The notes under the pieces: model-generated
Databases searched by the model: none
Told to the model about the DNA's origin: nothing
Seen by the model: only the letters and a program-made list of their open reading frames with translations
Program-made: the position numbers and the translations under genes
Shown: piece by piece, positions 1-36,362 of the stretch
How the letters are laid out: each line of letters starts with the position of its first letter
Numbering within the stretch: position 1 is the first letter of the stretch
NCBI GenBank assembly: GCA_947626225.1
Contig: CANQRH010000009.1
Coordinates: forward strand, 1 to 36,362
Direction of reading: 5' to 3'
Length of the DNA: 36,362 bases
DNA from: Candidatus Gastranaerophilales bacterium
GTDB taxonomy: Bacteria; Cyanobacteriota; Vampirovibrionia; Gastranaerophilales; Gastranaerophilaceae

Positions 1-480
1 GCCACTCCCCCACTTTGTAAATGTTCGTGTGACTTTTTATATCATGTGTACTGCTGTGGCGAAGCCACTCCCCCACTGTGTAAATATCCGGGTGACTTTT
101 TTATCATGTGTATTGCTGTGTCGAAGGCACTTCCCCACTTTGTAAATGTTCGTGTGACTTTTTATATCATGTGTACTGCTGTGGCGAAGCCACTCCCCCA
201 CTTTGTAAATGTTCGTGTGACTTTTTATATCATGTGTACTGCTGTGGCGAAGCCACTCCCCCACTGTGTAAATATCCGGGTGACTTTTTTATCATGTGTA
301 TTGCTGTGTCGAAGGCACTTCCCCACTTTGTAAATGTTCGTGTGACTTTTTATATCATGTGTATTGCTGTGCCGAAGGCACTCCCCCACTTTGTAAATGG
401 CCGTGTGATTTCTTATATCATGTGTATTACTGTGGTGAAGCCACCTCTCCACTTTGCGGATGTTTGTGTTTTTATATCAT
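1..480. repeat. Tandem array of 62-63 bp repeats with a GAA-triloop palindrome
   Basis: About 7.7 head-to-tail copies begin near 1, 64, 126, 189, 252, 314, 377 and 440; the last is truncated and diverged. The left end may continue outside the window. Each junction holds a short palindrome, for example GTGGCGAAGCCAC at 56-68. The stem varies between copies in compensating ways (GTGGC/GCCAC, GTGCC/GGCAC, GTGTC/GGCAC, GTGGT/GCCAC) while the GAA loop is constant. Two unit types, with 'TGTTCGTGTGAC' or 'ATATCCGGGTGAC' centres, are interspersed, which suggests duplication of multi-unit blocks. Related units recur at 18943-19052. The array abuts the terminator of the minus-strand gene at 550-1347. 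Open frames of 63-127 aa through it on both strands are a by-product of a unit length divisible by three. Confidence 0.95.
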
Positions 481-484
481 CCGG

Positions 485-513
485 TAAATAAAAAGGAGGC
501 TTTTTAGCCTCCT
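485..513 (-). terminator. Intrinsic terminator of the 550-1347 gene
   Basis: An 8-bp perfect stem (494-501 with 506-513, loop TTTT) reads on the minus strand as a hairpin followed by TTTTTATTTA. It lies about 37 bp past the stop codon of the minus-strand gene. Confidence 0.85.
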
Positions 514-549
514 CACACTACTTCACACATAATCTACACTTCATTTATA

Positions 550-1347
550 CTATTTGCCTTTTGAAAAAGCTACTACACCTGCTATCACACCACCTATTGC
601 CGCAAGAACCGGTATTTTGCATAATGCTTTTGCTATCGGCCCTTTAGCCTTCCAGATTGCATTCAATGCTAACGCACCGCCCGCACCTATAACGGCACCG
701 CCTGTTGCATTACCTGCGATTTTTTTAATTTTTTCCCTTCTGCCTACCGGCTGACCTGTAATTTGAGAGATGTTTTCTTCTGCGGTTGTTCCGTCTGCTA
801 TACCTAAGCTGAGTGTCTGATATAAACCTTGAGTGAACGAATCTCTGCCGTAATTTCTTATATCATCATATATTGTTTTTCCGATAATTTGTGTATACAG
901 TGTTGCGGCTCTGTCGTTAATTTCCTGCTCGCTTGCATTACCGTATAAACGCCTTACACTTTCTCTAAAGTTATTATAGGCTTCCTGAATTTGCTGTTGT
1001 TCATTTCTCATTATCTTTTCGTGAACATTTGCAGCTTGTTTTTTTATGCCTTCAAGAGGTGAGTTTAAATGCAAATCGGCATCGCGCCATTTTTGCTGCT
1101 GCCTCATCCGGCTGTTAATCATAAAATCCTGATATTCATCATAGTTTTTATAATATTGGTCGTAATTCATTCCGCCAAATCCCGTAAACGGCATCCCCAT
1201 CATCGGTGACATCGGCATTCCGAAGATACTTCCGTCCATTGATAACATAGGATTATAAAGGTCTAAACCCGACAAATCATTCAGCGCTATTTGGTTGTTG
1301 TACATACTCGGAAACATTCCGTATGTAAGACCAGCTATGTTATTCAT
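550..1347 (-). CDS. Unknown protein, Met/Tyr/Asn-rich N-terminus and Gly/Ala-rich hydrophobic C-terminus
   Basis: 265 aa; I do not recognise a family. The N-terminal 80 residues are rich in Met, Gly, Tyr and Asn and contain the motif GMPFTGFGG. A charged, Gln-rich and probably helical middle follows (about residues 80-160). The C-terminal 60 residues hold two Gly/Ala-rich hydrophobic stretches (GGAVIGAGGALALNAIW and VLAAIGGVIAGVVAF) separated by a short basic segment, resembling a glycine-zipper hairpin that could insert into or lie on a membrane. No signal peptide is visible. The start is supported by GGAGG about 9 nt upstream of ATG. It is monocistronic, with its own terminator, and the repeat array lies just beyond. 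A membrane-associated role is inference only. Confidence 0.8.
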   Translation of the reverse strand: MNNIAGLTYGMFPSMYNNQIALNDLSGLDLYNPMLSMDGSIFGMPMSPMMGMPFTGFGGMNYDQYYKNYDEYQDFMINSRMRQQQKWRDADLHLNSPLEGIKKQAANVHEKIMRNEQQQIQEAYNNFRESVRRLYGNASEQEINDRAATLYTQIIGKTIYDDIRNYGRDSFTQGLYQTLSLGIADGTTAEENISQITGQPVGRREKIKKIAGNATGGAVIGAGGALALNAIWKAKGPIAKALCKIPVLAAIGGVIAGVVAFSKGK

Positions 1348-1469
1348 AACCTAACCTCCAAATTAAGTTTTTAACCTACCTTACTTATATAAAAACATTC
1401 CGTTTTGTAAAATTGCTTTTATATATAAAGGATGTTACAAAATCTTAACAATTTATATTATCCGATGTA

Positions 1470-1498
1470 TTGCACTGTACTGTCAAAACGTGTAATAT
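1470..1498 (+). promoter_or_regulatory. Putative promoter for a leaderless TPR-gene transcript
   Basis: TTGCAC (1470-1475), a 17-bp spacer and TAATAT (1493-1498) lie 7 nt before the ATG at 1506. The expected transcription start therefore falls at or next to the start codon. No Shine-Dalgarno sequence is present. Confidence 0.5.
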
Positions 1499-1505
1499 AT
1501 TAGTT

Positions 1506-2621
1506 ATGAGGATTGTTAAGAAAATCTTTTCGTTTTTATTAACACTTATTATAATCGGTGCAATCGGCTGGACATTTTATGCTCATCCGTCTTTTATCAG
1601 GAAACAAGCAGACAAAGTTCATGCTGTTTATCTGGTCTATAAAGGCGACAAAGCTTATAAAAAATTGAAGCTCAATAAAGCAATAAATTATTACAATCGT
1701 GCAGTTGCGCTTTATCCCGAACATTACGGCGCCTGGTATAATCTCGGAAATATTTATGTGGTTTATGAGGATTATTTTTCAGCGGTTGATGCGTATGAAC
1801 AGGCTTTTGAGCATAATCCAAAGATGATTATTGCCAGAATGAACTACGGAATTGTTTCCGCGGGCAAACTCGGTGACTTTGACGGCGCAATTAATCAGTA
1901 TGACGAAATTTTGCACACTAAAAGACATATTTTATCTATTCCGTTTGTATACAGCAACAGAAGAAGTTATAAGCTGAACAAAGGACTTGCATATTACAAC
2001 AAAGGTGTTGCATACAGACAGAAATCAATTTATCTTGATGAGGAGTACAGTTTGAGGCGGGAATATCTTTTAAAAGCATTGGAAGCCTATAAAGAAGCCT
2101 GCAAGATATTGAAGAAGGATTATGATGCACGATACAACCTCGCTTTGACTAACCATCTTCTCGGAAATTACAGAGAAGCTGGACTTACATATTGTAAAGC
2201 TATTGAACTTGCTCCGATGAATTATGAAGCGCATTATAACCTTGCGGTTTTGTTAAGGCATCTGAAGTTTTATAAAGAATCGCTTGATGAATTAAAAAAA
2301 GCTACAACACTTGTAACCAATTCTCCGACAGGTGTTTCGACCAGACAAAGATATATTTTTGATGTTATGAATGACGTAACCAGAACTATATTGGCAAGTT
2401 CGGACAACGAATTAATAGAACATTTGTCCGATGAACCGTCCGAAAGCTCTGACTTAACTTATGTTAACGGTAAAGTCGTTTTGACTGAGGATTTGGACAA
2501 AGCTATTATTAAAAATTTTAAAGTCTGCTCTGCCAAAAATTTGATTAAAGAGGAAGTTGACGAAGAAAATGTCGGTTTTGATGATGCCAGATACAATATT
2601 CATGTACCGGGGGATGATTAA
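1506..2621 (+). CDS. Membrane-anchored TPR-repeat protein
   Basis: 371 aa from the ATG at 1506. An upstream TTG at 1470 is in frame but coincides with the putative -35 box, and the ATG places a basic MRIVKK before a single transmembrane segment (about residues 7-25), so 1506 is preferred. The rest should face the periplasm and is built of tetratricopeptide repeats: consensus-like blocks such as AWYNLGNIYVVYEDYFSAVDAYEQAF, RYNLALTNHLLGNYREAGL and AHYNLAVLLRHLKFYKESL follow one another to about residue 270. An acidic tail follows. TPR arrays bind protein partners; the partner here is unknown. It converges with the ABC permease gene, overlapping its stop by 4 nt. Confidence 0.85.
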   Translation: MRIVKKIFSFLLTLIIIGAIGWTFYAHPSFIRKQADKVHAVYLVYKGDKAYKKLKLNKAINYYNRAVALYPEHYGAWYNLGNIYVVYEDYFSAVDAYEQAFEHNPKMIIARMNYGIVSAGKLGDFDGAINQYDEILHTKRHILSIPFVYSNRRSYKLNKGLAYYNKGVAYRQKSIYLDEEYSLRREYLLKALEAYKEACKILKKDYDARYNLALTNHLLGNYREAGLTYCKAIELAPMNYEAHYNLAVLLRHLKFYKESLDELKKATTLVTNSPTGVSTRQRYIFDVMNDVTRTILASSDNELIEHLSDEPSESSDLTYVNGKVVLTEDLDKAIIKNFKVCSAKNLIKEEVDEENVGFDDARYNIHVPGDD

Positions 2622-3457
2622 CCTTTTACCGCCCCTTCATTTTCACCAGAAATAAAATATTTCTGCATTGCAAGGAAAAATATTAAAATCGGTATGGTAG
2701 ACAGTATTGAACCTGCCGCAATAAATCTCCAGTTTGAACTGAACATTCCCTGCAGATTGTTTACTCCCACAGGCAGCGTGTACATTGCCTCTTTTGTTAA
2801 AACAATACTCGACCATAAAAACTCTCCCCACGAACCGATGAAGGTAAATATTGCCAGAACCGCAAGTGACGGCTTTACCATCGGGAGCAATACTTTCCAA
2901 AATACCTGAAATACATTACATCCGTCAACTATTGCGGCTTCTTCCATTTCTTTCGGTATTGTCAAAAAAGCCTGACGCATTAAAAATATTCCGAAGGCAC
3001 TAACCGCAAAAGGCATTATAAGCCCGATATATCCCGCCAAATTGTTTACGCTGTCAACAAGATTAAGTTTCAACGTAATCAAATACACCGGAAGCATTAT
3101 TGCCTGAAACGGTATCATAATTGTAGCCAGAATTGCAAAAAATGTTACTTTTTTCCCTCTAAATTCCATTCGTGCAAGCGGATAGCCCGCCATGGCGGAA
3201 AGTATCAAGTTAAGCAAAACCGTTCCTCCCGCAACTATCATACTGTTTACAAAATAACCGATAAAATTGACTTTATCCCATACGCCCGTATAGTTTGCCA
3301 AGGTAAAATCAGAGGGAATGATTTGAGGCGGATATGCAAAAATATTTTCGGCATTACCCTTTAAAGATGTTGATATAAGCCATATAAAAGGAAATATCGA
3401 CAACAGCGATATCAAAATTAATATTATATGTATCCATAAATTTTTAAACTTTTTCAA
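2618..3457 (-). CDS. Carbohydrate ABC transporter permease, MalG-like (CUT1)
   Basis: 279 aa with about six membrane helices. It carries the permease EAA loop (EEAAIVDGCNVFQVFWKVLLP, about residues 171-191), the cytoplasmic contact site for the transporter ATPase. Family knowledge: such proteins pair with a MalF-like permease, an ATPase and a substrate-binding lipoprotein to import oligosaccharides or glycerol phosphates. The start is a TTG whose TGA overlap with the upstream permease stop indicates translational coupling. The C-terminus ends in the usual NEGAVKG-type tail. Neither the binding protein nor the ATPase is in the window, so substrate cannot be assigned. Confidence 0.92.
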   Translation of the reverse strand: MKKFKNLWIHIILILISLLSIFPFIWLISTSLKGNAENIFAYPPQIIPSDFTLANYTGVWDKVNFIGYFVNSMIVAGGTVLLNLILSAMAGYPLARMEFRGKKVTFFAILATIMIPFQAIMLPVYLITLKLNLVDSVNNLAGYIGLIMPFAVSAFGIFLMRQAFLTIPKEMEEAAIVDGCNVFQVFWKVLLPMVKPSLAVLAIFTFIGSWGEFLWSSIVLTKEAMYTLPVGVNNLQGMFSSNWRFIAAGSILSTIPILIFFLAMQKYFISGENEGAVKG

Positions 3458-4326
3458 ATCTGATATTTATTCCTTTCAAAACACAATATATTAATCAACG
3501 AAAATATCATAACAATAACAAGTAAAACAACCGCCATTGCGGATGCAAAGCCTAAATCAAGGTTTTCAAATGCCCTTTCGTATATATAATATACGATTGT
3601 CTTACTGTAATTTAACGGCCCGCCTTTTGTCATTACGTAAATTTCGGCAAAAACCTTCATGGCCGAAATTGCGCTGATTGTTGTTACCAATGCGATTGTA
3701 GGCATTATGTGAGGAACGGTTACGGTCAGATGTTTTCTGAAAAAACCTGCTCCGTCAATATCACATGCTTCATAAAGCTCGTTCGGAACACTCATCAATG
3801 CCGCAAGGTATATTATCATGTAATAGCCGATACCTTTCCAGATTGTTACGATAATTACGGAATACAAAGAATATTTCGGATCCGTAAGCCAGCCTATCGG
3901 CTTAAACCCTAATCCGGTTACAAGATAATTCAAAATCCCCTGATCCGCATAAAGCCATTTAAAAGCTATCGCCGCTACTACGATTGAAACAATTACGGGC
4001 AGATAAATAAGAATTTTATATAAAGTTACTCCTCTTATTTTTTGATTAATTAATACGGCTAGAAATAACGGAAAAACGGCAAGGATCGGAACAGCAACAA
4101 AAAGATATATGAAAGTGTTCCAAAGCACCTTATAAAATACGGGGTTCTTAAACAATGCCGTATAATTGTTCAAACCCGCAAAAGCAGGTGAGTAGATATT
4201 GTTTGAATAATCTAAAAAACTTAAAAAAAATGTCTGAAAAAACGGTATGAAAAAGAACACAATCAACACTGCCGCTGCGGGCAGAATAAACAAATACGGC
4301 GCATATTTCCCATAGTATTTCAGCAT
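3454..4326 (-). CDS. Carbohydrate ABC transporter permease, MalF-like (CUT1)
   Basis: 290 aa with about six transmembrane helices, the first at residues 10-32 (LFILPAAAVLIVFFFIPFF), as in UgpA/LacF-type permeases. The EAA loop is YEACDIDGAGFFRKHLTVTVP. It is the first gene of a two-gene minus-strand unit with the MalG-like permease, overlapping it by 4 nt. No clear Shine-Dalgarno sequence precedes the ATG. Upstream lies the divergent ychF, so no solute-binding protein gene sits in the usual position. Binding protein and ATPase must be encoded elsewhere if the transporter works. Confidence 0.92.
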   Translation of the reverse strand: MLKYYGKYAPYLFILPAAAVLIVFFFIPFFQTFFLSFLDYSNNIYSPAFAGLNNYTALFKNPVFYKVLWNTFIYLFVAVPILAVFPLFLAVLINQKIRGVTLYKILIYLPVIVSIVVAAIAFKWLYADQGILNYLVTGLGFKPIGWLTDPKYSLYSVIIVTIWKGIGYYMIIYLAALMSVPNELYEACDIDGAGFFRKHLTVTVPHIMPTIALVTTISAISAMKVFAEIYVMTKGGPLNYSKTIVYYIYERAFENLDLGFASAMAVVLLVIVMIFSLINILCFERNKYQI

Positions 4327-4415
4327 AAAACGATTATTGCATTATTTTTATTCAAGGTCAATAATTTTATTTTTTGTTTTATTTGAGTTATTATAATCTC
4401 AGAGAGGATTTAAAA

Positions 4416-5513
4416 ATGCTGAGAACAGGAATTGTAGGACTTCCGAATGTCGGAAAATCAACTTTATTTAATGCTTTAACAAGCTCTAAAAATGCACAGA
4501 GCGCGAATTATCCGTTTTGTACCATCGAGCCTAACGTGGGTGTCGTAAATGTCCCTGATGAAAGACTTGAGATACTTGCAAAATTATGTAAGACCGATGT
4601 GATAATTCCGACTGCTATTGAATTTGTTGATATTGCCGGACTTGTAAAAGGTGCAAGCAAAGGCGAAGGTTTGGGAAATCAATTTCTGCATAATATCAGA
4701 GAAGTAGATGCAATAATTCAGGTTGTCAGATGTTTTGACGATCCCAATACGGTTCACGTTGCCGGTAAAGTAAGCCCGCTTGATGATATAGAGGTTATTA
4801 ATACCGAACTTGCGCTTGCGGATTTGGCTTCCGTTGAAAAACGACAGGCAAGAATATCAAAACAGGCAAAAGGCGGAGATAAAGAGGCGGTGCTTGAAAA
4901 TAATGTGCTTTCAAAACTCACCGATTTGCTTTCCGAAGGTACATTCATAAATTTGAAAGATTATTTTAACGAAGATGAGATTGCCGTTGCAAAACAGTTA
5001 AATCTTATGTCTGTCAAACCCGTAATTTATGCCGCAAATGTTTCGGAATACGATTTAAAAGACGGAAATAATTATACTCAGCTTGTAAAAGATTACGCAT
5101 TAAAACATAATGCTCAGGTTGTTTTAATTTCCGCCAAGATTGAAGAAGAACTCGCCGAACTGGGTGAACGGGAAGCTAAAGAATATTTATCCGAACTCGG
5201 TGTTGAAACGAGCGGTATCGACAGAATGATTAAATCCGTGTACAGTCTTTTAAACCTAAGGACCTTTATAACAGCCGGAGAAAAAGAGGTTCATGCCTGG
5301 ACCGTTACTGCGGGAACAAAAGCTCCGCAGGCGGCAGGCGTTATTCATACCGATTTTGAAAAAGGATTTATCAGAGCGGAAATTACGCCTTATGAGGAGT
5401 TTGTAAAAAACGGTTCTTATACGGCTTGCAAGGATAAAGGAGTAACCCGTCTTGAAGGTAAAGATTACGTAGTTCAGGACGGCGATTTAGTGCATTTCCG
5501 TTTTTCTACTTAG
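4416..5513 (+). CDS. ychF: Ribosome-binding GTPase/ATPase YchF (Obg family)
   Basis: 365 aa, the normal YchF length, from the ATG at 4416. An in-frame upstream start at 4374 would add 14 residues but ignores the Shine-Dalgarno sequence GAGAGG at about 4401-4406. The G1 motif GLPNVGKST is at residues 8-16, followed by the Obg-type G3 region DIAGLVKGASKGEGLGNQFL. The C-terminal TGS domain ends in VQDGDLVHFRF. Family members bind ATP in preference to GTP, associate with ribosomes and influence stress responses. A perfect TATAAT (4392-4397) lies upstream. The 3' end overlaps the convergent GH13 gene by 8 nt. Confidence 0.97.
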   Translation: MLRTGIVGLPNVGKSTLFNALTSSKNAQSANYPFCTIEPNVGVVNVPDERLEILAKLCKTDVIIPTAIEFVDIAGLVKGASKGEGLGNQFLHNIREVDAIIQVVRCFDDPNTVHVAGKVSPLDDIEVINTELALADLASVEKRQARISKQAKGGDKEAVLENNVLSKLTDLLSEGTFINLKDYFNEDEIAVAKQLNLMSVKPVIYAANVSEYDLKDGNNYTQLVKDYALKHNAQVVLISAKIEEELAELGEREAKEYLSELGVETSGIDRMIKSVYSLLNLRTFITAGEKEVHAWTVTAGTKAPQAAGVIHTDFEKGFIRAEITPYEEFVKNGSYTACKDKGVTRLEGKDYVVQDGDLVHFRFST

Positions 5514-8500
5514 CATTAATCAGAAGTTTTGAACCGGTGATAACTTCTTTTTTGTTTGCATAAGGATTGGAAACTATATTGTACTGCGGATTGTATAAAA
5601 CACGTCTGCCCGTAAAAGATAAATTGTTATTTTGCGGTTCACTGTATAATATAAGAGTACAATCTTCTATCTCAATCGGTGCATCATGACCGTTAACAAT
5701 ACGTTTGAGGAAATAATTCCCGTTATATTCTCTGACAATATATTTATCATTTTTATTAAATGCGTTTATAAATTTTATTCCGGGAGTTATCCCGCATTGG
5801 AGGCCGTTGTTGTCATTAAAGTTGAAGGAAACCAAATTCAGAGTGGTTTTATGCGGTGAGTAGTATTGATAGTTATCATGATTCAATCCCGAAGTGTTGA
5901 ACAGTGATAATGCCATTTGTCCGTTCGGGCTTTGTCTTAAAATTGCAGAAACTTTAACATCTTTTCCGTCAGATTTACCGCTTTGCAAATTTAAAAGGAA
6001 CGGAGCACCGTCATTAAGAGCATTAAGTTCGGGCCTTTTACGAAGATTCAGCTGATCCGTAATGTTATTTTTAAAATTATGGATAAACATCATATATTCG
6101 GGATCATTTTCGTCATCGCCCCATTCTTCGTTTGTTTTGTTACGGTTTTGAACGGTAATATTTTTGGTCTTGTGTTCAAATCCCGTGGAACCGTATTCAT
6201 CACCGGCATAAAGTGTGGGACATCCGGGAATTGCAACAAGGAATTTCAGATGTGCAAGCAGTCTTGATGCGGCAGGATCAATTATTTGATGAAGTGTTTC
6301 TTTCCTTAATACATTTTTATCGTCTTCAGATAATTTGTTATTACGTGATATAAAATCCATTTCGTCAAAAACGATATTTATTGCGGTTTTAAAATCCTTG
6401 GTTCCGAAGCCTTCCGCTTCAAAGACTTTACCTTTATGTATTCCGTTTGAGAGATTTTTTAACGCTTTAATCATCAACGGATATAACTGTTTTTGTTTGT
6501 CAGGCAAAACTATATTGACAGCTTTTCCCATACCGCCCGCAATGGCTTCACATTTGGCTATGGCAAGATTACTTACGCGGTCATAATCATAATTATTTAC
6601 ATCATCCATTGATGGCTCAACGCCGTACTTAATTCCGTTAAGTATTTTATATGCTCTTAATCTGTAATTATCCCAAGCGCGGTTGTCTTTGTCTGCCAGA
6701 TTAGCGTGGAATACCATATCCGTATCTATGGCATAACCTTCCAAAGCACGGCAGTTATCGTGGTTTTTTGCAAATGTGTATGAATATATAATTGATTCAA
6801 GAGAACCGCTGTTGAAAAATTCCGTCATCTTGTCATGTACGGTTTTGTCTTGGGATATATCTTTATCGGTACTATATCCGTTATAATCAAAAATTCTGCC
6901 GAATATTTTATTAATATCTGTTGATAAATAATCGTAATTTGCGGTTGTTGTAAATCCCGTTTCATTAATCAGTTTCTTTAAAGCTTCGGTTACATTTGAA
7001 TATCTTGAACCGGATTTTCCCCCGTAACCCATACCGTAAATATCTCCGGCATCGGTCACTTCTGCGGCGATATAAGCATCGGGATGATATTTTTTTGCCT
7101 GTTCAATGAATTTTGACCAAAATTCTATTATGTTGTTCCATGTTGTTTCAAAATCCATTTTATTGTTTCTTAAGGCTTCAATATCGGCAACGTCTTTTGT
7201 GGCATCAATTCTCCAATCAAGTCCGGCTTCCGCTCTGCTTACTATCATATCCGATATTCTGAAACTGTTAATGCCGGTATTTTTAATAGAAGTATACAGT
7301 GCATCCGTAAACTTTTGTTTATCATCTTTTAAGTCGGATGCATTATTTAGTCTGAGGATACCGTTTTTGAGTTTTTTTACAAGCATTTTAGCTTCATCTT
7401 CGGGACTGTTTGCGATAATTCCCATTTTGAGAAGTGAAGTATTATTTTTTAATTCGTCATAATCGTATTTTAATTCGCCTGTTGTTTTATCGTATGTAAA
7501 TTCAGTGTTTGGAGATACCGATTTTATAACTGCAAATCTTGCAATTTCAGCGGTCAAAATCGGTAATACATATTTACCGTACGGTGTGGGATTGCCGTAT
7601 TTATCGCGGAACTGTTTATCGGCGGGAAGTCTTTTTTCAATGCTTGAAAGTACGGATTTTGCGAAAGATTTCATCTCATTTTCGTACATTTTATCCGTAA
7701 GTTCATAGACATGGGCATATTCTTCACTAAGATATCTGTTTCCGTTTTTGTATGCTTCAAACCTTGATTGTCCTACATCGTCATATCGTGATGCTCTTTT
7801 TGTGATAAAAGGTGATGCCAAAACTGAGACTATATCATCTCCGACTTCAACGGAATCAAGCGGTAAATCCATCAAACCTTCCAGAATATAATCTTCGTAT
7901 GATTCGTTTGTAATACCTTCTTTTAAGTCATAACGGCCTTTTAGTACGGATTGGATGATTTCGGGAGTAATATCCAAAGTATCGGGGAATACATCTCCCG
8001 TTTTTTGTTTAATCAGGTTGTATATTTCCTGAGCTGATTTGTTTTCAATATTTTTCAGATTTTGAGCCGAATGCAGTCTTAAAATTCTGTTTGTTTTCTG
8101 TGCCCAGAATTTAGCTGAAGTGATTGCATAATCTTGAGCTTCAGCATGTTTTTGCTCAATTATTTTCTTATATTCATCTTTTTCTTCCTGATCAAGAATA
8201 TTTTTCATCGCGAAGGTTTCGGAATGCGAAGGCAGATAATTCAATTTGGCAATATCGGGGTTGGCATCCCAGGTTTCAAAACCGCTTTCGTGTTTTCCGT
8301 CCATCCCAAAGTATTCAAATTGAGAAACGACTTTTGTTCCCTTACCGCTGTAGAGGTTGATTTTTTCTGAAGCTTTAACGCTTTTGTTGTAATCGCTTAA
8401 TGCTTGTACATTTTTCTTGTATGTTTCAGGATTTATTCTGAAGCTGTATGGAATAACGGTATCATTGTGATTGTTTATTTCCAAATCGGTTTTGGGCAAT

Positions 8501-9594
8501 TTGTCATAAGCTTTTATAAGTTCTTTATCACTTAGATTTGAAGCTCTAACAAGCCTGTCGTCGTATATTTGAATATAAGTCGGCTTATTTGATTGGTATT
8601 TCTTGTTTGGAGTAATTTTTATCGTTCCGTCTTTTTGAACATCAAAATTATATTTTGAATTTACAATTCTGTGAGTAACATGTTCGGTATTTTTACCGAA
8701 AACTCCGAGTCTCAGAGGACTGTCTTTAAGATTTTCCATTCTGAACCATCTGAAATAGGGGGATTCTTCACCCCATTTTAAAACATGGGAGAAGTGAACA
8801 CCTTCAAGACCTTCGTTAACCATTGCACCGTCCGATACAAGGTTAATACCTTTGGCAAAGAGTTTTTTCTGAAGTGAAGTGTAGTTATTTATATTTCCGA
8901 GGCTGTGAGCCATTTGAAAGTTATTTTTATTCCAATATGCATGAGCGGTAAGGCTGTCATCAGTAAAAAGCGGTGTTGTAATTATTCTTCTGAAATTGTC
9001 CAATTTACCCGCCTCAATGTCTTTTTCAATCCCCGCAAGTGAACCGCCGATTTTATTTGCAATGTTTTTAGACGTATTTTTTGCCCTGTTGTAATTGGGA
9101 TTTTTAACTATTTTCCCTTTTTTATCGTAAACCCACAATACGTTGTTAAAATCGGGAACAATCAATTTCATTGCTCCGCCTTTGGTCAAAGTAGCGGCTT
9201 TATCAGTTACAATATTGTAATGTCTGCCGTTTTCAAAAATAACGTTGCCGCGGTCAATTGCATAGACAGGATTATCTTTTGTGCCTTTCGGATAAAGTAC
9301 ATAATTATAAGCAAAACTGTCATCGGGCTTAATTCCGAATCCGGTTGCAAGGTTTATTTTCTCGGGGTGATTACTGTTGATTTTAATTTCATACTCGCCT
9401 GTGTCGGTATTTTTTAAAGGTTTTCGGATTATGTAATTTTTATATCTGTCAGTACTTGTTTGGTAGAATCTTACGTAACAGTCATATTTGTTTTCATCAA
9501 ATATGTAGTTAAATTCATAGGTTCTTTTCCCGTTGTCTTTTTTTAAAGGCTTATAGCCTTTAAAGTTTATATCTTGCCTAAAATCTACCTTCAC
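5506..9594 (-). CDS. Giant GH13 (alpha-amylase superfamily) protein
   Basis: 1362 aa, starting at GTG with AAGGAGT just upstream. The alpha-amylase superfamily core lies in the middle third: region II LDWRIDATKD (putative nucleophile D797, Arg two residues before), region III IAAEVTD (acid/base E845) and region IV AKNHDNCRA (D946). A TIM-barrel end (YAGDEYGSTGFEHK) and a C-terminal beta domain follow. All three catalytic acids are present, so an active retaining alpha-glucan enzyme is likely. It is two to three times longer than ordinary GH13 enzymes; the roughly 700 residues before the catalytic loops are only partly explained. No signal peptide is visible, so it is predicted cytoplasmic. 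The ends carry short motifs INFKGYKP (N-terminal) and LSFTGRRV (C-terminal) that recur in the M16 peptidase of this window. Substrate is not determinable. Confidence 0.85.
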   Translation of the reverse strand: MKVDFRQDINFKGYKPLKKDNGKRTYEFNYIFDENKYDCYVRFYQTSTDRYKNYIIRKPLKNTDTGEYEIKINSNHPEKINLATGFGIKPDDSFAYNYVLYPKGTKDNPVYAIDRGNVIFENGRHYNIVTDKAATLTKGGAMKLIVPDFNNVLWVYDKKGKIVKNPNYNRAKNTSKNIANKIGGSLAGIEKDIEAGKLDNFRRIITTPLFTDDSLTAHAYWNKNNFQMAHSLGNINNYTSLQKKLFAKGINLVSDGAMVNEGLEGVHFSHVLKWGEESPYFRWFRMENLKDSPLRLGVFGKNTEHVTHRIVNSKYNFDVQKDGTIKITPNKKYQSNKPTYIQIYDDRLVRASNLSDKELIKAYDKLPKTDLEINNHNDTVIPYSFRINPETYKKNVQALSDYNKSVKASEKINLYSGKGTKVVSQFEYFGMDGKHESGFETWDANPDIAKLNYLPSHSETFAMKNILDQEEKDEYKKIIEQKHAEAQDYAITSAKFWAQKTNRILRLHSAQNLKNIENKSAQEIYNLIKQKTGDVFPDTLDITPEIIQSVLKGRYDLKEGITNESYEDYILEGLMDLPLDSVEVGDDIVSVLASPFITKRASRYDDVGQSRFEAYKNGNRYLSEEYAHVYELTDKMYENEMKSFAKSVLSSIEKRLPADKQFRDKYGNPTPYGKYVLPILTAEIARFAVIKSVSPNTEFTYDKTTGELKYDYDELKNNTSLLKMGIIANSPEDEAKMLVKKLKNGILRLNNASDLKDDKQKFTDALYTSIKNTGINSFRISDMIVSRAEAGLDWRIDATKDVADIEALRNNKMDFETTWNNIIEFWSKFIEQAKKYHPDAYIAAEVTDAGDIYGMGYGGKSGSRYSNVTEALKKLINETGFTTTANYDYLSTDINKIFGRIFDYNGYSTDKDISQDKTVHDKMTEFFNSGSLESIIYSYTFAKNHDNCRALEGYAIDTDMVFHANLADKDNRAWDNYRLRAYKILNGIKYGVEPSMDDVNNYDYDRVSNLAIAKCEAIAGGMGKAVNIVLPDKQKQLYPLMIKALKNLSNGIHKGKVFEAEGFGTKDFKTAINIVFDEMDFISRNNKLSEDDKNVLRKETLHQIIDPAASRLLAHLKFLVAIPGCPTLYAGDEYGSTGFEHKTKNITVQNRNKTNEEWGDDENDPEYMMFIHNFKNNITDQLNLRKRPELNALNDGAPFLLNLQSGKSDGKDVKVSAILRQSPNGQMALSLFNTSGLNHDNYQYYSPHKTTLNLVSFNFNDNNGLQCGITPGIKFINAFNKNDKYIVREYNGNYFLKRIVNGHDAPIEIEDCTLILYSEPQNNNLSFTGRRVLYNPQYNIVSNPYANKKEVITGSKLLINAK

Positions 9595-9707
9595 AAGTTA
9601 CTCCTTATGCTTTATTTATAACTCAAGTGAATATTATTTTTTGACAGAAAAAATGTAATAATTAACAAAATTTTACAAAATATTTTTATGTGTTATTTTC
9701 TTGTTAA

Positions 9708-10997
<1,290 letters not shown>

Positions 10998-11089
10998 TCC
11001 TTAAACGGTAATCCGATAATACGTCTTTGTTCGGTTTATCTTTCATTGGCTTATTACTCTTGCAAAACGATATTAAATCGGAGTGATCA

Positions 11090-12133
11090 TCAGATTTCAC
11101 CCTTATTTGTTTTGCGGTTATAAAGTATTGAAGATATCAATGATGCCGAGATAAATCCTAAACCGGTCAATCCAGTAACGATTTCCGGCACTTCTTTTAC
11201 AGCCGATACAAGCATAAGGCAGGCAAGAGAACCGATAGCCCAATGTGCACCGTGTTCAAGGTATAAAAACTGTTTAAGTGTTTTCTTTTCAACAAGCATA
11301 ATTGTCAAAGAGCGTACAAACATTGCGCCTATTGTAAGTCCGATTGTAATTATTATAATGTCTTTGCTCAGTGCAAATGCGCCTAAAACTCCGTCAAGAG
11401 AGAAGGATGCGTCTATAAGTTCAAGATATATAAAACTTATCAATCCTCCGCAGCCTAAAACCGAACAATTCTGAAGTCTTATTTGTTCCCGTCTTTCCAA
11501 ATAATGAGTAAAGCCGTCAATTGCAAGGTATGTTATTATACCCGAAATCCCCGAAATCAATACCGTGTTTTTAGCCTCCGGCGGTATGAAATTTTCCGTT
11601 AATAACAAAAGCAAAAGAGATATTAAAATTTCAATGCCTTTTATGCGGTCAAAATGTGCAAGCCATTTTTCAACGGGTTTAATCCAATGAATTTCTTTTT
11701 TATGGTCGAAAAAGTAATTTAAAACCAGCATCATCAAAAACATTCCGCCGAAAACTACAATCGGTGCATGCGTCTGATGAAGGTAGTATGTATATTTATC
11801 AGAATCGGAGAGCGCAATTGCCGCAACATCAAACATTTTTAGATGTGCAAACATTGACACCACAAAAATAGGGAATAAAAATCTCATACCGAAAACGGCA
11901 ATTATAATCCCCCATGTTAAAAATCTGTGCCGCCATTTATCACTCATCTTTTCAAGTTTCATGGCATTGACAACCGCATTATCAAAGGATAGACTTACTT
12001 CCAATATTCCCAAAACCAGCGCCGTGAAAATGCAGGTAAAACCGCTTCCCGCATGGGTATGTTCTCCCCATAGGTATGCGCCGGTTAAACCTGCAAAAGT
12101 GACTATATATGACCACAAAAAATATTTGAGCAT
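11090..12133 (-). CDS. DUF475 / TerC-like integral membrane protein
   Basis: 347 aa with about eight or nine hydrophobic helices. Two conserved acidic membrane motifs of the TerC-like superfamily are visible: ILEVSLSFDNAVVNA near residue 45 and IDASFSLDGVLGAFALS near residue 245. The layout matches the DUF475 family. Relatives are linked to metal-ion export or to tellurite resistance clusters, but DUF475 proteins lack a settled function. AAGGAGAGG precedes the ATG. It follows the response-regulator gene on the same strand with a 51-bp gap containing a long palindrome, so read-through co-transcription with a control element is possible. The 92 bp between ahcY and this gene hold no clear terminator or RNA. 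Confidence 0.88.
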   Translation of the reverse strand: MLKYFLWSYIVTFAGLTGAYLWGEHTHAGSGFTCIFTALVLGILEVSLSFDNAVVNAMKLEKMSDKWRHRFLTWGIIIAVFGMRFLFPIFVVSMFAHLKMFDVAAIALSDSDKYTYYLHQTHAPIVVFGGMFLMMLVLNYFFDHKKEIHWIKPVEKWLAHFDRIKGIEILISLLLLLLTENFIPPEAKNTVLISGISGIITYLAIDGFTHYLERREQIRLQNCSVLGCGGLISFIYLELIDASFSLDGVLGAFALSKDIIIITIGLTIGAMFVRSLTIMLVEKKTLKQFLYLEHGAHWAIGSLACLMLVSAVKEVPEIVTGLTGLGFISASLISSILYNRKTNKGEI

Positions 12134-12146
12134 AAACCTCTCCTTA

Positions 12147-12174
12147 ATGACAATTTTTACATAAAAATCGTCAT
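12147..12174 (-). promoter_or_regulatory. Near-perfect 12-bp palindrome before the DUF475 start
   Basis: On the minus strand ATGACGATTTTT and AAAAATTGTCAT surround an ATGT loop (12 pairs, one a G-T wobble). It lies between the regulator stop and the Shine-Dalgarno sequence of the DUF475 gene. No T-run follows, so it is not a standard terminator. An operator or a 5'-UTR hairpin is more likely. Confidence 0.45.
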
Positions 12175-12184
12175 TTGTACAGGT

Positions 12185-12874
12185 TTATACCATTCCTTCT
12201 TTTACCGCTTTTACGGCAGCCTGCACACGATCATTTACGCACATTTTCTGTAAAATGGAACAGACGTGAGCTTTTGCCGTGTGAACGCTTACGATTAATT
12301 CTTTGGCAATTTCGGTATTGCTTTTACCGGAAACCAAATGTTTTAATACTTCAAACTCACGTTCCGTTAACGGTACTCTGCCTTCTGAGTTCGATTTTGC
12401 GGGAAGAAATCCTATATTTTCGATTTTGGGCAATGCATTCAAAGTCATTTGTGCGACCATAGGATCAATCCAGCATACTCCGGTTGAGACATCTCTTACT
12501 ACATCGGCAAGTTTATTCGGATCTATGTCTTTAAGACAATATGCGCTGGCTCCCGAACTTAGAGCCGCAATTACTTCTTCACATCTGTCGTGTGATGTAA
12601 GTGCTATGATTTTGCTGTCAATCATCATTTCTTTACATTTAAGCATTGCCTCTATGCCGTTCATTCCCGGAAGTCCGAGATCCATTAATATAACGTCAGG
12701 TTTGTGTCTTTCAATGAGTTTTAAACCTTCAAGTGCATCTTCGGCTTCGGCTACTACATTGATATCATCGTTTGCGTTTAAGGCACACCTTAAACCTACG
12801 CGGGTAAGTTTGAAATCCTCTACAATGATTACGCTGATTGGTTTTGTTTTTGTTTCTAATGCTCTCTGTGTCAT
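12185..12874 (-). CDS. NarL/FixJ-type response regulator
   Basis: 229 aa. A receiver domain (about residues 13-130) has the acidic pair E19/D20, the phospho-acceptor D65 in LMDLGLPGMNG, T93 and K115 in YCLKDID. A GerE/LuxR helix-turn-helix follows (about 165-229: LTEREFEVLKHLVSGKSNTEIAKEL). All receiver landmarks are intact, so phosphorylation-dependent DNA binding is expected. No sensor kinase is adjacent. The start has AAGAGG about 10 nt upstream. The next gene on the strand is the DUF475 protein, a possible target. The closely spaced opposite-strand reading frame across this gene is a codon shadow. Confidence 0.94.
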   Translation of the reverse strand: MTQRALETKTKPISVIIVEDFKLTRVGLRCALNANDDINVVAEAEDALEGLKLIERHKPDVILMDLGLPGMNGIEAMLKCKEMMIDSKIIALTSHDRCEEVIAALSSGASAYCLKDIDPNKLADVVRDVSTGVCWIDPMVAQMTLNALPKIENIGFLPAKSNSEGRVPLTEREFEVLKHLVSGKSNTEIAKELIVSVHTAKAHVCSILQKMCVNDRVQAAVKAVKEGMV

Positions 12875-12962
12875 AATCTAACCTCTTTATATAATCTACA
12901 AGTATAATTTAAGTAAATAAAAAGTATTAATCCATTACCCGAATGGCTAATATTAAAAATTC

Positions 12963-12991
12963 TGTACAGCGGTTTTTTCTTATGATATAAT
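12963..12991 (+). promoter_or_regulatory. Promoter of the 756-aa GH13-like gene
   Basis: TGTACA (12963-12968), a 17-bp spacer and a perfect TATAAT (12986-12991) are followed by GAGGGAG and the ATG at 13010. Confidence 0.65.
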
Positions 12992-13009
12992 TTTGTTTGA
13001 GGGAGTATC

Positions 13010-15280
13010 ATGTTTTTTTTAAGAAAAAATACCGATAAAAATTTGAAGTTAAACAGGATTAATGATATTTATAAGAGCCTTAAATCAGCTTATAATGATG
13101 TTTCCGAAGATAGAAAACGGGAGTTGAAGGGACTTATTGACGAATACGGATATTTACCTTATCCGTACATAAAAGCTCTTGAGGAGCTTACTTATTCTGA
13201 AATTCTTTTCGGTCTTGAAGAAAAATGGAAAAACAACGGAATATTTAAAGACGGTGTTTTTTCATTCAAACCTAATGAAATCAGTGTTCTTGAAAGAAAC
13301 AAAGTTAAAAATTCATCATGGATTCAAAAAGAAGGTCATGACATTAAACTTATAAATCTGGCGGGACTCGGAAACGGAAATGAAACAAAAGAAACCGGAA
13401 AATTTATGGACTGGCTCAGACAGCTTTTGATTTTACCGTCCGGAAATCTTGAGAACGGTATTTTCGGCACGACAATATATCTTATCCCGTTTCATCCCAG
13501 AGAATTCGGGTGCGCGTATCTTCCCAAAAGCTCTCAGGTAAGCGAAAAGCTTTTTGATGAAAATATTGAAAAAATTACGGGAATGGATGTAAAAGAACAG
13601 GTTCAAATATTTATAAATTTGGCTCAGCTTGCAGGGCATCCCGTTATTTATGATGTTCTCCCTCAGACGGGAAGATTTTCCAAAGCTGTTCTGGCAAATC
13701 CCGAAATCGTAAGATGGTACGATATAAATGCTCTTTCGGACGAGATAGAGAAAAATATCGATAAAATTGCAAAAAATATGCCGGAAACTTTTGATGAAGA
13801 AGATATTGAACTTGTAAAAAATATTTATAAAGATTCCAATGAAAGCGGAGATTTGTCATCGCATTTTAAAGATATTTATGACACTTTTGACAGTCTTATG
13901 CGTGAAGCTAAAAAAGAACTTTCAAACAATATGCTGAAAAAAAATGTTCAGGAAAAACTTCACAAACGCGCAAGAGCAATTACGGCAAAAATTCATGGAT
14001 TTAAAAGCGGTAAAAAGCTTACGGAAAATGATATTACAAAGCAGATAGAAACTGTTCGGGAACTAATGAAAGAAGGTCTATGGCCTGCTCCCGGGGGTGC
14101 ATGGTGTTCCGCAGGCGTGCCTGTATACGATAAAATGAGCGAATGCGGCGGGTATCCGACATTTAAACATTATGATTACAAAGGAGAAGATGTAACCTCT
14201 TTTGCAAATCTTGACTGCCAGAGCCCTTATTATTTCTGTTATCTGGAAAACGGTTCTTATAACAAACCGGTAATTAATTATTTTATAAACTATATGGTCG
14301 AATTGCAAAAAGATTACAATTTTGACGGTTTCAGAGTTGACCATATTGACCATATTGTTGACAGAGTTTCCGAAGAAAACGGCCGTCCTATCAGTTACCG
14401 AGCGCCAAGATTAGTATTAGGCAAGCTTAACAGAACTATTAAAAGTAAAATCCCTTATTTTGGCATACTTGCCGAATATATGCTCTGGGATGATTATTTG
14501 AAAGAGTACCATAAAGATATGGGCTTTGACATTTTGTGGGGCAATGATATTGTTTCGCAAGACGAAAAAAATCCGGAAAAAATAACTTCTGATAATGAGC
14601 ATTTGGCAAATTATAATGTCAATTGCAAGAATGATGAAAAGCTTTCTATTCTGAAAACATACAATAATCAAGACGGTGAATTCAGATGTATAGACAGATA
14701 TCCGGGCCAATTAGGCGAAAACGGAGCTTTGTTCAAGTGGTTTAAATATAAATTCCTGCCGGGCGGAAAATTTGCTCAACGTCCGATGTTATATATTGAC
14801 GGTGATGAAAGCTTCACAAAACGGGGAATTGAAAGTGTAATCGGTGATGAAATTTCCATGCCGCGCGAAAAACATTATGATTTTTATAATAAATTCAATG
14901 CTATTGATGTTTTTGTAAAAAACAATCCGATTATTACGGGCGGTGAAAGCAGAATTATTGTTCAGGAGGATGACGGTTTCTGTGTGTGGATTATTTCAAA
15001 AGTCCCCGAAAAAACATCATATCTTGTTGTTTCAAATTACAAATATACTTTTGAACACACTACACTTTTTGATGAAAATAATAACTCATTTTCCGAAGTG
15101 ATTGAAGGCAAGCCTGTTTATGACAAAACCATAAATCTTCCCGCGGATTATAAAGTGACTAAGGAATACTATATTGACGGGAATAAATTTGTGTCTGTGC
15201 CTTATGAATCGGCAAATGCTTCATTGCATTTTGACAAACTTGATGCGAGCGAATTTAGAGTTTATGAATTGATGCAATAA
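13010..15280 (+). CDS. Divergent GH13-like glycoside hydrolase/transglycosylase
   Basis: 756 aa, no signal peptide. Alpha-amylase superfamily loops can be read in order: a region-I-like segment GHPVIYDVLPQTGRFSK, region II FDGFRVDHIDHI (putative nucleophile D444), region III FGILAEYMLWDD (acid/base E489) and a region-IV-like NNQDGEF (D555). The usual NHD of region IV is NQD here, so the conserved His that contacts the substrate is replaced by Gln. The first 130 residues and an alpha-helical insertion near residues 230-350 match nothing I recognise. Unlike the 1362-aa GH13 protein it lacks an F[K/T]G terminal motif. It may act on a polyphosphorylated or internal glucan, but that is a guess. 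GAGGGAG precedes the ATG. Confidence 0.75.
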   Translation: MFFLRKNTDKNLKLNRINDIYKSLKSAYNDVSEDRKRELKGLIDEYGYLPYPYIKALEELTYSEILFGLEEKWKNNGIFKDGVFSFKPNEISVLERNKVKNSSWIQKEGHDIKLINLAGLGNGNETKETGKFMDWLRQLLILPSGNLENGIFGTTIYLIPFHPREFGCAYLPKSSQVSEKLFDENIEKITGMDVKEQVQIFINLAQLAGHPVIYDVLPQTGRFSKAVLANPEIVRWYDINALSDEIEKNIDKIAKNMPETFDEEDIELVKNIYKDSNESGDLSSHFKDIYDTFDSLMREAKKELSNNMLKKNVQEKLHKRARAITAKIHGFKSGKKLTENDITKQIETVRELMKEGLWPAPGGAWCSAGVPVYDKMSECGGYPTFKHYDYKGEDVTSFANLDCQSPYYFCYLENGSYNKPVINYFINYMVELQKDYNFDGFRVDHIDHIVDRVSEENGRPISYRAPRLVLGKLNRTIKSKIPYFGILAEYMLWDDYLKEYHKDMGFDILWGNDIVSQDEKNPEKITSDNEHLANYNVNCKNDEKLSILKTYNNQDGEFRCIDRYPGQLGENGALFKWFKYKFLPGGKFAQRPMLYIDGDESFTKRGIESVIGDEISMPREKHYDFYNKFNAIDVFVKNNPIITGGESRIIVQEDDGFCVWIISKVPEKTSYLVVSNYKYTFEHTTLFDENNNSFSEVIEGKPVYDKTINLPADYKVTKEYYIDGNKFVSVPYESANASLHFDKLDASEFRVYELMQ

Positions 15281-15297
15281 TATTTTTCTGGTATTAT
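15269..15297 (+). promoter_or_regulatory. Putative promoter for a leaderless PadR transcript
   Basis: TTGATG (15269-15274), a 17-bp spacer and TATTAT (15292-15297) end 6 nt before the ATG at 15304. It overlaps the stop codon of the preceding gene. No Shine-Dalgarno sequence is present. Confidence 0.5.
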
Positions 15298-15303
15298 TGC
15301 CTT

Positions 15304-15828
15304 ATGATAGAACTTTTAATTCTTTATGTGATTTTAAAACGTGATTACACGATGTACTCTATACAAAAACGCATAGAGGATAATTTTGCACCGTTTACAA
15401 AACCGAGTTTCGGCGCATTAAAACCCGCTCTCAGAAGGCTTGAAATTAAAGGCTTTTTAAAATCGCGTAAATTGATGTCTGACGGCGGAAAACTATCGGT
15501 GTTTTATGAAATTACAAAAGACGGAATCGGGGAATTAAAACGTCTTGTTCTGGAAGAATTGAGCGTGAACCCCGTACAATACTTGTCAAATGCAAGAATT
15601 AAACTTTCTTGTGCCGACTGCCTTGACAGTGAAGAAAGAAAAAGACTGTTTTTTGTAATTAAATCCAAAGCTGAAAAGTTTAAAGCCGAGGCACAGGGAA
15701 TATTGAATGACGAATATAAACAGACTAATTTTTATCAAAAGATAGTTCTTGATAATGCCGTATGCGAGTATTCAAATATTATAACCATAGTTGAAGGACT
15801 GGAGAAAGATAATGCCCGCAACAGTTAA
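15304..15828 (+). CDS. PadR-family transcriptional regulator
   Basis: 174 aa. The N-terminal winged helix has the PadR pattern: a hydrophobic first helix (ELLILYVILKRDYTMYSI), a recognition region with SFGALKPALRRLEIKGFL and a beta-wing ending VFYEITKDGIGEL. A helical C-terminal dimerisation region follows, as in PadR/Vir-like proteins. PadR proteins usually repress by binding promoter palindromes and release on small-molecule binding. The ligand and target here are unknown. The gene overlaps the DUF512 gene by 17 nt, so the two are translationally coupled; the regulator may control its own operon. Confidence 0.87.
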   Translation: MIELLILYVILKRDYTMYSIQKRIEDNFAPFTKPSFGALKPALRRLEIKGFLKSRKLMSDGGKLSVFYEITKDGIGELKRLVLEELSVNPVQYLSNARIKLSCADCLDSEERKRLFFVIKSKAEKFKAEAQGILNDEYKQTNFYQKIVLDNAVCEYSNIITIVEGLEKDNARNS

Positions 15829-17074
15829 TTCCGTTGTTGAAAATTCGATTGCATCCGAAATCGGAATCTGCACGGGAGATGAAATTGTGTCTGTTGACGG
15901 TACCAAAATGCAGGATATGATTGATTATAACTTCCTGTGTAAGTCGGAGCTTATCACTTTGGAAGTAAAAAAAAATAACGGTGACACGGAAGAAATTGAA
16001 ATAGAAAAAGATTTTGACGAAGATTTGGGTATTGTGTTTGAAAGTGCCGTGTTTGACAGGGTGAAACCGTGTCTTAATCATTGTATTTTTTGTTTTGTGG
16101 ATCAACAGCCCAAAGGACTTCGCCCATCACTGTACGTTAAAGATGATGATTACAGGCTTTCATATCTTCAAGGGACTTACATTACGCTTACAAATCTTTC
16201 GGAAAGCGATAAAGAACGTATAAAACGTATGCATTTAGGTCCTTTTTACATATCGGTGCATACAACTAATCCCGAATTGAGAGTAAAAATGCTCAGAAAT
16301 CCCAATGCCGGTAAAGCTTTGGATAATCTTAAATGGTTCAGAAAAAATAAAATTCCGTTCCATGTACAAATTGTTCTCTGCCCGGGAATTAATGACGGAG
16401 AGGAATTGGAAAGAACGCTTAATGACTTGGCAAAACTCAAAAACACCGTACTTTCCGTTGCTATTGTACCGGTGGGAGTTACAAAATTCAGGGATGATGT
16501 ATTAAAACAGGTTGATAAAATATGTGCGGAAAAAACTGTTGATATAGCATCAAAATATAAACGGGTATGCTGTTCGGATGAATTTTTTCTGATTGCGCAG
16601 CGAGATATACCGCCTGCAAAATATTACGGTAATTTTTCTCAGCTTGCGGACGGCGTAGGTGCAATCAGGCTTTTGCTTGAAGATTTCAAACGTTATAATC
16701 TGCCCGTTAAAATTGAAAAACCTTTGAAACTCGTTTTTGCAACATCTTACGCCGCTAAAGATGCAATATGCCGAATAGCGGAATGTTTGAATAAAATTGA
16801 AAATTTGCAATGCAAAGTCTGCCCCGTAAAATCAAAATATTGGGGACGTGATATTACCGTTGCCGGATTAATCACATCTGATGACTTGATTAGAACAGTC
16901 AAAGATGTTGAGGCGGATTATGTTGTTATACCTTCCGTTATGCTTCGTCCCTACAGCGAGGACTTTTTAGACGGCAAAAATCTGGATTATGTCAGAAAAA
17001 TGACAGGCAAAAATTTTCATGTTGTTCAAAACATATATTCTGCGGAAGAAATTGTAGCCTTATTAAATGAATAA
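15812..17074 (+). CDS. PDZ / radical-SAM / DUF512 protein
   Basis: 420 aa from the ATG at 15812, chosen over a start at 15791 because GGAG lies 8 nt upstream and the PDZ domain begins at once. A PDZ-like N-terminus (SVVENSIASEIGICTGDEIVSVDG) is followed by a radical-SAM cluster site C87-x3-C91-x2-C94 (CLNHCIFC). The DUF512 region follows, with KRMHLGPFYISVHTT, VQIVLCPGINDG and a C-terminal conserved VIPSVMLRP. This architecture is widespread in Cyanobacteria and some Firmicutes; its reaction is not established. The coupling with PadR could point to a redox- or metabolite-responsive unit. Confidence 0.93.
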   Translation: MPATVNSVVENSIASEIGICTGDEIVSVDGTKMQDMIDYNFLCKSELITLEVKKNNGDTEEIEIEKDFDEDLGIVFESAVFDRVKPCLNHCIFCFVDQQPKGLRPSLYVKDDDYRLSYLQGTYITLTNLSESDKERIKRMHLGPFYISVHTTNPELRVKMLRNPNAGKALDNLKWFRKNKIPFHVQIVLCPGINDGEELERTLNDLAKLKNTVLSVAIVPVGVTKFRDDVLKQVDKICAEKTVDIASKYKRVCCSDEFFLIAQRDIPPAKYYGNFSQLADGVGAIRLLLEDFKRYNLPVKIEKPLKLVFATSYAAKDAICRIAECLNKIENLQCKVCPVKSKYWGRDITVAGLITSDDLIRTVKDVEADYVVIPSVMLRPYSEDFLDGKNLDYVRKMTGKNFHVVQNIYSAEEIVALLNE

Positions 17075-17097
17075 AGTCATATAAATTATCATTAACG

Positions 17098-17131
17098 AAA
17101 AAACAGCAATCTTTTGATTGCTGTTTTTTTT
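17098..17131. terminator. Bidirectional intrinsic terminator
   Basis: A 9-bp stem (17103-17111 with 17116-17124, loop TTTT) is flanked by an A-run on the left and a T-run on the right. It can end both the plus-strand DUF512 transcript and the convergent glnA transcript. Confidence 0.9.
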
Positions 17132-17151
17132 CTGAATTGGATTGATAAATA

Positions 17152-18516
17152 TTAATATCTTTCAAGATATCTGTCAATTTCCCATTGCGAAACATAAGTT
17201 CTGAATGAATCCCATTCTTTTTTCTTTGCGGATAAAAATTCGTTAAAAATATGTTCGCCCAATGCGGCACGGGAAACAAGCGACTTGTCAAAATAATCAA
17301 TCGCTTCAGCCAGACTTCCCGGCAATGAGTCAATTTTCTGTTTTTTGCGTTCTTTTGTAGTTAATTTGTATATGTTGCTTTCAACCGGTGCCGGCGGATC
17401 AATTTTGTTTCTTACCCCGTCAAGGCAGGCTTCCAAAATAGCCGCAAAAGCAAGATAAGGATTGCACGCAGGATCCGGTGAACGAAGTTCCACTCTGGTT
17501 GATATTCCGCGTTTTGCGGGAACTCTGAGCAAAGCACTTCGGTTAGCCAGTGACCATGCCAAATATACAGGCGCTTCATAACCCGGAACAAGTCTTTTGA
17601 AACTGTTTACCGTCGGATTAAGTACTGCGGTTATACTTTTTACGTGTTTAAGCATACCTCCGATTGCATATTTTGCGGTGTCGGACAGTTCATATTCCGA
17701 TTTTGCATCGTAAAACGCATTTTTACCGTTTTTAAACAGCGAAACATTACAGTGCATTCCGGAACCGTTAATTCCGAATATCGGTTTAGGCATAAATGTC
17801 GCATGCAAATTGTGCTTAGCGGCTATTGCTTTAACAGCAATTTTGAACGTAGCAACATTATCCGCAGCTGTCAAAATATCCGCATATCTGAAATCCACTT
17901 CATGTTGTCCGTCTGCAACTTCATGATGTGATGCCTCAATATCAAAACCCATTTCCTGTAATGTTAAAACGATATCCGAACGTACATCTTCTCCCAAATC
18001 TTCAGGACCGACATCATAATATCCTGCACTGTCTTGAGTTGAAGTCGTTACATTACCGTCTTTGTCTTTTGCAAAAAGGAAAAATTCCGCTTCCGGCCCG
18101 ATATTCATTGAAAATCCCATCTTTTCGGCTTCCTTCATAACCCTTTTAAGGTTGCATCTCGGACAACCTTCAAACGGTGTGCCGTCAGAATTGTAAATAT
18201 CACAAATTAATCTTGCCGAATTCATTCCGCCTTGTTCTCTCCAAGGAAGTATCTGGAATGAATTTTTGTCAGGATGGAAAAACATGTCTGAAGTCTCAAT
18301 ACTTCTGAATCCTTTTATTGATGAACCGTCAAGCATAATTTCATTATTCAACGCTTTTTCTATATGCTGTGACGGAATTGTCATGTTCTTGACCTGCCCG
18401 TTTATATCAACAAATTGAAGCTTGATAAACTTAATATTATATTCTTTAATCAAACTCTTTATTTCATCATCCGTAAACTGTTTGTTGTCCAATCTTGTAT
18501 GTGTAAATTCTTTCAT
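17152..18516 (-). CDS. glnA: Type I glutamine synthetase (GSI-alpha-like)
   Basis: 454 aa; ATP-dependent condensation of ammonia and glutamate to glutamine. Landmarks are LDGSSIKGFRSIETSDM near the N-terminus, metal-ligand segments IGPEAEFFLF and HEVADGQHEVDF, the ATP/glutamate segment NGSGMHCNVSLF, NPTVNSFKRLVPGYEAP and the Arg-rich ELRSPDPACNPYLAFAAIL. The C-terminal region reads NIYKLTTKERKKQKIDSLP, as in GSI-alpha enzymes. It lacks the longer C-terminal adenylylation loop of GSI-beta, so regulation by adenylylation is unlikely. AAGGAGG precedes the ATG. Its promoter lies at 18536-18564. No clear GTA-N8-TAC NtcA box was found. Confidence 0.98.
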   Translation of the reverse strand: MKEFTHTRLDNKQFTDDEIKSLIKEYNIKFIKLQFVDINGQVKNMTIPSQHIEKALNNEIMLDGSSIKGFRSIETSDMFFHPDKNSFQILPWREQGGMNSARLICDIYNSDGTPFEGCPRCNLKRVMKEAEKMGFSMNIGPEAEFFLFAKDKDGNVTTSTQDSAGYYDVGPEDLGEDVRSDIVLTLQEMGFDIEASHHEVADGQHEVDFRYADILTAADNVATFKIAVKAIAAKHNLHATFMPKPIFGINGSGMHCNVSLFKNGKNAFYDAKSEYELSDTAKYAIGGMLKHVKSITAVLNPTVNSFKRLVPGYEAPVYLAWSLANRSALLRVPAKRGISTRVELRSPDPACNPYLAFAAILEACLDGVRNKIDPPAPVESNIYKLTTKERKKQKIDSLPGSLAEAIDYFDKSLVSRAALGEHIFNEFLSAKKKEWDSFRTYVSQWEIDRYLERY

Positions 18517-18535
18517 AACTTCCTCCTTAACATTT

Positions 18536-18564
18536 ATTAGAATACTTTTTTACAAAAAGGTCAA
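18536..18564 (-). promoter_or_regulatory. glnA promoter
   Basis: Read on the minus strand: TTGACC (18559-18564), a 17-bp spacer and TCTAAT (18536-18541), each matching consensus at 5 of 6 positions. The predicted leader is short, with AAGGAGG close to the start. Confidence 0.65.
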
Positions 18565-18819
18565 TATATAAATCTTGCTTGACATTTCGTAATATTATTA
18601 AAAATGTAAATGTTTTTCTAAAAATAGAGTTATTTTATCGGTTTTTTAGGGAATAAATAAAATACAAAGGGAGGATTGTTAATTTAGGGATAAAAAAACA
18701 GGAAAATCTTAAACGCTTTTGTTATAAAAGTTTTGACGTTTTTTGTAAACAATTGTAACGAAATAATTAATATATAGCAATTATATACTTCAAAAATACT
18801 TTATATAAATGTAAGCGAT
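18565..18819. other. AT-rich non-coding stretch between glnA and the putative small RNA
   Basis: No supportable gene. It contains a TTGACA (about 18580) with no matching -10 box, an SD-like GGGAGG near 18670 not followed by a usable reading frame, and several AT-rich -10-like hexamers. It probably holds the promoter of the small RNA proposed at 18820-18942. Confidence 0.5.
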
Positions 18820-18942
18820 AATTAAACGAATTAAATAAACACGAGATAATTTACACTACCTACTACTACACACTAACCTTCTACACACGAGGAATTACGT
18901 AACAGAATTCCGAACTCTATCTTTAAGATAGGGTTTTTTTTT
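18820..18942 (+). ncRNA. Putative small non-coding RNA
   Basis: A strong plus-strand terminator at 18912-18942 has no gene upstream of it on that strand. Just before it lie a hairpin (GGAATT 18891-18896 with AATTCC 18906-18911) and a roughly 45-nt segment (18850-18890) made almost only of A, C and T, with ACACAC and CTACCTACTAC runs, likely single-stranded. An unpaired C/A-rich segment followed by a terminator hairpin is the usual build of base-pairing sRNAs and could pair with ribosome-binding sites. The 5' end is a guess. It sits divergently to glnA, so a nitrogen-related role is possible but unproven. No Rfam family is recognised by eye. Confidence 0.4.
18912..18942 (+). terminator. Intrinsic terminator without an upstream annotated gene
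   Basis: A 10-bp stem with wobbles (GAACTCTATC 18912-18921 with GATAGGGTTT 18927-18936, loop TTTAA) runs into nine Ts. Confidence 0.85.
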
Positions 18943-19052
18943 GTGCCGAAGGCACTCCCCCTCTGTGCAGATGTTCATGGAACTTATTAAATCATGTTGT
19001 GGAAGTCACTCCCCCACTGTGTAAATGTTCGTGGAACTTATTAAATCACTTT
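18943..19052. repeat. Two diverged units of the 5' array repeat family
   Basis: GTGCCGAAGGCAC (18943-18955) is followed by 'ACTCCCCCTCTGTGCAGATG' and a second unit starting near 19006 with 'TCACTCCCCCACTGTGTAAA'. The order of blocks equals that of the array at 1-480, but the tail is 'GGAACTTATTAAATCA'. It lies directly downstream of the minus-strand prepilin gene, as the first array lies downstream of a minus-strand gene. Confidence 0.85.
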
Positions 19053-19928
19053 TTATTGGTCATTTGTAGATTTGGTTTTCGGATACTTCATATTGCTGTG
19101 TTCAATAATCCATTTTGAACATGTCGATCCTTGATCATTCAAATAACAATCTGGATTGGAAGTGGTGCTGGTAACCCTGACTGGTACATTAAAATGTCCT
19201 GTCGGTCTTAACTTGAAATGAAATATATCCTTGCCGTATTGGTTTGGTTTTTTATTAAACCCGTTTACATCCACCCAAAATACAGCACAAATATCTCCGG
19301 GTTGCATTTTATCCCCCGGTTCATCATTACTGCAAGCGAGATGATCATTTCGGGATTTCCCTCCGGAAGATGTTCTCATCCAAGCATCCATTCCGTCAGA
19401 AGTCCTGAATTTCGCATATTGAGTGGTATTATAATTGGTACTCCATTTCTCTCCGCTAAGATAAAGCTTGTCTGACGGTACTTGCAATGAGCAATCCGTT
19501 GTCTCGGCATAAGATTTATTATCTTCTTTAAGTCCTTCTTCCACGCAATCATCAACAACTTTTATATACGGCTTTATATACTTACTATACGTAAGCTGTG
19601 ATCCGCCTAGCATTGCATGTTTGTTATCCCAGTTTTCCGGTGAGCCGTTTTCAAGAATAGAAAGGGCTATTGCCTGTGACATCATGGAATCAAATTTTTT
19701 AACCTTATTAACTGTTACTATTTCCTGATATTTATTAATAATCGGCGGTATAACCAAAACTGCAATTACACCTATTATACCGATAGTGATTAAAGTTTCG
19801 GCGAGAGTAAAAGCTGATTTACTCCGAAAGCTTGTATTATTGCAATCCCCCGATAAAAAATTACGCAAAACATTAATTACACAAGCCTTGCGGGGGGGGG
19901 GGCAATAGCGAAGAATGTTGTTATTCAT
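19053..19928 (-). CDS. Prepilin-like (type IV pilin/pseudopilin-like) protein with a C11 tract in its leader
   Basis: 291 aa. The prepilin signal is SKSA|FTLAETLITIGIIGV with Glu at +5, followed by the long hydrophobic helix and IPPIINKYQEIVTVNKVKKFD, the usual start of the pilin N-terminal helix. The remaining 220 residues form a secreted globular domain with several Cys that could make disulphides (DCVEEG, DCSLQ, LACSNDE, NPDCYLN, STCSKW). Processing by a prepilin peptidase and assembly by a type II/IV-like machine are expected; no such genes are nearby. GGAGGT precedes the ATG. The leader before the cleavage site is unusually long (about 38 residues) and is interrupted by a homopolymer (19892-19902). 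Only 11 Cs keep the frame, so expression may be phase variable. Confidence 0.85.
   Translation of the reverse strand: MNNNILRYCPPPRKACVINVLRNFLSGDCNNTSFRSKSAFTLAETLITIGIIGVIAVLVIPPIINKYQEIVTVNKVKKFDSMMSQAIALSILENGSPENWDNKHAMLGGSQLTYSKYIKPYIKVVDDCVEEGLKEDNKSYAETTDCSLQVPSDKLYLSGEKWSTNYNTTQYAKFRTSDGMDAWMRTSSGGKSRNDHLACSNDEPGDKMQPGDICAVFWVDVNGFNKKPNQYGKDIFHFKLRPTGHFNVPVRVTSTTSNPDCYLNDQGSTCSKWIIEHSNMKYPKTKSTNDQ
19892..19902 (-). repeat. C11 homopolymer (G11 on + strand) in the prepilin leader
   Basis: Eleven cytosines on the coding strand at codons 9-13 encode Cys-Pro-Pro-Pro-Arg. Loss of one C gives a stop (GTG TAA) about 17 codons into the gene. Gain of one gives a stop (AAT TAA) at nearly the same place. 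The tract therefore works as a potential on/off switch in a genome with few G/C runs. A sequencing-length error is the alternative. Confidence 0.7.
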
Positions 19929-20092
19929 AAGTTTACCTCCATTTAACTATCCTGCAAACTCATTATTGATTATTTTTCGGATTTTGTCAATAGTTTATTT
20001 GCTGCGCTTCTGTTTTTGTGTATTTCGACAAAAAAAAATCAAGTTTACATATTTCATTTAAAAATTTCCGTTTTTTATCCGAACAGCCATTC

Positions 20093-22000
20093 TTAGCAAT
20101 AAGGCGGAAATACTACATCGATATATTTTTGATATTCCTCCGGAGTAAAAAATCCAACGGAAAATTCCGCCAAATTATATCCGAGCTGTTGAGCTTCCAA
20201 AACTTCATAAGGCGGACCTGCGGGGGTTGAACGGGACGGATTGTGCGGATTTGATATTACTCCGGTACTTCTTAATAAAGTTATCAAAAGCGATTTACCC
20301 TTTACTTCGTATTCGGTTAGCCCTTGTGTAATAATGCCAAATCCTTGAGTGCCGACATATCTCTGCATTGGCGCAAAATTTGTTTTAACTTCTATTCCGC
20401 GGGTTTTGGGCAAGTGTTTTCTCATATCATAGTCAGGGTTGAATTCCCGTTTGATAACAGTGTTCATATCCTCGGAAAATGTTTCGGTAACCGGGTTTTT
20501 CAGGTTAAATTTAACCTGCCAGAGCTTATTTTTAAGTTTGTTATCCCATTCGATTTTAAAGTTAATGAGCTTGCCAAATTCAACTTGAACGTCAAAAAAG
20601 CTTGTTTTAATAATATTATTTTTAAAAGAGTAAATTTTGGCGGTTTCGCCTTTGTCGTTTTCAACGGCTCCGAAGTTATATGTATCGCCGTCATCTTCAA
20701 ATCTCACAAATTCGATTTCGACATTACCGATTTTTATTTTGCCGTTTTTAACTTCAAAATTTATATCGCATTTTTCGGCGGAAGTTTTTTTAAGGGTGTA
20801 AATATCAGTAAAATCTTCGGTAACGGGGATTTTTTGCGTATCGTAGAGAATGGAATTTTCTGCGCCGAAATGTTTTGAAATAACTTTGTATTCCGGCAAG
20901 AGCTCTTTGCTTTGCATAATCGGAGTTTTAAAATCGTGTTCAAGCCTTAGTTCTTCAATAACGGTATTTGCGATTTGAAGAATTTTTTCATAACGGGTAA
21001 TATTTTCCCGATGTACCAAATCGGTTGAGCATCCGCAGATGCCGTCATGTGCAAGATTTTTCAGTAAAAGTTTATAAGCATATTCAATTACCGCATCATA
21101 TTTTGAGCCGTATTGTTTCTGTAATTTATCCGCCTGTTCAAGAAGATAAGAGCATTTTACATTATACTGTTTAAGTTTCATTCTGGCAGAGTAAGCACCT
21201 TGAAGAATAAAGGTTTTTGAATTATCCCTGAGTTCGTCATTATGTTCATAACCGTCAAATTTAACTTTTTTAAAATATTCAAACGGGTTAGAAAGTACGA
21301 TTTCATAGTCATTAAGGATATTGTTAACTTTTTCGATTTGTTCGGCAATATCCGGTTCAACGCCGAGGTGATCTGCGCCTATTGGCAGCAGAAGGCAGTT
21401 TGAAGATTTTTCGGCGATTTTGTCCAAATTTGATTTAAGCATATTTGCTTTTTGTTCGACGGATGCTTCAGCGGAAAAAATATCCGTAAAATAGCCTCTG
21501 ATAAGATTTACGGTATTGATTCCGTTAAATTTAAATTCGGACGGAATATCTCCGCAGCCGCGCCAGACAATACATTTATCTATTCCGAAATTTTTCAGAA
21601 TAAGCGGAACATTTTGGCTGTGACCGAAAGTATCCGCAAGATAGCCTATAAAGTCGGTACATCCGAAGTCTTTCGATATTTTCAAACCGATTTCAAGGTT
21701 TTTTTCAAAAGCCGTTTTATCTGTCAAAAACTCATCAACGAGTGTATAGAAAGGCCCGATAAACAAGCGTTTTTCCGCAATAAATTTACGGATAGCCGAT
21801 TCTTTTTCGGGACGAATTTCAAGGTAATCAAGCAGTGCGCTTACCTGTCCGTCAAAGTAGAATGAGGGAATTTTGTCATTTTCGAGCAGCTCAAGGACAT
21901 TGTCAAACACTCTCAAAAGCCTGAGCCTGAAGACTTCAAACTCTCTGTACCATTCTCTGTCCCAGTGAGTATGCAGATATGCGATGACGGTCTTTTTCAT
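20093..22000 (-). CDS. GH38-family alpha-mannosidase
   Basis: 635 aa. The N-terminal GH38 catalytic half is clear: HTHWDREWYREF (zinc His10 and Asp14 positions), GYLADTFGHSQNVP with the putative nucleophile D123, the zinc-type HDGICGCSTD segment and a following helical bundle (about residues 260-370). A beta-sandwich follows. Family enzymes remove alpha-mannose from N-glycans or hydrolyse mannosylglycerate and its phosphate. At 635 aa it is shorter than the common 800-1000 aa bacterial forms, mainly at the C-terminus. No signal peptide is visible, so a cytoplasmic location is predicted. No clear Shine-Dalgarno sequence precedes the ATG. Opposite-strand open frames within it are shadows. Confidence 0.92.
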   Translation of the reverse strand: MKKTVIAYLHTHWDREWYREFEVFRLRLLRVFDNVLELLENDKIPSFYFDGQVSALLDYLEIRPEKESAIRKFIAEKRLFIGPFYTLVDEFLTDKTAFEKNLEIGLKISKDFGCTDFIGYLADTFGHSQNVPLILKNFGIDKCIVWRGCGDIPSEFKFNGINTVNLIRGYFTDIFSAEASVEQKANMLKSNLDKIAEKSSNCLLLPIGADHLGVEPDIAEQIEKVNNILNDYEIVLSNPFEYFKKVKFDGYEHNDELRDNSKTFILQGAYSARMKLKQYNVKCSYLLEQADKLQKQYGSKYDAVIEYAYKLLLKNLAHDGICGCSTDLVHRENITRYEKILQIANTVIEELRLEHDFKTPIMQSKELLPEYKVISKHFGAENSILYDTQKIPVTEDFTDIYTLKKTSAEKCDINFEVKNGKIKIGNVEIEFVRFEDDGDTYNFGAVENDKGETAKIYSFKNNIIKTSFFDVQVEFGKLINFKIEWDNKLKNKLWQVKFNLKNPVTETFSEDMNTVIKREFNPDYDMRKHLPKTRGIEVKTNFAPMQRYVGTQGFGIITQGLTEYEVKGKSLLITLLRSTGVISNPHNPSRSTPAGPPYEVLEAQQLGYNLAEFSVGFFTPEEYQKYIDVVFPPYC

Positions 22001-22184
22001 AATTTAATTTTTAGCATGTTTTTTTAATTAGTGCAAAAAATTAATATAGTTATAAGTTTTGGCGGCGGGTAAACATCAAAGATTTTGCATCGGATTCGTA
22101 AATTTTTTTTATTATTTTATATTACCTGTTTGTACAATGTATTTTTCTTCTTTTTTATCAATCCTTATTTTTGAGGGTTTAATT

Positions 22185-22913
22185 ATGAAAAAAATATTTA
22201 TTTTAATAGGGGTAATATTATTTTTTGTGCAGTGTGCGGATGCGGGGATAATCACTTCGATATTGAATAATAATCGTGCAAACGCTTATTATTATCGTCC
22301 GAACAGATATTACAGACCGCATCAAAGGTATTATAACAACCGATATCGCTATAACAAACCGCGAAATTATTACTACAATCAGCGTCCGATAATTTACAGA
22401 AACACAGTTCGAAGATCTCAAAATGCGAGTTCCGAAAAGCTTGTTTCAACAGGTTTTTCCGGTATAGACAAGGTTGAAAAGAAAATATTTGACAGAACGT
22501 TTGAATACGACACGGCAAAAAATCGTATAGAGAGGCTTGAACAAAAAATGTTCGGTACGATACAGAGCGGGAGTTTGTATGACAGGTTTGAGGTATTAAA
22601 AAGTGCATCAAAAAATTACATGTCTTTCAACCCCGATTTTGAAAGCGATGCTTATCAACCGTCATACAGCGGTTATCGTCCGCCGATTTTTACGGGTTCA
22701 ACGGGTTCAAGCTGGAAGCGGAATCTTTTGGGAAATTTCAGAAATCAGCTAATGGGAATGCCGACCGGTTTTACGCCTGCAATGGATCCTGCTTACATGG
22801 ATTATTTTGAGGCTGAGAGGATGGGGCAGGATGTTGATTACAGAACCAATCACGGATATTATCGTTCAAACGTGAACCGAGGTGCCAAAACCGGAGTAAC
22901 GATTTTGGATTGA
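22185..22913 (+). CDS. Secreted Tyr/Arg/Asn-rich protein with two short helical repeats
   Basis: 242 aa from the ATG at 22185 (GAGGG upstream), not the 22059 start, because a signal peptide begins here: KK, a hydrophobic core, then CADA|GII as a likely cleavage site. The mature N-terminus is a low-complexity region (residues 30-70) of YYRP/NRYR/YYNQ type, very rich in Tyr, Arg and Asn. Two related helical units follow, DKVEKKIFDRTFEYDTAKNR and IERLEQKMFGTIQSGSLYDR, like the LxxLExxVFG repeats seen in cyanobacterial secreted proteins. The C-terminal half is unassigned, with a Gly/Ser/Thr linker (FTGSTGSS). The Tyr/Arg-rich part might bind peptidoglycan or nucleic acid, or be a flexible spacer; this is unknown. 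It is upstream of the flagellar genes but separated by 84 bp. Confidence 0.75.
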   Translation: MKKIFILIGVILFFVQCADAGIITSILNNNRANAYYYRPNRYYRPHQRYYNNRYRYNKPRNYYYNQRPIIYRNTVRRSQNASSEKLVSTGFSGIDKVEKKIFDRTFEYDTAKNRIERLEQKMFGTIQSGSLYDRFEVLKSASKNYMSFNPDFESDAYQPSYSGYRPPIFTGSTGSSWKRNLLGNFRNQLMGMPTGFTPAMDPAYMDYFEAERMGQDVDYRTNHGYYRSNVNRGAKTGVTILD

Positions 22914-22997
22914 CTTTTTGCATAACGTCATTAATATCATACATATAGATGTTTAAAACACACTGAAAATAGTGAATAATACATTCGGTGGAACAAA

Positions 22998-23483
22998 ATG
23001 CCTTTCAGATACAGGTTGCAGAAAGTTCTGGAATTCCGTATTCACAAAAAAGAAGAACAGCTGATAGTTGTTCAGAAAGCACAACAGGCGGTATATATCG
23101 CGGAAGAAAACATCAGAAAAAACGATGAGGAAATTCGGACAACAAAACTGAATATGCGAAAAGCTGATCCTATGATGTATGACACTTACGATAAGTACCT
23201 GATACATTTATACGAGAAGGCTGAACAATTGGAAGCAATCAGGGTTGAACTGCAAAAGAAGTTAGACGAAGAAAAGGCAATACTTGTAAAACTTGAACAG
23301 GGTGTAAAGGTTCTTGAAAAGCACAAAGAAAAGAACAGAGAAGCTTACATCGAAGAAGAAAAGAAAGCTGAATTGAAAACATTTTCGGAACTCGGTATTA
23401 CAAGATTTTTCAGGCAAAGTCAGGAAAAAATCGAAGAAGACGAAGCGATTTTAAAACAGCTTGAAAAAATAGACGGAGGTTAG
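22998..23483 (+). CDS. fliJ: FliJ-like flagellar export chaperone
   Basis: 161 aa, almost wholly heptad-patterned coiled coil. It begins MPFRYRLQKVLEFRIHKKEEQ, the FliJ N-terminal pattern (F-x-YRLQ-VL-x-R-x-x-x-EE). FliJ binds the type III export ATPase FliI and helps energise export through FlhA. Length is close to the usual 145-150. It is the first of three tightly packed genes; the fliK Shine-Dalgarno sequence overlaps its stop codon. FliJ proteins diverge strongly, so the call rests on the N-terminus plus context. Confidence 0.75.
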   Translation: MPFRYRLQKVLEFRIHKKEEQLIVVQKAQQAVYIAEENIRKNDEEIRTTKLNMRKADPMMYDTYDKYLIHLYEKAEQLEAIRVELQKKLDEEKAILVKLEQGVKVLEKHKEKNREAYIEEEKKAELKTFSELGITRFFRQSQEKIEEDEAILKQLEKIDGG

Positions 23484-23486
23484 TTT

Positions 23487-24335
23487 ATGGATTTAGGCTC
23501 AACAATATCGGTATCAAACACAACTTCATCAATGAGCACGCAGACTTCTGAAGTGAAGTCAAAGACTTCCGATTCTTCTTTTGACAAAGAGATGAAATCT
23601 CAGGAGAGCAAAGAAACCGCAAAAAGCACTCAGGAATCGGAAAATACCAAAGATTCAAAAGATGTAAAAGAAACGGATGTAAAAGATACAAAAGAAGATA
23701 AGAGCGAAAAGGTTTCGGATAACAAATCTCAAAACAACCAAACGATTGATAAAGAATCGGAAAAGATTATTTCCGCGGATATGCTTGAAGGTGCGGTGAA
23801 TTTTACCGATTTTAAATATCATAACGAAAGCATGGATATTTTAAGCCAAAATATACAAAGTCTGCTTGACACAAAAGATTTGATGAATACCGTAAGTTCC
23901 GCAGAAATATTTGATTATGATGTCGTAAATATGTCCGACAGCGATGCTAATTTCTTTTTAAACCTTACGACAGGAGCTTCAATGAAAGACATAGCAGCTC
24001 AATTAACAAGCGAAAGCACGGGCAATATCGGCAAAAATGTTCAGGTATCATCCGTTTTAATGGAAAAGCTTGCCGAATCTTTAAAGACAAATCAGCCTTT
24101 CAGAATAGATTTTGACAAAGATGTTTCCGTCATTATAAAGGTAAATAAAGACGGAAGTTTGTCCGCAAACTTTATTCCGGGCGACAAAGCCGTTGAACAA
24201 TATTTAAGAAACAATATATCGACTCTCAGACAGCGTTTTGATGATGAAAATCTTCCGTATTCGGAGCTTTCATACGGCAGACATAACGGCAGAGAAAGAC
24301 AAAATCGTAATAAAAAGGAGAACGACAATGAATGA
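23487..24335 (+). CDS. fliK: FliK-like hook-length control protein
   Basis: 282 aa. The first 90 residues are disordered and built of Ser, Thr, Lys, Asp and Glu, as expected of a molecular ruler that stays unfolded during export. The C-terminal 70 residues match the FliK domain pattern: NQPFRIDFDKDVSVIIKVN, SLSANFIPGDKAVEQYLRNN, then STLRQRFDDENLPYSELSYG. It is shorter than the typical 370-450. GGAGG overlaps the fliJ stop, and its own stop overlaps the next start (ATGAATGA), so all three genes are coupled. Confidence 0.7.
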   Translation: MDLGSTISVSNTTSSMSTQTSEVKSKTSDSSFDKEMKSQESKETAKSTQESENTKDSKDVKETDVKDTKEDKSEKVSDNKSQNNQTIDKESEKIISADMLEGAVNFTDFKYHNESMDILSQNIQSLLDTKDLMNTVSSAEIFDYDVVNMSDSDANFFLNLTTGASMKDIAAQLTSESTGNIGKNVQVSSVLMEKLAESLKTNQPFRIDFDKDVSVIIKVNKDGSLSANFIPGDKAVEQYLRNNISTLRQRFDDENLPYSELSYGRHNGRERQNRNKKENDNE

Positions 24336-25164
24336 TTCGTTTATTACCGCATTAAACACCCAAAAATCCACGACAAACTGGATGGACGTAATTGCTCATA
24401 ACATGACCAATGTGTATACTCCCGGTTTCAGAGAACAGCAGGTCAATTTCAAGACCTTTTTGGGCGGTGCGATTGCCGATGATTACGACAAAAAGTTAGA
24501 TCAGGGCAAATCTACTCCGGGCACTTCCAAAGAAAATCTTTTTCTTGAAGGCAAAGGCTTTTTTCTTGTAAAGAACGCAGAGGGCAAAAGCATTTATACG
24601 AGATTGGGAGAATTTCAGTTTGACAAAGAAGGCGTATACCGTGACAGAAGCGGAAATACGGTACAGGGTTATATCCTGAACGATAAAGGCGAAATTATGC
24701 AGGGTACAAAATCCGTAAGTTCCGATCTTTATCAGGAAACCGCGATGAAAGGCGGAGCGGTAGATATTCCGACAACAAATATAAAAATGTGGATTGATCC
24801 CAATAACGGAAAATATCTGGGTAAATATGACGATTATGAGATAAAAGCTGACGGCACAATATACGGAAAAGCTGACGGCGGAAAGCGTTCCGTACCTTTA
24901 TACAGAATTACGACAAGAAACTTCCATAATTCAGCGGCACTGTACGAGTTTAAACAGGGGCAGTTTTTGGAAACCGAGGAGTCCGGAAAACCGTTAATCG
25001 GTGTCGGTGAAATCCGTTCGGGGCTTTTGGAAATGTCAAACGCGGATTTTAAAGCCAATATTTCTTATTATCAGATGGCAAAATTACAGATGGAAGTATC
25101 AAACAAGCTTATTTCATCAAACAAAGAACTGCTGGAAGAAGCTTTAAGACTGGTAGGCAACTAA
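24328..25164 (+). CDS. Flagellar hook/basal-body rod protein, FlgG/FlgE-like
   Basis: 278 aa from the ATG at 24328 with AAAGGAG upstream; an upstream in-frame start at 24238 would run inside fliK. The N-terminal rod helix (NTQKSTTNWMDVIAHNMTNVYTPGFR) corresponds to the family's SGM-x-LDVIANNIANVNTTGFK. The C-terminal block is RSGLLEMSNADFKANISYYQMAKLQMEVSNKLI, matching GxLExSNVD-EMV. The first GFKTF/GG-type region reads VNFKTFLGG. The middle domain is short, favouring the FlgG/FlgF class over FlgE. A strong terminator follows at 25181, closing the operon. Confidence 0.85.
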   Translation: MNDSFITALNTQKSTTNWMDVIAHNMTNVYTPGFREQQVNFKTFLGGAIADDYDKKLDQGKSTPGTSKENLFLEGKGFFLVKNAEGKSIYTRLGEFQFDKEGVYRDRSGNTVQGYILNDKGEIMQGTKSVSSDLYQETAMKGGAVDIPTTNIKMWIDPNNGKYLGKYDDYEIKADGTIYGKADGGKRSVPLYRITTRNFHNSAALYEFKQGQFLETEESGKPLIGVGEIRSGLLEMSNADFKANISYYQMAKLQMEVSNKLISSNKELLEEALRLVGN

Positions 25165-25180
25165 TATACATTAAACTCCT

Positions 25181-25205
25181 AAAGAGGCGAAAGCCTCTTT
25201 TTTTA
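25181..25205 (+). terminator. Intrinsic terminator of the flagellar operon
   Basis: AAAGAGGC (25181-25188), GAAA loop, GCCTCTTT (25193-25200), then an unbroken T-run to 25204. A GNRA-type tetraloop caps a perfect 8-bp stem. Confidence 0.93.
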
Positions 25206-25210
25206 TGTAC

Positions 25211-25239
25211 TTGAAAAATTTTCAAAAATGTAATATAAT
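25211..25239 (+). promoter_or_regulatory. Strong sigma-70-type promoter of the S74 fibre gene
   Basis: TTGAAA (25211-25216), a 17-bp spacer and a perfect TATAAT (25234-25239) lie 24 nt before the ATG at 25264, with AAGGAG between them. Confidence 0.85.
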
Positions 25240-25263
25240 TTTGTCAAAATAAGGAGCTTAAGT

Positions 25264-27537
25264 ATGAATGTGAGAAAAAATTTAAGAGCCCGTGAGCTTG
25301 GCATGCTCATCGGGAGCTCTCGGCAAACGAGAGGTTTAGGTAATTTCAGCCGTTTTAATTATTATGCGTTTTCGCTTGCGGAAATGATGGTAGTCATGCT
25401 TATAATGAGCATTGTTTTGGCTGCGATGGCGCCGATGATTACAACGAGGATAAAAGCCGATCAGGCATTGAAAGCAGCCGGAATAGCATCATCAGGCGGA
25501 AGTTCGGATAACGAAGGCCCGTGGAAATGGGTTGAAAATTCGGATACAGATGCGTATTCAGAGGCTTCAAGAAACATGATAGGTCAAACCGAAGCCGAAA
25601 CTAAAGATGGCGATGCAATGCTGATTATCAATACCGGAGATGATAATAAAGATGGCATTTTGTTCAAGGGTATGGCAAATAGTTACAAGGACAAATTTGC
25701 CGGACATATTAAAATGCTCAGAACAAAATCCGGTTCAAGTTACTATGACAATTTAATTATGGGTACAATAGTTTCATATTCCGAAGGGTGGGATGGAGCT
25801 GTAGCAGTTGGTTTTGATAATCGACCGAATGATTTAAATTGTGTTTTATTCGGACGTGGTAATTCGACTTATTGGCCGTATTCTACGGCAATTGGATTTA
25901 ATAATTCCGTAAGTGCCAAAAGAACCCCGGGCTATTCTACTGCAGTGGGGTATGGAAACAGTTCAAATTCTTCATATACTCTGTTAGTTGGGTATCAGAA
26001 CGAAACCAAATCCGATTATCAAGGACCTGTAAATTTTAGTCAAAATCAAGGTCCTTATGGTGATTATATATATTATCCGACAGAAAATACTCTGGTAGGT
26101 TATAAAAATGCAGTAATTGCAAACGGTGCCTCTGTATTCGGATACTCTAATACGGTAAGGGCAAATAATGCATCGGCTTTTGGGTATAAAAATAATGTAA
26201 TTGTAAGCCGAAGCCATACAAGTGATGTTCCGTCCTTTGCGTGCGGAACTTCCAATACCGTATATACAGGATTTGCAGTAGGTTCTAATAATTCAATTGA
26301 TGGCGGCTATTTTACGGTTGGTAAGAGTAATTCATGTACAAACGGATCTGCAGTTGGCGTAAGTAATACCGCAACAGGCGGAATGGCATTTGGAACCAGT
26401 AATAAAACTTCTGCAGGTTATGTTTTTGGATATGGTAATAATTCTTCTTCATCCGATGTTTTTGGTTTTGCCAATAGTGTTACATCAACAGGTTGTGGCG
26501 AGACTACAGTCATAGGTTGTCGTAATGAAATTACCGTCGATTCTAATTATAGTTTTGTGGCAGGGCATAAGAACAGTATTTCTTCCCCTTCCTCTTATTA
26601 TGGTTCTAACACTGTGGTCGGTGTTTCAAATAAAGTTAGTAATGGCAAGGGCATGGCAACAGTAGTGGGATTAGGTAATGAAGTCAGCGCTCAAGAAGCG
26701 GTAGCTATGGGGCGTAAGACTATTGCTTCGGGAGATTATTCTTTGGCTGTGGGTACTGAGACAACCAGCTGGGGTTCATACACAAAGGCTTCCGGAAAAT
26801 ACTCAGTGGCGGTTGGGGGCAGTTGTACGTCATCAGGAGAGTATGCATTATCTTTTGGTACAATAAGTACAGCATCCGGAATCGGTTCTATAGCTATAGG
26901 ACACAGAGCTGTTGCTAAAGGAGATTATTCTGTTGCCATCGGCTCTACCCAAGATTCCGGTACAGTTGAACCACCAAAAGCTAATGCTGACTGGTCTGTA
27001 GCAATCGGATATGGCGCAGTAGCAGATAACCCTTATGATGTTGTGATTGGTACGCCTTATTATTCTACAGTCAGAGTCCCCATCTTACAAGCATCGATTC
27101 TTAGGGTTGGCAACGGATCTTCCGGCAACGAAGTTCTTTTAGTTAATGGCGGGGTGGTTACCGTCGACGGTACACTTAAAGTTAACGGTACAACGGTCCA
27201 ATCGGACAAACGCCTAAAATATATTAAAGGTGAAAATAAAAACGGATTAGACGCAATCAAAAAGATAAAAGTCTACAACTTCACCTTCAAAAAAGATAAA
27301 GACAAAGAACCCAGAGTCGGCGTCATAGCACAGGAACTTCAAAAAATTCTTCCCGATGCCGTTAAAAAAGGCTCAGACGGGTTCTTAACCATTCGTATAG
27401 ATGACATCATCTATACGCTAGTCAATGCCGTAAAAGAACTTGATAAAAAAGTTTCCGAACTAACCCAAACCTTAAAACAGGTTCAAGCGGAACAAAAACG
27501 AATTAATCAGCGGCTCGATGCGTTGGAGAGAAAGTAA
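25264..27537 (+). CDS. Prepilin-signal / YadA-like head repeat / peptidase-S74 chaperone fusion
   Basis: 757 aa. (1) Residues 1-36: a basic leader. (2) YYA|FSLAEMMVVMLIMSIVLA, a prepilin peptidase site and anchor helix. (3) About residues 150-620: repeats of the trimeric-autotransporter head type, built on [ST]xAxGxxNxxxA, for example STAVGYGNSSNSSYTLLVGY, SAFGYKNNV and SVAIGYGAVADNPYDVVIG. (4) From about residue 640: VQSDKRLKYIKG, then GVIAQELQKILPDAVKK and IDDIIYTLVNAVKELDKK, the intramolecular chaperone of phage tail fibres (peptidase S74), with the self-cleavage Ser647 and Lys652 present, then a coiled-coil tail. Known: S74 domains trimerise fibres and then cleave themselves off. Inference: a trimeric, self-trimmed fibre held by a pilin-type membrane helix. 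Confidence 0.85.
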   Translation: MNVRKNLRARELGMLIGSSRQTRGLGNFSRFNYYAFSLAEMMVVMLIMSIVLAAMAPMITTRIKADQALKAAGIASSGGSSDNEGPWKWVENSDTDAYSEASRNMIGQTEAETKDGDAMLIINTGDDNKDGILFKGMANSYKDKFAGHIKMLRTKSGSSYYDNLIMGTIVSYSEGWDGAVAVGFDNRPNDLNCVLFGRGNSTYWPYSTAIGFNNSVSAKRTPGYSTAVGYGNSSNSSYTLLVGYQNETKSDYQGPVNFSQNQGPYGDYIYYPTENTLVGYKNAVIANGASVFGYSNTVRANNASAFGYKNNVIVSRSHTSDVPSFACGTSNTVYTGFAVGSNNSIDGGYFTVGKSNSCTNGSAVGVSNTATGGMAFGTSNKTSAGYVFGYGNNSSSSDVFGFANSVTSTGCGETTVIGCRNEITVDSNYSFVAGHKNSISSPSSYYGSNTVVGVSNKVSNGKGMATVVGLGNEVSAQEAVAMGRKTIASGDYSLAVGTETTSWGSYTKASGKYSVAVGGSCTSSGEYALSFGTISTASGIGSIAIGHRAVAKGDYSVAIGSTQDSGTVEPPKANADWSVAIGYGAVADNPYDVVIGTPYYSTVRVPILQASILRVGNGSSGNEVLLVNGGVVTVDGTLKVNGTTVQSDKRLKYIKGENKNGLDAIKKIKVYNFTFKKDKDKEPRVGVIAQELQKILPDAVKKGSDGFLTIRIDDIIYTLVNAVKELDKKVSELTQTLKQVQAEQKRINQRLDALERK

Positions 27538-27540
27538 ATT

Positions 27541-27900
27541 CGGACGTTGAAAAGTTAATAGAAAGTTATTAAGTTACTAGGTTAATAGTTACTAAGTTCG
27601 TTTCGGTTCGCTATGCGAACGAAATATAAAAAAACGACCGCAGTGCGCGCAGCACCCGCCGGAGGCATAAAGGCTATTAAAAGTTACTAAGTTATTAAGT
27701 TAGTAGTTATTAGGTTCATATCGGTGCTTCGCACGGAAATAGAAAAGTTACTGGGTTAATAGTTACTAGGTTATTAAGTTCAAATAGGTGCTTCGCACGG
27801 GAATGAAAAGTTACTAAGTTAATAGTTATTAAGTTATTAGGTTCTTATCGGTTCGCTACGGTTCGCTATGCGAACGGAATTTAAAAAGATTCTCATTTAA
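27541..27900. repeat. Repeat-rich 3' region: GTTAxTA heptamers alternating with GTGC-TTC-GCAC palindromes
   Basis: Three to four imperfect units of about 70-100 bp consist of a run of heptamers (GTTACTA, GTTAATA, GTTATTA, GTTAGTA joined by A or G), then a palindrome such as GGTTCGCTATGCGAAC or GGTGCTTCGCAC followed by GGAAAT. The GTGC-TTC-GCAC core is the opposite-strand form of the GAA-triloop palindrome of the array at 1-480. No gene is present. Depending on terminator use, it may be the transcribed 3' UTR of the S74 fibre gene. Confidence 0.85.
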
Positions 27901-27928
27901 GTAAGTCTTCGGACTTAATATCATTCCT

Positions 27929-27960
27929 CTCCTGCTATAAAACAGCAGGAGTTTTTTTTT
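27929..27960 (+). terminator. Intrinsic terminator beyond the repeat region
   Basis: CTCCTGCT (27929-27936) pairs with AGCAGGAG (27944-27951), followed by nine Ts. A UUCG-capped small hairpin (27903-27918) lies just before it. Confidence 0.9.
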
Positions 27961-27982
27961 ATTTGCTCTTATTGTAAATTCC

Positions 27983-28011
27983 TTGCCCAAATTCCGTTAT
28001 TGTTCTATCCT
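27983..28011 (+). promoter_or_regulatory. Putative promoter for a leaderless recN transcript
   Basis: TTGCCC (27983-27988), a 17-bp spacer and TATCCT (28006-28011) end 6 nt before the ATG at 28018. No Shine-Dalgarno sequence is seen. Confidence 0.4.
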
Positions 28012-28017
28012 GTAAGT

Positions 28018-29670
28018 ATGATAAAACAGCTTCGTATAAAAGATTATATTCTCATTGACGAACTTATCGCAAATTTTCATTCCGGTCTTAATGTTATTAC
28101 CGGTGAAACAGGCGCAGGCAAAAGTATACTTATAAACGCTATCGACTTGGTCTTTGCACCCCGCGTTCCTAAAGAAGTTATTAAAACCGGAACTGATAAA
28201 GCCGTTATTGAAATCGTCCTTGAAAATACAAAACACGATTTATCAAAACTGTTTGAAGAAAACGGTATCGACAACTTCGGCTCCGAAATCGTTATTACTA
28301 AAGAAATTACCGCTAATTCCGTGCGCTCCCGAGTTAACGGCTCTTTGGTTAATCAAGACTTCATTAAACAGCTTAAAAACATTTTTATTGATATTCATTC
28401 CCAACATCAAACTTATACAATTTTACAGCCCAAATACCATATCGCCCTGCTTGATAACTACGCCCGAACATCTTACGGCGATAAACTCATCTCTTACCGC
28501 AAAAAATTTCAGGAATATACAAATCTGCAAAATAAACTGCAAGCCCTGAAATCAGCCTCCGATATGACAGAAAGCCAAATCGAGTTTTTGAAATTCCGTA
28601 TAAACGAAATCGAAACCGCTAATATTACATCAGCTGACGAAGATAAACAGCTTGCGGATGAACTTGAAGTGCTTGAAAATGCCGAAAAACTTAAAGAACT
28701 TACCGGAACTTCATACTGGGCAATTAACGGTGATGACGGCTCGGTTATTGAAGCCTTAACCCGAATTAAACAAAATATCTCTAAAGCTGTTTCTTATGAC
28801 AATTCTTTGGAAGAAGTTGAACAAAGTTTTGCGGATGCCGTCGAAAACCTTAAAGACTGCTCCGGCAGACTGCGCGATTACAGTCAGAATATGTCTTGCG
28901 ATACCGAAAGACTTAACCAAATTCAAGAAAGACAATTCCTGCTTGATAAATTAAAACATAAATACGGCGGAACACTCGAAAATGTAATGAAAAGTTATGA
29001 TGAATTTTCAAAAGAGCTTAACGGGATTGAATTTTCCGCCCAAAATATTGAAGAAACGGAAAAAGAAATTGCCGAAACCCGCTGTGAACTGGAGATTATG
29101 GCTCAACAGATAAGCGAAAATCGTAAAAATTATGCAAAAGTCTTGTCTTCGCTCGTCTGCGAAAAATTGGAGAAACTGGAACTTCCCAAAGCCAGATTTG
29201 AAATATCCGTCAAGGAAAAAGAACTTTGCCCCGACGGCATTGATGAAGTTGAATTCTTGATTTCCACCAACGTATCGGAAGATTTAAAACCGCTTGCCAA
29301 AGTCGCTTCAGGCGGAGAAATTTCCCGCGTTATGCTTGCCGTTAAATCTATTTTTGCCGAAAGTGACGATATTAATACGGTTATTTTCGATGAAATTGAT
29401 ACCGGAATTTCGGGTAAAGCTTCTCAAAGCGTAGCTGATGAAATCGTTCAGCTTTCCGAATATCATCAAATTATTTTGATTACTCATCAGGCTATTATCG
29501 CTTCTAAAGCCGATAAGCATTTTTATATTAAGAAATCGCAAAATAATGAAACCAAAGTTGATGTTTATGTGCTTACGGGTGAAAATCGCGTAAAAGCCCT
29601 CGCTGAGCTTGCCGGAGGAGAAATAAACGAACAATCCGTAGAATTTGCCAAATCTTTAATTTTGAATTAG
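28018..29670 (+). CDS. recN: DNA repair protein RecN
   Basis: 550 aa, the family length. An SMC-like ATPase of double-strand-break repair: Walker A GETGAGKS at residues 29-36, a Q-loop region SQHQTY, a central coiled coil (about 150-370), the ABC signature ASGGEISRVMLAVKSI, Walker B TVIFDEIDTGISG and a distal ITHQAIIASKADKHF. RecN gathers broken ends and stimulates RecA-dependent repair. The start at 28018 is preferred to an in-frame TTG at 28000 because MIKQLRIKDYILID is the normal N-terminus. A LexA box was not identified. The M16 peptidase follows after 37 bp and may be co-transcribed. Confidence 0.97.
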   Translation: MIKQLRIKDYILIDELIANFHSGLNVITGETGAGKSILINAIDLVFAPRVPKEVIKTGTDKAVIEIVLENTKHDLSKLFEENGIDNFGSEIVITKEITANSVRSRVNGSLVNQDFIKQLKNIFIDIHSQHQTYTILQPKYHIALLDNYARTSYGDKLISYRKKFQEYTNLQNKLQALKSASDMTESQIEFLKFRINEIETANITSADEDKQLADELEVLENAEKLKELTGTSYWAINGDDGSVIEALTRIKQNISKAVSYDNSLEEVEQSFADAVENLKDCSGRLRDYSQNMSCDTERLNQIQERQFLLDKLKHKYGGTLENVMKSYDEFSKELNGIEFSAQNIEETEKEIAETRCELEIMAQQISENRKNYAKVLSSLVCEKLEKLELPKARFEISVKEKELCPDGIDEVEFLISTNVSEDLKPLAKVASGGEISRVMLAVKSIFAESDDINTVIFDEIDTGISGKASQSVADEIVQLSEYHQIILITHQAIIASKADKHFYIKKSQNNETKVDVYVLTGENRVKALAELAGGEINEQSVEFAKSLILN

Positions 29671-29707
29671 ATGGCAATTTTTTCCGTTCTCATGTTTTTA
29701 TATAAAT

Positions 29708-32476
29708 ATGGTTAGAATTTATCGTGTAAATAGTGTGCCGAATTATAATTCAATTAATCTGTCGTTTAAAAGTGCGCAAACACAGACTAATCCGCAGATT
29801 ACCGAACTCCCGAATACAATTCCCGATTTCTCGGTGAAAACGCCAATAAAATATTCCAAAATCGGAGAGATGAATTTCCCTTACGATACAAAAGCTTATT
29901 TTTATAAGCTTGCTAACGGTCAAAAAGTAGTTATTGTACCGCTTGAAGGTGAAACCGTTTTGAGAACCTACGTAAACACCGGTTCAATGAACGAACCCGA
30001 TAACCTGCGCGGTATAAGCCATTATATTGAACATAACTTATTCAACGGCTCTGAAGGCTTGAAAGAAGGCGACTTCTTCAAACAGGTCAATAAAATGGGC
30101 GCATCTACAAATGCTTCTACCGGTTTCGGTGAAACAAATTATTATATAAGTTCTAACCTCTTAAACGAGTCGGATCTGGAAAATAAAATTAAACTCCACG
30201 CTTCAATGCTTGAAACTCCTTTGTTTGCAGTTGAAAAGCTGGAAAAAGAAAAAGGAATCGTTAATTCCGAAATAAATATGATTACGTCTAATCCGATTAA
30301 TATTGCCGTTAATAAGATGCTCAAAAATCTTTACGGTATAAAAACAACTTCTGCCGATATGATTGGCGGAACTACCGATAATATTACCAATCTGTCACGG
30401 GAAGATGTTGTAAATTATTATGAAAATAACTATTATCCCGCAAATATGGTAACGGTTGTTACGGGAAACGTCAATCCCGATGATACCATGAAACTTATAT
30501 CAAAATATTTTACGTCCGATAAACAACCGTCAAATAACAGGCATGTTGAAAACTTAAATCCTATTCAAAAAACCGTCAGAGAAGACATTATTTCCGATAA
30601 AGCAACGGCTTCCTCAATAGTTGCGGGGTTTGATGTGACGGGTGATGTTAAAGAAAGAATTTATCTTCAGGCACTGGCAAGACTTTTATCTAATTCCCCA
30701 AATTCCCGTATAGACAAAAAATTGAAAGAATTTAATACGGGTTCGGTTATCAGACAGGAAAAAATGTCTTCTGACGGCACAAGAGCTTTTATTTTTATGG
30801 CTGATTCCACCGAAGAAAATTCGGAAAAAGTTTTGAAAACATTCTTTACCGAAATCGCCAATATCGCCAATAATCCGCCCTCAGATGCCGAAATGAAAAT
30901 TATTAAAAAATATCTGCTGAAAAACTTTTCGGATACCTTTGAAATGTCTTTTGCCGCCAACGATGCAATAGGAACCTCAGTTCTTGAAGGTATTGAAGAC
31001 TCTTTGAACTCTTATGAACAAATCGTAAATTCCATGACAGCGCAAGATTTGGTTGATACCGCAAAAAAATACCTCGATATTAACAAAGTTTCCGTAACCG
31101 TTGTACATCCTTCAAGTGCGACTGAGGAAAGTATTAAACGAAATTATCAGTTGGCGTTTACCGGGAATATAACCCCGATTAAACCCGTAAGCCCATATAA
31201 TTTGAACAATAATTACAGAGTTATTCTTCAAAATTCCAAAACCAATAACGCAGATATATTATTTAAGCTCGGTATAGATAAAGACTATATTACAAAACCT
31301 TCCGCATCTTTGGTGTTGTCGGAAATTCTAAATGAAGGCTCCGCTTTCAAAGATAAAGAAAATTTTGATAATGCCCTTGCAGAAGAAGGTATTGAAAAAG
31401 GATTTTATGCAAACGAAAGAGCTGTCGGCAGTGCAATTTCCTGTGACAGTACAAATATTTCCACAGCAATGAAAGCTTTAAAAGAAGTTATTGAACATCC
31501 GCGATTTGAAATGAAAAAATTTGAACAGGCAAAATCAAGGATTAAAGATGCAATTTTAACTTCCGAGAAATCCGCATTTGACAAGCTTGATGCAGAATTG
31601 TTTAAGGGGCTTCCCGATGGTTATACTAAAGATGATATACTGAAAAGCCTTGACAATCTTTCAATTGATGATGTCAAAAACTTGTATAATCATATTATAC
31701 AAAATGCTCAAGGCTCAATTGCAATTTCCGCTCCGTTTGACAAAAATCCGGATTTAAAAAATATAGTATTTTCGGAAGTATCACAGTTTCCGGGTGTAAA
31801 AGAATTTAAAGAACAAATGCTTTGCGATACTTATAAGCCGACCGGCGAAATTAAAGTTTTGACCGATACGGATTTTAAAAATCAGGCGGAAATAGTTCAG
31901 GCATATAAATTCCCGATAAACGGAAATCTCAAAGACAAAGCTGCATTGCAACTTTTAAATATAATCCTCGGCGGTAACCCTTCATCAAGACTGTTTACTG
32001 ATTTGAGAGAAAAAGAAAAACTTGCCTATCACGTCCGCTCAAATTATTCAAATAGTGATAATACCGGTATATTTACCTTAAAAATCGAAACAACCACCGA
32101 AAATAAAGAAACGGGAGAAACCTCTTTTGACAATGTTAAAAAATCTCTTGAAGGTTTCAAGCGCCATATTAATCTTATTAAATCAGAAAAAGTTTCGGAA
32201 GATGAATTGAATAACGCAAAGCTCAGCCTGAAAAACTCTGTATTAAACAGTGTTCAAACATCCGCTCAGAAAAATACAGAACTGATTATTAATGCAAGTT
32301 CGCCCTACGGTATTTACAGAACAAATGAATATTTTGAAATGATAGATACCATAACCGCCGACGATATTTTGAACGCGGCTAAATACGTTTTTTCAAACAA
32401 ACCCGTTTATTCAATTCTTGCAACCGAAAATACTCTTAAAGCAAATCAGGATTATCTTCTAAATATCTCTGTATGA
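29708..32476 (+). CDS. Two-domain M16-family zinc metallopeptidase
   Basis: 922 aa. Catalytic HxxEH is HYIEH (His105, Glu108, His109), the inverted zinc motif of the pitrilysin/insulinase family, with the distal Glu in KGIVNSEINM. A second M16 half covers about residues 490-920 and lacks HxxEH, but keeps the R/Y pair region NPSSRLFTDLREKEKLAYHV, the expected inactive partner. Active and inactive halves form a closed chamber that degrades peptides. There is no signal peptide. Before the first domain is an N-terminal NLSFKSAQ, and LAFTGNITP sits at the junction of the halves; both resemble the F[K/T]G motifs of the giant GH13 enzyme. The 3' end overlaps the convergent DUF378 gene by 18 nt. Confidence 0.93.
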   Translation: MVRIYRVNSVPNYNSINLSFKSAQTQTNPQITELPNTIPDFSVKTPIKYSKIGEMNFPYDTKAYFYKLANGQKVVIVPLEGETVLRTYVNTGSMNEPDNLRGISHYIEHNLFNGSEGLKEGDFFKQVNKMGASTNASTGFGETNYYISSNLLNESDLENKIKLHASMLETPLFAVEKLEKEKGIVNSEINMITSNPINIAVNKMLKNLYGIKTTSADMIGGTTDNITNLSREDVVNYYENNYYPANMVTVVTGNVNPDDTMKLISKYFTSDKQPSNNRHVENLNPIQKTVREDIISDKATASSIVAGFDVTGDVKERIYLQALARLLSNSPNSRIDKKLKEFNTGSVIRQEKMSSDGTRAFIFMADSTEENSEKVLKTFFTEIANIANNPPSDAEMKIIKKYLLKNFSDTFEMSFAANDAIGTSVLEGIEDSLNSYEQIVNSMTAQDLVDTAKKYLDINKVSVTVVHPSSATEESIKRNYQLAFTGNITPIKPVSPYNLNNNYRVILQNSKTNNADILFKLGIDKDYITKPSASLVLSEILNEGSAFKDKENFDNALAEEGIEKGFYANERAVGSAISCDSTNISTAMKALKEVIEHPRFEMKKFEQAKSRIKDAILTSEKSAFDKLDAELFKGLPDGYTKDDILKSLDNLSIDDVKNLYNHIIQNAQGSIAISAPFDKNPDLKNIVFSEVSQFPGVKEFKEQMLCDTYKPTGEIKVLTDTDFKNQAEIVQAYKFPINGNLKDKAALQLLNIILGGNPSSRLFTDLREKEKLAYHVRSNYSNSDNTGIFTLKIETTTENKETGETSFDNVKKSLEGFKRHINLIKSEKVSEDELNNAKLSLKNSVLNSVQTSAQKNTELIINASSPYGIYRTNEYFEMIDTITADDILNAAKYVFSNKPVYSILATENTLKANQDYLLNISV

Positions 32477-32650
32477 CAAAAGCATATAGATAATTGCACT
32501 GATACCTATTAATGAATAGATAATCCTTGCAACCATTGTCATTTCACCGAAAAGCATTGATACAAGGTTAATATTGAAAAGCCCTACCAATCCCCAGTTT
32601 ATTGCGCCAATGATAACCAAGATGTAAGTAATAATTCTTAGTGCGTGCAT
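32459..32650 (-). CDS. DUF378 small membrane protein
   Basis: 63 aa with two transmembrane helices. It matches the DUF378 (YuzA-like) pattern: LRIITYILVIIGAINWGLVG, then LFNINLVSMLFG, then a second helix with YSLIGISAIIYML. Function is unknown in the family. AAGGAGGA precedes the ATG. It is convergent with and overlaps the M16 peptidase gene. Confidence 0.93.
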   Translation of the reverse strand: MHALRIITYILVIIGAINWGLVGLFNINLVSMLFGEMTMVARIIYSLIGISAIIYMLLSYRDI

Positions 32651-32779
32651 GATTTATCCTCCTTTTCGGATAAATTATTTACCGTATTAAGAAAAAATAT
32701 AATCCGTCATTCGGGTAAAATTTTATGCATAAATAATATTAAATTGTTAAAAATATCCAAATTGCTTCTTAATTAGTCC

Positions 32780-32956
32780 GTAGGTTGAGCATACTTGCCC
32801 GACAAAATAAAATATACTTACTCTGCCGAGAAAATGATTATTGTAAAATGACAGTTGGTTTGATTATTTTGAGCAGGGAATTAGATTATTGAAAAATGTA
32901 GGTTGGCATTACTATGCCAACAATTAAAATTTGTCGGATTAGTAAATCCGACCTAC
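32780..32956. mobile_element. MITE/REP-like element, copy 1 (177 bp)
   Basis: Ends are imperfect inverted repeats of about 26 bp: GTAGGTTGAGCATACTTGCC... at 32780 and the complement of ...GGATTAGTAAATCCGACCTAC ending at 32956. Inside, hairpins share the form GTYGGxxx-TACT-xxxCCRAC, for example GTTGGCATTACTATGCCAAC (8-bp stem) and GTCGGATT-AGTA-AATCCGAC. It carries no protein-coding capacity. A second direct copy lies at 34377-34554 with near identity, including parts of the right flank (ATAACTTT). With the hairpin at 33013-33043 it accounts for most of the 400-bp gap between DUF378 and the glycosyltransferase. Confidence 0.8.
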
Positions 32957-33012
32957 ATAACTTTATAACGACAACATGGATTATCCCGCAACAAAACCTG
33001 TGGAAGAATAGC

Positions 33013-33043
33013 CTGTCTGTTGGGCTGGTATGCCAACAGACAG
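33013..33043. repeat. 11-bp-stem hairpin of the same REP-like family
   Basis: CTGTCTGTTGG (33013-33023) and CCAACAGACAG (33033-33043) enclose a 9-nt loop. The core GTTGG...CCAAC matches the element hairpins. It lies just past the stop of the minus-strand glycosyltransferase but has no T-run on that strand. Confidence 0.7.
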
Positions 33044-33051
33044 ACCTATTT

Positions 33052-33906
33052 CTATTTTTTAAGACTATAAACCGGAATGTTAAAAATCCGTATCGTTTTT
33101 TGTTCGGAGTTTTCAGAAATTTTTAATATGGTTTGTCCGAATATTCTAACTCTTTTTACTTGCAGTATTTTGGGTGTTAAGTCGATATTTCTTTCAGCAA
33201 AAAACTTTACGGAAAATTTGTGAGCGTAATCGACATCCTTCAAAGCTTTTTTATCTCTCCTTTTGACAAGAGTATTTGTACCTCTCCAATAATAATAGTA
33301 AGTATTCGGCACGGTAACTATTTTATTTGAATAATATAATACCTGAGGAGTAAAAATTATGTCCTCATAAATTCTGCCTTCCTCAAACTTTAAATTATTA
33401 CGTATTAAAAATTCAGTACGGTAAATTTTATTCCATACATAAGATAGTTTCGGCAAACAACATAAATTCACTTTTTCTTTGAAATCGGAACTGCACACAA
33501 AATTGTTGAACTTTAAATAATACTTTCGCCTGAATTTATGCAGTCTGATTATACCGCCTACGGCAATATCCGCCTGATATTCCGCAGCCGCATTATACAA
33601 TTTTTCCGTAAAATTGTTATCTACCCAGTCATCACTGTCAATAAAACATACATATTCACCTTGTGCGACATTCAATCCTCTGTTACGAGCGGACGAAAGT
33701 CCGGAATTACACTGATGAATAACGGTCATGTTTGAATGTTTACGGCAATAATCGTCAAGAATATGTGCGGAATTATCCGTCGAGCCGTCATCAATACAAA
33801 TAAGCTCAATTTCTTTTAAAGTTTGCGCTGTGAGGCTGTCTAAACATCTTTTCAAAAACTTTTCCGAATTATAAACAGGTATTATTATTGATACCAAATA
33901 TCTCAT
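33052..33906 (-). CDS. GT2-family glycosyltransferase
   Basis: 284 aa. The GT-A fold of family 2: VSIIIPVYNSEKFLKRCLDSL at the N-terminus, ICIDDGSTDNS (nucleotide-binding Asp), GLSSARNRGL, and CFIDSDDWVD with the DxD-type metal ligand near residue 95. A acceptor-side region with YEDIIFTPQVLYYSNKI follows. Such enzymes add sugars to surface glycans; donor and acceptor cannot be read from sequence. No transmembrane helix is visible. It stands alone between two element copies, not in a polysaccharide cluster, which suggests a transferred single-gene cassette. No good Shine-Dalgarno sequence precedes the ATG. Confidence 0.94.
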   Translation of the reverse strand: MRYLVSIIIPVYNSEKFLKRCLDSLTAQTLKEIELICIDDGSTDNSAHILDDYCRKHSNMTVIHQCNSGLSSARNRGLNVAQGEYVCFIDSDDWVDNNFTEKLYNAAAEYQADIAVGGIIRLHKFRRKYYLKFNNFVCSSDFKEKVNLCCLPKLSYVWNKIYRTEFLIRNNLKFEEGRIYEDIIFTPQVLYYSNKIVTVPNTYYYYWRGTNTLVKRRDKKALKDVDYAHKFSVKFFAERNIDLTPKILQVKRVRIFGQTILKISENSEQKTIRIFNIPVYSLKK

Positions 33907-34022
33907 TTATAGTTCCAATTTTAACGGCTAATTCTACTTAATGGTTATAATATATAATAAATAAGTAGAATTTGTCAATAATTTACCCATAAATAGGTAG
34001 TTTTATGCGTGTATATATTTTA

Positions 34023-34028
34023 TATAAT
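34023..34028 (+). promoter_or_regulatory. -10 box for a leaderless XRE-regulator transcript
   Basis: A perfect TATAAT ends 7 nt before the ATG at 34036. No Shine-Dalgarno sequence is present and the -35 region is weak. Confidence 0.45.
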
Positions 34029-34035
34029 TAAAATT

Positions 34036-34368
34036 ATGGGCAGTGAAGTTGCAAAATTGTTAGGAAAGCGAATAAAAGAACTGCGTAAATCTCTCGGAAT
34101 AACGCAAATTGAGCTTGCCGAAAAAGTTGATGTAGATCCGAAATACGTCAGCAGAATCGAAACCGGCATATCAAATCCTTCACTTAAAACCGTTGAAAAA
34201 ATTTCGGAAATAATGAATGTTGATGTAGCAAGATTATTTAAACCGGATGAAATAAATGAAAAAAACAAAATTATTTCCAAAATTACTGAAAGGTTGCATT
34301 CTACTTCTTTAAAAAATGCCCAAACAATATACGAAATAAGCGAACAAATTATCTCCAGATATCAATAA
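34036..34368 (+). CDS. XRE/Cro-CI-family helix-turn-helix regulator
   Basis: 110 aa from the ATG at 34036 (an in-frame start at 34009 would overlap the TATAAT box). The HTH is residues 9-64: LGKRIKELRKSLGITQIELAEKVDVDPKYVSRIETGISNPSLKTVEKISEIMNV-type pattern with an ETG between recognition helix and next helix. A 45-residue helical tail may dimerise. It is divergent from the glycosyltransferase, 129 bp away, and may control it; the intervening DNA has several TAAATAGGTAG/TAAATAAGTAG-like sequences that could be operators. No toxin partner is seen. Confidence 0.9.
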   Translation: MGSEVAKLLGKRIKELRKSLGITQIELAEKVDVDPKYVSRIETGISNPSLKTVEKISEIMNVDVARLFKPDEINEKNKIISKITERLHSTSLKNAQTIYEISEQIISRYQ

Positions 34369-34376
34369 AAAATCTT

Positions 34377-34554
34377 GCATGTTGGGCATACTTGCCCGGC
34401 AAAATAAAATATACTTACTCTGCCGCGAAAAATGATTATTGTAAAATGACAATTGGTTTGATTATTTTGAGCAGTGAGTTTGATTATTTAAAAATGTAAG
34501 TTGGCATTACTATACTAACAATTAAAATTTGTCGGATTAGTAAATCCGACCTAC
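34377..34554. mobile_element. MITE/REP-like element, copy 2 (178 bp)
   Basis: Direct copy of the element at 32780-32956 in the same orientation, with scattered substitutions. The first hairpin is better paired here (TTGGGCA-TACT-TGCCCGG), while the middle one is broken (GTTGGCATTACTATACTAAC). The right end CCGACCTAC and the flank ATAACTTTTA are shared. It fills the gap between the XRE gene and the adhesin remnant and has no coding capacity. Confidence 0.8.
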
Positions 34555-34561
34555 ATAACTT

Positions 34562-36063
34562 TTACAATATATTATTTAACAATTCAAGAAATTTCTTGGT
34601 TGTACTAATTGCTAAATTGATTGCATTTTGTGTAATATTATCCCAATTTTCAATATTATCTTTTGTTGGTATTTGATTTTTTTGTGATAAATTCACCGTT
34701 TTATTAAACAAATCGTTATATGAATTTGCGGTTATCTCAACCGGTGTGTAATTATAGTAAAATTTATTTTGTTTTTTATATGCATCCGTTTCAAACTTAT
34801 GATGTGGCAATCAGTGGTAATTCTGCCTATTTTTTTTGTTGGCTAAATCAACATCGACATTCCCGATATTAATATCTCCGCCGTTCAAGGCAAATTCGCC
34901 AAGATGCAGTTCGTGCATTCCCAACTGCGGAATATTAAAATCTCTGCTTTTCATAACCAAATCATTACCCGTAAAGCCTTCAACATTATACAATGTCGTA
35001 TTACTTTCGGTGTGAGTAATGTGTTGATTTTGAACAGAACCAAAGATACCGAAAAGATGCCGACTTTGCTGTTTTGAATATTCAATTCCCCATCGCTGTT
35101 AACTGTGGAGTTCAAAGTTATCTCGTCTTCAACAATGTTTGTTTCTTTATTGTTATGGATTTCTGGGATAATATCCATTTTGCCTTTGAGATTAAGAACA
35201 CCGTCGTTTATAATCTCGACTTCTTCGCCCATACCGACGGAATTCAAAGTCAAATTGCCTTCGTTTTCAATCGGTGTACCGTTTTTAATATTCAAATCCG
35301 AAACGGTAACATTTTGACCGTATCCGATATGTTCAAACAAATTGTGTCCTTGAAAGTTTAAGTTATTATTTGCACCTTTAAGGGTAAAGTCTTTACCTCT
35401 TAATTCATCAATATCTCTTGTGAGAGTATGTTCCGATTAGTCGGTGAAGGTAAATGATTTTGATTGGTCTTCATCATTCGGGTTCAGACTCAAATTCAGC
35501 CCATGCAGCCAAGTTATCTTTGCAGCCTCTTAAAAGAATTAAATCGTGATAAGTATCTGTTGTATACAAACCCTTTTGCAAGAATTTTGTCGTTTGTCAT
35601 GTGAGCGTGAGCCTGATTAAGCGGTTTTGTGCCGTCATAATTTAATTGAGTTGCTTTTTGGCTTTAATTATTTGAACAACGTACTCTTTTTCATCATCCG
35701 GTATATATTTGAGATGTTCATTATCGCCCACTATGACGTTTATACGTCTCAAATGCTCAGTACCGTTAATTTTATCGTCACATTGGATTTCTTCGCCAAC
35801 TTGAACATTATTGTCGCTCATCAAGATATCCACATTATCCATATTGAAAATCAAATTAGCTTCCGAATAAATCGCAGCGCCGTGTGATTCACCATTTGAA
35901 GTTACATAAATACCCTCAAACTTTGCATTGAGGGTATTAATTGTACCTTTGTTAAATATTGCACCGCCAATAGACACATTATCCAATGACTTGGCGTAGT
36001 TGCCCGAAAAAACGAAATATCAGGTAATGATGTGTCAATGCCATAAGCCTTTTTGAACGGTCA
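34562..36063 (-). pseudogene. Degenerate beta-helix/polymorphic-repeat surface protein
   Basis: Minus-strand fragments read as one decayed protein. From the 5' side: KKAYGIDTSLPDISFF, a frameshift near 36017 at TTTTTT, then SGNYAKSLDNVSIGGAIFNK with the GGAIFN and GAAIYS motifs of beta-helix adhesins. A disrupted part follows at 35450-35640 and a TAA at 35438-35440. Next is a Gly/Asn-rich block (NEGNLTLNSVGMGEEVEI), a one-base shift near 35060, then LYNVEGFTGNDLV. An in-frame TGA at 34811-34813 comes last, followed by a tail to 34562. At least five lesions are visible. The repetition of short beta-strand units with Asn ladders fits Pmp/autotransporter-like surface proteins. The true start is lost near the homopolymer at 36067. 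Confidence 0.75.
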
Positions 36064-36362
36064 ATTCCCCCCCCCCAGGCAACAAAAAATCAGCATAGCT
36101 ATGCATATAATAAATTCTATAATTAAAATTGGTAAAAATATATTAAATAATTTTTTATACTTTTTAACTCTTTGCTTAAATTTTGCGAAATGGGAAAAAT
36201 CTTCATCTGTAATGATATCAATAAATTTCTTGCTCTGCAAATATAATGAAATGTGATGTTTAAACAGTAAATATCTTATTGATTTAAAATTTTTTTTGTA
36301 AACCTGTGTCATGCATGGTTCTGAGCCAAGTTTACGATAAAAATAAAGAACATCATTAACTT
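36061..36362 (-). CDS. Partial unknown protein with a C-terminal membrane segment
   Basis: The frame is open from the window edge (36362) to a TGA at 36061-36063, so about 100 C-terminal residues are visible; an ATG at 36312 is in frame but the reading continues upstream (FYRKLGSEPCMTQVYKK), making it probably internal. The visible part is basic, then has one strong transmembrane helix (LFNIFLPILIIEFIICIAMLIFCC) and ends LGGGN in the G10 tract. No family recognised. Confidence 0.55.
   Translation of the reverse strand, partial: VNDVLYFYRKLGSEPCMTQVYKKNFKSIRYLLFKHHISLYLQSKKFIDIITDEDFSHFAKFKQRVKKYKKLFNIFLPILIIEFIICIAMLIFCCLGGGN
36067..36076 (-). repeat. G10 homopolymer (C10 on + strand) at a gene/pseudogene junction
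   Basis: Ten Gs on the minus strand encode Gly-Gly-Gly just before the TGA of the right-edge gene, and the adhesin remnant begins in the same frame right after that stop. One base more or fewer would replace the terminal Asn with tails of about 11 or 34 residues. Confidence 0.75.

Follow-up and report, generated by a model that had tools for sequence, protein, structure and literature searches.

The array that opens the stretch of DNA analysed here (the window, which is the whole of contig C9, 36,362 bp, in a 1.59-Mb genome of 12 contigs) belongs to a family with some 50 related units, distributed over 14 places in this genome (C9 and contig C12 being counted as one place). On balance, we think that these units are small mobile or copied non-coding dispersed repeats of a Gastranaerophilales-type (Melainabacteria) lineage, which land at the 3' ends of transcripts and are then amplified in tandem. 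We read them as gained, dispersed repeats because the arrays lie in sense orientation behind 3' ends and are absent at two orthologous sites in relatives. The exact start of arrays at terminator T-runs is new here and is the feature that distinguishes this family.

In the window, the tandem array runs along the forward strand from position 1 to 456 (to about 483 if the last partial unit is included) with a period of 62-63 bp, and comprises seven complete or nearly complete units and one cut at the contig edge. A 188-bp block of three units is duplicated, positions 1-188 and 189-376 being 99% identical. The sequence GTGNNGAANNCAC occurs 8 times in the window (0.13 expected), and the conserved core of one unit, TCCCCCACTGTGTAAAT...TATCATGTG (69-110, forward strand), has its equivalent in every unit. 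To the right, the array (1-483) is bounded by what looks like the terminator hairpin (488-513, reverse strand) of the convergent gene at 550-1347. To the left, the contig edge lies inside the array; the end of contig C12 also lies inside an array, with the same first unit, so that the lengths given here are those of the assembled part. The two contigs probably flank one array that the assembly did not cross.

Genome-wide, as judged from searches and fetched stretches, the unit consists of a 13-nt hairpin (5-bp stem, loop of three bases) and, behind it, a core of about 43 nt, with the consensus GTGGCGAAGCCACTCCCCCACTGTGTAGATGTTCGTGTGACTTnTTATATCATGT; the number of units varies with the method (44 DNA matches, the weakest of them doubtful, 48 profile matches and 50 covariance-model matches). 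Units of one array are more similar to each other than units of different arrays (78% versus 70%, a difference reached in 0 of 2000 permutations), which, combined with the 99% block duplication, fits a scenario of rare arrival and frequent local amplification; once in place, units would multiply through slipped replication or unequal crossing-over. Behind the 5S rRNA gene, the units possess the core and no hairpin, indicating that the hairpin is usual and not essential. Several familiar kinds of sequence were considered and rejected. A coding array is incompatible with the 62- and 59-bp spacings, which break the reading frames, and with internal ORFs that are not conserved; in a CRISPR one would see near-identical repeats and unrelated spacers, whereas here the whole 63-bp unit repeats; and a MITE does not agree with a hairpin at one unit end only, nor with the lack of target-site duplication at the sites compared. 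Two patterns searched in viral contigs as a sign of phage origin gave no match, and a search of Rfam families at gathering score in ten sources returned rRNA genes as the sole matches, hence no known RNA family.

The window hairpins, all on the forward strand, read GTGGC-GAA-GCCAC (56-68, with copies at 181-193 and 244-256) and GTGCC-GAA-GGCAC, which is changed on both sides (369-381). A third form, GTGTC-GAA-GGCAC (118-130, copy at 306-318), had been taken for another compensated variant and has a T.G wobble instead; the last unit of the array carries GTGGT-GAA-GCCAC (432-444), with a T.G closing pair. The sequence-only reading of this DNA had proposed that the outer stem changes on both sides while the fold is kept, and had staked this on an excess of paired substitutions among copies across the genome. 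That excess was found: in a set of 34 distinct units, each of the five stem pairs shows changes on both sides, and pairing cells amount to 90.6% versus 79.6% in shuffles (0 of 500 as high), with at most 47% pairing in slid-partner controls. When 29 of these units are combined with 15 from G008, a member of the same genus, 90.8% are paired versus 73.8%, and there are 33 two-sided cells versus 7.2; all these statistics should be read with the caveat that units of one array share descent and that many units stem from few events.

It is the fold that is kept and not the heptamer GCGAAGC, as indicated by the variety of stems and loops. The stems include GTGGC/GCCAC, GTGCC/GGCAC, GTGAT/ATCAC, GTGGT/ACCAC, GTAGC/GCTAC and GCGGC/GCCGC in the present genome, and GCCGAC/GTCGGC, CCCGC/GCGGG and GCGGAC/GTCCGC in G008. 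The heptamer d(GCGAAGC), previously placed at the centre of the family, is present in three of the seven complete array hairpins, and its 5 occurrences in the window (3.06 expected) amount to no enrichment; a special role for it as a mini-hairpin does not agree with loops and closing pairs that vary and with units that have no hairpin at all. The related claim that the closing C-G pair and the loop are nearly universal is not confirmed: besides GAA, the loops AAA, GTA and TGA occur, and the closing pair is C-G in 23 of the 34 units genome-wide, T-A in 8 and T.G in 2.

How paired changes arise deserves some caution, since templated correction of imperfect palindromes can produce them without selection. 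One could imagine a neutral tandem repeat in which such (quasipalindrome) correction during replication is all that keeps the palindromes perfect. This would account for paired changes without strand asymmetry (departures from pairing are balanced, with five T.G or G.T and five A.C, and so give no sign of selection on one RNA strand) and for the persistence of a hairpin-less array. However, it explains neither the dispersal of the units nor their exact position at T-runs, and an independent, long-lasting retention of the fold with many different stems, which would speak against it, is seen in part across G008; we give this explanation hardly any credit. If the units are instead copied repeats that land at transcript 3' ends, the copying machinery may recognise or process the hairpin in single-stranded DNA.

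The arrays lie in intergenic DNA, and with a simple terminator test 8 of the 14 start no more than 6 nt from where a terminator T-run ends, a distance found for 0.95% of positions generally and for 3.2% of positions in 38 control 3' flanks; seven of the 14 start at offset 0 or -1 (expected 0.5%). An additional array (C1:77595) lies behind a terminator-like hairpin with a T-run of just three. The window offers a clear example, in which the T-run of an intrinsic terminator (18914-18942, forward strand) ends exactly where a second array begins; its two units (18943-19052, forward strand), which repeat searches assign to the same family as the array at 1-483, as had been suspected, extend from this terminator to the stop codon of a prepilin-like gene on the reverse strand (19053-19928). 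Both inspected arrays of G008 also begin directly behind T-runs, although the automatic test scored just one of them. In 12 of the 14 cases the plus strand of the unit runs in the direction of the upstream transcript 3' end or terminator (p 0.013), and the proposed location at the 3' ends of genes is borne out. At C1:39.0 kb and C3:108.5 kb, the array spans the space between two convergent terminators and has a cut unit at its end. The suggestion that the repeats protect mRNA 3' ends is unlikely for most copies, since these lie beyond the T-run of the terminator.

If the family is indeed mobile, its units would arrive by targeted insertion or copying at terminators and, less often, at stop codons. 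A more specific version, which we put forward only tentatively, is a repeat that inserts specifically at terminator T-runs, recognised via the hairpin of the terminator or its own, by the action of an enzyme that is not a RAYT and whose kind has so far had no link to small repeats; the 3' ends of transcripts might provide the priming site or the template. Group IIC introns insert directly behind intrinsic terminator stem-loops, hence at the same kind of site; in contrast, the present units are non-coding and 56-63 bp long, and neither an intron RNA nor a reverse transcriptase was seen at the array sites. Against targeted insertion, three arrays abut stop codons and not terminators (those of the HIT, SNF2 and efflux genes), two lie in divergent regions, and no empty site with a clean target duplication was seen, so that the two sites compared do not show a precise insertion.

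The same observations might be interpreted in terms of transcription, with selection favouring arrays that act between convergent genes as insulators or back-up terminators, for instance as C-rich Rho-loading sites behind leaky terminators or as the sole terminators after a stop codon. The sense orientation behind transcripts in 12 of 14 cases, the exact adjacency to T-runs, the C-rich CTCCCCCACT and the replacement of an ancestral terminator by an array at the efflux gene all agree with this idea. However, transcription seldom reaches the DNA beyond a working terminator, T.G and A.C departures are equally frequent (5 and 5), whole units fold no better than shuffles, and the family in its present form is absent from 31 of the 33 genus members; we therefore consider such a function rather unlikely. 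The hypothesis of mobile or copied repeats does not need a host function to explain the arrays, since the interval between convergent transcripts would tolerate them.

Two short terminator-ended stretches located ahead of arrays (18860-18942 in the window, and L049 near C8:29475) share ACGAGGAATTAC...AATTCCGA. They are possibly small RNAs; neither has a match in Rfam.

Comparison with relatives points to a gain of arrays at the two sites compared. Between the HIT gene and speE, relatives have short spacers and no array, and in the present genome the array, of two units, begins within the final HIT codons, which lengthens the protein and alters its end (LGGEAALPTV* versus, e.g., LGGY*). For the outer-membrane efflux gene, more than ten relatives keep the stop codon, 3' UTR and terminator, while here the TAG runs straight into the array. 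No clean target duplication was seen at the HIT and efflux sites, and the flanking sequence differs at both too. Within the genus, related units are found in G008; one further member yields no more than a single weak match (E 2e-4). Weaker tandem matches exist in G063, from another genus of the family (model E-value 6e-5, in one genome of the 286 searched and with a rough calibration). A wider profile gave weak matches only on 65 sampled loci of other genus members; the best two, located upstream of the HIT gene in two species (E 0.004), lie like the others in reverse at gene starts, and all were judged to be chance matches. In about ten relatives (L205-L232), the T-run of the efflux-gene terminator is directly followed by a GTGC-TAC-GCAC-type palindrome, often with GTAGATA in addition. 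The wide profile gave no demonstrated homology of these to the GAA family, and palindromes placed after terminators may be a more general trait of the genus. In G008, a short ORF containing 9-11 consecutive G occurs several times (L052 at about 4690 and 11290 in locus coordinates, and the start of L054), in some cases at contig ends, and is possibly a phase-variable repeat family.

The idea that the units are REP elements copied by a RAYT (a Y1 transposase), raised by the sequence-only reading, has some points in its favour: the GAA units are palindromic, extragenic and located at gene 3' ends, as RAYT-associated REPs are, and the genome encodes one intact Y1 (IS200-like) transposase of RAYT size. 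However, this gene (C4:95448-95762) is flanked solely by GTCGGATT-type palindromes, GTAGGTCGGATTxxxxAATCCGAC, with no GAA unit among its flanks. These GTAG-tagged REPs (GTCGGATTxxxxAATCCGAC) have 69 near-copies genome-wide, two of them in the window (32933-32952 and 34531-34550). Moreover, the alignment of units reveals no GTAG or CGTC tag on either side of the hairpin, the units are in direct and not alternating orientation, and there is no co-occurrence with a RAYT: G008 contains related units but lacks any Y1 match, and GAA units are missing from five genus members in which Y1 matches exist. The RAYT of this genome, with REPs of its own, is thus a very unlikely source of the GAA units, and we attach little probability to this origin. 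A genuine RAYT with its own REPs provides, in the same genome, an internal control for the GAA units.

BOX elements of Streptococcus are modular intergenic repeats with a tandemly variable module in a stem-loop; the sequence of the present family is unrelated to them, and no end modules resembling boxA or boxC were seen. The family comes closest to those small interspersed repeats for which no transposase is known, among them STAR elements (PMC3532100) and CGTC-tagged REPs (PMC3733652). The STAR elements of Staphylococcus are likewise interspersed intergenic direct repeats, composed of a short motif (14 bp, GC-rich) and a spacer of about 40 bp, whose arrays expand and contract, are lineage-specific and have no known mechanism of origin or spread (PMC3532100). 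Head-to-tail motifs, spacers of about 40 bp and intergenic arrays of variable number are all present here, but the STAR consensus is not: conservation here falls on a hairpin that covaries and on a core of 43 nt, and terminator T-runs mark the array starts. REPs tagged with GTAG or CGTC, with or without a RAYT (no transposase is known for CGTC REPs), are similarly small and palindromic and lie for the most part behind coding regions, in the gaps of convergent or unidirectional gene pairs (PMC3733652, PMC2817692), whereas the present units are untagged, longer and head-to-tail, a cognate RAYT being excluded as far as sequence tells. Short repeats without known transposase are common in bacteria, and this family offers a sharp and testable landing site.

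Prepilin genes might also be involved, the unit having perhaps begun as a 3' flank of prepilin-like genes and spread by recombination between paralogues. In G063, prepilin genes ending GWKIPDDYPIKF* have tandem units that set in within their last codons and contain CGGGC-AAA-GCCCG; one G063-type unit is present in our genome behind a GWKIPKDYPHKF* prepilin gene; and prepilin 3' ends make up 5 of 28 array flanks where about 1 is expected, if 3% of some 1,500 genes (a gene number that we estimated) are prepilin genes. However, most arrays here have no prepilin neighbour, and the homology of the G063 unit depends on the roughly calibrated match in a single genome mentioned above; we thus find this origin improbable.

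The genome contains an unusually large set of about 45 prepilin-type N-methylation motifs in 1.6 Mb (for example at 19752-19826 and 25360-25428). The repeats at 27541-27900, thought earlier to share the loop of the GAA family, in fact belong to a different, AGTTA-rich family with hairpins GTGC-TTC-GCAC and GTTC[GA]C-NNC-G[CT]GAAC, and they follow genes for YadA-head/S74 prepilin-like proteins. In the region 25264-27900, a gene whose prepilin-like product has both YadA-head repeats and an S74 chaperone domain precedes the AGTTA-rich tandem array with its varying hairpins. About ten YadA-head/S74 prepilin-like genes of this genome share a 3' tail of this kind, and such tails could allow recombination between surface-protein genes.

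Follow-up and report, generated by a model that had tools for sequence, protein, structure and literature searches.

The locus examined here raises the question of what a bacterium makes of a single protein that begins as a prepilin, continues as the head of a trimeric adhesin and ends in an S74 domain of the kind found on phage tail fibres. It lies on a contig of Candidatus Gastranaerophilales bacterium (GCA_947626225.1, CANQRH010000009.1), analysed over its 36,362 nt and called the window below. A preliminary description made from sequence alone had placed a 757-aa reading frame at 25264-27537, joining a prepilin signal, YadA-type head repeats and an S74 chaperone with a Ser647/Lys652 pair, behind a promoter TTGAAA-17-TATAAT. 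The coordinates, length and frame held, as did the three modules in one chain (all with Pfam matches), the residue pair (at exactly those positions and invariant in relatives) and the promoter (by consensus match only). Its "collagen-like stacking" of the head repeats failed, as YadA heads form a left-handed parallel beta-roll, and the gene family, the putatively phase-variable leaders and the regulators reported here were absent from it. The features of the window copy are as follows.

25181-25200: terminator closing the flagellar genes, just 5' of the P0001 promoter
25211..25239 (+): sigma-70-type promoter TTGAAA-17-TATAAT, 11/12 match, consensus only
25251..25256 (+): ribosome-binding site AAGGAG, 7 nt 5' of the ATG, consensus match only
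25264..27537 (+): gene P0001, 757-aa prepilin / YadA-head / S74 protein (ORF translation and Pfam)
25264..25368 (+): leader, codons 1-35; removal by prepilin peptidase expected between A35 and F36
25369..25476 (+): pilin alpha-1 helix, residues 36-71, with Glu40 as E5 (N_methyl match; helix 38-71 in the model)
25702..27081 (+): YadA-like left-handed beta-roll head, residues 147-606 (Pfam, periodicity, model, structure matches)
27202..27534 (+): S74 / intramolecular-chaperone-autocleavage (ICA) tail, residues 647-757 (Pfam, dyad conservation, fragment model, fold match)
27202-27204 and 27217-27219 (+): codons of Ser647 and Lys652; cut expected between Q646 and S647
27397..27531 (+): C-terminal helix, residues 712-756, expected to form the chaperone's trimeric coiled coil (models; MyRF ICA precedent, PMC8326128)
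27563..27868 (+): repeat array, unit ~64 bp, containing hairpins GGTTCGCT..GCGAACG; present 3' of 10/10 copies in this genome
27929..27951 (+): intrinsic terminator common to the cassettes (terminator prediction; comparison of 3' flanks)

P0001 is bordered by flagellar genes and recN. The window copy stands alone and is not part of a pilus operon; a search against a defence-system library gave no match.

Modules and predicted fold of P0001

The three modules follow one another along the chain as N_methyl (residues 34-55, 24.6 bits, cut-off 21.2), YadA_head (six stretches, 62.5 bits, cut-off 25) and Peptidase_S74 (PF13884, residues 647-701, 53.7 bits, cut-off 22), all above the curated Pfam cut-offs. 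A lack of S74 or YadA HMM matches, which the preliminary description had named as a refutation, did not occur. NCBIfam models of YadA heads, Ata heads and the prepilin domain matched in part, and PHROGs placed the tail with phage tail-fibre families. The Pfam scan found no YadA_anchor outer-membrane barrel in P0001, whose C-terminus is occupied by S74 instead. The class III signal reads F36 S L A E40, with a hydrophobic helix and Glu at +5. The residue at -1 is Ala where Gly is canonical; this is no oddity of P0001, because 15 of the 23 other prepilins examined in the genome (one of them a truncated family member) share it. The periodicity of the head far exceeds what composition would give, with 26 hydrophobic-hydrophobic-Gly sites versus 6.9 in shuffled sequences, and 15 such sites spaced 11-16 residues apart versus 0.5.

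The full-length protein was modelled with AlphaFold2 on 27 relatives, as a monomer only; no trimer was modelled. The model shows a helix at 38-71, a beta-roll from about 147 to 606 (pLDDT about 90 over residues 470-600) and a helix at 712-756. Among PDB entries it comes closest to the heads of trimeric autotransporters, and the P0001 head superposes on YadA (1p9h) with Z 17.9 and 1.6 A over 137 residues. Residues 72-146 are of low confidence, and no canonical pilin beta-sheet domain was recognised there. Because the S74 core was poorly predicted in this model, the fragment 605-757 was folded alone on 78 relatives, which gave pLDDT above 90 across the core. This fragment matches the ICA domain of MyRF (7dc3_B; Foldseek E 1.8e-5; Z 8.7, 2.7 A/107 residues, 32% identity), with further fold matches to endosialidase (3gw6), 3gud and the T5 fibre (4uw8). 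The tail is thus predicted by the model to have the ICA fold with a C-terminal coiled coil.

The catalytic residues point the same way. S647 and K652 are invariant among the 27 full-length relatives, and the SD and K of the SDxxxK Ser-Lys dyad are invariant across 78 aligned S74 domains. In MyRF, either S587A or K592A abolishes cleavage, and cutting requires the trimer (PMC8326128); in Bdellovibrio Bd3182, the S74 domain cuts its own chain and S782A blocks cutting (PMC10769870). Trimerization and self-cleavage of P0001 are inferred by homology only, because they rest on these precedents and on the invariance of the equivalent residues. The proposal in the preliminary description that the protein trimerises, cuts off its own tail and stays attached through a pilin helix is in this sense well supported and unproven, backed by the module folds, the invariant dyad and the pilus machinery genes.

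A family of prepilin-S74 genes and their leaders

The genome encodes one prepilin peptidase, a PilB adjoining a secretin and two PilT-like ATPases, and its 1.59 Mb hold 45 N_methyl matches. Five near-identical prepilins (KKFSAFTLAEVLITLGIIGVVAAMTMPTLINQTNGAQ) scattered through the genome (L080-L083) are possible major pilins. Eleven S74 loci were found, ten of which encode prepilin / head / S74 proteins of 564-757 aa, and every YadA_head match in the genome falls within these ten. The eleventh S74 protein (276 aa, L011:5047-5877) has no pilin start and, judging by sequence, is probably a prophage structural protein. A truncated family member (L073:849-1721; C1:139348-140220) has no S74 domain, carries a divergent XRE gene and ends against another pilin gene. 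Across the ten copies the ends are conserved and the heads vary: mean identity reaches 88% in the first 40 residues of the mature chain, only 43% in the middle and 93% in the tail.

A survey across the lineage, as the preliminary description had called for, showed that the prepilin / YadA-head / S74 architecture recurs across Gastranaerophilales. A single-sequence scan of a genome-contig collection with P0001 gave no matches, and a search with the S74 alignment gave 402. S74 was present in 36 of 58 genomes in the sample of close relatives (maximum 11 copies) and in 84 of 292 in the phylum sample, most of these genomes belonging to the same family; the named relatives are Candidatus Gastranaerophilales MAGs. 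Two other families of the order, f6 and f7, have prepilin-S74 genes within runs of four to five pilin-like genes that resemble minor-pilin operons. Five loci (L057, L058, L059, L060 and L061) are runs of this size with at least two tandem S74 pilins of differing sequence, from which a heterotrimer is conceivable.

Two copies hold conserved positions in several species, one beside panD and the other beside a gene for a 275-aa protein (MVTEEHLYSDIP). The S74 sequences nevertheless cluster by genome and not by locus, the clade of this genome having support of 100/100. An AU test rejected a single clade of panD copies (2.8e-5), and the locus beside the 275-aa gene was likewise rejected; both rejections persist when this genome and distant families are left out (2.5e-12 and 3.0e-5). 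At a third locus (hemW) a single clade was not rejected (AU p 0.087), and this locus therefore gives no evidence of exchange. In one species, G004, the head encoded at panD shares 83% identity with the head that another species (G026) has at the 275-aa-gene locus. Grouping of S74 by genome together with head sharing is the kind of distribution expected from gene conversion or allele exchange. The homogenization of S74 parts is not very recent, because the median dS of this part among the copies of this genome is 0.29.

An array of the ~64-bp repeat lies 3' of every one of the ten genes, where 21 of 22 strict matches genome-wide are located versus 0.08 expected. Strict exclusivity was rejected, since two isolated pieces (C1:133922-133955 and L044:9803-9876) occur at sites without a nearby S74 gene. 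The arrays are absent from the copies of other species that were examined; a role in recombination is for this reason only a suggestion.

The leaders of several copies carry homopolymeric G tracts. In five relatives, G9 or G10 comes after a ribosome-binding site and start codon, and the frame read beyond the tract lacks the pilin motif (OFF); in other copies, G10 or G11 leaves the motif in frame (ON). Of the 46 copies from named genomes whose N-terminus could be read, some being loci also in the ON set, roughly a third (13; 8 OFF and 5 ON) have G9-G11 between an ATG preceded by a ribosome-binding site and the cleavage site. A divergent XRE gene stands at 6 of the 46, and tract and XRE gene occur together in none. 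Genome-wide, 27 G/C tracts of 8 or more were counted, of which 8 fall in the leaders of the 45 pilins versus 0.1 expected (P about 7e-14). Some of the remaining long tracts, which lie in or just 5' of other ORFs, may judging by sequence belong to surface-polysaccharide or transferase-like genes.

Two S74 copies of this genome bear tracts, C4 (G10, at C4:157328) and C2a (G11, at C2:38464). The window copy shares its leader with both, with GGG at 25312-25314 in place of the tract. A simple-sequence contingency locus is marked by a long homopolymer that separates the start codon from the mature protein, along with ON and OFF frames in related copies; C4, C2a and the 13 of 46 copies fit this description, and the window copy, its leader tract lost and its frame locked ON, does not. 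An XRE regulator as constant partner of the family was rejected, as it adjoins six of the ten copies here and is missing at the window copy; XRE genes also adjoin non-S74 pilins. With neither tract nor regulator, the window copy is probably constitutively translatable, an inference from its sequence. Because the leader is cut off, slippage in the tract-bearing copies would switch expression without altering the mature adhesin. Phase variation itself is inferred: it rests on the tracts and on the ON and OFF frames among copies, and no length change within a population was seen.

A second prepilin of the window, P0002 (291 aa, 19053-19928, minus strand), has a run of about eleven C at 19892-19902 in its leader codons. 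It is likely a phase-variable pilin, ON as assembled, with an ATG and a good ribosome-binding site before the tract. A run of ten G/C at 36067-36076, near the contig end and in or beside a truncated minus-strand ORF, may mark another phase-variable gene.

Proposed mechanism and rival explanations

The best explanation is that P0001 is a modular, probably homotrimeric minor pilin acting as an adhesin, one of a switchable repertoire of ten genes; we regard this as likely. What the analysis itself establishes is the set of modules with their folds, the conservation of the dyad, the presence of pilus machinery genes, the family of paralogues, and the leader tracts with their reading frames. The trimer, self-cleavage, tip display and adhesion are inferred, there being no expression, cleavage or binding data for P0001, and so are its processing and incorporation into a filament. 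In the proposed sequence of events, the chain would insert into the inner membrane via its pilin helix, and the C-terminal coiled coil and S74 domain would gather three chains in the periplasm, after which the YadA-type beta-roll would fold. The S647/K652 dyad would then cut between Q646 and S647, freeing a 12.8-kDa chaperone; PilD would cut between A35 and F36, and the mature 63-kDa chain (36-646) would be displayed by the type IV pilus machine. The simplest display site would be the pilus tip, as for TcpB or CofB. In sister copies, translation may be switched by G9-G11 slippage in the disposable leader, or the gene may be under a divergent XRE regulator. One caveat on the pilus model is that the filament must accommodate the three pilin helices of the trimer.

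The rival that survives best holds that the pilin helix is a mere inner-membrane anchor, so that the trimer self-cleaves and stays a membrane-bound periplasmic fibre that never enters a filament. In its favour, the window copy is a lone gene outside any pilus operon, no pilin beta-sheet module was recognised in the model, and a head of about 460 residues of beta-roll could fit the periplasm. However, P0001 begins with a complete prepilin signal including E5, the combination of hypervariable heads with putatively phase-variable leaders better suits a surface structure, and relatives stand in runs of pilin genes. We consider this rival unlikely.

Two further rivals are very unlikely. The head could be a ligand carried or released: once S74 had cut, the pilus machine would export the trimer and let it go, much as a pilus-secreted colonization factor is released. 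Secretion of surface factors by systems linked to type IV pili has precedent (TcpF with TcpB, PMC9565799), but the pilin helix of P0001 is covalently joined to the head, and the expected S74 cut takes only the C-terminal tail. Alternatively, S74 could be a peptidase effector acting on other targets and not a self-cleaving chaperone, as suggested by a survey that puts this architecture under predicted peptidase activity (PMC8179133). Against this, its fold and residues match the self-cleaving chaperones of MyRF and endosialidase, the C-terminal coiled coil is present, and the MyRF and Bd3182 domains cut their own chains (PMC8326128, PMC10769870).

A prophage tail fibre, or an assembly join of a pilin start onto a phage gene, is all but excluded: the S74 part does match phage tail-fibre families, but a prepilin start occurs in 0 of 71 viral-contig S74 ORFs with a start versus 66 of 79 in the lineage sample (several of the remainder being cut by contig ends or in phase-OFF frames), the neighbours are flagellar genes and recN, and the best phage identity is about 45% or less. 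An assembly join or frameshift, the other refutation named in the preliminary description, was not seen and is rejected, as ten paralogues and dozens of relatives keep the same N-to-C order.

The switchable minor-pilin adhesin remains the preferred reading. A bolder version would see a full phase- and antigenic-variation system in non-photosynthetic cyanobacteria of the gut, with about ten self-trimerising pilin adhesins at most, each switched by a leader poly-G or its own XRE regulator; heads would be reassorted between loci by gene conversion seeded by the conserved ends and, in this species, by the 3' arrays, and the pilins of the genome in general would share the leader-tract switch. We keep this version as a tentative one, the balance leaning slightly against it.

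Relation to known systems and significance

Parts of this picture are already known, namely prepilin-S74 pilins (PMC8179133), trimeric tip minor pilins (PMC9565799) and bacterial S74 fibres (PMC10769870). The prepilin-S74 architecture (IPR012902-IPR030392) is among the 15 most frequent modular pilins, with a possible peptidase role assigned to it (Raynaud et al. 2021, PMC8179133). Like P0001, those pilins join a prepilin start and S74 in one chain, and the idea that a pilin presents a grafted effector at the pilus tip is common to both. In contrast to our reading of P0001, the survey takes S74 as a possible peptidase, and its main text is without YadA; it is not known to describe multigene variation, a leader tract or a regulator.

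Trimeric autotransporter adhesins (YadA, BpaC, BoaA, UspA1, CbpF) share the head repeat and fold with P0001 (Z 14-20). P0001 differs from them in having no YadA_anchor barrel, in carrying its anchor, a pilin helix, at the opposite end, and in that trimerization is assigned to a removable tail. The preliminary description held that trimeric adhesins are otherwise anchored by an outer-membrane barrel, which is too strong given the trimeric minor pilins TcpB and CofB (PMC9565799) and the Bdellovibrio MAT fibres (PMC10769870). TcpB and CofB of type IVb pili resemble the proposed P0001 as large homotrimeric minor pilins at the pilus tip, whereas no S74 domain, YadA head or self-removed chaperone is described for them. 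The S74 subgroup of MAT fibres (Bd3182), which Bdellovibrio uses to meet varied surfaces, likewise consists of bacterial multigene trimeric fibres with a self-cleaving S74 end; these are described with a signal peptide, a beta-rich domain of ~130 aa and beta-helix tips, whereas P0001 has a prepilin helix and YadA heads (PMC10769870). The chaperone domains of MyRF and endosialidase NF (PMC8326128) share with the P0001 tail the fold, the Ser-Lys dyad and the C-terminal coiled coil, which in P0001 is expected to be trimeric, and differ in upstream domains and biology.

For the switching, the nearest likeness is Neisseria. Its pilC gene has poly-G and its opa genes have repeats in signal-peptide codons, and a 3' Sma/Cla repeat is shared by variable copies; no paper on this 3' repeat was found in the literature searched. 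As in pilC, opa and pilE/pilS (for pilE/pilS variation, see PMC3960869), the present family combines pilus-linked adhesins putatively switched by tracts in the leader with conserved ends and a 3' repeat on variable copies. Unlike Neisseria, the tract sits in a class III prepilin leader, and the copies look complete and are not silent cassettes.

A YadA-type head on a pilin, a chaperone reading of pilin S74, a tract in a prepilin leader and a variable family of such genes appear to be unreported in the literature searched, which held few subscription papers. P0001 suggests how a phage-type folding tail could allow assembly of a trimeric adhesin on a pilus in place of an outer-membrane barrel. 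The prepilin-S74 architecture, common and so far unexplained, may then serve folding and not a peptidase effector function. For Gastranaerophilales, gut bacteria that have mostly not been cultured and about whose attachment little is known, the family offers a candidate system of surface variation.
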